Shown one piece after another: positions 1 through 64,000 of a stretch of 64,000 nucleotides of DNA. The notes below the pieces were generated by a model. It was not told the DNA's origin. It searched no databases and was given only the letters and a program-made list of their open reading frames with translations. Source of the DNA: Leuconostoc suionicum (lineage in GTDB: Bacteria > Bacillota > Bacilli > Lactobacillales > Lactobacillaceae); NCBI RefSeq assembly GCF_001891125.1, contig NZ_CP015247.1, positions 1,901,501-1,965,500 of the forward strand, written 5' to 3'. The translations under genes and the position numbers were made by a program. The stretch's first letter is position 1. Each line of letters begins with the position of its first letter.

Positions 1-3
1 CGG

Positions 4-1884
4 TTATTCTGCATCCCAATCGTCCTCCGGTTCTTCGTCAACATAAGCTAACGAAATATAGAAGGTAGAGCCCTTATTTTCAACCGAATCAACCCAAATA
101 CGACCATTAAACTTTTCAACCACTTCCTTAGAAATAGCTAATCCTAGCCCTGTTCCACCCTGTGCACGGGACCTTGATTTATCAACCCGGAAGAAACGAT
201 TAAATATATTATCCAAGTCTTTTCTTGGAATGCCTAGCCCTTGATCAGAGATACTTAAAATCGCACGCGTTTTTGTCTTAATCAGTCGAGCTGTTATAGT
301 GCCACCGTCTGGTGAGTATTTCACCGCATTGTTCATGATATTATCTAATACCTGAGTAAACTTATCCGGATCAACTTCAACCCAAACATCTTCCTTGGTG
401 AATTCACGCAAAATATTATAGCTTTTAGTGATTGTATTTTCGTTTTTAGCGTCACTTTCCAAAATCATATCAAAACGATTCAAAACAAAGTTAAACAAAC
501 TGTTTAAATTAATAACTTCTAGCTTGACCTCCATTGTGCCTTGATCTAGACGCGATAACTCCAACAAATCATTAATCATTCGAATCATACGCTGCGTTTC
601 ATCTTGAACGACACCCAAAAAGTTTTGGGCCATTTCTGGGTCATCAATAGCGCCCTCTGCCAAAGCATCTACATAAGATCGAACTGCAGTCAAAGGTGTC
701 CTTAATTCGTGCGAAACATTGGAAACAAACATACGTCGTTCAGAATCTATACGCTGTTGCTCGGTAATATCATGTAGAACCACAACTAATCCAGAAATAA
801 AACCAGATTGGCGTTTAATCAAAGAAACATAGGTCTGGACTAACAGTTCTTTACTATCATCTGATAAGTCTACTCTAAAATCATTTAGATTTTCCAATAT
901 ATCACGTAATGTACGTTTGCCCTCTAAGCGTAAGAGGATAACAACATTTTGTCCAAGGGCTTCTTCCCGGTTAACTCCTACAAAATCTGCTGCAGCCTGA
1001 TTAATAATGGTGACTTCACCACGGCGATTGGCTGCTAAAACACCATCCGCCATATGCGTCAAAACCGAATCCAAACGATTACGCTCCGCGTTGACTGTTT
1101 CTGTTGACTCTTCAATACGCGTAGACAAATCATTAACCGATAATGCCAATTGGCTCAATTCATCAGAACCATAAATATGATTCACCATCGAGTAATCACC
1201 TTCAGCAATTTTAGTCGTCTGTTCACTGATTTGTTCAATTGGTCTTGTTAAAGTTCTTGCTAAAAATAGGGCCAGCGCCACACTGGCAACTAGCGCAATC
1301 AAGCCAGCAATAATAAAGAGTCTCATGACACTGTTAATATTCTTATATACTGGTAATAAACTGGCTTTTACAACAATAACACCGGAAACGTCTTTTAATC
1401 TCCCAGTAGTCACCCCTAAAGGTGTCGTCATGATTTCTTTACGCTCGCCTTTTTCATTGATCGTTCGAGTGGCAACATACGACTGGTCACCAGCAAGCGC
1501 CTTTTGTGCATTAATGTCGGTCGTTTTTTGGCTAATCGTTTGCTGACCTGATACAGAAGTCGTTCCTCGAATTGTTCCAGTTTTATCAATAACTTGTACT
1601 TCTTCAATGTTGGTATTATTTAATCCAGACAAAACGTCTTGGATTTCATGATTTCCTTCATCAGAATTACTATTGCGTAAAGCAGTGTTAATTGGATCAG
1701 TAACATATTTAGGTAAGGTGATCTGTTGTTGGAATGTCCTTAAGTTCTGACGTTCCATTTGGCGTACGAAAAAAGCACCCAAAAGTTCGAGTGCGATAAT
1801 CATTAACAGCACAAAAACAAGTGTGATGCGAAAACGAATAGATTGGAAAAATTTAGTAATTGACGTCATTTTTATTATGCTCAA
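4..1884 (-). CDS. walK: Sensor histidine kinase WalK
   Basis: This is the sensor kinase of the WalRK (YycFG) system, which controls cell-wall metabolism in Firmicutes. Seen in the 626 residues: a first membrane helix near 20-40, an extracellular sensor region to about 185, a second helix near 188-208, a HAMP linker, a PAS domain near 265-370, a HisKA domain whose motif SHELRTPLT puts the phospho-accepting His near 392, and an ATPase domain with N box (NNAVKYSP), DQGLGIP and GGTGLGLAI. The length is normal for the family. It starts about 50 bases after walR on the same strand, the usual walRK order. The accessory genes yycHI would be expected to follow, beyond the left edge of the window. Confidence 0.97.
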   Translation of the reverse strand: MSIIKMTSITKFFQSIRFRITLVFVLLMIIALELLGAFFVRQMERQNLRTFQQQITLPKYVTDPINTALRNSNSDEGNHEIQDVLSGLNNTNIEEVQVIDKTGTIRGTTSVSGQQTISQKTTDINAQKALAGDQSYVATRTINEKGERKEIMTTPLGVTTGRLKDVSGVIVVKASLLPVYKNINSVMRLFIIAGLIALVASVALALFLARTLTRPIEQISEQTTKIAEGDYSMVNHIYGSDELSQLALSVNDLSTRIEESTETVNAERNRLDSVLTHMADGVLAANRRGEVTIINQAAADFVGVNREEALGQNVVILLRLEGKRTLRDILENLNDFRVDLSDDSKELLVQTYVSLIKRQSGFISGLVVVLHDITEQQRIDSERRMFVSNVSHELRTPLTAVRSYVDALAEGAIDDPEMAQNFLGVVQDETQRMIRMINDLLELSRLDQGTMEVKLEVINLNSLFNFVLNRFDMILESDAKNENTITKSYNILREFTKEDVWVEVDPDKFTQVLDNIMNNAVKYSPDGGTITARLIKTKTRAILSISDQGLGIPRKDLDNIFNRFFRVDKSRSRAQGGTGLGLAISKEVVEKFNGRIWVDSVENKGSTFYISLAYVDEEPEDDWDAE

Positions 1885-1936
1885 TGGCGAGCATTCTTCC
1901 CCTCATTATGTACGCGTAAACTTAAATTTCATTCAT

Positions 1937-2644
1937 TTATTCTTCTGATGGGCGTAAATAATATCCGACGCCACGACGTGTTGCTAGCCAATTAGGATGG
2001 CTAGGATTGTCTTCAATTTTCTCACGTAATCGTCGAACCGTAACATCTACTGTACGTACGTCACCAAAATAGTCATAGCCCCAAACTTGCTGTAACAAGT
2101 GTTCACGTGTCATCACCTGTCCAATATGTTGTGCTAAATAATATAATAATTCAAATTCACGATGCGTTAACTCAATATCAGCACCATCCTTTGAAACCAT
2201 ATAGGCTTGGGGATGGATTACTAAATCACCTAAGTGAATATCTTCAGTGCTATTAAAAGTCTCTTCAGAAGTTTGCGAAACAGACTTTCGACTTCGCAAA
2301 TTAGCCTTAACTCGTGCAACCAATTCACGATTAGAAAATGGTTTAGTGACATAATCATCGGCACCCATTTCCAAACCAAGAACCTTATCAATTTCACTAT
2401 CCTTAGCAGTCACCATGATGACAGGCACATCTGACTTAGAACGGATTTGACGCAAAACCTCGATACCATCAACTTCTGGTAACATTTGATCTAGTAAAAC
2501 TAAATCAGGGTTTTCATCATTATACATATCAAGTGCTTCTTGACCGTCCGCAGCAGTGACTACATCGTAGCCTTCTTTGGTTAGATTGAATTTAATAATA
2601 TCAGAAATCGGTTTTTCATCGTCCACAACTAATACTTTACTCAT
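1937..2644 (-). CDS. walR: Response regulator WalR (OmpR family)
   Basis: This is the response regulator partner of WalK and binds DNA at cell-wall genes. The reading frame stays open upstream into prs, but the start chosen here gives a 235-residue protein beginning [12 protein letters not shown], preceded by the ribosome site AGGAGTT; upstream starts lack one. The receiver domain has the acidic pair D8/D9, phospho-acceptor D52 ([10 protein letters not shown]) and the conserved Lys near 102. A winged-helix DNA-binding domain fills the C-terminal half ([23 protein letters not shown]). It is first in the walRK operon, behind its own -10 element and the prs terminator. It is normally essential in Firmicutes. 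Confidence 0.97.
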
Positions 2645-2680
2645 GGCTGAACTCCTATCGTATATGTGTAGTTTCTTTTC

Positions 2681-2686
2681 ATTATA
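2681..2686 (-). promoter_or_regulatory. walR promoter, extended -10 element
   Basis: On the minus strand a TGTTATAAT extended -10 lies about 37 bases upstream of the walR start and just after the prs terminator. No good -35 hexamer is visible, as is common with extended -10 promoters. Confidence 0.5.
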
Positions 2687-2701
2687 ACATTTTGGGTAAA
2701 C

Positions 2702-2727
2702 GAAAAGAACAAGTAATAACTTGTTCT
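2702..2727 (-). terminator. Intrinsic terminator after prs
   Basis: A perfect 8-bp stem (GAACAAGT / ACTTGTTC) with a 4-base loop is followed on the minus strand by TTTTCGTTT. It separates prs from walR. Confidence 0.75.
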
Positions 2728-2750
2728 CATAAAAATACAATAATATTTGA

Positions 2751-3731
2751 TTAGCGGGTACGGCGAGAAAAACGATTTTTAAACAATGAACTGATTGCTT
2801 CGTTTTTGCTAATGCGACGAATCGCCTCACCAATTAGCTCACTTACAGAAACAATTTCCAATTTTTCAAATTTCTTTTCTTCAGGCAAATTAATTGAGTC
2901 AGTTAAAATAACCTTAGTGAATACCGAGTTCTGTAAACGCTCAACAGCAGGACCAGAGAAAACAGCATGTGACGCAACCACATATACTTCTTTAGCACCA
3001 TGTTGCATAACTAGTTCCGCTCCTTGCGTAATGGTGCCCGCAGTATCAATCATATCATCAATCATGATGGCTATTTTACCTTGAACATCACCAACGATGC
3101 TACCAACTTCAGCAACATTAGGTTTTGGCCGACGCTTATCAATTACTGCAACAGGTGACTCCAATTCCAGCATGTTATTAAGATTGCGTGCGCGTGTCAT
3201 TCCACCATGATCTGGTGACACAACAACAGAGTTTTTCTTATCAGCAATGCCAGATTCAATCAAATAATCCGCCAACAACGGCGCACCTTGCAAGTGATCC
3301 ATTGGAATGTCAAAGAAACCTTGAATTTGTGCTGCGTGAAGATCTAATGCTAACACGCGTGTAGCTCCGGCTCTTTCCAACATATTAGCAACTAATTTGG
3401 CTGTGATCGGTTCACGCGAACGAGCCTTGCGATCCTGACGTGCATAACCATAGTAAGGAAGGACAACGTTAATTTGATTTGCACTCGCACGACGCAGTGC
3501 ATCAATCATAATCAACAATTCCATTAAATTATCATTCACAGGTGCTGAAGTCGATTGAATAACAAAAACATTATCGCCACGAATACTTTCCTCAATGTTA
3601 ATTTGCACTTCGCCATCAGCAAAGCGTTTAACGGAAATACGGCTCAACGGAACACCAACCGAATCGGCGATTTTTTGCGCAAGTGGTTCGTTTGAGCTGA
3701 GTGAAAAAAGTTTCAATTTAGGTTCTGGCAT
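2751..3731 (-). CDS. prs: Ribose-phosphate pyrophosphokinase
   Basis: Makes 5-phosphoribosyl-1-diphosphate from ribose-5-phosphate and ATP, the precursor of purines, pyrimidines, NAD, His and Trp. The 326-residue protein has the family hallmarks: N-terminal ribose-phosphate region ([17 protein letters not shown]), the ATP/regulatory segment with [10 protein letters not shown], the metal site around [12 protein letters not shown], and the PRPP-binding loop [10 protein letters not shown] near 220-230. A GGAG ribosome site precedes the ATG. It has its own promoter and terminator and so is a single transcription unit. The C terminus carries a short basic tail (FSRRTR) that overlaps the open upstream part of the walR frame but not walR itself. 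Confidence 0.96.
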
Positions 3732-3759
3732 GTCTAACTCCGAGTTTTTATAGGTAGCT

Positions 3760-3789
3760 ATTATAGTATTACTGTATTCATTTTACCAA
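3760..3789 (-). promoter_or_regulatory. prs promoter
   Basis: On the minus strand TTGGTA (3784-3789), an 18-base spacer and a perfect TATAAT (3760-3765) lie about 30 bases upstream of the prs ATG. Confidence 0.6.
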
Positions 3790-3835
3790 AAAAAACATTT
3801 AAATACAGGTCTTATTACAAGTTTTAAATAAGATA

Positions 3836-4333
3836 TTATGCTATGGCATTTGATAATGCTGTCAAAGCTGCATCATAATTCGGTTCATCAGAAATTTCTG
3901 GCACAATTTGCGAATAAAGTACCACCCCTGCCGCATCGATAATGTAAATCGAGCGTGTGTCAAAACCAGTATCTGGTACGTATAACTTAGTTGCATATCC
4001 AAATGATTCTTGCTCATCTGAAAGCATACGCATGTTGTGTACCCCCTCAGCTGCGCACCAATCACGTTGTTCTGCTACTGTATTTGTGGAGATAGTCACA
4101 AAATTAACATCTGTATATTGATCCACAGCTTGGTTAAATCGACGTGTCTGTAATGAACAAATATCTGTATTTAAATCCGGAACGACAGAAAACAACGTCA
4201 CTTTTCCTAATAGATCGGCCGTCTTAACTTTTTCATTGTTTTGATCCACTAATTTGAAATGAGGCACCTCATCACCAACTTTAAGGGGATCGCCTTCCAA
4301 TGCAACTTTATTACCATTTAACAGAACGTTCAT
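3836..4333 (-). CDS. tpx: Thiol peroxidase (peroxiredoxin)
   Basis: Cytoplasmic 2-Cys peroxiredoxin that reduces hydrogen peroxide and organic peroxides using thioredoxin. The 165 residues match the family length. The peroxidatic Cys is C59 in PDLNTDICSLQTRRF and the resolving Cys is C93 in RDWCAAEG, the atypical 2-Cys arrangement of Tpx. The start follows a strong AAGGAGGC ribosome site. It stands alone between prs and a phosphatase. A role against self-made peroxide fits a catalase-poor lactic acid bacterium, which is inference. Confidence 0.95.
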   Translation of the reverse strand: MNVLLNGNKVALEGDPLKVGDEVPHFKLVDQNNEKVKTADLLGKVTLFSVVPDLNTDICSLQTRRFNQAVDQYTDVNFVTISTNTVAEQRDWCAAEGVHNMRMLSDEQESFGYATKLYVPDTGFDTRSIYIIDAAGVVLYSQIVPEISDEPNYDAALTALSNAIA

Positions 4334-4437
4334 CTTTTTTGCCTCCTTGGCTTATATATCGAAATATTTTATTTTAAATTAAGTAATCTACATAGATCAT
4401 AACAGTAGCTGTGTCAAAACTAACATACAACTGTCTT

Positions 4438-5250
4438 TTAAAGAACATATCTTTCTAGGGCCCGCGCTACACCAGAATCATTGTTTGTTGCTGTCTCGAT
4501 GTCAGCTATCGTTTTAATTTTTTCAATTGCATTACCCATGGCAACACCTAATCCGGCGCGCTCAATCATTGAATAATCATTTTCTTGATCACCAATTGCC
4601 ATTGTGTTTTTAATATCAACATTTAATGCTTTTGCTAAGGCTTCAAGTGCATTGCCTTTCGAAGCATCTTTGTTGATAAACTCTAGGTTATTAGCAGTTG
4701 ACCGAATCACTGACATTTTGTCAGAAATACTTGTTGGCACATTCGCTTGTACGTTATCCAAGTCGTCAGATTCAGCGTTGGCAATACCCTTAATAATTTC
4801 AACATCCTCTAGTTCATTGTCATTATCAACAATATGTAACGGCAAATTTACAAGAGAATTTTCAAAACTAGCCCAACGATGAATTAAACGATTGGTCGTA
4901 TAAGCCGCGAACTGATCTTCAGCTTGAATATACGTCTTTTGCTCACGCATAAAGGCATTCAGTTCTTTATACTCTGCCAAATCTAGTGCGGCATGAAACA
5001 AAATTTGAGAGCCATCGGCAGTTTGCATTAAGCCACCATTATGCGTGATGACATACTGTTCGCTCCCTACAATGCCTAGCTCATCTAATATATTGCGAAC
5101 ACCAGGAAGTGGTCGACCGGTTGTAATAACAACTTTGACATCTTGTGCAAGTGCCTGTTGAACTGCAGATTTTACATCTAACGGAATTTGACGCTCATCG
5201 TTAATCAGTGTGCCATCAATATCGATCGACACAATTTTTATCTCTGACAT
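4438..5250 (-). CDS. Cof-type HAD phosphatase
   Basis: Haloacid-dehalogenase-superfamily hydrolase of the Cof/YwpJ group. The 270 residues carry motif I (DIDGTLINDE) with the nucleophile Asp, motif II Thr (TTGRPLPG), a C2-type cap in the middle, a Lys in KGNAL (motif III), and motif IV GDQENDYSMIERAG. These proteins dephosphorylate sugar phosphates, FMN or similar small molecules; the substrate cannot be read from the sequence. The ATG follows a GGAG site. A second Cof protein at 52840-53661 is clearly diverged from it. Confidence 0.9.
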   Translation of the reverse strand: MSEIKIVSIDIDGTLINDERQIPLDVKSAVQQALAQDVKVVITTGRPLPGVRNILDELGIVGSEQYVITHNGGLMQTADGSQILFHAALDLAEYKELNAFMREQKTYIQAEDQFAAYTTNRLIHRWASFENSLVNLPLHIVDNDNELEDVEIIKGIANAESDDLDNVQANVPTSISDKMSVIRSTANNLEFINKDASKGNALEALAKALNVDIKNTMAIGDQENDYSMIERAGLGVAMGNAIEKIKTIADIETATNNDSGVARALERYVL

Positions 5251-5344
5251 GTTTTGACTCCATTTTTAGGGATACTATTATTATACCAAACAGCAGCGCA
5301 TTCAAAACATTAATTTGTATATTATTAATTGCATTATAAACAAC

Positions 5345-5374
5345 AAAAAATTGGTGATTAAACACCAATTTTTT
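5345..5374. terminator. Terminator after the LeuB-like gene
   Basis: AAAAAATTGGTG and CACCAATTTTTT form a 12-bp stem with a 6-base loop. It overlaps the stop codon of the minus-strand gene and has T runs on both strands. Confidence 0.7.
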
Positions 5375-6287
5375 ACAAATTATCATAATGATTAAAACAT
5401 TCTTTTAAAATAATCTTAGCTGCACCTTCCCCAGTTGCCATCATCAAATCCTTATCATCTATATTGATTTGTGGTAACTGATATAGCATTTGCCCTCTAT
5501 TATTTTTCATAGACAGCGGCACCGTTTCAGGTAGACCCGTAATTTTTTGGCTTTCTTCATTTAAAATCTGGTCAACCCATTTAGGAGCAACAACAACATC
5601 TAAGCTAGCTGGTTGCTGAATAATAGTTGATATCACACGTGATAGGGATACGTAGTTTACAACAACATCGGAATATATTTTAGCAATTTTTTCAGCAGTT
5701 AGTGCCCATATTTTTGATGTATAAAACGAATCAAAAGGAGTGACGATTGTAACCACCTTTTTTCGATTCATCGCCCGTTCAAACCCCGCCGTGATAACTT
5801 GCTCAACTTCACGTTGTTCATATGTTATTGTGTCTTGTGCGAAATCATCGACCGAAATATTACCATCCACGTGATCATCAGCCCGCTTAGCACTTTGCAC
5901 AATTACAAAATCTGTATCCCTGACTATTGGATCCTTGAGTGGTGAAGCACCAACATTATTATCAGAAATCTGAACCGCTTTGAAAGCAAGTGTAATATTT
6001 AAATATCTTCTCAATGCCACAAGTGATTCTTGTACGCTTAATAAACTATCCGTCCCTACCTCTTGATTCAGTGCGCCAACCAAAATGGCATCATAATTCT
6101 TCAATTCACGAAGCGTCTGGTTTGGTAACGTTTCATTAAATGAAAGTGTTGCGTTGACACCAAAAGGAAGTTCCGTCACCTCGAATGCAGTTGAATCATT
6201 TATAGCTGACTTAATAATGCCCAAGGCTCTGTCAATGACACTGCTAGATTCTTTATCGCCTTTTAATATTGCTAATTTATACGTCAT
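5373..6287 (-). CDS. Degenerate 3-isopropylmalate dehydrogenase-like protein
   Basis: The 304 residues follow the isocitrate/isopropylmalate dehydrogenase fold from end to end. Seen: YKLAILKGDKESS at the N terminus where family members have the GDGIGPE loop, FEVTELPFG, LRELKNYDAILVGA, RRYLNITLAFKAV, DFVIVQSAKR, DTITYEQREVEQVI..AFERA, and WVDQILNEESQKITG near the end. Residues needed for catalysis in LeuB appear lost: the DKANVL segment with the catalytic Lys reads VTPFDSF here, the GDGIGPE loop is GDKESS, and the second metal Asp of GDILSD is replaced (VDQILNE). It is 40-60 residues shorter than LeuB. The frame is open with no stops, so it is probably still expressed, but as an enzyme with another role or as a non-catalytic protein. 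It is read away from ridA. Confidence 0.65.
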   Translation of the reverse strand: MTYKLAILKGDKESSSVIDRALGIIKSAINDSTAFEVTELPFGVNATLSFNETLPNQTLRELKNYDAILVGALNQEVGTDSLLSVQESLVALRRYLNITLAFKAVQISDNNVGASPLKDPIVRDTDFVIVQSAKRADDHVDGNISVDDFAQDTITYEQREVEQVITAGFERAMNRKKVVTIVTPFDSFYTSKIWALTAEKIAKIYSDVVVNYVSLSRVISTIIQQPASLDVVVAPKWVDQILNEESQKITGLPETVPLSMKNNRGQMLYQLPQINIDDKDLMMATGEGAAKIILKECFNHYDNL

Positions 6288-6386
6288 AATTATTCCTTTA
6301 TATTCTCATTTTTTCGTTTTTTTGCTCTATAAACATTGCATAATATACACTTTTAGATTAAAATAACTATCAGGAGGACATTATTC

Positions 6387-6779
6387 ATGTCAAAGAAAGT
6401 CGTTGCAACTACTAAAGCGCCGAAAGCGCTTGGTCCCTATTCACAAGCTGTTCAAAATAACAACACGTTATATATTTCAGGACAAATCGGAATTAACCCT
6501 GAAACAGATGAATTTGCTGGATCTACGACAGCTGAACAAGCACATCAAATTTTTGAAAACATTGATAACATCTTACATGAAGCCGAATTTTCAAGAAATG
6601 ATATCGTAAAAGCTGGTTTGTTTTTCGATGATATTGCTGATTTTGCTTTAGTTAATAAAATCTACGCAAAATACTTTGAAACCACTTCTATTGAAGAATT
6701 TCCAGCACGTTCAGCCGTCCAAGTAGCTGCTTTACCTAAGAACGCTAAACTAGAAATTGAAATTACTGCTATGAAATAA
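6387..6779 (+). CDS. ridA: RidA family reactive-intermediate deaminase
   Basis: RidA hydrolyses the reactive enamine/imine released by PLP enzymes such as threonine dehydratase, protecting PLP enzymes of branched-chain synthesis. The 130 residues have the family signature: APKALGPYSQAV, LYISGQIGINPET, the substrate-binding Arg in FPARSAVQVAALPKNAKLEIE, and the terminal Glu region. A strong AGGAGGA site precedes the ATG. It faces ilvA tail to tail, with only a shared terminator between, so the gene that makes the toxic intermediate and the gene that clears it are neighbours. Confidence 0.94.
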   Translation: MSKKVVATTKAPKALGPYSQAVQNNNTLYISGQIGINPETDEFAGSTTAEQAHQIFENIDNILHEAEFSRNDIVKAGLFFDDIADFALVNKIYAKYFETTSIEEFPARSAVQVAALPKNAKLEIEITAMK

Positions 6780-6811
6780 AAACTTGATTTGAAATAAATC
6801 AAGTTTTTTTC
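6778..6811. terminator. Bidirectional terminator between ridA and ilvA
   Basis: AACTTGATTT pairs with AAATCAAGTT around a 4-5 base loop, with A/T runs on both sides, between the two convergent genes. Confidence 0.8.
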
Positions 6812-6816
6812 TTTGC

Positions 6817-8082
6817 CTAAACAAGCATATTAAACAGTACCGTGTTCTCTTGCAGGTTAATATATTTTGGAAAGAACGCTGCCAAGCGTTCTGTTAGGTC
6901 ATCAACATTTGTTTCTGCACCTAATAAGACACCAACCATAACAGAACCCATCTCAGAATTTAATTTTTTTGTATACTCAAAGCGAGTAATATCATCATTT
7001 GGTCCCAAAACATTATTAACAAACTGGCGTAATGCTCCTGGACGTTGTGGAAATTCAACTAAATAGAATTGCTGACGTCCTTTATACATCAACGCTTTCT
7101 GTTCCATTTCTTGCATGCGTCCAATATCATTATTCCCGCCCGAGATAACCAAAACTACATTTTTTCCAACGATATCATCAGCCATAAAATCCAGGCTAGC
7201 TATCGGCATTGCCCCCGCTGGCTCAGCAACAATTGCTTCATAAGTATATAAGTCTAAAACCGATTGAGCAACTTTACCTTCCGGAATGCCTAGCAACTTA
7301 TCTACATGTTGTTGCGCTTGATTGTAGGTAAATTGGCTAACACAAGCAACAGCAGCTCCATCAACAAAATGATCAATATTTTCAACCTTTACCGGTTTTT
7401 TTGCCTTAAAAGCAGCTTGCATTGATTGCGCAGTTTGTGGCTCTACACCAACAACTGTTGTTTGTGGTGATATTTTTTTTGAATAAGTTGATAAACCACC
7501 AATCAAGCCACCGCCACCAACAGATGCAACTAAATAATCAACCGAAATATTTTGCTCCGCTGCATCTTCAAATATTTCTACCGCGACTGTCCCTTGCCCA
7601 GCCATAGTACGTCGATCATCAAAAGGAGCTACAAAAAACATGTTATGTTTTTCAGTATAGTCAAAGGCCGCACTTTGCGCCTCATCAAACGTATCTCCCA
7701 CTAGAATAACTGTCGCGTATCGGCCTCCAAAACGCTTGACAGCTTCCACTTTTTGATTTGGTGTAGTTACAGGCATAAAAATAGTTGCTTGTATTTTTAA
7801 ATTATGACAAGTATCAGCTACGCCTTGTGCATGGTTTCCAGCTGATGCAGCGACAACGCCATTATTGAGCTTTTCTTTCTCTGCCTTAATGATATTATAA
7901 TAAGCCCCTCGTATTTTAAAAGAACGAACGCGTTGCATATCTTCTCTTTTAAGATAAATATTCGCCTTATACTTTTTTGAAAGGTAGTCATCATAGGCCA
8001 AAGGAGTATGCGTTACTACTTTTGATAAGACTCGATGTGCTTCTTCTATTTCTTCAGCCGTTAGCTTTGCCACAGTTGTCAT
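6817..8082 (-). CDS. ilvA: Threonine dehydratase (threonine deaminase)
   Basis: PLP enzyme turning threonine into 2-oxobutanoate and ammonia, the first step to isoleucine. The PLP Lys is K56 in VRSFKIRGAYYN; the phosphate-binding loop is SVGGGGLIGG; AAGNHAQGVA and a Ser-rich region near SGGNND also match. A C-terminal ACT-like regulatory domain of about 90 residues follows (FYLVEFPQRPGALRQFV), suggesting feedback control by isoleucine, with one such domain rather than the two of the E. coli enzyme. The 421-residue start is preferred because GGAG lies nine bases before this ATG; a TTG five codons upstream is the alternative. It follows ilvC on the same strand after about 75 bases. Confidence 0.93.
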   Translation of the reverse strand: MTTVAKLTAEEIEEAHRVLSKVVTHTPLAYDDYLSKKYKANIYLKREDMQRVRSFKIRGAYYNIIKAEKEKLNNGVVAASAGNHAQGVADTCHNLKIQATIFMPVTTPNQKVEAVKRFGGRYATVILVGDTFDEAQSAAFDYTEKHNMFFVAPFDDRRTMAGQGTVAVEIFEDAAEQNISVDYLVASVGGGGLIGGLSTYSKKISPQTTVVGVEPQTAQSMQAAFKAKKPVKVENIDHFVDGAAVACVSQFTYNQAQQHVDKLLGIPEGKVAQSVLDLYTYEAIVAEPAGAMPIASLDFMADDIVGKNVVLVISGGNNDIGRMQEMEQKALMYKGRQQFYLVEFPQRPGALRQFVNNVLGPNDDITRFEYTKKLNSEMGSVMVGVLLGAETNVDDLTERLAAFFPKYINLQENTVLFNMLV

Positions 8083-8156
8083 ATAATTCATCTCCAATTA
8101 TTAATTCATTTTTATGTACGAAAAGCATCATTTTTTAGACAATGCTTCTCATTTTA

Positions 8157-9200
8157 TTACTTCGCTGCTGAGAATTGTTCAGTATCCGCTGCTGTTGAAT
8201 ACTTGTCAGCATCTGAAATCCATGGCATCATGGCACGAACCTTCTTACCAGTTTGTTCGTACAAACCACTCTTGTACTCTGTACGCATCTTTTCCAAATC
8301 CTTCAAACCAGAGTTGTATTCTGCCAACCACTTCTTAGCGTACGTACCATCTTGGATATCTTTCAAAACATCACGCATTCCTTGCTTTGATTCTTCAGTA
8401 ATGATACGTGGGCCATTCAACATTTCACCATATTCACAAGTGTTTGAGCAATCATGTCTCATCTTTTCGAAACCACCTTCGAAAATCAAATCGACAATCA
8501 TCTTCATTTCATGTGATGTTTCAAAGTAAGCCAATTCTGGTGAATAGCCAGCTTCAACCAATGTGTTAAATCCAGCTTCAATCAACGGTGTCAAACCACC
8601 ACAAAGAACAGCTTGTTCACCGAATAAATCTTCAGTTGTTTCTTCTTCAAAGCTTGTTTCCAAAATACCTGCGCGACCTGATCCAATACCCTTAGCATAA
8701 GCTTTGGCAACGTCAGCTGTGTCACCAGTAGGATCTTGCTGTACACCATACAAAGAAGGAATACCACCACCTTCAACGAATTGACGACGTTCAATGTTCC
8801 CAGGACCCTTAGGCGCAATAATCATGACATTGATGTCAGCATTTGGCTTAATCAAACCATACACAATGTTAAATCCATGAGAAAATCCAAGATATGAACC
8901 AGCTTTAATGTTAGGTTCCACTTCTTTTTCCCAAACAGAAGCTTGCAATTCATCTGGTGTTTCCATCATGATAATATCTGCTTGAGCCGTAGCTTCTGCT
9001 GCTGAATAAACTTCAAATCCATCTTTTTTAGCGCTATCAAAAGACTTCCCTGGACGCAAGCCCATGATGACATCAAATCCTGAGTCTCGTAAGTTATTTG
9101 CTTGAGCATGTCCTTGTGCACCATACCCAATGATAGCTATTTTTTTACCTTCTAATGGTGTTGTATCAATATCCTTGTCATAAAACATCTTTGTAGCCAT
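8157..9200 (-). CDS. ilvC: Ketol-acid reductoisomerase
   Basis: NADPH- and Mg-dependent isomeroreductase of valine and isoleucine synthesis. The 347 residues are of the short class I type: Rossmann motif GYGAQGHAQANNL, the cofactor region GLRPGKSFDSAKKDG, APKGPG and the knotted C-terminal domain with EQAVLCGG, YFETSHEMKMIVDLIFEGG and SNTCEYGE. The start at MATKMFYDKD is chosen because GGAGG lies eight bases upstream; the frame stays open 19 codons further, to within ilvN. It is third in ilvB-ilvN-ilvC, and ilvA may be cotranscribed. Confidence 0.96.
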   Translation of the reverse strand: MATKMFYDKDIDTTPLEGKKIAIIGYGAQGHAQANNLRDSGFDVIMGLRPGKSFDSAKKDGFEVYSAAEATAQADIIMMETPDELQASVWEKEVEPNIKAGSYLGFSHGFNIVYGLIKPNADINVMIIAPKGPGNIERRQFVEGGGIPSLYGVQQDPTGDTADVAKAYAKGIGSGRAGILETSFEEETTEDLFGEQAVLCGGLTPLIEAGFNTLVEAGYSPELAYFETSHEMKMIVDLIFEGGFEKMRHDCSNTCEYGEMLNGPRIITEESKQGMRDVLKDIQDGTYAKKWLAEYNSGLKDLEKMRTEYKSGLYEQTGKKVRAMMPWISDADKYSTAADTEQFSAAK

Positions 9201-9234
9201 AGTAAAATCCTCCATGATTTTAAATTCTTTTTGA

Positions 9235-9480
9235 TTAATAATGGCAAAATCCATCATTTACTGCTAATACATCTAATTGTTTTAATAAATTACGTCGAAC
9301 TGTTGCCGTTTGTTTTTCGTCTTCAGATTCAAAAATAAATGAAATCGTGGAAATTTTTTGATCTTCATCAGGCGTGACCATCAACGACTTAATGTTCAAA
9401 TTCAAGCGAGTTAGTACACTCGCAAATCTAACTAACAAACCAGGCCTGTTATACACACGTGTTATAAATGTCTTATCCAT
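9235..9480 (-). CDS. ilvN: Acetolactate synthase small subunit, short ACT-only form
   Basis: Regulatory subunit of acetohydroxyacid synthase. Only 81 residues are present, forming one ACT domain (ITRVYNRPGLLVRFASVLTRLNLNIKSLMV) and ending after ISFIFESEDEKQTATVRRNLLKQLDVLAV. The C-terminal half found in 155-175-residue IlvN/IlvH proteins is missing, and the downstream sequence runs straight into ilvC with no remnant of it. The start codon overlaps the ilvB stop (TAATG), a sign of translational coupling. Short ACT-only forms like E. coli IlvN exist, so it may work, but feedback behaviour could differ. Confidence 0.88.
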   Translation of the reverse strand: MDKTFITRVYNRPGLLVRFASVLTRLNLNIKSLMVTPDEDQKISTISFIFESEDEKQTATVRRNLLKQLDVLAVNDGFCHY

Positions 9481-11189
9481 TAAGCTTCCTCCTCAGTAAT
9501 CATATCCCGATAAGCTGCGCCAGCGTTAACCATTGGCAAAACTTTTACATCATCTGGAATAATCACTTCAATAAGAATTGACTTATCTGAGTCAAAGGCT
9601 TCCTGCAACTCTTCAAACATACTATTTGGATTATCAATCCGAGCATAGTTAATATCATATGCTTGTGCTAGTTGATCAAATCGTGGTTGCGACTTGAAAA
9701 CTGTATTAGACAATCGACCGTCAAAAAACAATGTTTGCCATTGTCTAACCATGCCCAGCGAATGATTATTAAACATAACAATCTTAATGTTTAAATTATT
9801 ATCATTCAAAATTGCTAGTTCTTCCGATGTCATTTGGAACCCGCCATCACCGACAAAGAGCACAACTTCTTTTTCTCGTCTAGCAAATTTGGCCCCAATA
9901 GCTGCAGGTAGGCCATACCCCATTGTTCCTAAACCACCAGAAGTTATCATTTGGTAGTTATGCTTGAATGGATAAAATTGTGCTGCCCACATCTGATGTT
10001 GCCCAACATCTGTTACCACTATCGCATTCCCCTCGGTAACTTCACCAACGGCTTGAATTACTTCTTGAGGCATGATAGCAGTTTTCAACTTATGATAGTG
10101 AAAAGTTGATTCGCCTTTAGCGTGCTGGTTCAAATTTTGCCATGCTGATGTATCAGTCATCGTTCTATTCTTCAATTCAGAAAGAATAGCATTTAAAGCA
10201 TCATCAGCACTGGCGTGAATAGCATAAGTTGTCGACAATACTTTTTCTAACTCTGTTGCATCAATATCAACATGGGCAATTATTGCATTTTTTCCAAAAT
10301 CGTCTACATTTGTCACAACACGATCATCAAACCTTGAACCAATATTCAAAATAAAATCTGCTTGATCGATTGCTGTGTTAGCTGCAACAGACCCATGCAT
10401 ACCAACCATTCCCAGGAACAGTTGATCATCAGAATCAACAGCACCCAACCCTAATAATGTCGACACAACTGGTATATGATAACGATGCATTAATGTTCGT
10501 AATAATTCTTGTGCATTTGATTTCAAAACCCCTGCCCCAGCAATAATAAGTGGCTGACGAGCTTTAGACAAAGCTGCTACTAATTGGCGTACCTTAACAG
10601 TATCAACAACAGGTTTAGCATTATCAATTTGGTGGAAGAATGTATTAGCATGATTATTTTCATCATTTTTTGCCAACATAACACTTTTCGGCAAATCAAT
10701 TAGCACAGGACCCGGTCGACCAGAGACTGCGACCTTAAATGCTTCTTCAACAATTAATGGTAATTCGCTAACTGTTCTAACTTGATAGCTCATCTTAGTT
10801 ATAGAACTTGTTATAGACAAAATATCTAACTCTTGAAAAGCATCTGAACCAATAGCTGCGGAACCCACTTGACCAGATATAACCACTAATGGAACTGAAT
10901 CACAAAAGGCATCTGCAATTCCAGTAACTGTATTTGTTGCACCTGGTCCTGAGGTGACTAGCACAACACCTGGTTTCCCCGTGGCCTTTGCATAGCCTTC
11001 TGCAGCATGCGAAGCTGCCTGTTCATGACGAACAAGTATATGGTTGATACTCGATTCATATAGCGCATCATATAGTGGTATAACTGCCCCGCCAGGATAA
11101 CCAAAGAGACTGTCAACACCTGCTTTCTCTAAAGAATCTAGTAGTATCTGAGCACCATTCTTACTTTCGGTTAATACTACATTTTTCAT
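9480..11189 (-). CDS. ilvB: Acetolactate synthase large subunit
   Basis: Thiamine-diphosphate enzyme condensing pyruvate to acetolactate (valine, leucine) or with 2-oxobutanoate to acetohydroxybutyrate (isoleucine). The 569 residues show LFGYPGGAVIPLYDAL, the catalytic Glu in LVRHEQAASHAAEGYA, GPGATN, the FAD/middle domain, and the ThDP motif GDGGFQMTSEELAI..NN near 440-470. FAD-region and length match anabolic IlvB rather than catabolic AlsS. It is first in the ilvBNC(A) transcription unit, with a TTGACA promoter about 80-105 bases upstream and no leader attenuator in between. Confidence 0.96.
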   Translation of the reverse strand: MKNVVLTESKNGAQILLDSLEKAGVDSLFGYPGGAVIPLYDALYESSINHILVRHEQAASHAAEGYAKATGKPGVVLVTSGPGATNTVTGIADAFCDSVPLVVISGQVGSAAIGSDAFQELDILSITSSITKMSYQVRTVSELPLIVEEAFKVAVSGRPGPVLIDLPKSVMLAKNDENNHANTFFHQIDNAKPVVDTVKVRQLVAALSKARQPLIIAGAGVLKSNAQELLRTLMHRYHIPVVSTLLGLGAVDSDDQLFLGMVGMHGSVAANTAIDQADFILNIGSRFDDRVVTNVDDFGKNAIIAHVDIDATELEKVLSTTYAIHASADDALNAILSELKNRTMTDTSAWQNLNQHAKGESTFHYHKLKTAIMPQEVIQAVGEVTEGNAIVVTDVGQHQMWAAQFYPFKHNYQMITSGGLGTMGYGLPAAIGAKFARREKEVVLFVGDGGFQMTSEELAILNDNNLNIKIVMFNNHSLGMVRQWQTLFFDGRLSNTVFKSQPRFDQLAQAYDINYARIDNPNSMFEELQEAFDSDKSILIEVIIPDDVKVLPMVNAGAAYRDMITEEEA

Positions 11190-11267
11190 AGCTTACTCCC
11201 TTCTTAAAATTATCAGCCACTTTGAAAATTAGTAAAATTAGATTTTGATTAACAAAGCAACAAGTGT

Positions 11268-11296
11268 ATTGTGACAAATCGAATTAGTGATGTCAA
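11268..11296 (-). promoter_or_regulatory. ilvB promoter
   Basis: On the minus strand a perfect TTGACA (11291-11296), a 17-base spacer and CACAAT (11268-11273) lie upstream of ilvB. The predicted untranslated leader is only about 70 bases, too short for a T-box or a peptide attenuator. The rest of the 318-base gap to the ABC gene is A/T rich and shows no other clear element. Confidence 0.6.
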
Positions 11297-11507
11297 CTTG
11301 ATTAATATAAAAAAGACTAAAAAATATCAACACAAAGCTTCATAAACTTTTATATATCAGTGTTTGAAAATATAATATATAACTTTGGAATATTTTAATG
11401 TATATAATAACGGAATATTTCAGTCAATTGAGACAGTTAACAATTTATAAAAATGATATTCTAAATGTATTGTTTCATTTTTTTTTAATCTAAAGGAGAA
11501 TATTTAT

Positions 11508-12299
11508 ATGGCAGAAGACGCAGTATTATCAATGGAAAACGTTTCATTTGAAAGAGAAAAAATGATATTACAAAATATCAATTGGACTCTAAAAAAAGGC
11601 GAAAATTGGGTATTGATGGGTTTGAACGGTGCCGGTAAAACAACATTATTGTCACTGCTTTATGGTGATTATTGGGCTACTACTGGAAAAATAAACGTTC
11701 TCGGAGAAACATTTGGAAAAACTAACGTCCTAGAACTTAAAAAAAGAATTGGCCTAATTTCTACGGCTATTCAATCACAATTCCCAGAACACCATTTAGC
11801 GCAATATATTGTTTTAAGTGGAAAGTTCGGTACGATTGGTATTCATAACGATTTTGAACAAAGTGATTTGAACGAAGCAATTAACTTACTAGAAAAATTA
11901 GGTGGATCTGAGCTAATCAATAAACAATACCGAGTTTTATCACAAGGTCAACGTCAATTAGTTTTAATTGCAAGAGCTCTCCTGGGTAATCCTGAGTTAC
12001 TTATACTTGACGAACCCTGCAATGGTCTAGACTTATTTGCTCGTGAATCATTATTAGTACAAATTAATAAACTTGCACAACTACCCAATCATCCAACATT
12101 ATTATTTGTTTCGCACTACACTGAAGAAATTTTGCCAATTTTTCAACATGTAATGCTGCTCAAAAATGGCAAAATCTTTGCACAGGGAACTCGTAGTGAG
12201 ATATTGACTGAGTCACTACTTTCAAAATTTTATCCTAAACCAATTAAAATCATACCTATATCAAATCAAAGAATTGCTGTATATCCAGCTAATTTATGA
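11508..12299 (+). CDS. ABC transporter ATP-binding protein (YlmA-like)
   Basis: A single ABC ATPase domain of 263 residues: Walker A GLNGAGKTT, Q-loop region STAIQSQFPEH, signature LSQGQRQLVLIARALLGNPELLILDEP with Walker B, and the H-loop SHYTEEI. There is no membrane partner next to it, so whether it drives transport is unknown; ATPases of this stand-alone type resemble YlmA and ModF. From memory, the lactococcal leu-ilv cluster carries an ABC ATPase open reading frame between leuD and ilvD, so its place beside ilvB may be ancestral. A good AAAGGAGA site precedes the ATG. It is read away from ilvB. Confidence 0.85.
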   Translation: MAEDAVLSMENVSFEREKMILQNINWTLKKGENWVLMGLNGAGKTTLLSLLYGDYWATTGKINVLGETFGKTNVLELKKRIGLISTAIQSQFPEHHLAQYIVLSGKFGTIGIHNDFEQSDLNEAINLLEKLGGSELINKQYRVLSQGQRQLVLIARALLGNPELLILDEPCNGLDLFARESLLVQINKLAQLPNHPTLLFVSHYTEEILPIFQHVMLLKNGKIFAQGTRSEILTESLLSKFYPKPIKIIPISNQRIAVYPANL

Positions 12300-12314
12300 A
12301 ATTAAAATGTGAAC

Positions 12315-12343
12315 TTGACTTGAAATTATATATATGTTTTAAT
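12315..12343 (+). promoter_or_regulatory. Promoter of the orphan ilv leader
   Basis: TTGACT (12315-12320), a 17-base spacer and TTTAAT (12338-12343) precede the leader peptide start by about 30 bases. The leader RNA therefore seems to have its own promoter, apart from read-through from the ABC gene. Confidence 0.5.
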
Positions 12344-12373
12344 TAAATGAAATAAACGTACGGAGAAAAAGCT

Positions 12374-12436
12374 ATGAATAAAACCATGTCAGTAACTAAT
12401 CAACTCATTCTCAGCGTCATCGTCATTATTACTTAA
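12374..12436 (+). CDS. Branched-chain amino-acid leader peptide (attenuator)
   Basis: A 20-residue open reading frame with a GGAG ribosome site eight bases before its ATG. Its last ten residues are LILSVIVIIT, so eight of ten are Leu, Ile or Val, followed by TAA. This composition is the hallmark of ilv leader peptides, in which ribosome stalling at Leu/Ile/Val codons controls an RNA switch. Alternating hairpins and a strong terminator follow directly, as expected. No biosynthesis gene lies downstream on this strand; the next gene (phosphoketolase) is convergent. The gene is too short to be scored by normal gene finders. Confidence 0.72.
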   Translation: MNKTMSVTNQLILSVIVIIT

Positions 12437-12487
12437 TGACAATGAGCTGATATTTATTCTGCTCATTTGTCATTCCAGACTATGAGC
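12435..12487 (+). promoter_or_regulatory. Mutually exclusive hairpins of the ilv attenuator
   Basis: Segment 12435-12447 pairs with 12461-12474 (13-14 bases, one bulge) to form a 1:2 hairpin starting in the leader stop codon. GCTCAT at 12461-12466 can instead pair with ATGAGC at 12482-12487. The same bases cannot do both, which is the layout of a ribosome-controlled attenuator. Confidence 0.6.
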
Positions 12488-12506
12488 AGCTGATATGGTG
12501 ATTTTT

Positions 12507-12545
12507 AAAGCCCCTGATTAGCTAGCTAATCAGGGGCTTTTATCA
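12507..12545 (+). terminator. Attenuator terminator
   Basis: A perfect 34-bp palindrome (17-base arms beginning AAAGCCCCTGATTAGCT) ending in a short T run. It is the strongest hairpin of the region and sits about 70 bases after the leader peptide stop. From here to the phosphoketolase terminator (12546-12677) no gene or gene remnant is visible. Confidence 0.85.
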
Positions 12546-12677
12546 TTTATTTATTAAAATGAAATATTTTCTGCAAATTACCTAATTTTTGGAAAAACAC
12601 AGTTCATCCATAACTTTTTTCGGCTTATTTCACTTGGTCTTATTTGTTGCACAGTTGTTTTTCTTATTTTTCACAAT

Positions 12678-12711
12678 AAAAAACCAACTATTAAAATAAT
12701 AGTCGGTTTTT
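12678..12711 (-). terminator. Terminator after phosphoketolase
   Basis: AAAAACCGACTATT and AATAGTTGGTTTTTT (minus strand) pair around a short loop just past the xpkA stop. T runs on both strands make it probably bidirectional. Confidence 0.8.
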
Positions 12712-12728
12712 ACAAAGTAACCTATAGA

Positions 12729-15170
12729 TTACTTAAGTGGTGACCAGTTCCAGTCAGTGAATTCTTCGATATCACGACCTTCATTACGAGTAACTTCGAA
12801 ATGCTTTGCCAATGTGTCATCCATCTTAGCGATAAATGTATCAGCTGCAGCTTGATCAATCTTACCATTTGCAGATAAGATTTCAGCAGCTTCCTTAGCT
12901 TGGTGGAAACGATCCAAGTGTGAGTATACACGCATGTCGTATGTCGTTGTGATGTCACCATCTTCACGATATCCATGAACATATACATCACCAGTGAACT
13001 TACGTTCGAAGAAGAATGATTCAATCAAGTCTTCATAAGCATGGAAACCAAAGATAACCGGTGTATCAGCTTGGAAGTACTTGTTAAATTCTTCAGGTGA
13101 TAATTCACGTTCGTCGTTCATGTTAGGTTCTGACTTCTTTTGCAAACGTAGCAATTCAACAACGTTAACATAACGGAACTTAACTTCTGGGAATGCTTGG
13201 TTAATCAACCACAAGGCAGCCAAAGTTTCAATTGTAGGTTCTGTACCAGCAGATGCAAATGTAATATCTACATCACCAGAAGGTGCAGTAGAAGCCCAAT
13301 CAATGATCTTCAAACCTTCGTTGGCCAATACTTCAGCTTCTTCAACTGTAAACCATTGTTGACGTGGTTGCTTAGAAGCAATCAACAAGTTAACCTTGTG
13401 ACGTTCTGAGAAGGCACGTTCTTGAACAGCCAACAATGAGTTACCATCAGCTGGCAAGTATTCGCGAATGAAGTTTGACTTCTTTTCAGCCAAGTGAGTC
13501 AACATACCTGGATCTTGGTGAGTATATCCATTGTGATCTTGTTGGAAAGCAGTTGAAGTTGCAATCAAGTTCAATGATGGATAGTCATTACGCCATGCTT
13601 GTTCTGAAGCGTGACGCAACCACTTGAAGTGTTGTGTAACCATTGTATCGACAACACGAAGGAATGATTCGTATGATGCGAAGATTCCAACACGACCAGT
13701 CAAAGTATATCCTTCAAGCCAACCTTCAGCTTGGTGTTCTGACAATTGTGAATCAATAATACGACCCGCAGGACTCAACAATTGGTCTTGGGGTTCTTTG
13801 ATTTCTTCCATCCATTGACGTGGTGTAACATTGAACAATCCCCACAAACGGTTTGACATTGTTTCATCAGGACCGAAGAAGCGGAAACGAGTTGGGTTCA
13901 ATTCTGAAACGGCACCCAAGTAATTTGACAATGTCGCCATATCCATGTTGCGCTTGCTATCAGCAAATTCCTTACCACGTGTATCATCATTGATATCGTT
14001 GGCGAACTCTCTCCAGTTAGGCAACTTTAAGTCTGAACGATCAGCACCACCATTAGTGATAGGGTTAGCTGACATACGCTTGTCACCCTTTGGAGCAATA
14101 GCTTTCAACTCATCTTTCAGAGTTCCATCAGTATTGAACAATTCTTCAGGCTTGTATGAATTCATCCAAGCTTCGAATTCTGGTAATGTTGTCAAATCAT
14201 TTTGTGCAAGAGGCAATGGTACTTGGTGCGCACGGAATGAATTTTCAATAGGATTGTTACTTGCATCGTGCGTTGGTCCACCCCAGCCCTTAGGCAAGCG
14301 AGCAATAATAACTGGCCATGCAGGGATTGTACCATCTTGATACTTACCATTTTCACGAGCATCCTTTTGGATAGCTTGAATGTCTTCAATAGCTTGATCC
14401 AAAATGTTTGCTGCTAATTGGTGATAAGTTGCGTAGTCATGAATATCATCATTTTCAATGAAGCGTGGTGAGTAACCCAATCCTTCAAAGAACTTTGTGA
14501 TTTCTTCATCACTCATACGTGAGAAGATAGTTGGGTTTGAAATCTTGAATCCGTTCAAATCCAAGATAGGCAAAACGGCACCATCATTCTTTGCATTCAA
14601 GAACTTGATTGAATGCCATGAAGCCATTGATGGACCTGTTTCGGCTTCACCATCACCAACAACTGCGAAAGCAACTTGGTCAGGATTATCCAAAACGGCA
14701 CCAAAAGCATGACTCAATGAATAACCTAATTCACCACCTTCGTGTAATGAACCTGGTGTTTGAGCTGTCATGTGTGATCCAATTCCGCCAGGGAATGAGA
14801 AACGCTTAAACAAGTGGCTCATGCCCTTGATATCTTGAGTAATTTCAGGATAATCTTCAGTATATGCGCCGTCCAAGTATGCGTTAGTAACCATAACTTG
14901 ACCACCGTGACCAGGACCACCAATATAAAACATGTTCAAACCATACTTGTTAATCAAACGATTAGCATGTGCATACAAGAAAGTTTGACCTGAGATAGTA
15001 CCCCAGTGTCCAATTGGCTTGACTTTTACGTCTTCAGCCTCGATAGGTGTATTAGTAACTGAGAACAATGGGTTGCTCTTCAAGAAGATCATCCCCGCTG
15101 ACAAATAGTTAGTTGCGCGCCACCACTTATCAACAAGTTCCAAGTACTCTTTTGAATCAAAATCTGCCAT
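12729..15170 (-). CDS. xpkA: Xylulose-5-phosphate/fructose-6-phosphate phosphoketolase
   Basis: Central enzyme of heterofermentative metabolism. It splits xylulose-5-phosphate with phosphate into acetyl-phosphate and glyceraldehyde-3-phosphate using thiamine diphosphate. The 813-residue length is typical. Seen: [14 protein letters not shown], the His-rich active-site region [19 protein letters not shown] and YIGGPGHGG, the ThDP motif [27 protein letters not shown], and the C-terminal [10 protein letters not shown] and [14 protein letters not shown]. Dense use of preferred codons fits high expression. It has its own strong promoter and terminator. It also receives xylulose-5-phosphate made by the ascorbate operon at 45-51 kb. 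Confidence 0.98.
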
Positions 15171-15247
15171 GAGATTAAGTACTCCTTATTTTTTGCAAGA
15201 ATAATAAACACCGTAAACCACGAACTTCTTCCGTTATTTACTCCTAT

Positions 15248-15276
15248 AGTATAACCGATTATACTTTTTTCTTCAA
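15248..15276 (-). promoter_or_regulatory. xpkA promoter
   Basis: On the minus strand TTGAAG (15271-15276), a 17-base spacer and TATACT (15248-15253) lie about 80 bases before the xpkA start. Confidence 0.7.
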
Positions 15277-15331
15277 GGGAAAAGGTCCAATTGGGTCAGG
15301 TTTTTAAAAAATATGGTTGGTTTTTAATTAC

Positions 15332-15349
15332 AATTGGAACGTACCAATT
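15332..15349. promoter_or_regulatory. Palindrome upstream of the xpkA promoter
   Basis: AATTGG and CCAATT flank ACGT with one mismatch pair, giving an 18-bp near-perfect palindrome about 55 bases upstream of the -35. It has no T run and looks like a protein-binding site. Its sequence differs from the GntR-type operator at 16195-16205. Confidence 0.35.
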
Positions 15350-15372
15350 ACACGTTGATTTGTTCTCTACAT

Positions 15373-15406
15373 AAAAAACAGATCTTGCACACTAGATCTG
15401 TTTTTA
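15373..15406 (-). terminator. Terminator after the GntR gene
   Basis: AACAGATCT and AGATCTGTT pair around an 8-base loop, with A and T runs outside. It separates the regulator from xpkA. Confidence 0.75.
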
Positions 15407-15441
15407 TTGCGTTTATATATTAATTTTCTATTAATGTAAGT

Positions 15442-16170
15442 TTATTCGGAATCTAAGCTCACAAAAGCATTATAGCGGAGGTACTTATAATGTAATCGCA
15501 TCGTCGAAAATTCCAAAGGCGTACCATCATCCATGAAGAAGATTCCTTCCATAATACCGACAGGTTCAGTAGCTTTCAGTTCAAGCAATTCCTGATCCTC
15601 CGTATTAGAAGGCTCTGCCATAATCGTCATAAATGACTTTGTAACTGTGCGATGCTTATTTTTTTCAATGTATTCGTAGACTGACCCAGAAACTATACTT
15701 CTGTTTAATCCGGGCAATACATTAATGGGTACATAGCCACGTTCAATCATAAATGGCACACCTTCCAAACGACGTAACCGCTTAATTTCATATACAAAAT
15801 CACCATCATTAAGAAAAAGCGCTTGCTGTTGTTCTGGTGTTGCTGGAATCACTTGGAAATCAAGCAATTCGATACTTGGTGCTTGCCCGTCAACACGAAA
15901 TGAATCGGACACACCTAGGTTGGATCCTTCATGTTGAAAAATCGCATGATTTTTAAGATATAATGGATTAACAAAAGTACCACTACCACGTTTTTTAAAA
16001 ATAACGCCCTGTTGAACTAACACATTTAGTGCACGCTTAATTGAAGAACGTGAAACACCATACTGCTCGGCTAATGAACGTTCATCTGGTAATTTTAAGT
16101 TTGGAAATTCACCTTGGTAAATTTTCTGTTTTAGATCCGCTTGTACGGTCACATAAATAGCTTCTGACAT
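15442..16170 (-). CDS. GntR-family (HutC/UTRA) transcriptional regulator
   Basis: The 242-residue protein starting MSEAIYVTVQ has an N-terminal winged helix (LPDERSLAEQYGVSRSSIKRALNVLVQQGVIFKKRGSGTFV) and a C-terminal UTRA ligand-binding domain. Such domains usually sense a sugar phosphate or amino sugar; the ligand cannot be told. An upstream in-frame ATG eight codons earlier exists. The chosen ATG lies only about ten bases after an extended -10 (TGTTATACT) and has no ribosome site, so the mRNA is probably leaderless. A perfect TGGTC-N-GACCA palindrome lies between it and the divergent ybaK gene. Confidence 0.88.
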   Translation of the reverse strand: MSEAIYVTVQADLKQKIYQGEFPNLKLPDERSLAEQYGVSRSSIKRALNVLVQQGVIFKKRGSGTFVNPLYLKNHAIFQHEGSNLGVSDSFRVDGQAPSIELLDFQVIPATPEQQQALFLNDGDFVYEIKRLRRLEGVPFMIERGYVPINVLPGLNRSIVSGSVYEYIEKNKHRTVTKSFMTIMAEPSNTEDQELLELKATEPVGIMEGIFFMDDGTPLEFSTMRLHYKYLRYNAFVSLDSE

Positions 16171-16194
16171 AATGTTATTTAGTATAACATACAT

Positions 16195-16205
16195 TGGTCT
16201 GACCA
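16195..16205. promoter_or_regulatory. Probable GntR/UTRA operator
   Basis: TGGTCTGACCA is a perfect 11-bp palindrome. It resembles the TGGTnnnnACCA cores bound by HutC/NagR-type regulators and lies between two divergent promoters, where it could control both the regulator and the ybaK unit. Confidence 0.6.
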
Positions 16206-16246
16206 GTCACTGTATTGGTAGAGCCAATTTGTGATAAAATGGTCTT

Positions 16247-16747
16247 ATGAGTAAAAAGAAAATGAAAAAAACATTACCCGAACAAGTAATGGACAAACAC
16301 AATGTTAACTATGAACCACTTAACCTTAATATATTAGATAAAACGCCAGACGAGCGCGATGCTATTCTGGAAACGTTTCACGTGAAACATGACGATATCT
16401 ATAAAACATTGGCAGCACACGGTGACAAGACAGGTCCAATTGTTGCTGTTTTACCAATTACAAAACACTTATCGCTCAAAAAATTAGCGGCAGTGTCCGG
16501 CAATAAAAAAGTAGCCATGCTACCTCTCAAGGATTTACAAAAAACTACTGGCTATATTCATGGCGCAAATAATCCTGTGGGTATTTGGCAAAATAAACAT
16601 TTCCCAATTTATTTTGATCTTACTGCAGCTAACCTGCCTTATATTATTGTTAGTGGTGGCGAGCTTAGTCGTTCGGATAAAGTTAACCCACAAGAAGTTG
16701 TCAATTTAATTCATTCTGAGTTTGCGGATTTGCTAGAACATGATTGA
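16247..16747 (+). CDS. YbaK/EbsC family aminoacyl-tRNA deacylase
   Basis: The 166-residue protein belongs to the YbaK/ProX family, which hydrolyses mischarged tRNAs such as Cys-tRNA(Pro) in trans. Seen: FHVKHDDIYKTLAAHGDKTGPIVAVLPITKHLSLKKLA with the conserved Lys, GNKKVAMLPLKDLQKTTGYIHGANNPVGI, and a terminal PYIIVSGGELSRSDKVNPQEVVNLI. It starts two to four bases after the expected transcription start of a TGTGATAAAAT extended -10, so it is also probably leaderless. Its end overlaps the next gene by 8 bases. Confidence 0.88.
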   Translation: MSKKKMKKTLPEQVMDKHNVNYEPLNLNILDKTPDERDAILETFHVKHDDIYKTLAAHGDKTGPIVAVLPITKHLSLKKLAAVSGNKKVAMLPLKDLQKTTGYIHGANNPVGIWQNKHFPIYFDLTAANLPYIIVSGGELSRSDKVNPQEVVNLIHSEFADLLEHD

Positions 16748-17282
16748 TTTTTTGTCATTATTAGCACACAATATCGCTTATTTTTTGATTTTACCGGTGC
16801 TAGTTGCCTGGTTTATTAGTTTCCTTTCTGGAACGCTGACAAACTGGTTAACAATACATACATCTTACACAACTACCGCTGTTTTAAGTTTCTTTGGTGT
16901 TGTAACGCATGAAATTAGTCATCTAATTGTCGCCATGATTTTCAGGCATCATGTTATTGGATTTCGTTTGTGGCAAATTAGCGATGATCGTGTATTAGGA
17001 TATGTTAACCGAGAGTACAATCCACATAGTTTTTATCAAAGATTAGGTAATACATTTATCAGCGTGGCGCCTGTAGTTGGTATTTCAAGTGTTATTTGGC
17101 TCCTCATAGAATTTGTATGGTCGCCTGATTCATATATTAAAAATCTAATTGTTGCAGTGATTATTGGTAGCTTATTACTTGGGTTTAATTTATCAGCCAC
17201 TGATTGGCGCAACTTTGGGCGCGGCGTTCCACTATATATAATTGTCATTTTAGTCGTCACAATATTACAATATATACTTTAA
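16740..17282 (+). CDS. M50-like membrane metalloprotease family protein
   Basis: A 180-residue membrane protein with four to five hydrophobic segments. HEISH near residue 57, just after a membrane segment (GVVTHEISHLIVAM), fits the HExxH zinc motif of intramembrane M50-type proteases. A second ligand may be the Asp in NLSATDWRN near 160. The substrate is unknown. It is translationally coupled to the YbaK gene (8-base overlap), so the two probably share one transcript. A non-peptidase role cannot be excluded. Confidence 0.6.
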   Translation: MIDFLSLLAHNIAYFLILPVLVAWFISFLSGTLTNWLTIHTSYTTTAVLSFFGVVTHEISHLIVAMIFRHHVIGFRLWQISDDRVLGYVNREYNPHSFYQRLGNTFISVAPVVGISSVIWLLIEFVWSPDSYIKNLIVAVIIGSLLLGFNLSATDWRNFGRGVPLYIIVILVVTILQYIL

Positions 17283-17321
17283 AATCCTTAGTAGGCCATT
17301 CTGACATACTAAGGATTTTTT
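17282..17321. terminator. Terminator between convergent genes
   Basis: AAATCCTTAGTA pairs with TACTAAGGATTTTT around a 13-base loop, serving the plus-strand protease gene and possibly the convergent nucleotidase. Confidence 0.8.
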
Positions 17322-17323
17322 AC

Positions 17324-19126
17324 TCATTCAATAAATTTCTTTCTGTCTAATACTGGTGCAACTACCTTATGATCAGTTTTAGTCATCGCTTTAATATATT
17401 TAATAAACGTATCCGTATCTGTTCCCACTGCTCCAATTATCTTAGTATCTTTAAACGCGTAGAAATTATCGCCTGCTCCATGCAAAAAGTCATTAATTAC
17501 GACACGATAAGTTTGATTATCAGAAACTAGTTGACCTTTACTATCATGTATCTCTTTAACAACATAGAGCTGATTCTCATTATTATTTTTTTCATAAGTG
17601 TAGGTTAACCCAGCTATTTGTAGGTAGTATTGCTGATTCTCATCATATTGTTCATTCAATGCCTGACGAATTTGTTTACCCGTCATTTCAACTACTTGTA
17701 ACACATTTCCAAATGGTTGAACAGCTAATGCCGCACCCCAAGTAATCGTTTTATTAGATTTTACAACTAAGTCAGACCGCACACCACCGGTATTGGTAAA
17801 AGCAAAATCCGGTTTCAAGTTAGCTTTTTGAGCACCGTACAATTGTGCATCAGCGACTAATTCACCTGCTTCATTCTCCATAGTTGAATTATTATGCAAT
17901 CGTCCAGTGATGGTTTCTGCTTTTCCTGCATAGCCAATAACATTGTTCACTTTACTTTTCACAAGTTTATCAGCTTCATTCACAATTGATGTTACTTTTT
18001 TGTCCGCTTTAGTTTCAGCGTCATCTTTTTGTGACAATACTGGATAAACATGTGTCAACACTTTTGTAAATTTACCTGTCTTAGAACTGATATAACTCCA
18101 GCTATCATCATATGCTTTTCCTGTATACACAGCTTGTACCACATGCGTGCGACCAACCCGTGCATTTGCATACTGATGAGAATGCGCAGCTATATATAAA
18201 CCAACATTATTATTAGGATCTATTTTATTGACCTTTTGCAAGATGTCTACTGTAGGACCGCTAGTTGTGTTGTCTTTACTTCGAACACCAGTATGGCCAA
18301 CTACAACTACAGCTTTAACACCCTTACTGCGTAAAATTTTGTCATACTTTGCAATAGTTTTCGCTTCATCGAGTATTTGATAATCTTTATAGTTTTTATA
18401 CAGAGTTAAACTTGGTAGCGTGGAAGTCTCTAAACCAATAATACCAACTTTGGCTGTTCTATTATTTTGCTTTACTGTTTTAATCACATAAGGTTTATAC
18501 CCATAGGGTATTTTATGATCCTTCTTGTTGACAACATTGGCAACTACCATTTTAATTCCTGAGGAACGGTGTGCATAATTTTTAACTAAAGAATCTGCAC
18601 TACTACTTGGCTTTCCGCCAGTTAATATGCGATTAAATTCTGGCAAACCTTGATCAAATTCGTGATTACCTAACGTGCCAATCTCAAATTTCATAGCTTT
18701 TAAAACATGCATTGTTGACTCATGAGCCAACAATGATGAATTAGCTGGTGCGGCACCCACCATGTCGCCTGCTTCAATGCGTAAACTGTTAGTAGATTTC
18801 GTTACCTTTTTAAACTGTGATTCTGCTTGATTTAAGTATGATGCCAAACGACCAACAGTTCCCGCATCTTCGTATGTTTTTGTCCCGATTTCCACAGCGC
18901 CTGTGGTCTCCAATCCACCATGCAAATCATTAATTCCTAAAAACTGAACAGCAATGTCTCGACTATTACTCTGATCTGTCTTTTGGTAATCAGGTTCAAG
19001 ACTAGGCTTGCTATAACTGTCAGTATCATTCGTAACTTGAACATCTGCGTAAATTACTGGACCACTTGTTAACATTAACCCACAAAAAACGAACGGTATT
19101 AAACCGGATAATAATTTTAATCTCAT
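17324..19126 (-). CDS. Secreted 5'-nucleotidase / 2',3'-cyclic phosphodiesterase
   Basis: A 600-residue UshA-family protein with a signal peptide (basic MRLK, then a hydrophobic stretch to about residue 27). The metallophosphatase domain shows LGINDLHGGLE, EAGDMVGAAP, LGNHEFDQG, VVGHTGV and AAHSHQY, which together supply the two-metal site. The C-terminal nucleotide-binding domain (about 390-590) has TNTGGVRSDL, AVQPFGN and NDFLHGAGDNFYAFK. There is no LPXTG anchor or other sorting signal, so it is likely released or held by the signal region. It would salvage external nucleotides. Its promoter lies at 19154-19183. Confidence 0.9.
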   Translation of the reverse strand: MRLKLLSGLIPFVFCGLMLTSGPVIYADVQVTNDTDSYSKPSLEPDYQKTDQSNSRDIAVQFLGINDLHGGLETTGAVEIGTKTYEDAGTVGRLASYLNQAESQFKKVTKSTNSLRIEAGDMVGAAPANSSLLAHESTMHVLKAMKFEIGTLGNHEFDQGLPEFNRILTGGKPSSSADSLVKNYAHRSSGIKMVVANVVNKKDHKIPYGYKPYVIKTVKQNNRTAKVGIIGLETSTLPSLTLYKNYKDYQILDEAKTIAKYDKILRSKGVKAVVVVGHTGVRSKDNTTSGPTVDILQKVNKIDPNNNVGLYIAAHSHQYANARVGRTHVVQAVYTGKAYDDSWSYISSKTGKFTKVLTHVYPVLSQKDDAETKADKKVTSIVNEADKLVKSKVNNVIGYAGKAETITGRLHNNSTMENEAGELVADAQLYGAQKANLKPDFAFTNTGGVRSDLVVKSNKTITWGAALAVQPFGNVLQVVEMTGKQIRQALNEQYDENQQYYLQIAGLTYTYEKNNNENQLYVVKEIHDSKGQLVSDNQTYRVVINDFLHGAGDNFYAFKDTKIIGAVGTDTDTFIKYIKAMTKTDHKVVAPVLDRKKFIE

Positions 19127-19153
19127 ATCATCTTCTCCCCTATAAGTGGTTTT

Positions 19154-19183
19154 AGTATATCATTTCACATAATACACGCCCAA
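19154..19183 (-). promoter_or_regulatory. Promoter of the secreted nucleotidase
   Basis: On the minus strand TTGGGC (19178-19183), an 18-base spacer and TATACT (19154-19159) lie about 30 bases before the start. The rest of the 384-base gap (19184-19449) is very A/T rich and shows no gene. Confidence 0.5.
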
Positions 19184-19449
19184 TTATAATTTGGTTAAAA
19201 AGAAACAATTTTTATTAAAACCAGTAAATCGTTCGTAATTTAAAACATAATCGCATTTACTAGTTTCTCTGGGAAGTAGGCATTTTAAGCAAAATAAACA
19301 TCAAAAAAATACTGTCTAAAATAAATTTACACTCACTATTTTTTAACAAATGATTTATTTAAACAATTACTATTTTGTCCAAAAATTGATAAACGTTATA
19401 TTTTTAATAAATATTTTTAAATTTTTGAATCAATTGTTCGGATTACAAT

Positions 19450-19484
19450 AAAAAAGCTTCATAAATACTATGAAGCCTTTTCGT
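19450..19484 (-). terminator. Terminator after dnaB
   Basis: On the minus strand AAAAGGCTTCATAG pairs with TATGAAGCTTTTTT around a short loop, just past the dnaB stop codon. Confidence 0.75.
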
Positions 19485-19510
19485 ATAATTATTACTAATT
19501 TAATTTTTCA

Positions 19511-20974
19511 TCACCAACCTGGGCTGATATCCGGCGCGCCAGCATTCATATCATCCCGATATAGCGGTGCCATAGCATTAAACTTGAATGTCGGTTTATT
19601 AAACATCAAGGTAGCTGTACCACGAGCGCCAGCTCGGTTTTTTTCAAATATAATTTCAATCGGCACCGCTTCTTGTTCTTCACGCGGGTCCCCGTCACCA
19701 TCTTCAGAATCGCCACGTGAATAATCATCTCGATACAAAAACGCGACAACATCAGCATCTTGTTCAATCGAACCTGAATCACGTAAGTCTGACAAAACTG
19801 GGCGCTTGTCAGTACGTTGCTCCACACCTCGGCTCAATTGTGCAAGTGCAATAATTGGTGTGTTCAACTCTTTAGCCATTTTTTTAATCGCGCGTGAAAC
19901 TTCAGAAACGGCTTGTTGTCGACTTTCGGAGTTATTGGACTCGATTAGCCCCAAATAATCAATTACGACCATACCGATTGGATGCGGATTTTGAATGCGC
20001 TCTTCTTGAGTCATGTCACTTAACAAATCACGTTCCAATTGATGTAGCTTGGCACTAATCTGGTTAATTTTAATACCAGCAGTATCATCCATGTAAATTT
20101 TCATTTGCGCAAGTGATTGCATAGCAAGTGTTAACGCTTGCCAATCTTCTTGAGTCATTTGCCCTGTTGTTAAATGATTAGAATCAATTGACCCCTCACC
20201 CGCAAGCAATCGGCCAACAATATCTGTCGCACTCATTTCCATTTCAAAAATAACAACAGGCACTTTTTCATTTTTGGCTACATTGCGGGCAATGTTCAAC
20301 ACGAAGGCCGTTTTACCAACGGCTGGTCGAGCACCAAAAACAATCATCTGATCATTTCGAAAGCCATGTGTAATTTTATCCATTTCAGGATATCCTGTTG
20401 ATAAACCAACAACATCACTATCATTTTTAACAGCTTCGTCCAGATTGGCTTGATATTCCTGCAATACATCTTTGATTTTCCTAAAGTTTTCATCGCCACG
20501 ATTTTCAGCAATGGTATCAATACTACGTGATAATTGCGCTAATAAATCTTCACTTGGTTCTGCAGCATCATAAGCCAACGACATTGTTCTCGTTAACGTA
20601 TCAATCATTTTACGTAAAACGGATTTTTCTCGAACAATATTTGCATAATGCTTCAAATTGGCGGATGAAGCCGTTGACTCTGATATTTCTGCCAGATAAG
20701 CCATGCCACCAACGTTTTCAAGTTGATGCATACTATTAAGTTTATCTTGCACTGTCAGCATATCAATTGGACGGTTTTCATCCACTAATGCCTGCATGGC
20801 TTTAAAAATAGTTTGGTTCGCTAATTTATTGAAATCCTCAGGTACCAAGATTGCACTAGCTTCAACCATCGCATTTTCTGACTTAACAGCAAAAAAGATG
20901 GATCCGAGAACTGCGCGTTCAGCATCACCATCTTGCGGCACTTGCCGATATTCATTTGATACCGGATTATCCAT
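19511..20974 (-). CDS. dnaB: Replicative DNA helicase DnaB
   Basis: Hexameric helicase that unwinds DNA at the replication fork. The 487 residues show the N-terminal helical domain (DGDAERAVLGSIFF), the linker, and a RecA-like C-terminal domain with Walker A GARPAVGKTAFVLNIA, DYLGLIES (Walker B) and the DNA-binding region DLRDSGSIEQDADVVAFLYR. No intein or insertion is present. It follows rplI by one base and is last in the gdpP-rplI-dnaB unit, a common order in lactic acid bacteria. Confidence 0.97.
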   Translation of the reverse strand: MDNPVSNEYRQVPQDGDAERAVLGSIFFAVKSENAMVEASAILVPEDFNKLANQTIFKAMQALVDENRPIDMLTVQDKLNSMHQLENVGGMAYLAEISESTASSANLKHYANIVREKSVLRKMIDTLTRTMSLAYDAAEPSEDLLAQLSRSIDTIAENRGDENFRKIKDVLQEYQANLDEAVKNDSDVVGLSTGYPEMDKITHGFRNDQMIVFGARPAVGKTAFVLNIARNVAKNEKVPVVIFEMEMSATDIVGRLLAGEGSIDSNHLTTGQMTQEDWQALTLAMQSLAQMKIYMDDTAGIKINQISAKLHQLERDLLSDMTQEERIQNPHPIGMVVIDYLGLIESNNSESRQQAVSEVSRAIKKMAKELNTPIIALAQLSRGVEQRTDKRPVLSDLRDSGSIEQDADVVAFLYRDDYSRGDSEDGDGDPREEQEAVPIEIIFEKNRAGARGTATLMFNKPTFKFNAMAPLYRDDMNAGAPDISPGW

Positions 20975-20975
20975 A

Positions 20976-21428
20976 TTAACCCTCGCTTACATGAACACGC
21001 AATTGCGCTGTCACTTCTCGGTGTAATTTAACTGGTACATCTGTATAACCAAGTGCGTGTATTGGCTGATTGAGTTCCATCTTTCGCTTATCAATTTTGA
21101 TTTGATATTGTTTTTCTAAGGCAGCCGCAATTTGTTTTGTTGAAACAGCACCAAATAGACGTCCATCTGTTCCTGATTTGCCAGTTAGCTCAACAACCGT
21201 CTTTTCGTTAGCGAAAAAATCTGCTAATTTTTTCGCTTCAGCTAGTTCCTCAGCTGCCGCTTTTTCTTCAGCCTTTTGACGCCCCTTAACGGCGCCCAAG
21301 TTTTTTCCTGTAGCTGGCTCTGCTTTTTTATTTTTAATTAGAAAATTATTGGCATACCCATCAGGTACTTCTTTAATTTCTCCTTTTTTTCCGCGGCCTT
21401 TAACGTCTTCTAAAAATACTACTTTCAT
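20976..21428 (-). CDS. rplI: 50S ribosomal protein L9
   Basis: The 150 residues give the typical two-domain L9: N-terminal [21 protein letters not shown] with [11 protein letters not shown], a long connecting helix rich in Lys, Ala and Glu, and a C-terminal RNA-binding domain. It lies between gdpP (17-base gap) and dnaB (one-base gap). Confidence 0.97.
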
Positions 21429-21445
21429 TTTTTTAATCCCCTATG

Positions 21446-23473
21446 TTAATCTTCTGATTGTTCCGCAATTACATTTAATAATTGTTGTTTGGCTTCTTCG
21501 GTTGTTACATTAGCAATTTGGGTGGCTGCATTAGATAAATGCCCACCACCGCCAAGGGCCTCCATTGTACGTTGCACATTGCGTTCCCCAGTTGATCGGG
21601 CTGAAATACCAACCCGTCCATCCTGACGTTTAGTGATCACAAATGAGGCATACACACCGCTAATTTGCAAGAGTTCGTCCGCAGCTTGTGCAGTAAGCAA
21701 ACCAGAATAGATATCTTTGTTATCACCAACAGCAATAGCATTCCCTTCATGAATCTCTGCCAAATTAACCAAATGACTTCGCGATTTGAAATCCGAGAAC
21801 TTCTCTTTCATAAATGACTGAATCAAGTTACTATCAGCTCCGTTAGCACGTAAATAACTAGCAGCATCAAATGTACGTGATCCCGTACGCAAAGTGAAGT
21901 TTTTAGTATCAATCTGTATGCCACCTAACATCGCCGTTGATTCTAGCTTTGTAATTGGTGCATGTGACTGATCTTGATATTGCAGCAACTCAACAACTAG
22001 TTCTGATGTCGATGATGCATATGGCTCTATATAAGACATCAACGGTTTTTCATCTAAACCTTGCTCGGCTAGACGATGATGATCAATCACAACTACACGG
22101 TTGGCTAACCTCTCGAGTAGCTGTGGTGCGCCAGAAATACTTGCTTTGGCATGATCAACTAATACTAGTAACGTATTATCACGTACTAGCTTCAATGCTC
22201 GCGCTTCATCTACGATAGAATCATCAATATTTGATCCTGGAGCCACAAATTCTGATGGCTTTTTGCGAAGTTCAGCTAACAGTAGCTGGATATCACTGTA
22301 CACATGCTTTTCGTCCAACACAAGAAAAGCTGGTTTATTTTTTGTCTGGGCCATACGCCAGACACCCAATCCAGAGCCAACTGCATCTAGATCCGGCATT
22401 GCATGTCCGACAATCATAATATTATCAGCCTGCTCCATTAGTTCAGCAATAGTTTGTGATACCATGCGAGCACGGACACGGGTACGTTTTTCCATCGGAT
22501 TGCTTGCACCACCATAAAAACGTGCCGCTGCCTGTTCAGATTTCACAACCACCTGATCACCACCACGACCCAAGGCCAAATCTAAGTTTGTCTGGGCCAT
22601 TTTAGCAAGCTTATTAATATCTGTGTCATCATATGCTATTCCGACCGACAATGTCACAGGTAAGTTCTGTTGTGCCGTTGCTTCTCGAATGTCTTTTAAG
22701 ACACTGAACTTATCTTCCTCAGCTTCTTTAAGGGCTGATTGATAACCAAACATAACATAATGAAGTGTATTCAAACGACGGATATAAATATGATGTTCGA
22801 GCGCCCAATCAGACAATGCGCGTGTCACGTATGTCCGTAAAGTAGACGTTTCAGACTCGCTCATACCATCAGTGACTTCCTCGTAGTTATCAACCGATAT
22901 CAACCCACTGAACAACTGATGATCTTCATACTTTTTAGTAATCGCGGCATACTCACTGATATCCATCAAATAAATGACCCGTAAGTTTTGTTGAACAAAT
23001 AACGAAAACTGCCTACCCTGCCAGGTGATTGTATTTGTCTCGGAAGCATCGGCATAATTATCAATCTCTAGAGCCAATTTATTATCTAGCTCCGACAATT
23101 CTAATCCAAGCACATCTCTTTTGTCTAGGTATGCTTGCATATATGGATTAATCCAATCAATTTTTTTATCTTGATTAAGCAAAATAATGCCAATCGGCAT
23201 TCGAATTAAAGCTTCTTGTTCACTACGTGCAATGCGATACCCTAAGCCAGACAAGTACTCTTGTGCATCTTCACTAACCTCTTTGAAGGCTTGTGCACTA
23301 AACACTAATCCAATAATAACTATTGCCAACCAGATGAGCCCAAATGTTATATTAAACAGCATAGCAAAAATAACACTCATTACACTTGATACAAGTAACA
23401 AAAATGCTACTGTACTCAGTTTAGTGTTTTGAAAGAATATCGGTAAATTTTTAAAACTTAAAAATCGTTTCAC
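21446..23473 (-). CDS. gdpP: c-di-AMP phosphodiesterase GdpP
   Basis: Membrane-bound phosphodiesterase that breaks down cyclic di-AMP and so affects osmotic balance and wall stress. In 675 residues: two membrane helices near 15-65, a PAS-like region, a degenerate GGDEF domain (FSGLISVDNYEEV with no GGDEF catalytic motif), then the DHH domain from about 345 with GHAMPDLDAVGSG and VVIDHHRLAEQG, and a DHHA1 domain ending in GGGGHLSNAATQIA. These are the features that define GdpP/YybT. The ATG is close to the upstream edge and weakly preceded by GGAAG. Confidence 0.95.
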   Translation of the reverse strand: MKRFLSFKNLPIFFQNTKLSTVAFLLLVSSVMSVIFAMLFNITFGLIWLAIVIIGLVFSAQAFKEVSEDAQEYLSGLGYRIARSEQEALIRMPIGIILLNQDKKIDWINPYMQAYLDKRDVLGLELSELDNKLALEIDNYADASETNTITWQGRQFSLFVQQNLRVIYLMDISEYAAITKKYEDHQLFSGLISVDNYEEVTDGMSESETSTLRTYVTRALSDWALEHHIYIRRLNTLHYVMFGYQSALKEAEEDKFSVLKDIREATAQQNLPVTLSVGIAYDDTDINKLAKMAQTNLDLALGRGGDQVVVKSEQAAARFYGGASNPMEKRTRVRARMVSQTIAELMEQADNIMIVGHAMPDLDAVGSGLGVWRMAQTKNKPAFLVLDEKHVYSDIQLLLAELRKKPSEFVAPGSNIDDSIVDEARALKLVRDNTLLVLVDHAKASISGAPQLLERLANRVVVIDHHRLAEQGLDEKPLMSYIEPYASSTSELVVELLQYQDQSHAPITKLESTAMLGGIQIDTKNFTLRTGSRTFDAASYLRANGADSNLIQSFMKEKFSDFKSRSHLVNLAEIHEGNAIAVGDNKDIYSGLLTAQAADELLQISGVYASFVITKRQDGRVGISARSTGERNVQRTMEALGGGGHLSNAATQIANVTTEEAKQQLLNVIAEQSED

Positions 23474-23605
23474 GTGCTACTTCCTTCTAATTATCATATC
23501 TTCTATTTTACCACAGGGTGCCATTATTAATATGAGAATACTTCAGACAAGCCATAACATGGTTCGTTAGATACAGCTACATCCCGAATTCAATACGAAA
23601 TATAC

Positions 23606-23638
23606 AAAAAAGCCCGAGGCGGTTTGCCTCAGGCTTTT
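23606..23638 (-). terminator. Terminator after rpsR
   Basis: On the minus strand AAAAGCCTGAGGC pairs with GCCTCGGGCTTTTTT around a 5-base loop, closing the rpsF-ssb-rpsR unit. Confidence 0.85.
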
Positions 23639-23643
23639 AGAAA

Positions 23644-23928
23644 TTAATCTTCCGTAACGAATGGCAACAAAGCCATGATACGTGCACGCTTGATAGCAGT
23701 AGTTACCTTGCGTTGGTTTTTTGCAGAAGTACCAGTCACACGACGTGGCAAAATCTTACCGCGTTCTGAGATGAAACGTTCTAATAATTCAGTGTTCTTA
23801 TAGTCAATATATTCGATGTGGTTAGCAGCGATGAAATCAACCTTACGACGACGACGTGGACCGCCTTGTGGGCGACGTGAACGTTGTGGACGTTCTGAAT
23901 TTTGTGGACGTGAGTTTTGTTCTGACAT
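23644..23928 (-). CDS. rpsR: 30S ribosomal protein S18
   Basis: The 94 residues have a basic, Arg-rich, disordered N-terminal extension ([17 protein letters not shown]) and a conserved S18 core ([42 protein letters not shown] in pieces). The zinc-binding Cys of some S18 proteins are absent, as in the usual C-minus form. It is last in rpsF-ssb-rpsR and binds S6 in the ribosome. Confidence 0.96.
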
Positions 23929-23959
23929 AATAAAGCTCCTTTCGTAGTGTTTAATTTAT

Positions 23960-24526
23960 TTAGAATGGTAAATCATCATCTGATATATCAATTTCTGTAT
24001 TGCCACTAGCCGCAAATGGGTTAGGGGCACTATTTGACGAAGCTGATGATTGCGTATTTGAGTTTGAGCTCGCACTTGCAAAAGGATCAACACCGTTAAA
24101 TGAGTTATCATTACCGCCAAACGAATGATCGTTTGATCCGCTGAAGTTGTCAGCACCATTATTAGATGCCGATGATCCGTTCTGAGAACGACGCTTTTCA
24201 CTTTCAGCGCGAGATTCGAGTAATGAGAAATTATCAACAACAACTTCCGTCACGTAAACGCGTTGGCCAGCATTATTTTCATAATTTCTTGTTTGCAAAC
24301 GACCTTCAACAGCCACAAGTGCACCTTTTCCAGTGAAGTTTGCAAAGTTTTCAGCTGCTTTTCGCCAAATAACGGCGTTAATAAAGTCAGCCTCACGTTC
24401 ACCACTTGCGTTGGTGAACTGACGGTTAACCGCCAAGCTAAACGTACCGACTGCTACACCTGATTGTGTGTAACGTAATTCAACATCACGGGTCAATCGC
24501 CCAATTAATACTACTCGATTAATCAT
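23960..24526 (-). CDS. ssb: Single-stranded DNA-binding protein
   Basis: Binds and protects single-stranded DNA in replication and repair. In 188 residues: an OB fold ([52 protein letters not shown]), a long low-complexity Ser/Asn/Gly linker from about 115, and the acidic tip DDDLPF that recruits partner proteins. It lies between rpsF and rpsR. Confidence 0.97.
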
Positions 24527-24559
24527 AATTAACGCTCCTTTCCCAGTGAAAATTCAAAT

Positions 24560-24856
24560 TTATTCTGCGTCGCGCTTAACAATCATGTGACGTAAGATGT
24601 CTTGAGAAATCTTTGCCAAACGATCAAATTCATTGATAGCCTTATCGTCTTCTGCAGTAAAATTGATAATGTGGTATGTACCTTCACGGTAGCCAGCAAT
24701 TTCGTATGCAAAACGACGAGTAGCCCAGTCGGCTGACTTTTGAATTGTTGCACCATTATCTGTCAAGATTGCATCAAAGCGCTCAACAAGAGTCTTCTTA
24801 GCATCCGCATCCAAATCAGGGCGAACAATATAAGTCATTTCGTATGATGTAGCCAT
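24560..24856 (-). CDS. rpsF: 30S ribosomal protein S6
   Basis: The 98 residues match S6: [42 protein letters not shown] and [38 protein letters not shown] in pieces. It heads the rpsF-ssb-rpsR operon. Its AAAGGAGG ribosome site can pair with CTCCTT upstream, so translation may be autoregulated. Confidence 0.97.
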
Positions 24857-24864
24857 TTTATTTC

Positions 24865-24900
24865 CTCCTTTTGGTCTCTGGCAGCCTTGGCTGCAAGGAG
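24865..24900 (-). promoter_or_regulatory. rpsF leader hairpin covering the ribosome site
   Basis: On the minus strand CTCCTT (24895-24900) can pair with AAGGAG of the rpsF ribosome site (24865-24870), enclosing a GCAGCC/GGCTGC hairpin (24881-24894). S6:S18 leader autoregulation is known in other bacteria; the specific recognition motif was not confirmed here. Confidence 0.45.
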
Positions 24901-24932
24901 TGATCGCACAAATTGTGCATTCACAACTACTA

Positions 24933-24962
24933 ATTCTACTACAATATAGCCTTACTTTTCAA
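24933..24962 (-). promoter_or_regulatory. rpsF operon promoter
   Basis: On the minus strand TTGAAA (24957-24962), an 18-base spacer and TAGAAT (24933-24938). Confidence 0.65.
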
Positions 24963-25068
24963 GTGTTTATCAGAATTATTTCCACTGGTAACTTATAATA
25001 CGATTTTTTTGTCTATCTTACTTATGTAGATATGCGGTCGAATTATATTAACTACCTATCTGCCTATG

Positions 25069-25100
25069 CAAAAAAAGCCCGCATTGTTAAATTTGCGAAC
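25069..25100 (-). terminator. Terminator after pepV
   Basis: On the minus strand GTTCGCA pairs with TGCGGGC (two G-U pairs) around a 10-base loop, followed by seven T residues. Confidence 0.6.
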
Positions 25101-25113
25101 TCATCTATCTTCG

Positions 25114-26565
25114 TTATCGAGTCATTTCATACATTACTTGCGCGAAAATAGCTTGTGTCTTAGGGATGTTATCTATCAGTACATATTCGTTTGGCTGATG
25201 GCTCATGACTGGTACATCAGGAAATTGCCCACCAAAAGCTACACCACGTTTTAATAAGCGTGCATACGAGCCGCCATTAGAAATTTTATATGTCTTTTGC
25301 GTATGCGTGTGCTGAGCATAAACATCCGCAAGTACTGTTACAATTGGATCACTGAGGTCTACCATGTGCGGATGTGTACCGAAAGCTTCCTGCTTAAATA
25401 TTTTGGCGTTCAAGCTCCCCATATGTCGCTGAACTTGTGTCAAAATAGCGGTTTCCGTTATGCCCATTGGATAACGAAAATTGATCCGAATTTCACTATC
25501 AGCATTAGCTTGAAATAAAATCTTACCCACATTTACTGTTAAATCACCCATAATATCATCATGGTAAACCAATCCGAGCTTTTCACCGAAAACGTTTTTA
25601 TGATTTGTCAAACCAAGAAACTCTAAGAATCCATGCGCTTGATCATCAAAATTATAGTTTAACAAAAAATGAGCCAAATACGTTGCCGCATTCAAACCAT
25701 CTTCTGGGTAGGCGCCATGAACAGATTTCCCATACAGCGTTAATATAATATGCCCATCATCATATTGACCTATACCCGAAATCATTAGTGTATCTTTGAG
25801 ATAGCGCTCATATGCAGCTAAAAACCCATTGATGTCAACACCTTCAGGTAGCTCAACATCAGCAACCGCAGTCCCTGGTACAACATTATCTCGTTCCCCA
25901 GACTGAAATCGATGTAGCTTCCACGCACCCAATGTTGTACCTTGAAACTGAATTGATAAGGTTAGAAAACCTTTTTCACCAGGAACAACTGGGAAAGCTC
26001 CGTCAGGTGAAAAACCAAGCGTCGGTTCACCAACTTGATCCAAATAAGCCCGCATATCACGCCAATCAGATTCCTCATCACTACCAAAAATCAAACGTAT
26101 TTTTTTTCGTGGTTGAAAACCAGCATCTTTTAATTGTTTCAAGGCGTAATAACTGGCTATTAAATCAGCTTTCATATCGTGTGAACCACGTCCATACAAG
26201 CGATTGCCAATGATTTTAGGGCTAAATGGTAACGTTATCGTCCATGCATCCCCATCCCCACCAGGAACAACATCAACGTGTGACAAAACCCCAAAGGTTT
26301 CCGTTGCATCATCTGGTCCATAGTCAATAACAACAACCATATTATCCGCGACACGCTCAACTTTAAATCCGTCACGTCTGCCCATATCAACTAGAAATTG
26401 TAGTGCTGTTTCAATACCTGCTCCAAAAGGTTGTTGAACATTAGCTGTTGTTTTATCTAACACAGATGGTATTGATAAAAACTGTAACAAGTCATTAAAT
26501 AATTCTGATTTGTACAATTGCGACTTTTGTTGCCACTGTTCAGCTGTCATTTGAAAGGATTCCAC
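25114..26565 (-). CDS. pepV: Dipeptidase PepV (M20 family)
   Basis: Cytoplasmic zinc dipeptidase of lactic acid bacteria that frees amino acids from imported dipeptides. The 483 residues show GVLSHVDVVPGGDGD with a metal His, GRGSHDMKADLIASYYALKQL, FGSDEESDW, and HQPNEYVLID near the C terminus. The start is GTG, set by GGAGG six bases upstream, and lies 19 bases inside ecfT. It is therefore last in the T-box operon with the SAM hydrolase and ECF genes, which ties peptide breakdown to the same amino-acid signal. Confidence 0.93.
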   Translation of the reverse strand: MESFQMTAEQWQQKSQLYKSELFNDLLQFLSIPSVLDKTTANVQQPFGAGIETALQFLVDMGRRDGFKVERVADNMVVVIDYGPDDATETFGVLSHVDVVPGGDGDAWTITLPFSPKIIGNRLYGRGSHDMKADLIASYYALKQLKDAGFQPRKKIRLIFGSDEESDWRDMRAYLDQVGEPTLGFSPDGAFPVVPGEKGFLTLSIQFQGTTLGAWKLHRFQSGERDNVVPGTAVADVELPEGVDINGFLAAYERYLKDTLMISGIGQYDDGHIILTLYGKSVHGAYPEDGLNAATYLAHFLLNYNFDDQAHGFLEFLGLTNHKNVFGEKLGLVYHDDIMGDLTVNVGKILFQANADSEIRINFRYPMGITETAILTQVQRHMGSLNAKIFKQEAFGTHPHMVDLSDPIVTVLADVYAQHTHTQKTYKISNGGSYARLLKRGVAFGGQFPDVPVMSHQPNEYVLIDNIPKTQAIFAQVMYEMTR

Positions 26566-27374
26566 ATCCGACCTCCATTAATTATAAATAGCAAGACACC
26601 AATCACGACAATCAATGCCGACCATAGAATCATAGTCACATCACGCATGGAAAAACGTTGTTCTTGATACCATGAACGTTTATTATAACGTCCAAAGCGG
26701 CGTAATTCCATAGCTTGGCTAATCGTATCAATCCGACCTAAACTTGAAAATACCAATGGTAGAATAATTTGTACAGTACCCTTCATCCGTTGTATTAAAC
26801 TAGATTTTTTTGATATTTCGTAGCCACGTGCCTGTTGTGCCAAACTAATCGTTCGATAATCACTCTGTACGTCAGGAATATAGCGCAAGGTAATTGCGAC
26901 GGCATACGCCACTTTGTAAGGCACGCCAATTTTATTTAACCCAGCAGCAAACTCACTAGGATTGGTGGTGAAAAGCAATACAATTGACAACGGAAATGAG
27001 AATAAATATTTTAATAGAAGATTAAATTCGTAAAACAGCTGTTCTTGCGTAATCGTAAACCAACCGCTACCAAACATCACATGTTTCGTACCATATATTT
27101 GTTCACCATATTGAGGCGCCAAAACAGTAATCATCACAAGGTTAATCAAACCAATGAATAATACCAATTTTAAAAGTAGTGCATATTCCTGATATTTAAT
27201 GTGAGCCATTTTAATTAAAAAAAACGATAATATTGTTAAAGCAATTAAAAAACGTGTATCATAAGAAATCATGCCAATTGTTGTTAATGCTAAAAACCCA
27301 ACTAATTTGGCGGTTCCCGTAGCATGATTAATCCAAGTATTTCTTGCTTTATATCCGAAAAGTGAGTTATCCAT
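26547..27374 (-). CDS. ecfT: ECF transporter transmembrane component EcfT
   Basis: Membrane scaffold of an energy-coupling-factor transporter. The 275 residues have five to six membrane helices and the cytoplasmic coupling helices with the family motifs, here AQQARGYEI and AMELRRFGR (usual consensus A-R-G). It follows the fused ATPase gene by one base and overlaps pepV. Confidence 0.92.
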   Translation of the reverse strand: MDNSLFGYKARNTWINHATGTAKLVGFLALTTIGMISYDTRFLIALTILSFFLIKMAHIKYQEYALLLKLVLFIGLINLVMITVLAPQYGEQIYGTKHVMFGSGWFTITQEQLFYEFNLLLKYLFSFPLSIVLLFTTNPSEFAAGLNKIGVPYKVAYAVAITLRYIPDVQSDYRTISLAQQARGYEISKKSSLIQRMKGTVQIILPLVFSSLGRIDTISQAMELRRFGRYNKRSWYQEQRFSMRDVTMILWSALIVVIGVLLFIINGGRMWNPFK

Positions 27375-27375
27375 C

Positions 27376-29052
27376 TTATTTCCTTATAGCTGCATTTAAT
27401 TCTTCTGGATGCACAATGCTAAGACGCTGTGCTAAACGATAAATACTGGTAGTTCGCAAACTTGCAGCGTCAACTAATGCCTCATTTGCTAGCAGCTCCG
27501 CTGGTGTTGTATCCGCCAATATTTGCCCATCAACAACAACCAGAGTCCGTTGAACAAAGTTTGCTAATAAATGCATATCATGCGTAATGATTATAATGGT
27601 CGTATGGTTCGTAATGTTAATATTCTGTAAGAAACCGAGCAACTGAGACGTGTGCGTTGCATCTTGCCCAGCTGTTGGTTCATCTAATATTAGAATCGCT
27701 GGTTTCAAAACCAAAACAGCCGCAATCGTAAGTCGCTTCTTTTGCCCAAAGCTTAATGCAGAAATGGGCCAATTACGCATACCATCAAGATCAACAAGTT
27801 GTAACATTTCACGCACGCGTTCCGTCACTTGTTCTTCATCAACGTTACGCAACCGCAGTCCACTGGCAACTTCATCAAATACTGTTGCTTTCGTAATCAT
27901 ATGATTAGGATTCTGCAAAATATAGCCTATGTGGTCGGCCCGTTCTTTAATAGAATCGTTTAGCAGCGAACGTCCATCTAATTGAATATCTCCCTCGCTA
28001 GGTGTCAGAAAGCCAGTTAATAGGTGGGACAAAGTTGTTTTACCTGATCCATTTTTGCCCACAATACCAAGAATTTCACCTTCATGAATTGATGTCGACA
28101 AATTTTCAAACAATGGTTCTTGCTGGTCGTACGCAAAGGTTAAACTTTGGACCAACAACTGTTTGTCATCATGAGTGACTGTCTGTACTGGTTCTGCCAA
28201 AGTTTCAATTTGGTCTCTATAGTTTGAAACGTCCACTTTCTCAACATCTGCTACGTGAGGTATTTTATTCACTGGAACGCCTGCTCGGCGTAATAGTTGT
28301 ATGTATAGTGGCTCGTCTAAGCCATTTGCAGACAACACCCCAGCCTGGATAATGGCAGTAGGTGTGTCATTGGCGACAATTCTACCATGCGCCATGACAA
28401 TTACACGATCAACATGAGCACGTAACACATCTTCTATCCGATGTTCAATAACAACCACTGTCATATTACGTTCTTGTTGAAGTTCATCAATCAGTGCCAT
28501 TGCCGCCGCACCAGCAGCTGGATCAAGGCTAGCCAATGGTTCGTCAAATAACAATAGGTCCCCTTCATCAACCAAAACACCTGCCATAGCAGTACGTTGT
28601 TTTTGGCCACCAGACAATGATTGCGGTGCCAACGTCAAGCGTTTTCCTAACCCAAATCGATTGGCCCATTTAGCGACTTTTTCTCTGACAGTTTTTATCG
28701 GCTGATTATCATTTTCAAGAGAAAAAGCTATATCTTCGGCGACCGTCATACCAACAAATTGCGCATCAGAATCCTGAAGAACAGTACCAGCTTGCAAAGA
28801 TAGGTCAAACAGCGACTGGTCTAGGATCTTTTTACCATTAATCGTCAGTTCACCAGTAATATCCCCTTGGTAGGCTTGCGGAATTAAACCATTCAGTAAA
28901 CGCAGTAATGTTGTTTTACCCGAACCAGATGCACCGGCTATTAAAACTTTTTCACCAGGATAAATTTGAAAGCTCACATCATGTAACGTTGGTTCAGATT
29001 GCGCGTGATATTTAAATGTCACATGTTGAAAATCAATAAATGGTTCTACCAT
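27376..29052 (-). CDS. ECF transporter ATPase, two ABC domains fused
   Basis: The 558-residue protein carries two ABC domains, so both ATPases of the module are in one chain. Domain 1: Walker A GASGSGKTT near 40, SLSGGQKQRTAMAGVL and LLLFDEP. Domain 2 starts near 300: GKNGSGKTT, ALSFGQKKRLTIAAVL and ILILDEPTAGQD. Separate EcfA1/EcfA2 genes are more usual in lactobacilli; fused forms occur in YkoD-type (group I, dedicated) modules. It lies directly between the S component and ecfT, which suggests a transporter dedicated to that one S component. Confidence 0.93.
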   Translation of the reverse strand: MVEPFIDFQHVTFKYHAQSEPTLHDVSFQIYPGEKVLIAGASGSGKTTLLRLLNGLIPQAYQGDITGELTINGKKILDQSLFDLSLQAGTVLQDSDAQFVGMTVAEDIAFSLENDNQPIKTVREKVAKWANRFGLGKRLTLAPQSLSGGQKQRTAMAGVLVDEGDLLLFDEPLASLDPAAGAAAMALIDELQQERNMTVVVIEHRIEDVLRAHVDRVIVMAHGRIVANDTPTAIIQAGVLSANGLDEPLYIQLLRRAGVPVNKIPHVADVEKVDVSNYRDQIETLAEPVQTVTHDDKQLLVQSLTFAYDQQEPLFENLSTSIHEGEILGIVGKNGSGKTTLSHLLTGFLTPSEGDIQLDGRSLLNDSIKERADHIGYILQNPNHMITKATVFDEVASGLRLRNVDEEQVTERVREMLQLVDLDGMRNWPISALSFGQKKRLTIAAVLVLKPAILILDEPTAGQDATHTSQLLGFLQNINITNHTTIIIITHDMHLLANFVQRTLVVVDGQILADTTPAELLANEALVDAASLRTTSIYRLAQRLSIVHPEELNAAIRK

Positions 29053-29083
29053 GTTTTCCCCTATGTACGTAGCCCGTGGCTAC

Positions 29084-29647
29084 TTATTCACTGCGCAATG
29101 AGCTCTTCTTAGGACGTGACTTGATGTAAGCCACTAGCAAAATAGAGCCAATAATAGCAACAGACAAAATGTTAACAATTGTTGCCGCCGCGCCCTGTAA
29201 GAACACCTTGCTAGCTGGCTGTTTGTATATTAATATATCGCCGATTGGCGCAACAATCAACCACGCAATAACGTTAGCAATTATTTGCCAAACATTAAAC
29301 TGAACTAACTTTTTTGTAGAAAGATCCCCACCCTCAAGATCCAAGAATCTTTTACTCAAACCAAGTAATAGTCCAAACACACCGTCAGCTAAGACCCATG
29401 ACCACCAAGGGGCACCATAAGTCGCGTCAGTAATTGTATGTCCAATAACACCAACTAAAAAGCCAACAACTGGACCAAATAAACCAGCAATCAATGCTAA
29501 CCAGCCTTCAGCGACGTTAACATTGGTATTTGGCACACCAGTTGGAATAGCAATGTACTTCATTAAAATGAAAAACACAGCAGCGCCGATACCAGTTGCA
29601 ACGACTGAACGCACCGATAATCCTGTTTTTTTGTTATTTTCTTTCAT
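29084..29647 (-). CDS. ECF transporter substrate-binding S component (UPF0397 type)
   Basis: A 187-residue protein with about six membrane helices, fitting UPF0397-type S components: [43 protein letters not shown] and [19 protein letters not shown]. Such proteins are linked in published comparative work to transport of methionine-related compounds (the MtsTUV group), as recalled. The leading T-box and the preceding SAM hydrolase support a sulfur-amino-acid or adenosyl substrate, but the actual ligand is not known. Confidence 0.8.
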
Positions 29648-29672
29648 TTTTCTCTCCTTTTCTTTGAGACTA

Positions 29673-30533
29673 TCATATTTCTTTGGTTAATGAAACAGCC
29701 CATCCTTGGCCAGCACCCACATGGTATGTTTGTTCGAAACTACCAGTATGCAAACCAAACGCAACTGTATACACTGAATCAATATAAATTAATGGTTCCC
29801 CAGGGTTAACGTCGGTAAATGTGTGCACATATGGTAGCACCTCATCAAATAACAAACTCCCATCACATTTAATTTGAACACGCAAGGTATCACCATATTG
29901 CAAATTCATCTTTTCAAATTCTCGTAAGGGAATATTTGACCACAACGAACCAAAATTAACATCAGTGATATCAATATTACCCACTAATTGTGGTTGACCA
30001 TAAACCGTTTCTTGATAAACACCAGGTGTAATTGGTAAACGTACCAAATCGCTAACTGATAGTTCTTCTGTGTAGTCTTCAAATACTACTTGTCCGCTAG
30101 CTAATTTAGCCCCATTATAAGCATAAATATCACGACCATGAAATGTTGATGATTTTTCTGAACCAGGGAGGCGTTGTGTTGTTTCATCAATCACACGTAC
30201 ACTTTCGATTAAATCATTAGATAATAGATGTGATAAAGTGCCATTATCTGGTGTCACAATATAGTGGCCAGCTGTCGTCTTGGCAATTACCGACAAACGT
30301 TTTGAGCCAACCCCAGGGTCAACAACAGATACAAAAACTGTACCCGGTTGCCAGTAATCAAAAGTTTGAAACAAGCGAAACGATCCTTCAAAGATATTAA
30401 ATGGCGTGATACCATGTGTTAAATCACTAACAACAATGTTATCGGCAACATTGTAGGCAACACCTCTCATGGAGCTTACCGCACCATCCTGTAATCCAAA
30501 ATCTGTTTGTAACACTAAATGATTGTTTGTCAT
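29673..30533 (-). CDS. S-adenosylmethionine hydrolase (DUF62 family)
   Basis: Member of the SAM hydroxide adenosyltransferase/halogenase family; without a halide it hydrolyses SAM to adenosine and methionine. Seen: [20 protein letters not shown] with the conserved Asp, [29 protein letters not shown] with the DPGVG core, [12 protein letters not shown], and [16 protein letters not shown]. The start at MTNNHLVLQ is chosen because GAGGAA lies six bases upstream; an ATG six codons earlier lacks one. It heads a five-gene operon behind a T-box leader. The Asp-Arg-His triad of the hydrolase branch was not fully checked. Confidence 0.85.
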
Positions 30534-30596
30534 TTCCAATTCCTCGGTCATCTTATTAATGGCTTTCTAGTAGGTTACAAAAATCGTAAGAAATAC

Positions 30597-30842
30597 AAAA
30601 AATCCCTGTTAATCATAAAGATTAACAGGGACGTAAAAAACGTGGTACCACCCAGATTTAGCATAATACATGCTCTCATACTATAACGGCGCTAACCGAC
30701 CGTGAAACTTAACAACTTATTAAATCTCACGACATCATCCACGTTCATCTTCAATAAACTGCTTCATGCCAGCTTCCACTATCCTGACTCGCTTGAATTT
30801 CCGCTCGTTATCTACTCTTCGCTTCAACGATTTTAATATACT
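30597..30842 (-). promoter_or_regulatory. T-box riboswitch of the SAM hydrolase-ECF-pepV operon
   Basis: On the minus strand the T-box core GGGTGGTACCACG lies at 30641-30653, followed by a terminator (CCCTGTTAATC / GATTAACAGGG, 30604-30630, then TTTTTT). Stem I is visible upstream with AGTAGA and a distal AGTGGAAGC. The base stem AAATC/GATTT then encloses two overlapping ATG triplets (30733-30738) at about the specifier position, which would mean methionine. GAT or GTG cannot be excluded, as the specifier loop was folded by eye. Confidence 0.9.
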
Positions 30843-30848
30843 AATGAT

Positions 30849-30877
30849 ACCTTAAGACAATTATGAATATTTGTCAA
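30849..30877 (-). promoter_or_regulatory. Promoter of the T-box operon
   Basis: On the minus strand a perfect TTGACA (30872-30877), a 17-base spacer and a weak TAAGGT (30849-30854), just upstream of T-box stem I. It overlaps no gene; the recQ stop codon begins at 30889. Confidence 0.5.
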
Positions 30878-30888
30878 TATGTTTATGA

Positions 30889-32697
30889 TTAAACTACAAT
30901 AAAGTCATTAATAACCTTTGCAAAATCATTATGATAAATTTCAAACTTCTTTTCGCCCACACCGGAGATTGCTAAGAACTCTGTATCAGTTTGCGGACGC
31001 GCCTGTGCCATGCTCATCAAAGTTTTGTCTGAGAATATTAAGAAAGGTGGCAAGCCAGCGGCCCGAGCTAGTTCTAAACGCTTTTCCTTTAACTTTGCAA
31101 ACAAACGATTATCTTCGTCGGAAAGTTTCAAATCATCAGTAGTCACTTTCTGACTAACAATACGTACCTTCTCAAGACGTTTTTTAATTTTAATTTCACC
31201 TTTTAATACTTCGGCACCTAATGATGTTACTTTTAACACGGGAAACTCAGCGCCCTCGAAACGTAAATATCCTTCAGCTGTTAAGTAGTCAATAAATCGT
31301 GTCAATTCTTTCAGAGTTCGCTCTTTCATCAAACCAAACGTTGGTAAATCATGTAAGAACTCATACTTACGCACACTAGCATCACTTGATCCTTTTAAAA
31401 CCTTAGCGACCATCGTTTTACCAAAGCGTTGATTCATACGCATCACATTAGCCAATACTTTTTGCGCATCTACCGTAACATCAACCCATTCGCGCGTATC
31501 CAAACAATTCGAACAATGACCACAATCTTCTGTCACAGTTTCACCGAAATATTGCAATAAATAGCGTGCTAAGCAAGTTTGCGTATTAGCAAAAGCATTC
31601 ATTTCTCGAATTTTATCATATTCATTTTGCTTGTGTTCTTCTGAACCTTCTGACTTTTGCACAAAGAATTCTTGCAGATGCATATCCTGTGGTGCATATA
31701 ATAATATAGCTTCGGCGGGTAACCCATCACGACCCGCACGCCCAATTTCCTGATAATATGCCTCGATATTTCCAGGGACAGAGTAATGGATTACATAGCG
31801 CACATTTGGTTTATTAATCCCCATCCCAAAAGCGTTTGTAGCCACAATAACTGGATTTTCATCATATAAAAACGCTTCTTGCTGTCTTTGACGTGCTTTT
31901 TCAGATAATCCAGCATGGTAACGACCTGCATTAATGCCTATTTTATTCAAATAAGTGGTCAGTTCATCAACTTGCTTACGCGTTGCTGCGTAAATAATAC
32001 CAGTTTGTTCACGGTTTTTTTGTAAATATTCAACCACATACTTTCGTTTGTCCTGATTATGTACAATATTCAAAGCCAGATTATCTCGCGCAAATCCGGT
32101 CAAGACCGTATCATCATTGTCTACTTGTAACAATTGTTGTAGATTTTCACGAACGCGCTCTGTTGCAGTGGCTGTCAAACCAAGAACTGCTGGATGCCCA
32201 GAAATTTGTTCCAACAAGGGTAGAATATTCAGATAACTCGGACGAAAGTCATGTCCCCATTGTGATAAAACGTGGGCTTCGTCAACAGCAATTAACTCAA
32301 TATTGAGACTTTGAACAAAACTAAAAAAGCTAGGAATTTCCAGTCGCTCTGGCGCAACATACAACATTTTGTAAAGGCCATGTCTTAGGTCCGACATGCG
32401 CTGTGCTTGTTCTTGCCCGTCAACTGTTGAATTCAAGAACGTTGCAGGAATACCCATGGTGTTCAGCCCATCAACCTGGTCTTTCATTAACGAAATTAAT
32501 GGAGAAATGACCAAAGTAATGCCTTCAAACATCATTGCTGGCAGCTGATAGGTGATTGATTTTCCACCACCAGTTGGCATAATCGCTAAAGCATGTTTAT
32601 GTGCGAGTACTTTATTAATGACATCTAGCTGACCAGCTCGAAAGTTATCGTACCCAAATTTTTCTTTTAAAATTGTTTGTGGATTCACAGTTTGCAT
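30889..32697 (-). CDS. recQ: ATP-dependent DNA helicase RecQ
   Basis: 3'-5' helicase of recombination repair. The 602 residues show Walker A MPTGGGKSITYQLP near 40-50, DEAH near 140 (AVDEAHVLSQWGHDFRPSY), motif VI QEIGRAGRDG, the zinc site C..CGHCSNC near 375-400, the winged-helix RQC region, and a C-terminal HRDC domain (LFAKLKEKRLELARAAGLPPFLIFSDKTL). Full length for the RecQ1 class of lactic acid bacteria. It stands alone. Confidence 0.95.
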   Translation of the reverse strand: MQTVNPQTILKEKFGYDNFRAGQLDVINKVLAHKHALAIMPTGGGKSITYQLPAMMFEGITLVISPLISLMKDQVDGLNTMGIPATFLNSTVDGQEQAQRMSDLRHGLYKMLYVAPERLEIPSFFSFVQSLNIELIAVDEAHVLSQWGHDFRPSYLNILPLLEQISGHPAVLGLTATATERVRENLQQLLQVDNDDTVLTGFARDNLALNIVHNQDKRKYVVEYLQKNREQTGIIYAATRKQVDELTTYLNKIGINAGRYHAGLSEKARQRQQEAFLYDENPVIVATNAFGMGINKPNVRYVIHYSVPGNIEAYYQEIGRAGRDGLPAEAILLYAPQDMHLQEFFVQKSEGSEEHKQNEYDKIREMNAFANTQTCLARYLLQYFGETVTEDCGHCSNCLDTREWVDVTVDAQKVLANVMRMNQRFGKTMVAKVLKGSSDASVRKYEFLHDLPTFGLMKERTLKELTRFIDYLTAEGYLRFEGAEFPVLKVTSLGAEVLKGEIKIKKRLEKVRIVSQKVTTDDLKLSDEDNRLFAKLKEKRLELARAAGLPPFLIFSDKTLMSMAQARPQTDTEFLAISGVGEKKFEIYHNDFAKVINDFIVV

Positions 32698-32743
32698 ATT
32701 TTCTATTATAGCATGTGCCCTCTAACTAAAAAGCAGACGACCA

Positions 32744-33202
32744 TTAGTTGTCATCTGCTCCCATTGGATTTAATTGAAACTTTACTGGCGTTACACGTCT
32801 CAGCAACCAGTTCATAATTGCCAAGATAGCTGACACAAACGTTAGCAACCAAAATTGCTTTGCTTGAAAATTGCTAAATAATTGTAATAGAACAAAACCT
32901 ATTGCAAACCAGCCAAAGTACGCAGCCATCGTGTTGCCACCAATTCGCAATACTTTGTCCAACAAGTTTTCCGATCCATCCTGAAAAAACTTAACATGTA
33001 ACCAATCAAAAAAAAGCATGATAAATACAAAACTAACCAAATCAATAGAAACAAACTTCAATATTGTTATATAATCTCGCATAGGATTAAAACGTGTTAA
33101 TCCATGATATAACAACAAACCATACGTCATCATAATATCCGAACCAAATATGAATAATAACCAACTAATTGGCTTAGTTCGTACCATATCCCGAATTAAC
33201 AT
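32744..33202 (-). CDS. Four-helix membrane protein, function unknown
   Basis: A 152-residue protein with about four hydrophobic helices (near 13-33, 45-65, 85-110, 118-135) and basic residues between them. No catalytic motif is visible, and the family was not recognised. It lies 46 bases downstream of recQ's promoter side, on the same strand, with its own upstream region. It marks the left border of the accessory island. Confidence 0.7.
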   Translation of the reverse strand: MLIRDMVRTKPISWLLFIFGSDIMMTYGLLLYHGLTRFNPMRDYITILKFVSIDLVSFVFIMLFFDWLHVKFFQDGSENLLDKVLRIGGNTMAAYFGWFAIGFVLLQLFSNFQAKQFWLLTFVSAILAIMNWLLRRVTPVKFQLNPMGADDN

Positions 33203-33452
33203 ATATCCCCAAGAATTGTTTTAACATTATGATCATCTTAAATTATTATATCATTTATCGGAATCGTTAAATGATTCCGCAACAAAATAAAAAGACCACT
33301 TTTAATTGCATAGGGGCTTTTTATTGTAGCAGTTTGGTATCGTTGACTACTAGTGACAAATAGAGACAGTTAGAGGCCAAACAAGGTCAGAATTCTTATG
33401 TAAAGAGCGCAAACACGAACGTTTTATGTTATTTTCGATACCCTTTGTTTGT

Positions 33453-33560
33453 CCACTAAAACTCGTTTATCTAGTAATTAAAAGTTCATTTGCGACATCT
33501 TCCTGCGTTAAGTGCATATTTAACTCGTGCATTCTTAGTATTTAAACATAGTTTGAATAT
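33453..33560 (-). pseudogene. Remnant of an Xre-HTH gene
   Basis: On the minus strand the bases match the start of the intact gene at 38875-39477, including its upstream region. The recoverable peptide is MHLTQEDVANELLITR then a stop, where the paralogue has MNLTQENVANELFITRQ. A frameshift precedes it and CAA has become TAA at the Gln. The rest of the 386-base gap (33203-33588) shows no other gene. Confidence 0.6.
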
Positions 33561-33588
33561 TAAGTATAGAAATAAAGTATGGTTAAGT

Positions 33589-34209
33589 TTATTTAAAATG
33601 TTTAACACTTTTTGGCCAAATGGGTTTAGTCATGATAATTATTACAATACCAACTAGCATCGTTACGTAACAAGTAATATTTTTCGGATAACTGGCTATC
33701 AACCAAAAAGATCCTATTGTTATTGCCAGACCTAAAACTATAAATAGTATTACAAAGGTATATCTAATTATTGGTGATATAGAATCAAAAGGATTTTCTT
33801 TTTGATTCTTACTAGGCTTTATCATACAACAAAAAATGAAGCCAAGAAACAACCATATCAAAAAAACAATATTACGAGGAAATGATTGTATATTTAAAAT
33901 CCAAACTAATGCTAACATACCAGTCAATGAGGAATATAGCGTCACTACTATAGCCATCACAGTATCACGAAAACTACTATGACTGTCTTTGATAAGTTTA
34001 GCTTCTAACTGATTATTTCCGATAATTAGCTCATCTATTGTTACATCTAATATTTTAGCTATTTTGATAACTAATTCAATATCTGGTAAATTTCTTTCAT
34101 TTTCCCAATTTGAAATGGTTTTAGGTGAAACATTTAATTTTTTAGCTAATTGTGTTTGTGACAGATTATGAGACAACCGCAATTGTTTTAAACTACTCGA
34201 AAATAACAT
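33589..34209 (-). CDS. Xre-family HTH protein with membrane segments
   Basis: The 206-residue protein has an N-terminal Xre helix-turn-helix (SLKQLRLSHNLSQTQLAKKLNVSPKTISNWENERNLPDIELVIKIAKIL in pieces) and then about four hydrophobic helices from residue 84 on. Such one-protein regulators could sense a membrane event and bind DNA directly; no ligand is known. An AGAGG ribosome site precedes the ATG. It is one of a group of paralogues spread over 33-44 kb; this copy is the most diverged in its membrane part. Confidence 0.8.
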   Translation of the reverse strand: MLFSSSLKQLRLSHNLSQTQLAKKLNVSPKTISNWENERNLPDIELVIKIAKILDVTIDELIIGNNQLEAKLIKDSHSSFRDTVMAIVVTLYSSLTGMLALVWILNIQSFPRNIVFLIWLFLGFIFCCMIKPSKNQKENPFDSISPIIRYTFVILFIVLGLAITIGSFWLIASYPKNITCYVTMLVGIVIIIMTKPIWPKSVKHFK

Positions 34210-34335
34210 GACATACCTCTGAACTTATTTTTACTAGTATGAATGAAATAATGGACGTTTAGCAAGCACTTTAACTAAAATTAGTGTCTCGTCATTCGAG
34301 ATATATTGATTTTGATGACTTTACGTAAATTATAC

Positions 34336-34379
34336 AAAAAAGCAAATACCTAATATGGTTTACTTGGTATTTGCTTTTT
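34336..34379 (-). terminator. Terminator downstream of the small gene at 34400
   Basis: AAAAGCAAATACC pairs with GGTATTTGCTTTT around a 15-base loop. A related hairpin with the same ends (ATACC..GGTAT) lies at 37862-37901, another sign of duplication in the island. Confidence 0.7.
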
Positions 34380-34399
34380 ATAATGCTGATTATGATAAT

Positions 34400-34618
34400 C
34401 TACCGATTCTTTCCCCATTCACTTTTTGAACCATCATGATAACCAGCAACATAATCTGGATTCTTTTTATTATAAGTTCGAAAAAAATCTTGAACTTTCT
34501 TACCTAATCCATAAAAATAACGACGAAGAAAATGTCTTTTTTTATTATCATAGATATAGCTCTCAACAATTGCCTCTTGAAATCCTTTTATATAACTCTT
34601 ATTTTCTTGTTTGTTCAT
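34400..34618 (-). CDS. Small hypothetical protein (72 residues)
   Basis: A basic, soluble-looking protein starting MNKQENKSYIKGFQEAIVE, set by a GAGGGGA site six bases upstream; an in-frame start seven codons earlier lacks one. Two similar short motifs, SYIKGFQEA near residue 8 and DYVAGYHDG near 60, hint at an internal repeat. No family recognised. Confidence 0.55.
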   Translation of the reverse strand: MNKQENKSYIKGFQEAIVESYIYDNKKRHFLRRYFYGLGKKVQDFFRTYNKKNPDYVAGYHDGSKSEWGKNR

Positions 34619-34807
34619 AAAAAGTCCCCTCGAGTACACAGTATAGAAGACTAAAACAACAAAAGCAATAAGTTATTTCCCCTTATTAATCATTTATATA
34701 ATATTGTCCAAACATGGCATGCAGAACATCAAAAAGAACAAATAGCAAAAAACAGATAGGCTTAGAATTATTGAAGCACAGCGAATTAATAGATTGAGGT
34801 AGCTAAA

Positions 34808-35158
34808 ATGTTAAACAAAGTAACAATAAAAAATCATCAATTACTAGTGGTACCACAAGGAATTAACAAACTAGCTGCATTGAAAAATAAGATTGAAGTT
34901 CCAATACAAAACGTAGTTGGAGCTTCAATTGATACAGGCATTTTAAATGACAGCAAAGGTCTACGCGCACCAGAAACCTTTCTTCCAGAATATTGGACTG
35001 GTAGTTTTAAAAAGGATGGCGAAGAGAGTTTTTTTAATATTAAGAGAGAAAATAAACCAGTAGTAATTCAGTTAAAAAATGAAAAGTATACTCGGTTAAT
35101 TTTAGGAGTCAATAATCCCGAAGATGTCGTTGACTTGATTAATAACAATACTATTTAA
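34808..35158 (+). CDS. PH-like domain protein
   Basis: A 116-residue protein with alternating beta strands (KVTIKNHQLLVVPQGINKLAALKNKIEVPIQNVVGASID) and a final helix (NPEDVVDLINN), the pattern of small bacterial PH-like domains. GAGGT precedes the ATG. The only plus-strand gene in this part of the island, with a promoter-size gap upstream. Role unknown; recognition rests on fold pattern only. Confidence 0.5.
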   Translation: MLNKVTIKNHQLLVVPQGINKLAALKNKIEVPIQNVVGASIDTGILNDSKGLRAPETFLPEYWTGSFKKDGEESFFNIKRENKPVVIQLKNEKYTRLILGVNNPEDVVDLINNNTI

Positions 35159-35408
35159 ATACTAAAAACAAAGAGACTAGCCATACCGAATTAATGCCAT
35201 CTTTTTTTAGTCACAATAGGAATTAAAATAATTAAACCGGCCAGAAATATTGACCCGCCCACTAGCATACCCTTTAGTACGGATATAATTAATCCTGACA
35301 ATATAATAAAAGTTGGTAATACAAGTGCATATTTTAATCCCTTATATCCTGATAGATATTTCTGCCATTCATACGTTAGACCAAGCGAACTTGAAGAATC
35401 AAAAGATT

Positions 35409-36442
35409 TGGCAGATTGCAAGAATCATCCGAACACCGCATGTTTCTGAAAGACTTTTCGTGGTGATTGCCAGTTGAGCGTTTTCATTGGCCTGGCATTA
35501 ATCCAATGATTAATTTGATCTAATTCTTTCTGACTGATGGTTTCAATTTTGCGTTCTTTTGGGATAAAACGACGGACATATCGATTTAGCACTTCATTAC
35601 TACCACGTTCTTCTGGTGAATATGGGTGTGCAAAATACATCGGTATGCCTAGCTGTTCTTCTATTTCATCATATTTTGCAAACTCTCGACCGTGATCAAC
35701 TGTAATTGATTTAGCATTTTTTATACCCTTGAAAAACCTAATAATAGCTGGTGTCACTGCCTGACTATTGCGCCCACTGACATGTCTCATGATATGTTGT
35801 CGACTCAATCGTTCTGTGATGGTCACTAAAACATCGCCACGTGTTTTACCAGATTGCATCGTATCAACTTCAAAATGACCAAATTCTTGTCTTAATTGGA
35901 CAGCTTTTGGTCGTTTTTCAATTGAACGGCCATGAGCAAAAACACGTCTACGGCCGTCAGATTGACGTTTACGTCGAATACCTTTATCAGGTAAATCTGA
36001 TAACTTAATTTTAAGCAAACCATGATGAATCCAGTTGTAGATGGTCTTGAAAGCAATACCCAATACATGAGCAGCCGTTTCTGGTGACCACTTCAAGATA
36101 CCAATGTGATGGTTCAAAAAAGCTGATATTTCAGGTGTTAGGGTCGGATGGCGACCGTGTTTGTGCCGATTACACTGGGCTAAATGATGAGCCTGTTGTG
36201 CATTGTATGGTTTAATTCGATTTAACTCGTAGGTAATAGTTGCAGGAGAACGCTTTAAGAAACGGGCTATTTCTCGAGTTGAATGATTAAGTTTGATCAT
36301 TGTTTCAATGACAGAACGTTCGTGAGCTGATAAACTAGAAGACATAAGCTGCAGATCCTTTATGGTTGATTTTAGTCAATTACCATTAAAGTCTCTGCAG
36401 TTTTTTTATGCAAGGTGTTCGGTTTAATTTTACAATCTGCCA
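35409..36442 (-). mobile_element. IS30-family insertion sequence
   Basis: A 1,034-bp element bounded by imperfect inverted repeats of about 30 bp, both starting TGGCAGATTG and sharing CCGAACACC further in. It encodes one transposase and is flanked by a 2-bp TT/AA duplication; deleting element and one copy restores the reading frame of the host gene. That precise repair supports these ends. Confidence 0.88.
35425..36345 (-). CDS. IS30-family transposase
   Basis: A 306-residue DDE transposase. N-terminal HTH regions (SAHERSVIETMIKLNHSTREIARFLKRS in pieces) and a catalytic core with the first Asp in HFEVDTMQSGK, the second in ITVDHGREF and the Glu in SPEERGSNEVLNRYVRRF match IS30. The frame is intact, so the element may still move. 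Confidence 0.95.
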   Translation of the reverse strand: MSSSLSAHERSVIETMIKLNHSTREIARFLKRSPATITYELNRIKPYNAQQAHHLAQCNRHKHGRHPTLTPEISAFLNHHIGILKWSPETAAHVLGIAFKTIYNWIHHGLLKIKLSDLPDKGIRRKRQSDGRRRVFAHGRSIEKRPKAVQLRQEFGHFEVDTMQSGKTRGDVLVTITERLSRQHIMRHVSGRNSQAVTPAIIRFFKGIKNAKSITVDHGREFAKYDEIEEQLGIPMYFAHPYSPEERGSNEVLNRYVRRFIPKERKIETISQKELDQINHWINARPMKTLNWQSPRKVFQKHAVFG

Positions 36443-36924
36443 TTTTAATCGATTTAAAGCATAGACCGTAAATAATACTAGAAATAACGTAGGAATAAAT
36501 AAAATTCCCAGTTTGATAAAGTCCATAATATTACTAATAAGCAACACTATTAATAATAAGTCAGTAAACATCAGCATATTATATACTGGCCTTAAACTTT
36601 TTGTAACCTCCTTTTTTTCCATATATTCACGCATACCTCTATCCTCCTTAAGAAGCGTATCTAACGAAACTTGATAATAATCACTCAACTTAATCAAATT
36701 TATAATATCTGGATAAGAAATTTCATTTTCCCAACCAGATATAGTTTGACGCGTCACATAAAGATTTTGCGCAACTTGCTCTTGAGTTAAGCCTTTCTCC
36801 AAACGAGATTTTTTCAACCGATCACCAAATTTCATTTTTTACTTCCTTTCTTGATGTCTTTACTATCCTAAAAAACAATAAAAATAACAAGCAATTTTCT
36901 CTTGCGTAGTTGATATAAAGCTTT

Positions 36925-37137
36925 TTATCCAAAATTGATCTGGTCTAACATCATTTAACGACTTGCTTGATCCAAAACTAAATCAGTTTGGGCCATTGCT
37001 TCACTAGAGTGATTTAATAAGTGCATTACTAAACCAATGTTGTAATTCGATTGCATATAGACACGATAAGTACCCGTTTTACGCATAGTACGGGTGCCTA
37101 AATAGTTAATTCTTAAAAGGTCACCAACATTAGCCAT
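36925..37137 (-). pseudogene. Tyrosine recombinase (phage integrase) C-terminal remnant
   Basis: The frame reads LGTRTMRKTGTYRVYMQSN, then LVMHLLNHSSEAM and VLDQASR, a stop, then MMLDQINFG and a second stop. This is the end of a tyrosine-type integrase: the Arg of TMRKTG and the His of LLNHSS are kept, but the usual TLxYLGLDQ with the catalytic Tyr reads AQTDLVLDQ. The N-terminal two thirds are gone. No attachment site was recognised nearby. Confidence 0.65.
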
Positions 37138-37213
37138 AACCTAGTAACCTCTTTTTTAAGCGTTAGAATCAAGCCATATAGGCGTTGTTTTAATTATAAG
37201 GTAATAGCACCAA

Positions 37214-37776
37214 CTATTTTATACACGTTAAAAAATTATTGAACCCTAAATATACTTTTGCAACATTGTACCTAATATATTGATAGACATATCTCCAAAT
37301 TATTTTTGTCAAACGTGTGGCAATACATAATACTAAAGCACCAATGACTGGAACTAATACTAACAACCATGGATGATAAATTGATTGATCAACTACTGTT
37401 GACTGAAACAACCCATTATAAATCACAACGATTGTTGACACTATACTCATTGATCCAATAAAATACAAAAAAACATAACCAACGCTATTAATGTTCCTGC
37501 AGTGCCTAATAATATACCGTTAAAAACAACCAGTCCTAATATGGCAAACCAATTTAATTTTATTTTCATAACTACAATGCTCTTCCCCAATAACTCATGA
37601 ATGTCGACTCCATATATATTTGAAATATCCTCTAATGCATTCAAAGTTGGTACTCTTACCCCATTCTCCCAACATGAAATAGTTTATCTGGTAACAAACA
37701 GTCTTCTGGCTAATTCCTCTTGTGATAGATTATAATCTTTTCTAATATCTTTTAGCCTAGTAGCAATATCTAGCAT
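37214..37776 (-). pseudogene. Xre-HTH membrane protein pseudogene
   Basis: A 187-codon gene with two lesions. It starts MLDIATRLKDIRKDYNLSQE, has an in-frame TAA (37684-37686) at the Gln of the HTH (FVTR-stop-TISCWENG), runs on to a membrane region, and loses one base in a T run (7 left, at 37467-37473). An eighth T would restore VMFFLYFIGSMS and join the last 80 residues. Membrane helices follow. It is another member of the paralogue group. Confidence 0.75.
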
Positions 37777-37861
37777 AAAGTTTATCCTCCTAGTTCATTA
37801 TTTTATAAGTTTCTTAATCTACAAAGTAGGACCAAATTAGTTACATTGCCTATATAGCAGT

Positions 37862-37901
37862 AAAAAACAGATACCTAATTTCTTACTTGGTATCTGTTTT
37901 T
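37862..37901 (-). terminator. Terminator downstream of the HTH-membrane pair
   Basis: AAAAACAGATACC pairs with GGTATCTGTTTTT around a 13-base loop, about 160 bases past the 38061 gene. The stretch 37902-38060 shows no gene. Confidence 0.65.
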
Positions 37902-38060
37902 GCTTTTTATATTAAGGAATATAAAATGCGCATGTTTTTGCAATACGCAACATATTAAAATGACCCATATATCAAAAATTCGGAATCAAATAAGTTGATA
38001 AATTCTTTTTCAACTCATGACTTGACTGAGCATGTCAACATAAATATTGTCGCACCCACA

Positions 38061-38504
38061 CTATTGCTGATCATATTTATTCCATAACACATAGTATTGA
38101 ATGTCCGGAATAATAAATGCGCAAGCAACCCAGCCATTTAAAACATAAAACGTAACTGTCATTGACAAACTATTCATACCCCATAATATGCTTAATATTA
38201 GCCACAATGATATGATCAACAAAGTAAAAGTACTAATGAGTGCACTATGTACTTTGAGTGCAATGTCACGATCCCGTTCATCTTTGGCAAAATATAGTTC
38301 ATCTTTTTGGTTTACTACCTTGACATGGTATTTTTTAGAGACGTGATACATCTCATATATTGATGCTATAACCGACACTAATATTGTTACTGTAGCTAAT
38401 TGATGCATATTATTAATCATAGAAATAGAAGACAAAACAAAACCTATTTGCCATATTTTGTTCATCCAGAAAGTAAAATGAACTATCTTTTTACTATCAC
38501 TCAT
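38061..38504 (-). CDS. Membrane protein partner of a small Xre regulator
   Basis: The 147-residue product starts MSDSKKIVHFTFWMNKIWQ, set by GGAGGAA eight bases upstream; a longer start exists. It has about four hydrophobic helices in two pairs, with a charged loop between (QKDELYFAKDERDRDIALKVHS). It overlaps the stop of the HTH gene by 8 bases, so both are made together. Separate small HTH plus membrane protein, where neighbours have them fused, suggests the same kind of system in split form. Function unknown. Confidence 0.7.
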   Translation of the reverse strand: MSDSKKIVHFTFWMNKIWQIGFVLSSISMINNMHQLATVTILVSVIASIYEMYHVSKKYHVKVVNQKDELYFAKDERDRDIALKVHSALISTFTLLIISLWLILSILWGMNSLSMTVTFYVLNGWVACAFIIPDIQYYVLWNKYDQQ

Positions 38505-38709
38505 AATGTTGTTCCTCCATATTATCAACAAATAACTCATCGACAGACGTATGTAAAATATGGGCTAAGTTAAAAGCAAGCTGGAGCGACGGATCATACT
38601 TATTATTTTCAATGGCATTAATGGTTTGACGTGTCACACCCGTTAAATTTGCTAACTCTGCCTGAGATATTTTATTGGTTAATCTCAAATCCTTAATATA
38701 ATTTTTCAT
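38497..38709 (-). CDS. Small Xre-family HTH regulator (YozG-like)
   Basis: A 70-residue protein that is almost only a helix-turn-helix: MKNYIKDLRLTNKISQAELA, then TGVTRQTINAIENNKYDPSLQLAFNLAHIL in pieces, and an acidic tail. GAGGAC precedes the ATG. Its promoter is covered by a perfect 18-bp inverted repeat (38725-38767), which is probably its own operator. Confidence 0.88.
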   Translation of the reverse strand: MKNYIKDLRLTNKISQAELANLTGVTRQTINAIENNKYDPSLQLAFNLAHILHTSVDELFVDNMEEQHYE

Positions 38710-38724
38710 CTCAGTCCTCTATAA

Positions 38725-38767
38725 ATGTAAAAGATGTTTTACAATTATAGTAAAACATCTTTTACAT
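38725..38767. promoter_or_regulatory. Perfect double operator over the HTH promoter
   Basis: ATGTAAAAGATGTTTTAC (38725-38742) is repeated in perfect inverted form at 38750-38767, with seven bases between. Each arm is itself close to palindromic (GTAAAA-N4-TTTTAC), so two dimers could bind. The repeat overlaps a -10 (TTTACT with 17 bases to TTGACA at 38772-38777; TATAAT in the centre). Confidence 0.75.
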
Positions 38768-38874
38768 TCATTGTCAACATTTAATTTTATTTTGTCTCAT
38801 TAAAACAAATAAGTTGCCTGTAAACTCTTGATCAGATTACATTATTAAACGTGCCTAGATTTTATTGTTAAAAA

Positions 38875-39477
38875 TTATTTTTTGTTACTGTCATAATGTA
38901 TCCAAATTAAAAGGACGGCAAAAATAAAAGAGCCCCACGGATTTCCTTTATGTAAATATAAACATAATAACCCAAATAAAAACATAGCAATAGGAATTAT
39001 CAATGTGTATTTGAAGCCTTTATCACCTGAAAAGTACTTTTCCCATGTGTATTTTAATCCTAAAGAGCTTGCTGTATCAAATTCAGCAAGATTATCTATA
39101 GACATTCCAATAAAAATAAAAACAAACAATATTGGTATGTAAAATACACCTAAACGAACTATTTCTAATATATTAGCGATGAATAACATTAGCAAAACAA
39201 AAAAAGCTAAGTTCAACTTCCAATATATTTTTTTCATATTTACTGACACATATTTCTTTTCTAAGTCTTCTCGCATACCTGTATCCTCTTTGAGTAAAAC
39301 ATCCAAAGAAATATGATAGTAATTACTTAGTTTAATTAAGCTCGAAATATCTGGGTAAGTTTTTTCATTTTCCCAACTAGAAATCGTTTGCCTAGTGATA
39401 AAAAGTTCATTCGCAACATTTTCTTGAGTTAAATTCATATCTAATCGTGCATTTTTTAAGCGCTCACCAAATTTCAT
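38875..39477 (-). CDS. Xre-family HTH protein with membrane segments
   Basis: The intact model of the paralogue group: 200 residues starting MKFGERLKNARLDMNLTQEN, set by AGGAGGAC; an upstream frame extension is not needed. The Xre domain (ITRQTISSWENEKTYPDISSLIKLSNYYHI in pieces) is followed by KEDTGMREDLEKK, two membrane helices, a loop with DTASSLGLKYTWEKYFSGDKG and two more helices. Such proteins probably act as membrane-tied repressors. Its closest relative is the gene split by the IS30 element. Confidence 0.82.
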   Translation of the reverse strand: MKFGERLKNARLDMNLTQENVANELFITRQTISSWENEKTYPDISSLIKLSNYYHISLDVLLKEDTGMREDLEKKYVSVNMKKIYWKLNLAFFVLLMLFIANILEIVRLGVFYIPILFVFIFIGMSIDNLAEFDTASSLGLKYTWEKYFSGDKGFKYTLIIPIAMFLFGLLCLYLHKGNPWGSFIFAVLLIWIHYDSNKK

Positions 39478-39523
39478 AATGAGTCCTCCTGAGTTTGTAA
39501 ATATAGTTTGAACATAAAATAAA

Positions 39524-39558
39524 AATAATACAAGCAATGATTTATTGCTTGTATTATT
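39524..39558 (-). terminator. Hairpin between pectate lyase and the HTH gene
   Basis: A perfect 15-bp inverted repeat (AATAATACAAGCAAT and its complement) with a 5-base loop, followed by T-rich bases on the minus strand. It suits a pectate lyase terminator, but also lies just upstream of the HTH gene's promoter and could be an operator. Confidence 0.5.
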
Positions 39559-39700
39559 TCACGACTAAACAAGGCATAGTTAGCATCTATAACAATAAAT
39601 GACAGATTAAATCAGATTCACCTAGTCAAATTTTTAAATTTTATTATCTAAGTATTGGACCAGCGTTATTATTAACATCATTTTTAGCTGTTGTTGAACC

Positions 39701-40960
39701 CTATAATGAAGCTTTGTGGTTCGGAGAAAATGTAATTGGATTCAATTTAGTTAGCTTTGATATGCCGTCTACTTGTTTTCCATTTAGTAGATTACCATTG
39801 TCAGTAAAATTCGTTCCACCAAATACTTTTACTATATCATTAATAGAGGCTGTAGGCACATCGAAGGTATTATTTTGAGCATAAATTTGTGATTGTTTAC
39901 CAAGTCCAAAAGCGTACATAAATTTGTAAATAGATGAATTAGTGGCAGAATAATAATTATTGTAAATATGAACTTTTCCGAAACGAACACGTGGCTGCCG
40001 TTGAATGAGATTGTCAAAATGCTTGTGATGCATCGTTACTTGTAGTTTACCCAAATCACTGGTTTTAGAGTCACTATTACCTATGTTCATTGATTTATCA
40101 TGGTTTTGTAACTGGTTATAAGATAAAGTCACGTTATTAGCACCATTTACAATATCTACTAATCCATCATGGTGTTGGTACTCACGACCATAATATGAAC
40201 CATTTTTATTATCAGTTGGGCTACCATCAGAGAATTGATTATGGTTCAACCAAACGTTTGACCCACCATTAACTGTTAAATTATCGTATTGAGAATTCCA
40301 ATTACCACTAGCTCCGTCTGTAGGATCCCATTGTGGGAAATAATCATAGGCATTTTCAAAGGTAATGTTTCGTACAATAACATTGCTACCGTTAATAATC
40401 ATATTCCCACCGGTAATTTTAGCATTATTGGTACCAATTATTGTTGTGTTAGAAGGCACCTTATATTGGATTTGTTTAGCTTGGTTTTTTGGGGCCTTAT
40501 CACGCGCTATTTCTTGAGTTCTCGTAGGCATTTTTTTACCATACTTAGTCGGATTGTAGGTATTTAAATATGTAGCAAAGTTATAACCCGCACCATTTGC
40601 ATAATCTGCAGCAGTTAAAGTTTTCCCGTTACTTCCTATGTTCATATCTATTGTTCCAGAAATATAAATAATTTTAGCTGTTTGATTATTTTGATTTCCT
40701 AATGCGTTCATTAAATCAGCCCAATTAGATACAGCTAAAACTTTCGTTTCTTTATTCTTATTAGAGAAATACTCTTTAACGTAATCTATATCTTTGTCCT
40801 TAAACTCATAAATTGCAGCAAAAATCCTTTTGTTTTGATATGATGCAACCTGTTTATCTTTGACTTCATGAGTAGTAGCGTTAACCTGTTTGTCACGTAA
40901 CATAAAAAAAGAAAAACCAACTAAACTAATAATTATCAAACTCATCACATATTTTTTCAA
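39701..40960 (-). CDS. pel: Secreted pectate lyase (PL1 family)
   Basis: A 419-residue beta-helix enzyme that cleaves polygalacturonate by elimination. It has an N-terminal hydrophobic signal (residues 4-20). Seen: NTTIIGTNNAKITGG, VIVRNITFENAYDYFPQWDPTDG and HHDGLVDIVNGANNVTLSYNQ (calcium Asp region), and VTMHHKHFDNLIQRQPRVRFGKVHIYNNYY with the catalytic Arg, which is the PL1 signature. The start codon is TTG, with AGGAG eight bases upstream. It sits in the accessory island, fits life on plant material, and has no carbohydrate gene next to it. Confidence 0.92.
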   Translation of the reverse strand: MKKYVMSLIIISLVGFSFFMLRDKQVNATTHEVKDKQVASYQNKRIFAAIYEFKDKDIDYVKEYFSNKNKETKVLAVSNWADLMNALGNQNNQTAKIIYISGTIDMNIGSNGKTLTAADYANGAGYNFATYLNTYNPTKYGKKMPTRTQEIARDKAPKNQAKQIQYKVPSNTTIIGTNNAKITGGNMIINGSNVIVRNITFENAYDYFPQWDPTDGASGNWNSQYDNLTVNGGSNVWLNHNQFSDGSPTDNKNGSYYGREYQHHDGLVDIVNGANNVTLSYNQLQNHDKSMNIGNSDSKTSDLGKLQVTMHHKHFDNLIQRQPRVRFGKVHIYNNYYSATNSSIYKFMYAFGLGKQSQIYAQNNTFDVPTASINDIVKVFGGTNFTDNGNLLNGKQVDGISKLTKLNPITFSPNHKASL

Positions 40961-41262
40961 GCTGCATGCTCCTGTTACTTGTTTTCAACTGAAAAACATT
41001 TGAAAGAGACGACATAAATAACAAAATGGGCAAGTTATTTGAATTCAAACTAAAATATGCTCTATTGTTTACGTCATTTAGTGTATTAATTAATGCCGAG
41101 GGAGCTCAGCCAATTTTAGGATGAAATACTGTTACAAACAAAATTATAATAAAATTAACAATAAAAATAACGCAACTGATGTAATATTTTTATGTTGTTT
41201 AAAAACAAATACAACAGCCTTTTTGACTTTAGGTAAAAAATAAAGTAGGCATATGAACAACA
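40961..41262. other. A/T-rich gap upstream of pectate lyase
   Basis: About 300 bases with no supported gene on either strand. A short inverted sequence (GTTGTTT / AAATACAAC) near 41189-41212 could form a weak hairpin. The pectate lyase promoter must lie here but no convincing hexamer pair was found. Confidence 0.4.
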
Positions 41263-41306
41263 GTATTATGCGATAGGCGGGGGCTAATCAAACGCAAAAT
41301 ACATCT
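41263..41306. repeat. Inverted repeat, left copy (topB 3' end)
   Basis: A 44-bp sequence repeated in inverted orientation at 42380-42423: 28 bases are identical (41279-41306) and the outer part differs at 3 positions. It contains the end of a topB-like gene and the bases after its stop. Confidence 0.85.
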
Positions 41307-41405
41307 TGTGACCATCCAACTTCAACTTAGCGTCAAATGATTTACCCTTTTTGCTCTGAAGTCCCTTTAGAGCATGTTTGTCATCTATAAGAAATCGGGA
41401 TATTA
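41284..41405 (-). pseudogene. C-terminal remnant of plasmid-type topoisomerase III
   Basis: The minus strand encodes about 38 residues ending KKGKSFDAKLKLDGHKMYFA plus FD and a stop. The pattern matches the C terminus of TopB-type enzymes on plasmids of lactic acid bacteria. No start or further topoisomerase sequence is present upstream. Confidence 0.5.
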
Positions 41406-41508
41406 TGTTAGAACCAAGCAGATTATTATGCTTAAAACTGTTTTATGAAGTACAATCTACGTATAAGCAAGTTTTGAACAGCATCAATTAAAGGAGAAAT
41501 TTAATACT

Positions 41509-42372
41509 ATGGCAAAGATTGGTTGGATAGGATTAGGACAAATGGGGACTCCTATGGCAACACACTTATTACAAGATAATTCCCTAATGGTATATAATCG
41601 TACGTCAGCAAAAGCTAAACCTCTAGTTGAACAGGGAGCAACTTTGGCCCAAAGCGTTCCAGAATTGTTAACTAACAGTGATGTCATTTTTTTAATGGTT
41701 ACTGATTTTTATGCTATCGAATCAATTATTGATGAAGATTTTTTGAGTCATATATCAGATAAAACCTTGATAAACATGAGTACTATTGCCCCCGCTGAGA
41801 GTCGAACAGTTTCTACTTGGATTACTGAACACAACGGTCAGTACGTTGAAGCTCCAGTTTCGGGATCAGTTTTTGCTGCAGAATCAGGATCGTTGTTAAT
41901 TCTTACAGCGGGAACCGAGTCTATTGTTAATGGACTAGAGCCATTGTGGCAGGCCTTGGGTACTTACAAGTACAGTGGATCAATAGGGAATGGGACTGCA
42001 CTTAAGTTAGTTCTTAATGCTTTACTTGGCATGTTTGGCGAAGCATATAGCGAAGCAATTCTATTAGGCGAAGCATTTGGATTATCAAAACAAGCTATTT
42101 TAGATACAATCAGTGAATCGGTCATCGGTACTCCATTCTTTGAATATAAAAAGACTTTATTTGCTTCTGAAAAATTTGATCCTCAGTTTATGCTAAAACA
42201 TATTACTAAAGATATGAATTTGATCCAAGGTTTCATGCAGCAATCACATTTGAACTTACCAGTGGTTCATAAGGACGTGACTATTTATAATAAAACAAGT
42301 AGTAATGAAGACTCTAATTTGGATATGACTGTTGTTTATCAATATTTAAAAGATATGAAAGCATCAGAATGA
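41509..42372 (+). CDS. NAD(P)-dependent beta-hydroxyacid dehydrogenase
   Basis: A 287-residue member of the 3-hydroxyisobutyrate/tartronate-semialdehyde reductase family. Seen: the Rossmann motif GLGQMGTPMATHLL, the substrate site APVSGSVFAAESGSL, the catalytic Lys in GNGTALKLVLNALLG near 170, and the C-terminal helical domain with LKHITKDMNL. The start follows AAAGGAGAA. It is enclosed by a 44-bp inverted repeat carrying the end of topB, so it was probably carried or rearranged with plasmid DNA. Substrate unknown. Confidence 0.88.
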   Translation: MAKIGWIGLGQMGTPMATHLLQDNSLMVYNRTSAKAKPLVEQGATLAQSVPELLTNSDVIFLMVTDFYAIESIIDEDFLSHISDKTLINMSTIAPAESRTVSTWITEHNGQYVEAPVSGSVFAAESGSLLILTAGTESIVNGLEPLWQALGTYKYSGSIGNGTALKLVLNALLGMFGEAYSEAILLGEAFGLSKQAILDTISESVIGTPFFEYKKTLFASEKFDPQFMLKHITKDMNLIQGFMQQSHLNLPVVHKDVTIYNKTSSNEDSNLDMTVVYQYLKDMKASE

Positions 42373-42379
42373 TTCTCAC

Positions 42380-42423
42380 AGATGTATTTTGCGTTTGATT
42401 AGCCCCCACCTACCGCCTAATAC
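42380..42423. repeat. Inverted repeat, right copy (topB 3' end)
   Basis: Mirror copy of 41263-41306, beginning 8 bases after the dehydrogenase stop. On the plus strand it reads MYFAFD-stop, the last residues of the topB-like gene. Confidence 0.85.
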
Positions 42424-42568
42424 GTTGGTTCGGTTGGTAAATATTTTTAAAGAAAATTGAAAATAGACAATGGGCATATTAAATAGCATGCGTCGTTTAT
42501 CATCTAAACTTTCCAAATTGATATAAGTTTCATGGGTTAACTCTTTAATCACCCTTTTTGACACGCTC

Positions 42569-42643
42569 ATGTCCATGTTTGACACTTTTATAGTTGCCTT
42601 GATAGCATTACTAGAATTGGTTGTTGGGTTGATTAAAAATTAA
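42569..42643 (+). CDS. Possible small hydrophobic (type I toxin-like) peptide
   Basis: A 24-residue frame starting MSMFDTFIVALIALLEL and ending LIKN: short, one membrane helix, a Lys near the end. The start MS-x-x-(D/E) and the length resemble holin-like toxins of the TxpA/BsrG and Hol_Tox kind. A strong bidirectional terminator follows two bases after the stop, as in type I toxin-antitoxin loci. No good ribosome site is visible, which weakens the call. Confidence 0.35.
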   Translation: MSMFDTFIVALIALLELVVGLIKN

Positions 42644-42644
42644 C

Positions 42645-42686
42645 AAAAAATAACCGCCTTAGCTCTGCAATCTAGCGGTTATTTTA
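42645..42686. terminator. Bidirectional terminator after the small peptide
   Basis: AAAATAACCGC pairs perfectly with GCGGTTATTTT around a 17-base loop; T runs on both strands. Confidence 0.8.
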
Positions 42687-42772
42687 ACTATATCAATAAT
42701 GACATCGTTTTATACGGATCGACGTGGGAAGACTTGTTCACGCAAGGCTTCCTTTTCTTTTGCATTATATTA

Positions 42773-43050
42773 TTATTTAATTTTTTCTACATAGTTCCAA
42801 ACTTTATATAATATATCATTGCCGTCATGTTCTAATGTATAGTCGGTTAGATTCTTAATAATGCTCTGCAAATTTTTTCTGTTTATTTTAAAAATAGATG
42901 TTCTAAGTTTGATAATTTGATTTGTTGATGCAAATAACTTATAAATATTCTGCGCTTTAGAACTAAATGAATGATATAACCTTAAAAATATAGTATTCTT
43001 TTTAAAAATATAAAAAATTAAGATTGGATAATCAAAAATAGATAGTAACG
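42773..43050 (-). other. Open stretch without start, possible gene remnant
   Basis: A minus-strand frame of about 90 codons is open and ends TLEHDGNDILYKVWNYVEKI before TAA (42773-42775). It has no plausible start codon and a stop just upstream. The composition looks protein-like (lysine- and isoleucine-rich), but no family was recognised. It abuts the glyoxalase pseudogene. Confidence 0.25.
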
Positions 43051-43052
43051 GT

Positions 43053-43436
43053 CTAATTCATCATATAGAAATATATGTCAGCGATTTGAATAAAACTAAT
43101 TTATTTTGAAACTTATTGCTTGTAAACCATCTAGGCTATACTGTCCACCAAAAGTGGGACAATGGTGTTAGCTACATTTTTGATGGAATCTACATTTTTT
43201 TTGTACAATCTAATAAAAAAACTCCGATATATAGTCGTACTCACATAGGGCTAAATCATTTAGCTTTCTCTGTAGATAGCTAAAACGAGCTGGATGAGAT
43301 TAGATTGGCATTAATTAATGCCAATTACACAGAACTTTATTCTGACAAGTATCCACACGCTTCAGGTTTGCAAACCAATGCACTATATTTTGAGGACCCC
43401 GATCGTATAAAAGTAGAAGTTGTTTGCGAATTTTAA
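43053..43436 (+). pseudogene. Glyoxalase/VOC-family protein pseudogene
   Basis: A 127-codon frame reads IHHIEIYVSDLNKTNLF, stop, NLLLVNHLGY, then KWDNGVSYIFDGIYIFFVQS, SRTHIGLNHLAFSV, stop, ELDEIR and ALYFEDPDRIKVEVV. This is a whole vicinal-oxygen-chelate protein with metal residues His and Glu in place, but the start codon is CTA and there are two in-frame stops (43107-43109 and 43281-43283). No frameshift is needed over the whole length, so decay seems recent. Confidence 0.75.
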
Positions 43437-43583
43437 AATTCACCTAAAATTAAAAAGCACTAAATCTAGTTAAATAGCCTTAGTAACTTTCATTTTAATA
43501 ATACAGTCTATGTTAACGAATAACTTAAATAGCAAAGAAATACTAAACGTTCGTATGCTATAGATATTATAAATTCTGTAAAG

Positions 43584-44144
43584 CTAAAATTTATAACTAT
43601 ACAAATATTTATAAAGAAAAAATAAAATAATGATCCCTATTACAATACCAATTATACTTCCCCAAATCACGCCAGTTAGAATAGCTTTACGAAATACTTC
43701 TCTAGGCATATTAGCTAGTTCAAAATTTTTGGTTAGTCGGATTAATCTATTACCAAAATAAATAATAATCGCACAATTACTTATTATTGCTAAATTTAAA
43801 ATGATAAGAGCAGGCAAGGACAGGTTACCAAAAATTGGTTGGGTTACTAATATAAATAGACAGGCTAAGTCGGTGATAGTTGCAAAGTTTAGATAAATTT
43901 TTGTGCTTCTGATATCAGCCTGTTTTTTTATGTTTTCCACAATGTTTGATCCCTTCAATAATAAATTGTCTAAAGATAAATCAAATAATTGAGCTAAGAT
44001 AATCAAGCTATCTATATCTGGCGTGGTTTTATTATTTTCCCAATTCGAAAAAATTTTTGTAGAAACAAAAATTTTTTCTGCTAGCTGTTCCTGCGTTAAT
44101 TTATGATCTCTTCGCTTCTTTTTTAGTATGCTACTTATATCCAT
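43584..44144 (-). CDS. Xre-family HTH protein with membrane segments
   Basis: A 186-residue paralogue: Xre domain (MDISSILKKKRRDHKLTQEQ, then IFVSTKIFSNWENNKTTPDIDSLIILAQLFD in pieces), linker, and four hydrophobic helices in two pairs. The sequence of the recognition helix (VSTKIFSNWEN) differs from the VTRQTIS form of the other copies, so it may bind another site. AAAGGAGA precedes the ATG. Confidence 0.8.
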   Translation of the reverse strand: MDISSILKKKRRDHKLTQEQLAEKIFVSTKIFSNWENNKTTPDIDSLIILAQLFDLSLDNLLLKGSNIVENIKKQADIRSTKIYLNFATITDLACLFILVTQPIFGNLSLPALIILNLAIISNCAIIIYFGNRLIRLTKNFELANMPREVFRKAILTGVIWGSIIGIVIGIIILFFLYKYLYSYKF

Positions 44145-44317
44145 TTATTTTCTCCTTTATTTTAAGGAACGTATTCATTACTATCTATCCAATAAAGTCA
44201 CTAGAAAATTAATTCATATATTGATGTATCAGTATTTAAATGGTCGATTGTACAATTAAACCGAACCTTGAATAAAAAAAGCCCACAAGTTAATGCGAGC
44301 TCACCAATAAATGGCAT

Positions 44318-44506
44318 TTATTTATCATTTTTTCTGAAATATTTATCACTAATAAAATTAACTATAGGCGATAAAATTACAAAACCAACCACCATGTAAA
44401 CAATATCCCAAAACCAAAACGGTGTGCCTAACATATCAGGGAACTTTTTTAAGATATATGACAATATAGATATCACAATAAAATTTTCGAATAAATGATT
44501 TTTCAA
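44318..44506 (-). CDS. Small two-helix membrane protein
   Basis: A 62-residue protein with two hydrophobic helices and a basic end (DKYFRKNDK). The start codon is TTG with AGAGG nine bases upstream. About 110-170 bases upstream lies a 65-bp region duplicated before the gene at 44726-45094, which suggests common control. Size and topology resemble small bacteriocin-immunity proteins, but no family was recognised. Confidence 0.5.
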   Translation of the reverse strand: MKNHLFENFIVISILSYILKKFPDMLGTPFWFWDIVYMVVGFVILSPIVNFISDKYFRKNDK

Positions 44507-44611
44507 AATGGTTTACCTCTATTTATTGAGTCATATAAACAGAATTACCTGTTCTATCAGTTTTTTAATGTACTGCAACCCAACCACTTCCATTTTCATG
44601 GATAACGTTTT

Positions 44612-44676
44612 TATAAACATGGATACTATTTAAACACAAATGATAAACGTATGTCAACGCTGTTTGTAAAATTAAT
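44612..44676 (-). repeat. Duplicated promoter region, copy A
   Basis: About 65 bp shared with 45252-45317. On the minus strand: TTGACA (44652-44657) then TACGTTTAT, and 30 bases later CATGTTTAT. The TACGTTTAT-like direct repeats recall TACGTTAAT boxes of bacteriocin regulons. Confidence 0.6.
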
Positions 44677-44725
44677 CACTTTTGTATACATAAAAAGCAC
44701 CCAATGGGTCATAGGGATTTTTGAA

Positions 44726-45094
44726 TTAAATTCCAGGTAATTTATTTTCTAGTTGATATGTTTGTGTTAAATACTTGGCAATTGAGTATAAGTCATCAAT
44801 GTACATAATTGCCAAACCATTTAATACCTTAATAATAATTACATCATTAACATTTTTAAATATTTCTGGCTCTATTTTCTGATAAAATGCCTTAAAATCA
44901 GCTAAAGTATATTTACTAATGTCATTATTATGTACTAACATATGTGTTCTTGTTAATACCTTGGAAAAAGTTTCCTCAGTACCGCCAAGGTCTTGTATAA
45001 CAAGTGCTATTGACACTGGTCTTATATACGAATCCCCTAGAAATGTTGCCATTTCCATTAATATTTGTCCTTGTAGTCTAACATCTTCAAACAT
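44726..45094 (-). CDS. Hypothetical protein (122 residues)
   Basis: A soluble, helix-rich, acidic protein beginning MFEDVRLQGQILMEMATFLG, with GAGGG before the ATG. No known motif was seen. Its upstream region (45252-45317) is a copy of that of the small membrane-protein gene at 44318-44506, so the two are probably co-regulated; an immunity or phage-defence role would be a guess. Confidence 0.55.
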   Translation of the reverse strand: MFEDVRLQGQILMEMATFLGDSYIRPVSIALVIQDLGGTEETFSKVLTRTHMLVHNNDISKYTLADFKAFYQKIEPEIFKNVNDVIIIKVLNGLAIMYIDDLYSIAKYLTQTYQLENKLPGI

Positions 45095-45251
45095 TTATAT
45101 ACCCTCAATTAATAAGCTAATATTACACTTTAACCCACTTGCAATACCGCGATGCTTGTTATCTTCCATACTTCCTTGCAAACCTCTAAATTTTGCAATC
45201 TAAAGGCTGTATTCTGCACTATGTTCATAATATTTTCACATAATTCATTTT

Positions 45252-45317
45252 GTATAAACATGAATACTATTCAACCTTAATGTTAAACGTACGTCAATGC
45301 TTTTTCAAAATTAATCA
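45252..45317 (-). repeat. Duplicated promoter region, copy B
   Basis: Second copy of the block at 44612-44676: TTGACG (45292-45297), TACGTTTAA, then CATGTTTAT 29 bases on. It lies about 160-220 bases before the 44726 gene. The stretch between (45095-45251) has only short frames with no support. Confidence 0.6.
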
Positions 45318-45353
45318 TTACTTCTTTGGAAGGTAATCTATTTTACGAAACCT

Positions 45354-45411
45354 AAAATGAACCCGCTAACTTTACGAACATTTAATTTGTTCAAGTTAGC
45401 GGGTTCATTTT
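45354..45411 (-). terminator. Terminator of the ula operon
   Basis: A 19-bp perfect stem (AAAATGAACCCGCTAACTT and its complement) with an inner GAAC/GTTC pair, 30 bases past the ulaF stop. Confidence 0.9.
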
Positions 45412-45440
45412 ATTGATTTACGTAGACCTTTTTTATTATA

Positions 45441-46169
45441 TTAGGCGTGCGTAATGTGATTTTTTGACTGTGTTGATGACTGACCATAATAGGCATTATC
45501 ACCGTGCTTCCTATAATAATGTTTGTCTAACAAGTATTGCGGAACATGAATTTCTGATCTTGTTGACTGCAAAGCATGGTAACTAATTTCTGCTGATACT
45601 TCCAATACTTTAGCATTGTATACAGATTTTTCTGGAGTCGCACCCCATGTAAATGGGCCATGTTGACTGACCAAGGCAGCAGGCGTCGCGTCTGGGTCAA
45701 GCCCACGATTCTCAAACTCTGTTACAATGACTTTTCCAGTATTTAGTTCATAGGCCGTTTTAATTTCCTCTTCACTTAGAGCTGGTGCACAAGGAATATC
45801 CCCATAAAATGTATCGGCGTGCGTTGTACTGACAGCTGGTATATCCATTTTTGCAGCAGCAAACGAAACGCCCCAAGGCGAATGCGTATGCGTGATACCA
45901 CCTATATTTAAAAAATGTTGATAGAGATAGGCGTGTGTAGGTGTGTCACTAGATGGATTGAGATTACCTTCTACAACTTCCCCATCCAAATTAACCACAA
46001 CCATATCGGAAGGTTTTAATTGGTCATACTCAATGCCAGAGGGCTTTATTACAAATAGCCCTTTTTCACGATCAATGCCTGATACATTTCCCCATGTGAA
46101 TGTTACTAATCCTAATTTAGGCAACGCCATATTAGCCTTATAAACTTCATTTTTTAGCTTTTCTAACAT
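45441..46169 (-). CDS. ulaF: L-ribulose-5-phosphate 4-epimerase
   Basis: Zinc aldolase-fold epimerase making D-xylulose-5-phosphate, the last step of ascorbate use. The 242 residues show LVTFTWGNVSGIDR, VIKPSGIEYDQL, SSDTPTHAYLYQ, the zinc His pair in THTHSPWGVSFA, the Asp in HADTFYGDIPCAP and ALVSQHGPFTWG. It follows ulaE by two bases and ends the operon. The product feeds the phosphoketolase encoded at 12.7-15.2 kb. Confidence 0.95.
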   Translation of the reverse strand: MLEKLKNEVYKANMALPKLGLVTFTWGNVSGIDREKGLFVIKPSGIEYDQLKPSDMVVVNLDGEVVEGNLNPSSDTPTHAYLYQHFLNIGGITHTHSPWGVSFAAAKMDIPAVSTTHADTFYGDIPCAPALSEEEIKTAYELNTGKVIVTEFENRGLDPDATPAALVSQHGPFTWGATPEKSVYNAKVLEVSAEISYHALQSTRSEIHVPQYLLDKHYYRKHGDNAYYGQSSTQSKNHITHA

Positions 46170-46171
46170 AA

Positions 46172-47035
46172 TTACACCTCGATTGAAATTCCAGATTTGG
46201 TTAGTAAGTCAACTATAAAATCGTGAGCATTCTCAATTTTATTAATGCAATCGCTCTCTTTCTCAGACCACATCTCAATTGTAAATGTCCCCTGATAATC
46301 TAGACGTCTTAACGTCTTAAATAATCCTAAGAATCCAACATTCCCTGTTCCAAAAGGTACATTTTTAAATTTTCCTGGTGTACTTTGCGTAACCGAAAGC
46401 GTATCTTTGACATGTATAGCAATAATACTGTCTAATCCTTCTGTCAAATCCTCTCCCGGATTATTTTCAGGCCAAGCTGATATATTGCCTAAATCTGGAT
46501 ATGCCTGAAGCCAAGGTGAAACAACGGACTTCTTAATTTTCTTCACCTTGGCAATCGAATTAATAAAAGTGTCATCCATTGTCTCAATGGAAGTCATAAC
46601 CTGGTTTTCAGCTGCATAGTCAACTACTCGTTGCAAGTTTTCAATGAAATTTTCACGTGTTAACACTGTCTTAGAGCCATAATACTCATCATACCCAGCA
46701 ATCTGTATATTCCTGATTCCTAGGTCTTTAGCCAAAATAATTGCTTTCTTACACATGCTATATGCTTGAGCGTATATTTCTGGGTTCTCAGATCCGAGAG
46801 GGTATTTTCTAAGCGCCGATAGCATCATTGTATCAATGGGTATGCCAGTTTCATACACATCTCGAACTAACTGAAATCGTTGTTCCTTATTCCAATCTAA
46901 GCGTTCAATACGTTCATCGGTCTCATCAATTGACATTTCTACAAAAGAAAACCCATGTTTTTTTGCTAAATTAAGCTTATCTCGCCAGGACATCTGAGCA
47001 GGTAATGACTTTTCGTTAATGCCAAGTTTTGCCAT
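46172..47035 (-). CDS. ulaE: L-ribulose-5-phosphate 3-epimerase
   Basis: Converts L-xylulose-5-phosphate to L-ribulose-5-phosphate. The 287-residue TIM-barrel protein matches UlaE/SgbU: MAKLGINEKSLPAQMSWRDKL, FVEMSIDETDERIERLDW, DLGIRNIQIAGYDEYYG and FTIEMWSEKE with the metal Glu. The ATG three bases after the ulaD stop is chosen (TTG four codons earlier is possible). No good ribosome site, so coupling to ulaD is likely. Confidence 0.93.
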   Translation of the reverse strand: MAKLGINEKSLPAQMSWRDKLNLAKKHGFSFVEMSIDETDERIERLDWNKEQRFQLVRDVYETGIPIDTMMLSALRKYPLGSENPEIYAQAYSMCKKAIILAKDLGIRNIQIAGYDEYYGSKTVLTRENFIENLQRVVDYAAENQVMTSIETMDDTFINSIAKVKKIKKSVVSPWLQAYPDLGNISAWPENNPGEDLTEGLDSIIAIHVKDTLSVTQSTPGKFKNVPFGTGNVGFLGLFKTLRRLDYQGTFTIEMWSEKESDCINKIENAHDFIVDLLTKSGISIEV

Positions 47036-47037
47036 TG

Positions 47038-47676
47038 TTACGCCCAATACTTTTTAATCTCATTTTGAAAATCTTGGGCTGTCTTAGCAGGATCCTTTTG
47101 CCCAGTTATTGCACGTCCTGCAATAAATGTGTATACTGGAACACCTTTGAATAATTTAATCGTATCGATATTTAACCCACCTGTAACAGATACTTTGAAC
47201 CCCATATCCACGAAACGTTTTACAATGTCCAAATCTTTTTTACCCCACACCTCTCCTGCTAATAATGCATCTCGACTTTGGTGATAAATAACTTGTTCAA
47301 TGCCAATTTTTTGCCATTCTTTAGCCCGTTCCCAATTCCATGCTGAATAGAGCTCAACTTGAATGCCGTCCAACACAGATTTAGCTGATTTCATTGTCGC
47401 AATTGTCGCTGAGTCAATGACTGTCATCAAATCTGCACCCGCGTCTTTAGAATTTTGCGCTACAGTAGATCCTGCATCCGCACACTTAGTATCAGAAGCA
47501 ATGATTTTATCTGGAAACATTTCTCGTAAAACTCGGATAGCTTGTTGCCCAGCTTGTAACTCTAAAATTGTACCAACTTCGACTATATCAACAATTGGGC
47601 CTGCTAAATGAGCAATTCTGGCCGCATCTGCTAACGTATTTTGATCTAAAGCAATTTGTAAATTAGGCTTCGTCAT
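47038..47676 (-). CDS. ulaD: 3-keto-L-gulonate-6-phosphate decarboxylase
   Basis: Removes CO2 from 3-keto-L-gulonate-6-phosphate to give L-xylulose-5-phosphate. The 212 residues show the OMP-decarboxylase-like barrel: LQIALDQNTLADAARIA, IVEVGTILEL, the catalytic set in IIASDTKCADAG, and VTGGLNIDTIKLF with FIAGRAIT. The start is set by GAGGAT six bases upstream; a longer frame overlaps ulaB and is rejected. Confidence 0.94.
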   Translation of the reverse strand: MTKPNLQIALDQNTLADAARIAHLAGPIVDIVEVGTILELQAGQQAIRVLREMFPDKIIASDTKCADAGSTVAQNSKDAGADLMTVIDSATIATMKSAKSVLDGIQVELYSAWNWERAKEWQKIGIEQVIYHQSRDALLAGEVWGKKDLDIVKRFVDMGFKVSVTGGLNIDTIKLFKGVPVYTFIAGRAITGQKDPAKTAQDFQNEIKKYWA

Positions 47677-47686
47677 TTTTATATCC

Positions 47687-47992
47687 TCATTTCTTATATT
47701 TTTCTTCAAAATCTGTTTCATCAATGATGCGTTGGGTGATTTCTTTATCACTCATAACATTTTTCACACCAACAACTGTGACGCCTTTTTTAGCTGCATC
47801 TTCAAACATACTTACAAAATTCAATGGTGTGAAAACAGCGTCATACTGAGTTGCTGTCGATTTCCCTTCAGCAATACTCGTATGATTTATTTTACTGATC
47901 GGAATACCCAACTTTTTCATTGACTTTTCAACACTCTTCATCATCATTAAGCTAGTGCCTGAACCATTGGCACAAGATACTAAAATATTCAT
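47687..47992 (-). CDS. ulaB: Ascorbate PTS component EIIB
   Basis: Phosphocarrier of the L-ascorbate phosphotransferase system. The 101 residues begin MNILVSCANGSGTSLMMMKS, with phospho-Cys C7 in the SCANGSGTS loop. A GGAG site precedes the ATG. It lies between the membrane subunit UlaA and UlaD. Confidence 0.94.
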   Translation of the reverse strand: MNILVSCANGSGTSLMMMKSVEKSMKKLGIPISKINHTSIAEGKSTATQYDAVFTPLNFVSMFEDAAKKGVTVVGVKNVMSDKEITQRIIDETDFEEKYKK

Positions 47993-48029
47993 AATAACTT
48001 CTCCTTTTCTTTTTCAATTTGAATATTGT

Positions 48030-49541
48030 TTATTCAATTCCCTTATTTTCTTTATACGCATCGTAGTCCTCAACCATTAAGAAATAGTTTTTTGGATCTT
48101 TACGATATTCTAGTTGAGGAATCAAGAGTAAGATTGCCGCTACTAGTACTACTCCAAAGTAACCTAAGTATTTCAAAATAACTGTAAACACTGGCCAAAC
48201 CGTATCCCAATCAAACATACCCAAGTAACCACCAAACTTAGACATACCAATCCATGTTGAAATTAGCGCAGCACCAACTACTTGAATAATGCCTGAAAAG
48301 AAGGGTAATATCATCGCCGCTTTTGCACCCGCACGATTATTGGCAATAACACCAAAGACCGCATTATCGAAGAAGAGGGGGATAAATCCGGCAATAATAA
48401 TTGTTGGTGAATGGAAGATCATCAATGCACCAATAGCTAAGAATTGGCCCAATGCACCAAACAAGAAACCTATGGTTACTGCGTTTTGTTCTCCAAAAGC
48501 AAATGTTGCAGCAACGTCAATTCCAGGCACAGAATTTGGCAAGATTGTGTCACTGATTCCTGTAAAGCTTTCAGTTAATTCGCCAACGAAGGTACGAACC
48601 CCTAGTTGTAAAATTGCCAAATTGACAGCAAATCCCAATGATGTAGTCAAGATGTAGAAGAAGAAACTAGTTCCCTGGGCTAACCCTGAAGTCCCATTAC
48701 TAGTAATAAACAATTGATGAAAATAGTTTTCTCCTAGCACAACCATGATGATTCCAAAGAACACGAACATCAGGATAGCCGTTGCTACCATGTTTTCATT
48801 GAATATTCTCAAAAATCCAGGGAGCGTTATATCTTCTAAACGTTTTGCTGATTTATTTTTGCCTTTATCAGAAGATTTTTTCATTTTGTCAGAAATCCAC
48901 GCAACCAAAGCAATTCCAAACATTTGCTGATGCGCTACGGCAAATCCTCCACCATCTGTAAGTTGTTGTGTTGCTTTGATGGTCATATTCGATCCAACCG
49001 CCCAATATAAACCGAGTAACACGCCCATCACCAGCAATACTTCAATTCGCCCTAAGCTAGGAATGGCAAAGAGTAGAATCCAAAATGCTGTCGCTGCTTG
49101 TTGCACTTGAACATTTCCTGTTGTAAATACTGCACGTAACTTCGTATACTTTGAAAAACGAACCAATAAAATATTGAAAACAAATGCAATTAACAACAGA
49201 ATCATTACGTCACCAAACGAACGGCCAAATGTTTTCTCTAATCCGTCCGTAACAGCATTTTGACCAAAATACGGATCAATTACTGTCGCTGTGAGATGGA
49301 AACGATCTTTCAAACCTGTTAAAATCGGACGAAAACTGGTCACTAATCCGTTTGATCCCACTATCAGAATCATATAACCAATCGTGGCTTTTAAAAACCC
49401 AGCCAGACTTTCATACCAAGGTTTCTTTTCTAACATGTAACCAATTAACACTATGAATCCAATCATATATGCTGGCTGAGTTAAGATATTGTCGGCAAAG
49501 AATTCCCAAATTCTTAATATTCCTGCTAGTATGCTATCCAT
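48030..49541 (-). CDS. ulaA: Ascorbate PTS membrane component EIIC
   Basis: Membrane permease that takes up L-ascorbate while it is phosphorylated. The 503 residues have about 11 helices and match the UlaA/SgaT family: PAYMIGFIVLIGYMLEKKPW, the region with GGFAVAHQQMFGIA, LGVRTFVGELTESFTGIS and PGIDVAATFAFGEQNA. The start MDSILAGIL is set by GAGGAG. Confidence 0.94.
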   Translation of the reverse strand: MDSILAGILRIWEFFADNILTQPAYMIGFIVLIGYMLEKKPWYESLAGFLKATIGYMILIVGSNGLVTSFRPILTGLKDRFHLTATVIDPYFGQNAVTDGLEKTFGRSFGDVMILLLIAFVFNILLVRFSKYTKLRAVFTTGNVQVQQAATAFWILLFAIPSLGRIEVLLVMGVLLGLYWAVGSNMTIKATQQLTDGGGFAVAHQQMFGIALVAWISDKMKKSSDKGKNKSAKRLEDITLPGFLRIFNENMVATAILMFVFFGIIMVVLGENYFHQLFITSNGTSGLAQGTSFFFYILTTSLGFAVNLAILQLGVRTFVGELTESFTGISDTILPNSVPGIDVAATFAFGEQNAVTIGFLFGALGQFLAIGALMIFHSPTIIIAGFIPLFFDNAVFGVIANNRAGAKAAMILPFFSGIIQVVGAALISTWIGMSKFGGYLGMFDWDTVWPVFTVILKYLGYFGVVLVAAILLLIPQLEYRKDPKNYFLMVEDYDAYKENKGIE

Positions 49542-49554
49542 TTTATTCTCCTCA

Positions 49555-50031
49555 TTATTCTGCAGGGATACTCTCAAAATGATTCATAACTTGATTAAAA
49601 TCATCTAGTGTTTCGATATTAGATAACGCTTCAATCATGCCATCGGTCATTAATAAAGTCATCAAATTTTGAATATTTTCCAAGTGTTGTTCTTCATTTT
49701 TAGCAGCCAGTGTGAAAAATAGTTTTCCTTGTTTTTCTGGATTCCCTGCTTCAAAAGACACCATCTCACTGAATTTAGCAAAACCAATACCTGTTCCTAA
49801 AACGCCGGGTCCAGTAGCCAATGCATGTGGCATCACAACTCCTGGAACTATTACAATATACGCACCATTGACCTCGACGTTTTTGATGATTTCATTTATA
49901 TAAGCGTCAGTGATAATTCCTTTTTCCTTTAAGTTCTCACTGGCAATACGTAGTGCTTCACGCCAATCTTGCGGTGTCTCGTCATAAATACGCACCAAAT
50001 CATTATCATGAAAATATTTAAGCATCGTCAT
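49555..50031 (-). CDS. ulaC: Ascorbate PTS component EIIA
   Basis: First phosphocarrier of the ascorbate PTS. The 158 residues are of the fructose/mannitol EIIA fold, with phospho-His in PGVVMPHALATGPGV near 67. AGGAG precedes the ATG. Lies 13 bases before ulaA and 12 after ulaG. Confidence 0.93.
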   Translation of the reverse strand: MTMLKYFHDNDLVRIYDETPQDWREALRIASENLKEKGIITDAYINEIIKNVEVNGAYIVIVPGVVMPHALATGPGVLGTGIGFAKFSEMVSFEAGNPEKQGKLFFTLAAKNEEQHLENIQNLMTLLMTDGMIEALSNIETLDDFNQVMNHFESIPAE

Positions 50032-50043
50032 TTTATTACTCCT

Positions 50044-51117
50044 TTAGAGGAATGATGGGAATGGCACATCATTGTCCGTTGAAAAGACATCTGAAAATCC
50101 TCGGTCATAATGGTATTGAATTTCATCCTTATCTTGTGGGAATGTATAACTACCGCCAACCTTCCATACAAATGGATGGAACTGATAATTAAGCGTGTCC
50201 TTCTTCATTTGCCAAAGTTTTACGATTTCTTGTGGATCAGCATCAAAGTTAGACCAAATATCATAGTGAACCGGAATAACCACCTTTGCCTTTAAATCTT
50301 CTGCTGAACGAAGTACATCAATTGATGTAACCTTATCAGTAATGCCTCTTGGATTTTCTCCATAATTAATAATTTCAACATCAATATCATTTTCATTACC
50401 ATGCTTAGCAAACATATTAGACATATGGGAATCAGCCGCATGATACAAATTACCACCAGATGTTTTAAGTAAGTAGTTCACTGCAATTTCGTCCATATCC
50501 TGTGGTAAGGCACCTTTAATTTTCACATCTGGTTCTACCGTTAATAAAGCTGTGCGATCGAAGGCTTCTAAAGCTTTAATCGTTACTGATTTTACCGTGA
50601 CCTCATCCCCTGGATGAACTACAACAGTACGATCAGTTGGCACTCCCCAACTTTCCCAGATATCAACGACTGCCTGAGGTCCAATAAACTTTGTTTCGGG
50701 GCTACTATTTTTTAGCACAGCTGCTGCTGTATTAATATCTAAGTGATCTGAGTGGATATGTGTTACTAGGAGTGCATCTACGTTCTTTATAGCATATGGG
50801 TCAATAACAAATGGTTGCAAACGTAGATTGGGTTGCATTTTTTGAACACCACTCATTCGCATCATCTGGTGCCCTTTTTTCATTAAACCGGACCCATGCG
50901 ATTGTTTTCCAGTACCGTTCCACAAATCTACTAAGATGTTGGTATTTTCGTGTGTTTTAAGCCAAACACCATTATTGGCCAGCCACCACATTCGGAAATT
51001 ATTTTCCGGTACTTGTGATGCTTCAATTTCTTCGTTTAACCAAGTTCCCCACTCTGGAAATGTATTCTCAATCCAGTTTGCACGTGTTGCTTCTTGAACA
51101 TTCTTTGCTTTTACCAT
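50044..51117 (-). CDS. ulaG: L-ascorbate-6-phosphate lactonase
   Basis: Metallo-beta-lactamase-fold enzyme that opens the lactone ring of ascorbate-6-phosphate. The 357 residues show the metal motif [11 protein letters not shown] near 115-125, further His/Asp ligands in [15 protein letters not shown], and [15 protein letters not shown]. Full length for UlaG. It is first in the operon and reads [24 protein letters not shown] at its start in pieces. A CcpA site overlaps the promoter. Confidence 0.95.
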
Positions 51118-51154
51118 AGTATTTAAACCCTTTCTATAAATAACTAAACCTTTA

Positions 51155-51183
51155 AATGTATGCGCTTACATTATTTACTACAA
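51155..51183 (-). promoter_or_regulatory. ula operon promoter
   Basis: On the minus strand TTGTAG (51178-51183), a 17-base spacer and TACATT (51155-51160). Confidence 0.55.
51156..51171. promoter_or_regulatory. CcpA (cre) site
   Basis: ATGTATGCGCTTACAT matches the WTGNNARCGNWWWCAW consensus at 15 of 16 positions. It covers the ula -10 region, so glucose should repress the operon. Confidence 0.75.
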
Positions 51184-51203
51184 CTCTATTATTAAACATG
51201 CTA

Positions 51204-51255
51204 AAATAAAAAAGCAGTCCCATTCCGCCACAAAAAGAGCGCTCTAATGAGACTG
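51204..51255 (-). terminator. Terminator-like hairpin upstream of the ula promoter
   Basis: On the minus strand CAGTCTCATT pairs with AATGGGACTG (one G-U) and is followed by TTTTTTATTTT; the loop holds a GAGCGCTC palindrome. It lies before, not after, the predicted ula promoter, with no minus-strand gene ahead. Confidence 0.6.
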
Positions 51256-51338
51256 TTTACCTTCTCTTCCACATTGTAAAATAAACATAAACTAGGGATG
51301 AAATTATTTGTTCACATATAAGAGAGGAACGATTAAAA

Positions 51339-52850
51339 ATGCAAGTGTCGAACATGAATTATGCGAAATTTATTAATTATATAGCCACACAAGAACTATT
51401 ACCAAATGTACAAACAATGGCAAATCGTTTGAACTTGTCTAGCCGTAAAATTTATTATCTACTTCAGGCCGCGAATTCCGATTTGCGTTCATCAAATCAG
51501 CCTTTTCTTGTTCCAAGCACAAAAATTTCAGATTCTCAAATTTCTGTATTAAAAAATAAATTATCACAAGCGCCGTCCGATGAATACCTTACTTCGTATG
51601 AACGGCAGCAGATTATGGATATTTGTATTGCTCTCCCCTTAAAAAAATGGACTTTATCTGCATTTCAATCTTTATTTGATGTATCCAGAAATACCGTACT
51701 ACGCGATATCGCAGATTTAAAAAAGAGAAAAAAATTTCGACCTGAATTTTCTAAAAAAAATGGTTTTGAGTTTAAGGAACCACGCTATGATTTATTAGTC
51801 CATGCATATAATAGTCTAATGCTACTGCAAAGTCACAGAAACCCGCTTAACTACTTTATTCACTCACTAGATGGCGAGCCCTCTCACTCCAAATTTCTGC
51901 TAGTCAGTGAAAAATTGAAAAATATGTACAAAGATTCTTTGGAAAAAAGTATTTCTATTTCTAATGCATTGACACTCACTATTTTTTCTGTTGTTTCTTC
52001 AATGTATAGTAGCCATCATTCTATTACTGAAGAAATGCTGTTCAATGATTCTGATATTACATCCTTTACGAAACGACGAGAACATAACATCATTCAAGAT
52101 TATGCTCTTGTAGCAGAAACTAATTTTTCGATTCACATACCAACTTCTGTGAAACTGTTTTTAACGCTACAACTTCTTAGTGTTACCAAGGAGCAGGATG
52201 ATCACTTTAGCTCACACTCGTTTCAGGATCTCCTGATTCTAAGTGAACACATTGTGGATGCTTTTATGACTATTTCTCACATCACCAGTAAAAATACTGA
52301 AAGAAAAATACTGATCCGAGAAATTCAGACTCAACTCAAACCATTTTGGTACGCTGTTCGTTATCAAAATATTACTGTCTACGAATATTTATATCACGAA
52401 CCACTTTTTGAAAAGTATGTCGTAGAATCCCTAAATCAATTAACTGATAGCGCTTTATATAACCATTTATTTCCTTACGGTTTGCTTCCAGATCAAATCA
52501 GTGTTCTAGCCATGATATTCTACAATTTCAGCCTATCTCAGCAAAAAGAGACCAAACTGAACATATTGATGGTTACATCCCTGCCAATATACAGCCAGAA
52601 CTTATTTAAAACTATCATTGAAAAACACAGTACTGTCCCATGCGCACTGACTATTCAAGCGCTAAATAGCTTTGATAACTCATCAAACAATGTCAATCAA
52701 TTTGATTTAATTATTACTGAATCTACCGAAATCAGTACTAAACAACCAACATTTCTAATCGACAGTGAATTGAAAGAAAGTGAGTTCGATCGTCTTAAGA
52801 CTGTTATATCGCAAATCAATCCTATGGAGAAAATCACAAATGACAAATAA
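51339..52850 (+). CDS. PRD-containing transcriptional regulator (UlaR-like)
   Basis: A 503-residue regulator of the Mga/BglG-MtlR type. It has two N-terminal HTH regions (LLPNVQTMANRLNLSSRKIYYLLQ and ALPLKKWTLSAFQSLFDVSRNTVLRDIADL in pieces), PRD-like helical domains with conserved His (the region around IQDYALVAETNFSIHIPTSV and the second around FEKYVVESLNQL), and an EIIB-like end (LNILMVTSLPIYSQNLF). Divergent from the ula operon, it is the likely activator responding to PTS phosphorylation. The PRD His sites were not all checked. Confidence 0.85.
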   Translation: MQVSNMNYAKFINYIATQELLPNVQTMANRLNLSSRKIYYLLQAANSDLRSSNQPFLVPSTKISDSQISVLKNKLSQAPSDEYLTSYERQQIMDICIALPLKKWTLSAFQSLFDVSRNTVLRDIADLKKRKKFRPEFSKKNGFEFKEPRYDLLVHAYNSLMLLQSHRNPLNYFIHSLDGEPSHSKFLLVSEKLKNMYKDSLEKSISISNALTLTIFSVVSSMYSSHHSITEEMLFNDSDITSFTKRREHNIIQDYALVAETNFSIHIPTSVKLFLTLQLLSVTKEQDDHFSSHSFQDLLILSEHIVDAFMTISHITSKNTERKILIREIQTQLKPFWYAVRYQNITVYEYLYHEPLFEKYVVESLNQLTDSALYNHLFPYGLLPDQISVLAMIFYNFSLSQQKETKLNILMVTSLPIYSQNLFKTIIEKHSTVPCALTIQALNSFDNSSNNVNQFDLIITESTEISTKQPTFLIDSELKESEFDRLKTVISQINPMEKITNDK

Positions 52851-53661
52851 AATAAAAATGATTGCCCTAGACATGGATAATACACTGCTTCGGCCAGATA
52901 AAACCTTATCCAAAAGGAATACAAAAGTTCTACAAAGTCTACACACTATGGGAAAAAGTATAGTACTGACCACTAGTCGTCCATTCCCCAACGTACAGCC
53001 TTTCCTTTCACAACTACAATTGAATCAAGTTAATGATTACGCCATTCTATTTAACGGAGCAATTATCAAAAACATATATACAAATCAAAATCTGATCAAT
53101 CATGTTTTTACTCTTTCAGACGTTGATGAGGTGTTTAACTTAATACATAATATTCGTTTGCCAATTGACCTTGTTACGCAAAACAACGTATATTCTATTA
53201 AAGATTTTGGAAAATCTGGATATGTTGAATTAGTAGGGAAGCTTATTCCTTATTCAGAAAAACTTTTATCTGAATTAACTCCAGATTTGATGTTTAATAA
53301 ATTTGTCGTCTGCGCTACGGATACAGAGTTAAATTATTTAGAAAACGTTCTCCAACACACACCCATACTAACTAAAAATATAAATTTTGTCAGATCAAGA
53401 AGAAATTTATTAGAGTTTGTTCCAAATAAGGTTAATAAGGGCGCTGCATTATCAAAGCTACTCAAACAGTTGTCATTGACTCCAGATAGTTTAATGGCCT
53501 TTGGCGATGAAGCGAATGATTATTCTATGTTGAGCTTAGCCAGAGTTTCAGTAGCTATGGATAATGCCATCCCATCTATTAAAAAAATATCAACAAACAT
53601 TACTAAGAGCAATGCCGAAGACGGCGTGGCTGAATTTTTGGAAAATTATTTTTCATTGTAG
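52840..53661 (+). CDS. Cof-type HAD phosphatase
   Basis: A 273-residue HAD hydrolase: motif I ALDMDNTLLRPDKTL, motif II TTSRPFPNVQPFL, the Lys in NKGAALSKLL and motif IV FGDEANDYSMLSLA. It overlaps the stop codon of the regulator by 11 bases and uses GGAGA, so the two are cotranscribed. It may dephosphorylate a sugar-phosphate intermediate of ascorbate use, which is inference. Confidence 0.9.
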   Translation: MTNKIKMIALDMDNTLLRPDKTLSKRNTKVLQSLHTMGKSIVLTTSRPFPNVQPFLSQLQLNQVNDYAILFNGAIIKNIYTNQNLINHVFTLSDVDEVFNLIHNIRLPIDLVTQNNVYSIKDFGKSGYVELVGKLIPYSEKLLSELTPDLMFNKFVVCATDTELNYLENVLQHTPILTKNINFVRSRRNLLEFVPNKVNKGAALSKLLKQLSLTPDSLMAFGDEANDYSMLSLARVSVAMDNAIPSIKKISTNITKSNAEDGVAEFLENYFSL

Positions 53662-53702
53662 TAGCTATGAAATAAATCAATTTTCTCACTCAATCGAAAT
53701 TC

Positions 53703-53731
53703 TTGACAAAACCATACTATTTTCCTAGGAT
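53703..53731 (+). promoter_or_regulatory. Promoter of the DMT transporter gene
   Basis: TTGACA (53703-53708), 17-base spacer, TAGGAT (53726-53731), about 65 bases before the start. Confidence 0.6.
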
Positions 53732-53800
53732 AATATCTATGTTGACTAAATCATATGTATCTTATGATTCAGATATTTCTCAGAAAGTGGTGAAACTGTA

Positions 53801-54757
53801 ATGCCCTTATTTATTCTTGGATTAGTCATTGGCTTTGGCTTGCCTATACAAACCGCTGTTAATTCCAAACTTCGAAGTGTGCTTGGTTCTGCATTTAATT
53901 CTTCATTAGTTTCATTTGGTGTTGGAACAATCTTTCTAACAGCTGTAACCCTAGTAACTACTCATTCTCTCACGATTAATGGTTCCTTTTTTTCAACTGA
54001 GCCTTGGTGGATTTGGATTGGTGGTGCGTTAGGTGTCGTCTATTTAACCGGTAATATTATCTTATTTCCTAAATTAGGTAGTGTCCAAACTGTCATTATG
54101 CCAATTCTTGGTCAAATTGTCATGAGTATGCTCATTGATAATTTTGGTTGGTTTTACTCTAAGCAACATGATTTTACTTGGTTTAGAGGAGTGGGCGCCC
54201 TACTAGTTTTAGCCGGCGTCTTTCTTTCTGTTTCATTAACGCAACTAGTATTAAAGCAAAAGAACAGTCCAAAAGAAGCAACTTCACAAAATAATGAGTC
54301 AAACTACATAAGATTACCTTGGCAATTTCTGGGATTTGTAACCGGTATGCTTAGCGCTCTCCAAACAGCTATTAACGGACATTTAGGTAAAGTAATTAAC
54401 TCCTCACTTAAGGCAGCTCTTATTTCATTCCTAGTCGGGTTTATAACACTGCTTATTATTGTCTTAATAAATCACTATGCTCATAAACCAAAACAAGCTA
54501 TCCAACTTGTACAACAACCTTGGTGGATTTGGATTGGCGGTATCATTGGGTCTCTATTTGTCTTAGGAAATATTTTTCTAGTGCCGTTACTAGGCACTGG
54601 GTTGGTAGTTGTCATTGTTTTAGTTGGCCAAATTGCTGGCAGTCTGCTCGTAGACCAATTTGGGTGGTTTGGAGCTAAGAAAAATCCCATTTCAGCCATT
54701 CAACTTTTGGGGTTATTGTTCATGGTTGGTGGCGTTGTTTTAATTAAATTCTTTTAA
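53801..54757 (+). CDS. DMT-family transporter (DUF606 repeat protein)
   Basis: A 318-residue protein with about ten helices in two homologous halves: each half begins with a GLP-IQTAVN/LQTAING motif and has PWWIWIGG..GV..LTGNI or SLFVLGNI, then a GQI segment (ILGQIVMSMLID, LVGQIAGSLLVDQFGWFG). This tandem layout is that of the DUF606/YdcZ group of the drug/metabolite superfamily. Substrate unknown. Confidence 0.85.
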   Translation: MPLFILGLVIGFGLPIQTAVNSKLRSVLGSAFNSSLVSFGVGTIFLTAVTLVTTHSLTINGSFFSTEPWWIWIGGALGVVYLTGNIILFPKLGSVQTVIMPILGQIVMSMLIDNFGWFYSKQHDFTWFRGVGALLVLAGVFLSVSLTQLVLKQKNSPKEATSQNNESNYIRLPWQFLGFVTGMLSALQTAINGHLGKVINSSLKAALISFLVGFITLLIIVLINHYAHKPKQAIQLVQQPWWIWIGGIIGSLFVLGNIFLVPLLGTGLVVVIVLVGQIAGSLLVDQFGWFGAKKNPISAIQLLGLLFMVGGVVLIKFF

Positions 54758-54798
54758 AAAGTAAATAGAATTATTCACCAACTTAAAATAAAGAATAC

Positions 54799-54837
54799 AA
54801 AAAACGTAAAACACCCATAAGTGTCTTACGTTTTTTT
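54799..54837. terminator. Bidirectional terminator
   Basis: AAAAAACGTAA..ACAC pairs with GTGT.CTTACGTTTTTTT, between the convergent DMT and PH-protein genes. Confidence 0.8.
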
Positions 54838-54879
54838 AAGTGTCGACAAAATACATTTTGATATTGTCTATCGCAAGAT

Positions 54880-56331
54880 TCAAAGTCCTATATTCAGCCA
54901 CTGTTTAAAATGATTAACCGTACTTTGTGGTACATACCGCAAATGAATAATATGATGCCCATCGCCATCCCTTACAATGATATCAAGGTGCAGTACTTTT
55001 TTTCTAAAAAGTGTTATAAATCCTCTTTCTCGCACCCCTTGAATCTTATCACGACGAATATAATAACCTTCCCTGCTAAAACCATTGCTTCGCTGTATAT
55101 ACACCAATTCTTGATTAAAACCAAGCTTTTGATCGGTAATGGTCAGTATGTTCTTTAGAATTAGTATGGCTATTATTACTATGAGGATAAAGAAGAATAA
55201 CAATATGTATGATCTTTGTAGCATGCTTGGAAAATAAAATATGACAACAGAAATTACAAAAACCATTATAAAAATGTTGCGCAAAACACTGAAACGGACC
55301 TGATACCAAGCCGCTTTATCAATATTACTTACTTGCCAATGATCCACATCAAAATCAATAGACGTTAAAACCTTTTTTAAAGTAGTCATGATTTTATCTA
55401 TTGACGCCACAGGAATAAGAACCGTTTGGGCATCTTTTTCATCCTGACTCGCCGAAAGCAATACATTAACACTCACTAATCTTACCAAACGCCTTAGTAT
55501 TGTTTGACGAAGTTGTATCGTTTGTATTCGATTAAGTTTTAGCTGCATCGTTTTATGCGCTAAAAACCCACGTGAAATGTCTAAATAATTATTCTGATGT
55601 TTAATTTTAAAATTAAAATATCGATTAAATATTCTGAAAAAACCGACAAATATACCAACAATCACGGTTGAGACAAAAAGAATACAGAATCCTGTCACAG
55701 ATTGATGATTAAAGAAAGCTTCAAAACTCGATTTTAAATTCTTTGGTAACATCTCATCAACTTGAGACCAAAGAGTGAATAATACGACAACGCCACCTAA
55801 CCCACCTAAGGATGTCAGCGCATAGACGACCAGCTCCTTAGTGGTCACCTGATATTGAATTTTTGTTGTTTCAACTGTCTCAGATTCTTTCTTAATACTA
55901 TTTTGAGCAACTCGAAGTTTTTGTTCAATTAGGTTAGCCTGTTTTATAGTTAATGCATCAAAAATTACATCTGGTTTTCCCTGACCTGACGTATCAATTT
56001 GCATGCGCACAACATGAAAAGGCTGATAGTAAAAAGGTATCGTACGCGTTATTGTTTGAATTCGTTCAAATGGAATATGCAGCTGATTTTTATTGATAAT
56101 ACCTTTTTTTACAGTTAATTCGTGTTCATCAAACTCAAAGATAAAGAAAAACCACTGTACCCAAGCGCTTAGCAACAGAAGTAATAAGGTAACAATCACA
56201 ATGATAGGAAAATATGTGAATCGGCTCCCATTCATATTGAATAATCCCAAAAGAATCGGCCATACAATCAACTTTATATTAGTTAACAAATTGATAAAAA
56301 CAGCAAACAAGCTTTGGTGTTGTTTAATCAT
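54880..56331 (-). CDS. Membrane protein with bacterial PH domains (YdbT-like)
   Basis: A 483-residue protein with paired membrane helices near 10-60, 165-225 and 360-390, each pair followed by a bPH2 domain (EHELTVKKGIINKNQLHIPFERIQTITRT in pieces; YLDISRGFLAHKTMQLKLNRIQTIQLRQT; ELVYIQRSNGFSREGYYIRRDKIQGVRER). This is the three-domain layout of B. subtilis YdbT. It overlaps the YdbS-like gene by 8 bases. YdbST is linked to resistance to some antimicrobial peptides, as recalled. Confidence 0.85.
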   Translation of the reverse strand: MIKQHQSLFAVFINLLTNIKLIVWPILLGLFNMNGSRFTYFPIIVIVTLLLLLLSAWVQWFFFIFEFDEHELTVKKGIINKNQLHIPFERIQTITRTIPFYYQPFHVVRMQIDTSGQGKPDVIFDALTIKQANLIEQKLRVAQNSIKKESETVETTKIQYQVTTKELVVYALTSLGGLGGVVVLFTLWSQVDEMLPKNLKSSFEAFFNHQSVTGFCILFVSTVIVGIFVGFFRIFNRYFNFKIKHQNNYLDISRGFLAHKTMQLKLNRIQTIQLRQTILRRLVRLVSVNVLLSASQDEKDAQTVLIPVASIDKIMTTLKKVLTSIDFDVDHWQVSNIDKAAWYQVRFSVLRNIFIMVFVISVVIFYFPSMLQRSYILLFFFILIVIIAILILKNILTITDQKLGFNQELVYIQRSNGFSREGYYIRRDKIQGVRERGFITLFRKKVLHLDIIVRDGDGHHIIHLRYVPQSTVNHFKQWLNIGL

Positions 56332-56815
56332 CAGAAGCTACCTCACGTGCATGTAAAGCAGCTGTCACCAATTGACCTCGTATTTTTTTGGCGGTCAATT
56401 CCTCTATTTCTTTAATCTCAAAACCATGTGCAGCAGTTTTGATTGACAGGTCCATTAATTTGAACCGACGTAAAATAGGTCCCTGTGTTGTATCAACATT
56501 TTGAATACGATTTAAGGGGATTGTCTCTACTTTTCTAAATACAAAGCCTCGATAAATATAAACCGCATGGTCATCTATATAGTAACGTCTAAAGTGATAA
56601 AAATAATTAATCAATGCCATATGAATAAGCGGTATCAACACAACTATTAACATGAAAACTACAGCAATATTTGTATAAATATCCCTTTTCGATTGTAAAA
56701 AAAGGATATAAACAGTGGCTAGTCCTATAAATGTAAACAAAAACCAAATAACATCATGGATCAACCAAACAAATTTGGCTGTTTTGGGTAATTGCACGGC
56801 ATTTTCTGGTATCAT
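56324..56815 (-). CDS. Membrane protein with one PH domain (YdbS-like)
   Basis: A 163-residue partner of the above: two helices near 25-75 and one bPH2 domain (YIDDHAVYIYRGFVFRKVETIPLNRIQNVDTTQGPILRRF in pieces). It comes first in the two-gene unit and its end overlaps the next start, as in ydbS-ydbT. Confidence 0.85.
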   Translation of the reverse strand: MIPENAVQLPKTAKFVWLIHDVIWFLFTFIGLATVYILFLQSKRDIYTNIAVVFMLIVVLIPLIHMALINYFYHFRRYYIDDHAVYIYRGFVFRKVETIPLNRIQNVDTTQGPILRRFKLMDLSIKTAAHGFEIKEIEELTAKKIRGQLVTAALHAREVASDD

Positions 56816-56943
56816 ATTCTTCTCTCGATCACTCTAAAATTATAATATTTAGTTTATCAAAGCAATTTACCGGATGCAAAAAGTGACATAAATTTGAATT
56901 ACTAAAGTCCAATATGAAAGTATTTGGCATATATTTCCGTTAA

Positions 56944-57837
56944 TTAGCTCTCCAAACTAATCTCATATGTTTTCTCAACAAAGTCTTTAATAACCGTCAC
57001 TAATTCAACTACTGATGGAGATGCCACTTTATTTTTACCAGTTACCAATACGATTTGTCTCGTATAAGACTGATGAAATGGATAAATCTCCACATCCCCT
57101 TGAATTTTTTTTAGCGCTAATTTAGGCAAAATGCCAAACCCAATTCCTGCCTCCACCATTGAGATAATGGACTGGTCATCAATAGAAAAATTGATTGAAT
57201 TAATTGTAACGTTGTAATCATCTAAAACTGACTTTGTATCACGGTCATAATCTATCTTTTGCAGTACAAATTTTTGATTAATAATGTCTTGTTGCGTAAT
57301 ACTTTTCTTGTTTTTAGGCACAAAACCTGCTGGCGTAACACAATGTATTGGATCCTCAATTAACGGAATAGTTGTTAGATTGTCTGTGACTGGTAATGTG
57401 GTAAAACCAACATCAATTTCTCCCACCTTAACTTTTTTACTAATGTCCTCAAAGCTACCTTGAACAATTGATACTTCAATGTCAGGATACTGTTTAGAAA
57501 ACGAACTAAGAATTTTCGGCAACCAATTGATACAGACACTACTAAATGCACCAATTTTGATTGATCCTGAACGTAACCCTTTAATATTGTTGCTCATTTG
57601 CAATAAATCTGTTTCATCATCTAATATTTGTTGAATAAACGGTAACACCAGCTCACCATCATGAGTTAACGTCATGCCAGAGCGGCTACGTATTAGTAAT
57701 GGAAATCCTAATTGTTCTTCAAGCTGATTAATTGAGTGACTGACTGCACTCGGTGTGACATTAAGTACTTGAGACGCTTGATAAAAGGACTGGTAACGAA
57801 CAACTGTTGCAAAAACCTGATAAGAAAATGTTGACAC
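56944..57837 (-). CDS. LysR-family transcriptional regulator
   Basis: A 297-residue LysR regulator: N-terminal winged HTH (QASQVLNVTPSAVSHSINQLEEQLGFPLLIRS) and a periplasmic-binding-like effector domain. It is read away from the amino-acid permease gene, whose start is 107 bases off, so it probably controls that gene. A weak GGAG site is seen before the ATG. Confidence 0.92.
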   Translation of the reverse strand: MSTFSYQVFATVVRYQSFYQASQVLNVTPSAVSHSINQLEEQLGFPLLIRSRSGMTLTHDGELVLPFIQQILDDETDLLQMSNNIKGLRSGSIKIGAFSSVCINWLPKILSSFSKQYPDIEVSIVQGSFEDISKKVKVGEIDVGFTTLPVTDNLTTIPLIEDPIHCVTPAGFVPKNKKSITQQDIINQKFVLQKIDYDRDTKSVLDDYNVTINSINFSIDDQSIISMVEAGIGFGILPKLALKKIQGDVEIYPFHQSYTRQIVLVTGKNKVASPSVVELVTVIKDFVEKTYEISLES

Positions 57838-57943
57838 AATAACTCCTTAGAATACTTTTTTTCATGTAAAACTGAAAAAGATTAATTTTATTTATTATAC
57901 AAGATAATTTACTATAGAACATAGTGACTGGGAGGAAAATGTA

Positions 57944-59278
57944 ATGAGTCAACAACAGAAATTATCACGTACCCTATCTGGACGTCATATTAATATGATT
58001 GCCCTTGGAGGGACAATTGGAACTGGGCTTTTCTTAGGGGCTGGTGATTCGATCCAAAAAGCTGGGCCCACTATTCTATTAGTTTATATCATAACTGGCT
58101 TTTTCGTATTCTCGATGATGCGTGCCCTTGGAGAACTATTATTAACTGATCATAGTCAGACTGTTTTTATTGGATTTATCAAAAAATATCTAGGTGAGCG
58201 CACCGGTTTTGTCATGGGTTGGACCTACTGGTTGGGTTGGGTTATTATTGCAATGGCTGAATTGACAGCCATTGGTAAGTATATGCAATTCTGGTTTCCA
58301 CAAACCCCGGCCTGGTTGTGGGAGCTATTATTCCTAGGTATTCTTTACAGCATGAACATTATCGCTGTTAAGGCATTCGGAGAAACAGAGTTTTGGTTTG
58401 CCTTAATTAAGATTGTTGCTATTGTAGCCATGATTTTAATTGGCGTTGTCATGGTTGTTTTTCATATACGTAGTGAGGCTGGCGTTACGAAATTGTCAAC
58501 TTTATGGCAGCATGGTTTAATTGCAAATCATGGTAACAATTTATTAGCAGCTTTTCAAATGGCCTTTTTTGCGTTCTTAGGTGTTGAATTTGTTGGTATT
58601 ACAGCTGCTGAAACAAAAAATCCATTACAAACTATTCCAAAATCAATTAACTCTATTATTATTCGGATTCTTATTTTTTATATTGGTGCTTTATTGGCTA
58701 TCATGACAATCCAACCTTGGACAAACTATAGCGCCAACACTTCACCTTTTGTGCAAGTTTTTTCTGGTATTGGTATTCCTGCAGCGGCTGGTATCATCAA
58801 TTTTGTTATTCTGACCGCAGCTGCTTCGTCACTGAATAGTGCGCTGTTCACAACTGGCCGCATGATTTTTTCTTTGTCACCTAAGAATAGCTTTTTTAAT
58901 AAGCTAAATAAACACTACATCCCAATGCGTGGCATCACACTATCAGCAGTTTTAGTCGCTTCTGTTATTGGATTAAACTATATTTTCCCAGAAGATGCAT
59001 TTGGAATAGTTACTTCAACTGCTTCAGCTACCTTCATTGTTATTTACATCTCGTTACTTTTAACACATATTAAATATCGAAAATCAGAACAGTTTGCTAA
59101 TGGTGAAAAATTGTTCTTAATGCCTGGTGCACCCTTCTCAAATTATTTAACTATTTTGTTTATGGCTACTGTTTTCTTAATCTTATTATTTTCACCCAAC
59201 ACAATGGTAACAACAATATTAGCAATCGTCTGGTTTATCGTTCTCTTTACGATTAGTCTTTATAAAATCAAAAAATAA
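57944..59278 (+). CDS. Amino-acid permease (AAT family)
   Basis: A 444-residue APC-superfamily transporter with 12 helices. Seen: the first-helix motif MIALGGTIGTGLFLGAGDSIQ, the GELL segment, and FLGVEFVGITAAETKNPLQTIPKSIN. A strong GGGAGGA site lies before the ATG. Members carry amino acids such as aromatic or basic ones or GABA; the substrate is not clear. It is divergent to a LysR gene and convergent to a Tyr-T-box NhaC gene. Confidence 0.9.
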   Translation: MSQQQKLSRTLSGRHINMIALGGTIGTGLFLGAGDSIQKAGPTILLVYIITGFFVFSMMRALGELLLTDHSQTVFIGFIKKYLGERTGFVMGWTYWLGWVIIAMAELTAIGKYMQFWFPQTPAWLWELLFLGILYSMNIIAVKAFGETEFWFALIKIVAIVAMILIGVVMVVFHIRSEAGVTKLSTLWQHGLIANHGNNLLAAFQMAFFAFLGVEFVGITAAETKNPLQTIPKSINSIIIRILIFYIGALLAIMTIQPWTNYSANTSPFVQVFSGIGIPAAAGIINFVILTAAASSLNSALFTTGRMIFSLSPKNSFFNKLNKHYIPMRGITLSAVLVASVIGLNYIFPEDAFGIVTSTASATFIVIYISLLLTHIKYRKSEQFANGEKLFLMPGAPFSNYLTILFMATVFLILLFSPNTMVTTILAIVWFIVLFTISLYKIKK

Positions 59279-59282
59279 CACT

Positions 59283-59310
59283 AAAAAAGGAAGACATATC
59301 TTCCTTTTTT
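59283..59310. terminator. Bidirectional terminator
   Basis: AAAAAAGGAAG pairs with CTTCCTTTTTT around a 6-base loop, between the convergent permease and NhaC genes. Confidence 0.85.
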
Positions 59311-59312
59311 GA

Positions 59313-60665
59313 TTACTTCAGTTGTTTTAAACCTATGCCAGTTAGTGCAGAAGCAATTGACATCACAGGTGACAACAATGCAAACAGTGTGAATGGTGCA
59401 AAAGCTAATACCGATACACCTAGCGTCTGTGCTGCAAAAGCACCTGCAACACCCCATGGTACTAAATAATTTGTTACTGTCCCACTATCTTCAATTGTTC
59501 TTCCCAACGCCAGACCAGATAAGTTCACACGTGTAAAGCTGTCTTTAAATAACTGCCCAGGTAAAATGGTTGCTAGATATTGTTCCCCAACCAAAAAGTT
59601 GGCGCCAATACCTGTTAATAACGTTGCTAAAACTACTGATCCTTGGGATTGCAAATGTCCTACAACGGGTGCCATTACAGCTTTCAATATACCCAGACCA
59701 TCTAATAAACCACCAAGAGCTAACGCTAACATAATCATCATTACGGTATCCATCATTGAAGACATACCGCCACGATTCAGTAAAAGAATTAAGGTAGGAT
59801 TGTTACTTGTCGTCTTGAAACCATGAACTAATAGGTCAGAAAAATCAGATACACTGTGTTGTGCTAAAAAAGCCGCACTGGAAACCAAAATGTTAATCAT
59901 TAAGGCCGCAATAGCTGGAAGTTTAAACCAAGCGGTGACTACCAGCACAGAAAGTGGCACAATAGCCCACCACGTTGGTTGCAATAATGGTAATAATGAA
60001 GCAATTTTTTGTGTTGTTCCCACACCCGAATGATGGCCGAAGCCAAGCATAATTGTCACAAGAAAAGTTACCCCGAAAGCAGGTAATGTTGTCCACATTA
60101 AATTTTTGATATGCGCGAATAAATCTGTCTCTGAAATGGCACTTGCTAGATTAGTTGAATCAGACAAAGGAGAACTTTTATCCCCAAAAATAGCGCCAGA
60201 AAGAATAGTTCCAGCAACCAACGCTGGATTTAAACCCATTAACGTTCCTACACCCATTAACGCCACACCAACAGTTGATAACGTTGTAAACGCGCTCCCA
60301 ATTAACGTGCCTACTATGGCGGAAGTTAACAAAGCAGTTGGTAAAAAGAACTGGGGATTTAGCATTTTAAATCCAACCCAAACCATCGTAGGAATTACAC
60401 CTGTAGCAAGCCAAAGTGCTATCAGGGCGCCTATCAGTAAAAATAAAAACAACGGTACTATACCCGAAGTGATTCCCTTAATCAAGGCTGCTTGACTTTC
60501 TTGCCAACTCACACCTCGTAACCGAGCGACTAGGACAATCATACTAATTACTAGTAAGATAGGCACACTCGGCGATAATCCAAAACCAATAACAGCAGTA
60601 GCTAAAATAAAGATTACAACGATCAACAATGTCGTCGATAGCTTGGTAGTCAGTTTGTTTTCCAT
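59313..60665 (-). CDS. NhaC-family transporter, probable tyrosine transporter
   Basis: A 450-residue membrane protein with about 12 helices and the NhaC signature: GIIGTLIGSAFTTLSTVGVALMGVG-like region, GAIFGDKSSPLSDSTNLASAI and LLTGIGANFLVGEQYLATILPGQ. NhaC proteins include Na+/H+ antiporters, but members behind tyrosine T-boxes have been predicted to be tyrosine transporters. The leader here has TAC at the specifier position. The ATG is set by GGGAG six bases upstream; an apparent TTG start 12 codons earlier lies in the T-box terminator and is rejected. Confidence 0.88.
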   Translation of the reverse strand: MENKLTTKLSTTLLIVVIFILATAVIGFGLSPSVPILLVISMIVLVARLRGVSWQESQAALIKGITSGIVPLFLFLLIGALIALWLATGVIPTMVWVGFKMLNPQFFLPTALLTSAIVGTLIGSAFTTLSTVGVALMGVGTLMGLNPALVAGTILSGAIFGDKSSPLSDSTNLASAISETDLFAHIKNLMWTTLPAFGVTFLVTIMLGFGHHSGVGTTQKIASLLPLLQPTWWAIVPLSVLVVTAWFKLPAIAALMINILVSSAAFLAQHSVSDFSDLLVHGFKTTSNNPTLILLLNRGGMSSMMDTVMMIMLALALGGLLDGLGILKAVMAPVVGHLQSQGSVVLATLLTGIGANFLVGEQYLATILPGQLFKDSFTRVNLSGLALGRTIEDSGTVTNYLVPWGVAGAFAAQTLGVSVLAFAPFTLFALLSPVMSIASALTGIGLKQLK

Positions 60666-60702
60666 GTTTATCTCCCGCGAATAAGAACTATATTTCTGCA
60701 AT

Positions 60703-60939
60703 AAAAAACGTCCCCGCTGTTATAAAAACAGAAGGGACGAATCGACATTTACAGAAATCCGTGGTACCACCCAGCTTACGCGTCAAAAACGCATCACTTT
60801 AGCATTTGATAATGTGGTGCTGCCCACATTGATTATTGATAGCTGTATTTCAGATAACGACACCTGCACAGTTTTCACCAACCACTGCTTCTCTTCACAC
60901 CGAATGCCAATCTTACTAGTTATTTATGCTATCCACAAG
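60703..60939 (-). promoter_or_regulatory. T-box riboswitch (Tyr) of the NhaC gene
   Basis: On the minus strand GGGTGGTACCACGG lies at 60759-60772, followed by a terminator (60709-60739) with CGTCCC/GGGACG and TTTTTT. Stem I shows GGATAGC/GCTATC as the base, AGTA in the 5' loop, and TGAAATACAGC in the 3' loop: TAC at 60845-60847 followed by a purine, the tyrosine specifier. Confidence 0.92.
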
Positions 60940-60945
60940 AGCTTT

Positions 60946-60975
60946 ATTCTACTATACAAATACAATATCTGTCAA
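60946..60975 (-). promoter_or_regulatory. Promoter of the Tyr T-box unit
   Basis: On the minus strand TTGACA (60970-60975), an 18-base spacer and TAGAAT (60946-60951), directly after the small gene at 60987. Confidence 0.7.
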
Positions 60976-60986
60976 ATTAAACATAC

Positions 60987-61238
60987 TTACTTATTAATTA
61001 ATTCAAGACCATATTTATTCGAGAGTACTTTTTCAGATATATTATTCAACGATGTTTCTTTATTTTTGAGAGATGCTACCAAGTCTGTTTTAATTTTTTG
61101 GCTATCCAAAAGTGCGTCAGGTTTTGTATTAGTAAATTGGTACAGGGCATCAGTATCGACTATTCTGAAAACATGCTCTTTACTTTCATAAATTACCGTT
61201 ATATATTGTTTTAACCATTCATTTTTACTCTTAAGCAT
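60987..61238 (-). CDS. Small hypothetical protein (83 residues)
   Basis: A charged soluble protein starting MLKSKNEWLKQYITVIYESK, with a predicted beta-beta pattern (YITVIYESKEHVFRIVD) and a helical end. AAGGTGGG lies before the ATG. Family not recognised. It stands between the T-box promoter and the OYE gene. Confidence 0.5.
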   Translation of the reverse strand: MLKSKNEWLKQYITVIYESKEHVFRIVDTDALYQFTNTKPDALLDSQKIKTDLVASLKNKETSLNNISEKVLSNKYGLELINK

Positions 61239-61377
61239 AATTGAAGCCCACCTTTCTTAACCACATTGTACACCTAGCAAAGAAACTTTATCTAGATAAA
61301 GACATGTGTCTGCTCGAATGAGTTCAATATAATTAACCGAATGTTTGACTGTGACTAATTTAATATAGTCAAGTCTA

Positions 61378-62568
61378 TTATCTTAGCTTCTTGTCTAGCC
61401 CTTCCATTGGTGCTAATGCATTTTGGTAGTCCTCTTTCGTTTCGGCGTCATCAGTAAAATGCATGACGGAATAAAAGGACTTTCTTAAATAAACTTGCAT
61501 GACAGATGGAATAGTCAATTCTTCCATATCAGATGGACTGATCAAAGTACGGATACTCCCCAAATCATTTTTTTCAATCTTTTGAATCCATTGTGGCTCT
61601 CTAATGAATTCCCGACCAATAGCTACCAAATCTGCACCATCAGACATGACAGCATTAACATCATCTGGTGTTTCCACCGACCCTATACCAATAAGCGGTA
61701 CTATATTCTTCGTATGTTGAGAAAACTGAGGAATTAACGTTTCCTTGTTCGCCTTGTTATTTAGAGATGTTCGTTTATAACTACCCATTGACAGGTGGAT
61801 ATAGTCTACTTTGTGCTTAATCTGATCAACGAAGAAAAAAGAATCTTCTAATCGAATACCAGGCTCCTCAATTTCTTCTGGGGAAATTCGATAACCGACT
61901 ATGAATGGTTTTTTTGAATATTTTTTTACCGTTTTATTAACAGTTTCAATCACAACTAATGGGAACTTTAGGCGCTTTTCTCTAGAACCACCCCACTCAT
62001 CACTTCTTTGATTAGAGTTTTCAGAATAAAACTGTTGCAACAAATACGTGTTGGCTCCATGTAGCTCAACGCCATCAAAACCCGCTTCAATTGCTCGCCT
62101 AGTTGCTTCGCCAAATTCAGTAATAATTTGATGAATCTCTGAATCGCTTAGTGCCCGTGGCGTCTCAGAATTAGCTGGATAACTAGCAGCAATCGCGCTA
62201 GCACTAACAGGCCGTTCCCCACGGAGAATAGCACTATTGGCTTTTCTGCCTGCATGAAATATTTGCAAAATTGCTTTGGTACCGTCTTTATGAATAACCT
62301 TAGCTAATTTAGTTAGTCCTGGTAGCATTTCGTCATGAGCAACTGATAATTCGCCTTCAAATCCTTTACCATTATCACTAACATTAGCAACACCGGTGAT
62401 GATAATTCCCGGGCCGCCAGCACGAGCTGCATAATAATTAAGTTCATCGGTGGTTATCATGCCATTATAAAAACTAGTCATTGTTGTCATAGGTGACATC
62501 ACAATATGATTTTTAATTACTAGGCCGTTATCAAATTTAAAGCGAGACAAAAACTTTTGTTCTTCCAT
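61378..62568 (-). CDS. Old yellow enzyme-family NADH:flavin oxidoreductase
   Basis: A 396-residue FMN TIM-barrel ene-reductase. Seen: FDNGLVIKNHIVMSPMTT, GIIITGVANVS, LQIFHAGRKANS, the substrate-binding pair in GFDGVELHGANTYLLQQF, RSDEWGGSREKRLKFP, and the flavin-phosphate region GIGSVETPDDV..VAIGREFI. AAAGGAT precedes the ATG. Divergent from an HxlR regulator, a common pairing for electrophile- or quinone-responsive reductases. Confidence 0.93.
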   Translation of the reverse strand: MEEQKFLSRFKFDNGLVIKNHIVMSPMTTMTSFYNGMITTDELNYYAARAGGPGIIITGVANVSDNGKGFEGELSVAHDEMLPGLTKLAKVIHKDGTKAILQIFHAGRKANSAILRGERPVSASAIAASYPANSETPRALSDSEIHQIITEFGEATRRAIEAGFDGVELHGANTYLLQQFYSENSNQRSDEWGGSREKRLKFPLVVIETVNKTVKKYSKKPFIVGYRISPEEIEEPGIRLEDSFFFVDQIKHKVDYIHLSMGSYKRTSLNNKANKETLIPQFSQHTKNIVPLIGIGSVETPDDVNAVMSDGADLVAIGREFIREPQWIQKIEKNDLGSIRTLISPSDMEELTIPSVMQVYLRKSFYSVMHFTDDAETKEDYQNALAPMEGLDKKLR

Positions 62569-62611
62569 TGTATTATCCTTTCAGTCAATTGTTTCTTATT
62601 CCTGTACATGT

Positions 62612-62639
62612 AGTATACTGTTTACAGACATTGAAACAA
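62612..62639 (-). promoter_or_regulatory. Promoter of the OYE gene
   Basis: On the minus strand TTGTTT (62634-62639), a 16-base spacer and TATACT (62612-62617). Repeated GTAC-containing sequences between it and the HxlR gene (62641-62685) may be HxlR-binding sites. Confidence 0.5.
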
Positions 62640-62709
62640 GTACGCACTATTATGTACCATAGGAACTAAAAGGTACTCATAGAATGCAGAAGGAGTCACG
62701 TAATTACTG

Positions 62710-63090
62710 ATGGAAAAAATATATCATATCGGTGTAGAAGCAACATTGGACGTAATTGGTGGCAAATGGAAACCAATTATATTATGTCATCTAGGTAATG
62801 GCCCTATTCGTACTGGCGAACTCCGCCATCGAATACCTAATATCGCCCAGAAAACATTAACACAACAGCTACGCGAATTAGAAGCGGATGAAATTATTGT
62901 ACGAAAAGTCTATAATCAAGTGCCACCAAAAGTAGAATATTACCTATCTGAGGAAGGTAAGACCTTGCGAGAGGTATTAATACCAATGTCTATTTGGGGT
63001 GAAAAACGAGTCAGAAAATTGCAAAGTAATATGCAACCAGTCAATTTATTGAATAATAATCACGATGGCTATTTGAAATTCGATGATTGA
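62710..63090 (+). CDS. HxlR-family transcriptional regulator
   Basis: A 126-residue winged-helix protein: GGKWKPIILCHLGNGPIRTGELRHRIPNIAQKTLTQQLRELEADEIIVR in pieces is the HxlR core. There is one Cys, in ILCHLG near residue 28, at about the place of the redox-sensing Cys of YodB/HypR-type members (those use a Cys near the N terminus). It is divergent to the OYE gene, which it likely represses. The AAGGAG site is 14 bases from the ATG, longer than usual. Confidence 0.88.
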   Translation: MEKIYHIGVEATLDVIGGKWKPIILCHLGNGPIRTGELRHRIPNIAQKTLTQQLRELEADEIIVRKVYNQVPPKVEYYLSEEGKTLREVLIPMSIWGEKRVRKLQSNMQPVNLLNNNHDGYLKFDD

Positions 63091-63311
63091 TACTATACCT
63101 TTCTCGCTAATTATCTGGCCTATGATTATAAAGTATAAAAAAGGCGACACTAACTTAAGCTATGCCGTCTTTTTCTATAGGTTTAATTTAAATCTATTAT
63201 CATCAATTCATTTATATAGTCAATATTTTATGCGCCACTTATTTTATATTTACAAACAACATTATCAGTGGCCGTTTTGATTCAAAAAACCAATATAACA
63301 AATTTAAAGCA

Positions 63312-64000
63312 TTATAAAGTTGCTGAAATACGGTTCAACCGTTCAATGTCGCTGTTAGACAAATCGAAATTCATGGCCTCTACGTTGTCTTGTGCCTGTT
63401 GTATTTTAGATGCTCCTGGAATCGCTAAAACTGTATCCCCTTGAGCATTAATTAACCAGTTTAAAGAAATCTGAGAAATTGTCATCCCATAGTTTAGTGA
63501 TAACCTCTTTAGTTCTTGATAAAGTGGTTCAGTCCTTTGCAAGGTTTTGGTAGTCAGATTCGACTGTAGCTTTCTAAAACGACTCACCTTTGATAAAGAT
63601 TCAGGTTGTTCATGAAAGCGCCCTGTTAATAATCCTTGTTGTAAGGGCGAGTAAGCAATTATTGTTATCCCTAATTCTTTAGCAGCCTCTAGTGTGCCAT
63701 TTTTCTCAGGACTACGGTGTAATAAATTATATTTAACTTGATTGGAAGCAAGTGTCATCCCATACTCTTGCAATAGACGATGGGCTTTAATCATTTGTTT
63801 AGCAGAAAAGTTGCTCACCCCAATCTGTTTCACTTTGTGTTGCTCTGCAAGCGACACCATGGCTTCAATCTGCTTTCTTAAAGATGACCGAGATGTCGGT
63901 TGATGAATTTGATATAAATCAATAGTCGGTACTTGTAGGTATTCTAAACGGTCATCAATCGTTTTAGCGATTGATGACGCCGAACGAGCTAAAGGAAACC
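63312..64000 (-). CDS. Aldo/keto reductase, cut by the window edge
   Basis: The frame is open to the right edge, so the N terminus is outside the window. At least 229 codons are present: TIDLYQIHQP with the catalytic-site His, KVKQIGVSNFSAKQ, LASNQVKYNLLHRSPE, TIIAYSPLQQGLLTGRF and VLAIPGASKIQQAQDNVEAM. An internal ATG at 63860 gives a shorter frame, but the sequence upstream of it clearly continues the family fold and so is coding. Confidence 0.88.
   Translation of the reverse strand, partial: FPLARSASSIAKTIDDRLEYLQVPTIDLYQIHQPTSRSSLRKQIEAMVSLAEQHKVKQIGVSNFSAKQMIKAHRLLQEYGMTLASNQVKYNLLHRSPEKNGTLEAAKELGITIIAYSPLQQGLLTGRFHEQPESLSKVSRFRKLQSNLTTKTLQRTEPLYQELKRLSLNYGMTISQISLNWLINAQGDTVLAIPGASKIQQAQDNVEAMNFDLSNSDIERLNRISATL

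Follow-up and report, generated by a model that had tools for sequence, protein, structure and literature searches.

The window (the whole stretch of 64,000 nucleotides of Leuconostoc suionicum DNA that was analysed) contains, between an ABC transporter ATPase gene and a convergent phosphoketolase gene, a leader region at 12315–12545. Direct reading of the DNA showed in it a promoter, a GGAG site, a 20-codon frame, hairpins that compete with each other and a terminator formed by a perfect 34-nt palindrome. The features at the locus are as follows.

6817–11189, minus strand: ilvB-N-C-A cluster, divergent from the ATPase gene
11508–12299, plus strand: ABC transporter ATPase gene, directly upstream of the leader
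12315–12343, plus strand: promoter TTGACT-17-TTTAAT, with TATG just 5' of the -10 (extended -10)
12362–12365, plus strand: ribosome-binding site GGAG, eight bases before the ATG at 12374
12374–12436, plus strand: leader peptide frame MNKTMSVTNQLILSVIVIIT (ATG 12374 to TAA 12436), with a run of Leu/Ile/Val codons
12411–12450, plus strand: segment 1:2 hairpin, in which the codon run pairs with sequence around and after the stop
12434–12474, plus strand: alternative 2:3 pairing, AATGACAATGAGC with GCTCATTTGTCATT, its complementarity kept in five of five gene-less copies (below), the diverged G001 included
12459–12489, plus strand: segment 3:4 hairpin, CTGCTCAT...ATGAGCAG, from folding, covariation and duplex energies
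12488–12523, plus strand: possible weak 4:5 antiterminator, AGCTGAT (12488–12494) with ATTAGCT (12517–12523, in the terminator 5' arm)
12507–12545, plus strand: intrinsic terminator, a perfect 34-nt palindrome (12507–12540) and a T-rich tail
12679–12713, no strand assigned: at the phosphoketolase 3' end, an inverted repeat with T/A tails, read by eye and conserved in the alignment
12729–15170, convergent: phosphoketolase gene (xfp), the next gene after the leader, its end less than 200 bases from the terminator

The promoter is absent from the program-made promoter scan list, the scan requiring an A at position 2 of the -10 hexamer. The ATPase stop codon lies only 15 bases before the leader -35, so that gene lacks its own terminator. 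The leader terminator was scored as a 15-pair stem with a 4-base loop, and its palindrome matches its own opposite strand. The segment 12348–12550 folded at -70.4 kcal/mol, a value that not one of 200 dinucleotide shuffles equalled (-37.7 ± 4.4; z -7.4). Direct reading and folding are in agreement with the original prediction for the promoter, the GGAG site, the 20-codon frame ending in LILSVIVIIT, the hairpins and the perfect 34-bp palindrome. The further claim, that this is a complete amino-acid attenuator without a downstream gene, also held: in the window no same-strand gene lies behind the leader, only the convergent phosphoketolase gene, and the same arrangement recurs in four other genomes. 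No frame of at least 80 residues was found between the terminator and xfp; shorter frames remain possible in this stretch, which is not conserved. Read-through of the leader terminator might also end at the inverted repeat of 12679–12713. The ilvBNCA leader had been said to lack an attenuator, and indeed no terminator-like site was found before ilvB in 11180–11520.

At Rfam gathering scores this part of the window gave no match, and at E values up to 1 there was none over the leader in L107, L077, L086 and L138. A T-box riboswitch was considered and set aside, there being no Rfam match at the leader locus. Elsewhere in the window, 42682–42767 (minus strand) matched the RatA RNA antitoxin family above its gathering score (53.8 bits).

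Relatives of the leader were sought by DNA similarity and with a covariance model. The DNA search of 151 family genomes (best five candidates of each scored) gave matches in at least four genomes of other genera; of these four, two (G081 and G025) cover the leader and lie directly before a BrnQ-like carrier gene, and two cover the terminator end only. The brnQ gene of the L. suionicum genome (G000:C1:1383906-1385183, PF05525 match) is preceded by a like leader with the peptide MTYQSTTTEQIIISIIIIR. The covariance model, R1, was built from 13 leaders including the five gene-less ones, and these five therefore match by construction. R1 matched in at least 50 of 397 family genomes (best eight candidates of each scored) and in 19 of 19 genus genomes at E <= 0.01, with weak genus matches in G006 (its only one) and as the second ones of G004 and G005; as far as examined, the G006 and G005 matches fall within coding sequence. 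In an order sample of 295 genomes (74 genera) three matched at E <= 1e-4, all of them Lactobacillaceae, and the plasmid collection searched for the leader gave no match.

Seventy-eight of the 83 model matches were examined (left out were G182, G202, G219, G185:C3 and G004:C846), and 69 precede a same-strand gene. The gene behind the leader is brnQ in 36 and a hydratase-family gene in 18 (one truncated, G004:C78), nine of these 18 being followed after about 1 kb by an intact brnQ and two by a brnQ remnant, as judged by positions. It is a membrane protein gene resembling a PTS-type permease in 6 (labelled by eye; the one tested had no NCBIfam match), an MFS-type transporter gene in 4 (by eye), a GshA-like gene in 2 (the one tested fell below the curated cut-off), and a PTS-like gene and an HTH regulator gene in one each (by eye). 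Five matches have nothing behind them on the same strand and are the gene-less copies; three were judged spurious (G005:C1:714626 and G006, inside coding sequence, and G080), and one lies at a contig end (G331). The L. suionicum genome has four leader copies, i.e., before brnQ, the hydratase-family gene and the permease-like gene, and the gene-less one. The ilv/leu-type ancestry assumed by the original prediction was not supported, a single examined match (G135) preceding ilvD and most preceding brnQ; by these neighbours the gene-less leader appears to be of brnQ-type ancestry. A literature search, with subscription journals mostly outside its scope, found among the papers listed no description of a Lactobacillaceae brnQ-type leader family or of a gene-less attenuator.

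Other leaders may be mentioned here. In the genus there are two kinds of brnQ (L016-L019 and L021-L023 versus L024-L026 and L033-L035) under different RNA switches: one paralogue is behind a T-box-like leader (by eye), the other behind a leader-peptide attenuator. In divergent orientation to ilvD (L194-L196, L198; G013:C12:27775-27909, L144) is a gene labelled by eye as an HTH-type regulator, seemingly with its own leader, which has a Leu/Ile-rich frame (MNKKITKMNNVLIILLVIM in G013) and a terminator-like hairpin. At L118 4319–4444 and L124 4462–4583 a related leader precedes a glutamate-cysteine-ligase-like gene; in its run (MIKSASINLTVSVSSVTH in L118) Val/Ser codons take the place of Ile codons, and the run may sense something else.

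Leader-peptide attenuators for branched-chain amino acids have been described in Staphylococcus aureus and Listeria monocytogenes (PMC6123439), and a His leader peptide in bacilli (PMC2965389; his genes are also treated in PMC9413887). As far as the available parts of the sources go, the window leader resembles the ribosome-mediated attenuators of E. coli ilv/leu and of the S. aureus and L. monocytogenes ilv-leu genes (PMC6123439, PMC5794164) in its promoter, ribosome-binding site, short Leu/Ile/Val-rich frame, mutually exclusive hairpins and intrinsic terminator. It differs from them in having no gene behind it and no Rfam family match, in that its relatives mostly precede brnQ and not ilv/leu, and in that most of these relatives have an additional 4:5 pairing in competition with the terminator. 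With the brnQ leaders of the genus and family it shares the promoter motif, the Ile/Leu/Val-rich peptide end, pairings 1:2 and 3:4 and the terminator, but those leaders stand before brnQ, a hydratase-family gene or some other gene, and in most of them the 4:5 antiterminator is stronger.

The original prediction had proposed a search of other Leuconostoc genomes; a gene-less leader was found in 5 of 19 genus genomes, in each case without a same-strand gene behind it. These are the genomes of the window (G000), L. litchii MB7 (G013), G014 (which we take to be L. mesenteroides ATCC 8293), L. miyukkimchii JCM 17445 (G015) and L. carnosum DSM 5576 (G001). None of the five has a same-strand frame of at least 100 codons starting within 200 bases downstream, nor a frame of at least 80 codons nearby (there is one at 1209 bases in L. 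carnosum, antisense to xfp). The next gene is xfp in four of them, and in L. carnosum a convergent NUDIX-like gene (label by eye) lies between leader and xfp. In G010:C1 (L044, L060) two phosphoketolase genes close to that of the window (97% and 94%) are about 28 kb apart. Five of the 19 genus genomes carry the ATPase gene (E <= 1e-70), all five having the gene-less leader directly 3' of it, 11–15 bases separating its stop codon from the leader -35. The ilvC gene is present in the same five (E <= 1e-40), and ilvD in these and in G018. Neither the DNA search nor the covariance model found a gene-less copy in the other 14 genomes (one weak G004 match being left out), or a gene-less copy away from the ATPase gene. 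Because a contiguous block can be lost in one step, co-occurrence with ilv is weak evidence of joint function, and the linkage may perhaps reflect only a block lost as one piece. The suggestion that an operon was deleted and left its switch behind fared less well: a recent deletion is unlikely, and was rejected as the main reading, the gene-less state being common to five species and ATPase four-fold sites being saturated between three groups (L. suionicum with L. litchii; G014 with L. miyukkimchii; L. carnosum).

With the ATPase gene 15 bases away, its four-fold degenerate sites are the proper local yardstick for the leader. Compared with L. suionicum they are 35% identical in G014, 32% in L. 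miyukkimchii and 34% in L. carnosum, i.e., saturated; the leader is 81%, 76% and 57% identical in the same comparisons, and the intergenic DNA just after the terminator 41% (G014) and 38% (L. miyukkimchii). Between L. suionicum and G014 the segments are identical at 73% (promoter), 77% (5' UTR), 87% (peptide), 88% (segment 2 region), 81% (3:4 hairpin), 75% (linker) and 79% (terminator), followed by 41% for the next intergenic stretch and 82% for the repeat at the xfp 3' end. The margin is smaller in closer pairs, leader versus four-fold sites being 93% versus 84% for L. suionicum and L. litchii and 89% versus 75% for G014 and L. miyukkimchii. A leader at 81% beside saturated four-fold sites and a 41% flank argues, as the original prediction did, against long neutral decay, which these comparisons exclude for most of the leader's history. 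The need of the ATPase gene for a 3' end accounts for part of the conservation, namely that of the terminator; the segment values indicate that more than the terminator matters.

Four-fold identity between L. suionicum and G014 varies among other genes (ilvB 48%, ilvC 60%, gntR 38%, xfp 87%), partly because of codon bias and perhaps of recombination. Across 8157–16194 of the window the ilv-ATPase block is nearer to L. litchii (84–91%) than to G014 (35–60%) at four-fold sites, gntR likewise (61% versus 38%), and xfp is about equally near (83% versus 87%); DNA exchange between species is a possible cause of this pattern.

Conservation of the individual parts was unequal. The promoter hexamers, their spacing, the TATG and the GGAG are kept in all five gene-less copies. 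The Leu/Ile/Val run is intact in three (L. suionicum, G014 and L. carnosum), eroded in L. litchii and lost in L. miyukkimchii. It is identical, LILSVIVIIT, in L. suionicum and G014 with one silent change; in L. carnosum it reads LNLVVIILL (peptide MTNKNNTISAVHLNLVVIILL), again Leu/Val/Ile codons. In L. litchii it has become LIRSIIVSIS, five of six codon changes altering the residue (among them Leu to Arg and Ile to Ser), and in L. miyukkimchii a one-base insertion causes a frameshift that removes the run. An unbroken frame with the same end exists in four of five copies, and five of the first ten peptide residues differ between L. suionicum and G014. Amino-acid sensing thus seems dispensable in two of the five gene-less copies, to judge from their codons. 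The original prediction had made its case depend on conservation of the frame and hairpins in relatives: promoter and hairpins stood in five of five, whereas the frame is broken in L. miyukkimchii and the run eroded in L. litchii.

In each of the five copies, no more than 14 of 1000 one-strand shuffles matched any one of the duplexes 1:2, 2:3 and 3:4, for which the segments were chosen by the analyst. Even the L. carnosum leader, only 57% identical, has the promoter spacing, the GGAG, the competing pairings and the terminator. When segments were exchanged between L. suionicum and L. carnosum, the 1:2 and 2:3 duplexes were weaker on average and the 3:4 duplex was not; this shows retained complementarity, not clear compensation. 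The covariance test of the hairpins that had been called for gave a divided answer. On the R1 alignment of 13 leaders the 3:4 helix had both sides changed in 5 of 10 pairs, and the two helices together had 19 double-change cells, where shuffles gave 6.5 and slid controls no more than 4. Two other measures did not stand out: 55 of 500 shuffles reached the observed count of doubly changed pairs (5), and "further pair types" (11) were below the shuffled mean of 13.0.

The 4:5 duplex had shuffle fractions of 0.036 (L. miyukkimchii) to 0.194 in the five gene-less copies, only that of L. miyukkimchii being below 0.05; the fraction was 0.05 or less in 43 of 60 other leaders, doubtful matches being kept in. 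The ratio of 4:5 to terminator energy was 0.39–0.52 in four of the five gene-less copies and 0.69 in L. miyukkimchii; the 60 others had a median of 0.65 (lower quartile 0.53). The terminator pattern failed in 15 of 78 leaders, L. carnosum and L. miyukkimchii included, and the terminators of these two were entered by hand. By these calculated energies the gene-less terminators outweigh the 4:5 pairing more than is usual in four of five copies.

The leader is derived from an attenuator and is built like one; it is not classed as a working attenuator, because cis control of a downstream amino-acid gene was tested and was not found. We give about an even chance to the reading that it is a stand-alone copy of a brnQ-type ribosome-mediated attenuator which selection has maintained as an independent small RNA gene, presumably acting in trans. 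From the pairing alone, we infer that in the gene-linked leaders a ribosome stalled in the Leu/Ile/Val run would free segment 2 to pair with segment 3, which in turn would free segment 4 for the terminator arm (five-segment attenuation); all minimum-energy folds of truncated leader sequences kept the terminator. These parts are also present in the gene-less copy, which would have nothing to switch on in cis, its product being the terminated RNA; transcription from about 12350 to about 12545 would give an RNA of about 195 nt. As the terminator outweighs the weak antiterminator, most transcripts are predicted to terminate. In copies with an intact codon run, stalling of the ribosome upon shortage would shift the RNA towards the 2:3 pairing and leave less of it terminated, so that the terminated RNA would signal a sufficient supply of branched-chain amino acids; its output would be tuned by the supply of these amino acids where the run survives and constitutive where it is lost. 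The leader terminator would also end the ABC ATPase mRNA. The fuller form of this reading, i.e., an attenuator turned into a free-standing ribosome-gated small RNA gene that reports Leu/Ile/Val sufficiency, acts in trans, is inherited with the ilv block and has been kept beyond the memory of neutral sites, in some species even after loss of the sensor codons, is put forward tentatively, at somewhat less than even confidence.

The RNA may act in trans on other genes. There is a precedent in rnTrpL, the trp attenuator RNA of Sinorhizobium meliloti, which acts in trans (PMC7298713, in the part of that source available); it too is a terminated attenuator RNA with a leader-peptide frame, but rnTrpL is still the leader of trpE(G), whereas the window switch has no gene, and trans action here is only an inference. 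A duplex search against the 5' regions of 55 window genes picked by script, which was crude and had no genome-wide background, gave no target: with paired parts masked ilvB ranked 52nd of 55, ilvA 13th, ilvC 14th, the ATPase gene 19th and xfp 25th, and unmasked they ranked 11th, 27th, 54th, 48th and 34th, respectively.

It is also conceivable, though we think it unlikely, that the leader is a relic: two or more lineages would each have lost, at a rather late stage, an ancestral brnQ-type gene behind the leader, the remainder now decaying and only the terminator being needed, for the ATPase mRNA. The L. miyukkimchii frameshift and the residue-altering changes in L. litchii would then be decay in progress, the short distance behind the ATPase gene leaves no room for another terminator, and the different neighbour in L. 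carnosum is compatible with separate losses. However, with all five species gene-less one ancestral event is simpler, the promoter, 5' UTR, peptide and hairpin segments are still 73–88% identical to G014 where the ATPase four-fold sites are saturated, and the 2:3 alternative was kept in all five.

The constant position behind the ATPase stop, the failure to find a gene-less copy elsewhere and the lack of a terminator between the two would also suit a 3'-end control element, in which transcription of the ATPase gene continues into the leader, and ribosomes translating the leader frame determine the 3' end and the stability of the ATPase mRNA. Such an element has no need of its own promoter, present with exact spacing in five of five, and there is no downstream gene for read-through to reach; we regard it as distinctly unlikely.

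Read-through upon Leu/Ile/Val shortage could instead produce antisense RNA against, or collision with, the convergent phosphoketolase gene, which ends near enough to the terminator and would require just the competing pairings that were retained; this is very improbable, as the convergent neighbour differs in L. carnosum, the inverted repeat of 12679–12713 might stop the read-through, the intervening DNA is not conserved (41%) and the antiterminator is weak. Nor is it at all probable that the hydrophobic 20-residue peptide is itself the product, acting in trans as does the leader peptide peTrpL (PMC7298713, available part): the ribosome-binding site in all five copies and the frame in four speak for it, and the L. 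miyukkimchii frameshift, the Arg and Ser replacements in L. litchii and the divergent first ten residues against it.

If the preferred reading is correct, and the leader is a stand-alone attenuator copy kept as a small RNA gene, it bears on how such switches are regarded. An attenuator is seen as an accessory to the gene under its control, and a complete one that persisted without a gene through several species would show that a switch can become a gene. A gene-less attenuator would also be a clean natural system for testing trans action of terminated leader RNAs. As a by-product, the survey describes in the Lactobacillaceae a family of branched-chain amino acid leaders that has no Rfam match.
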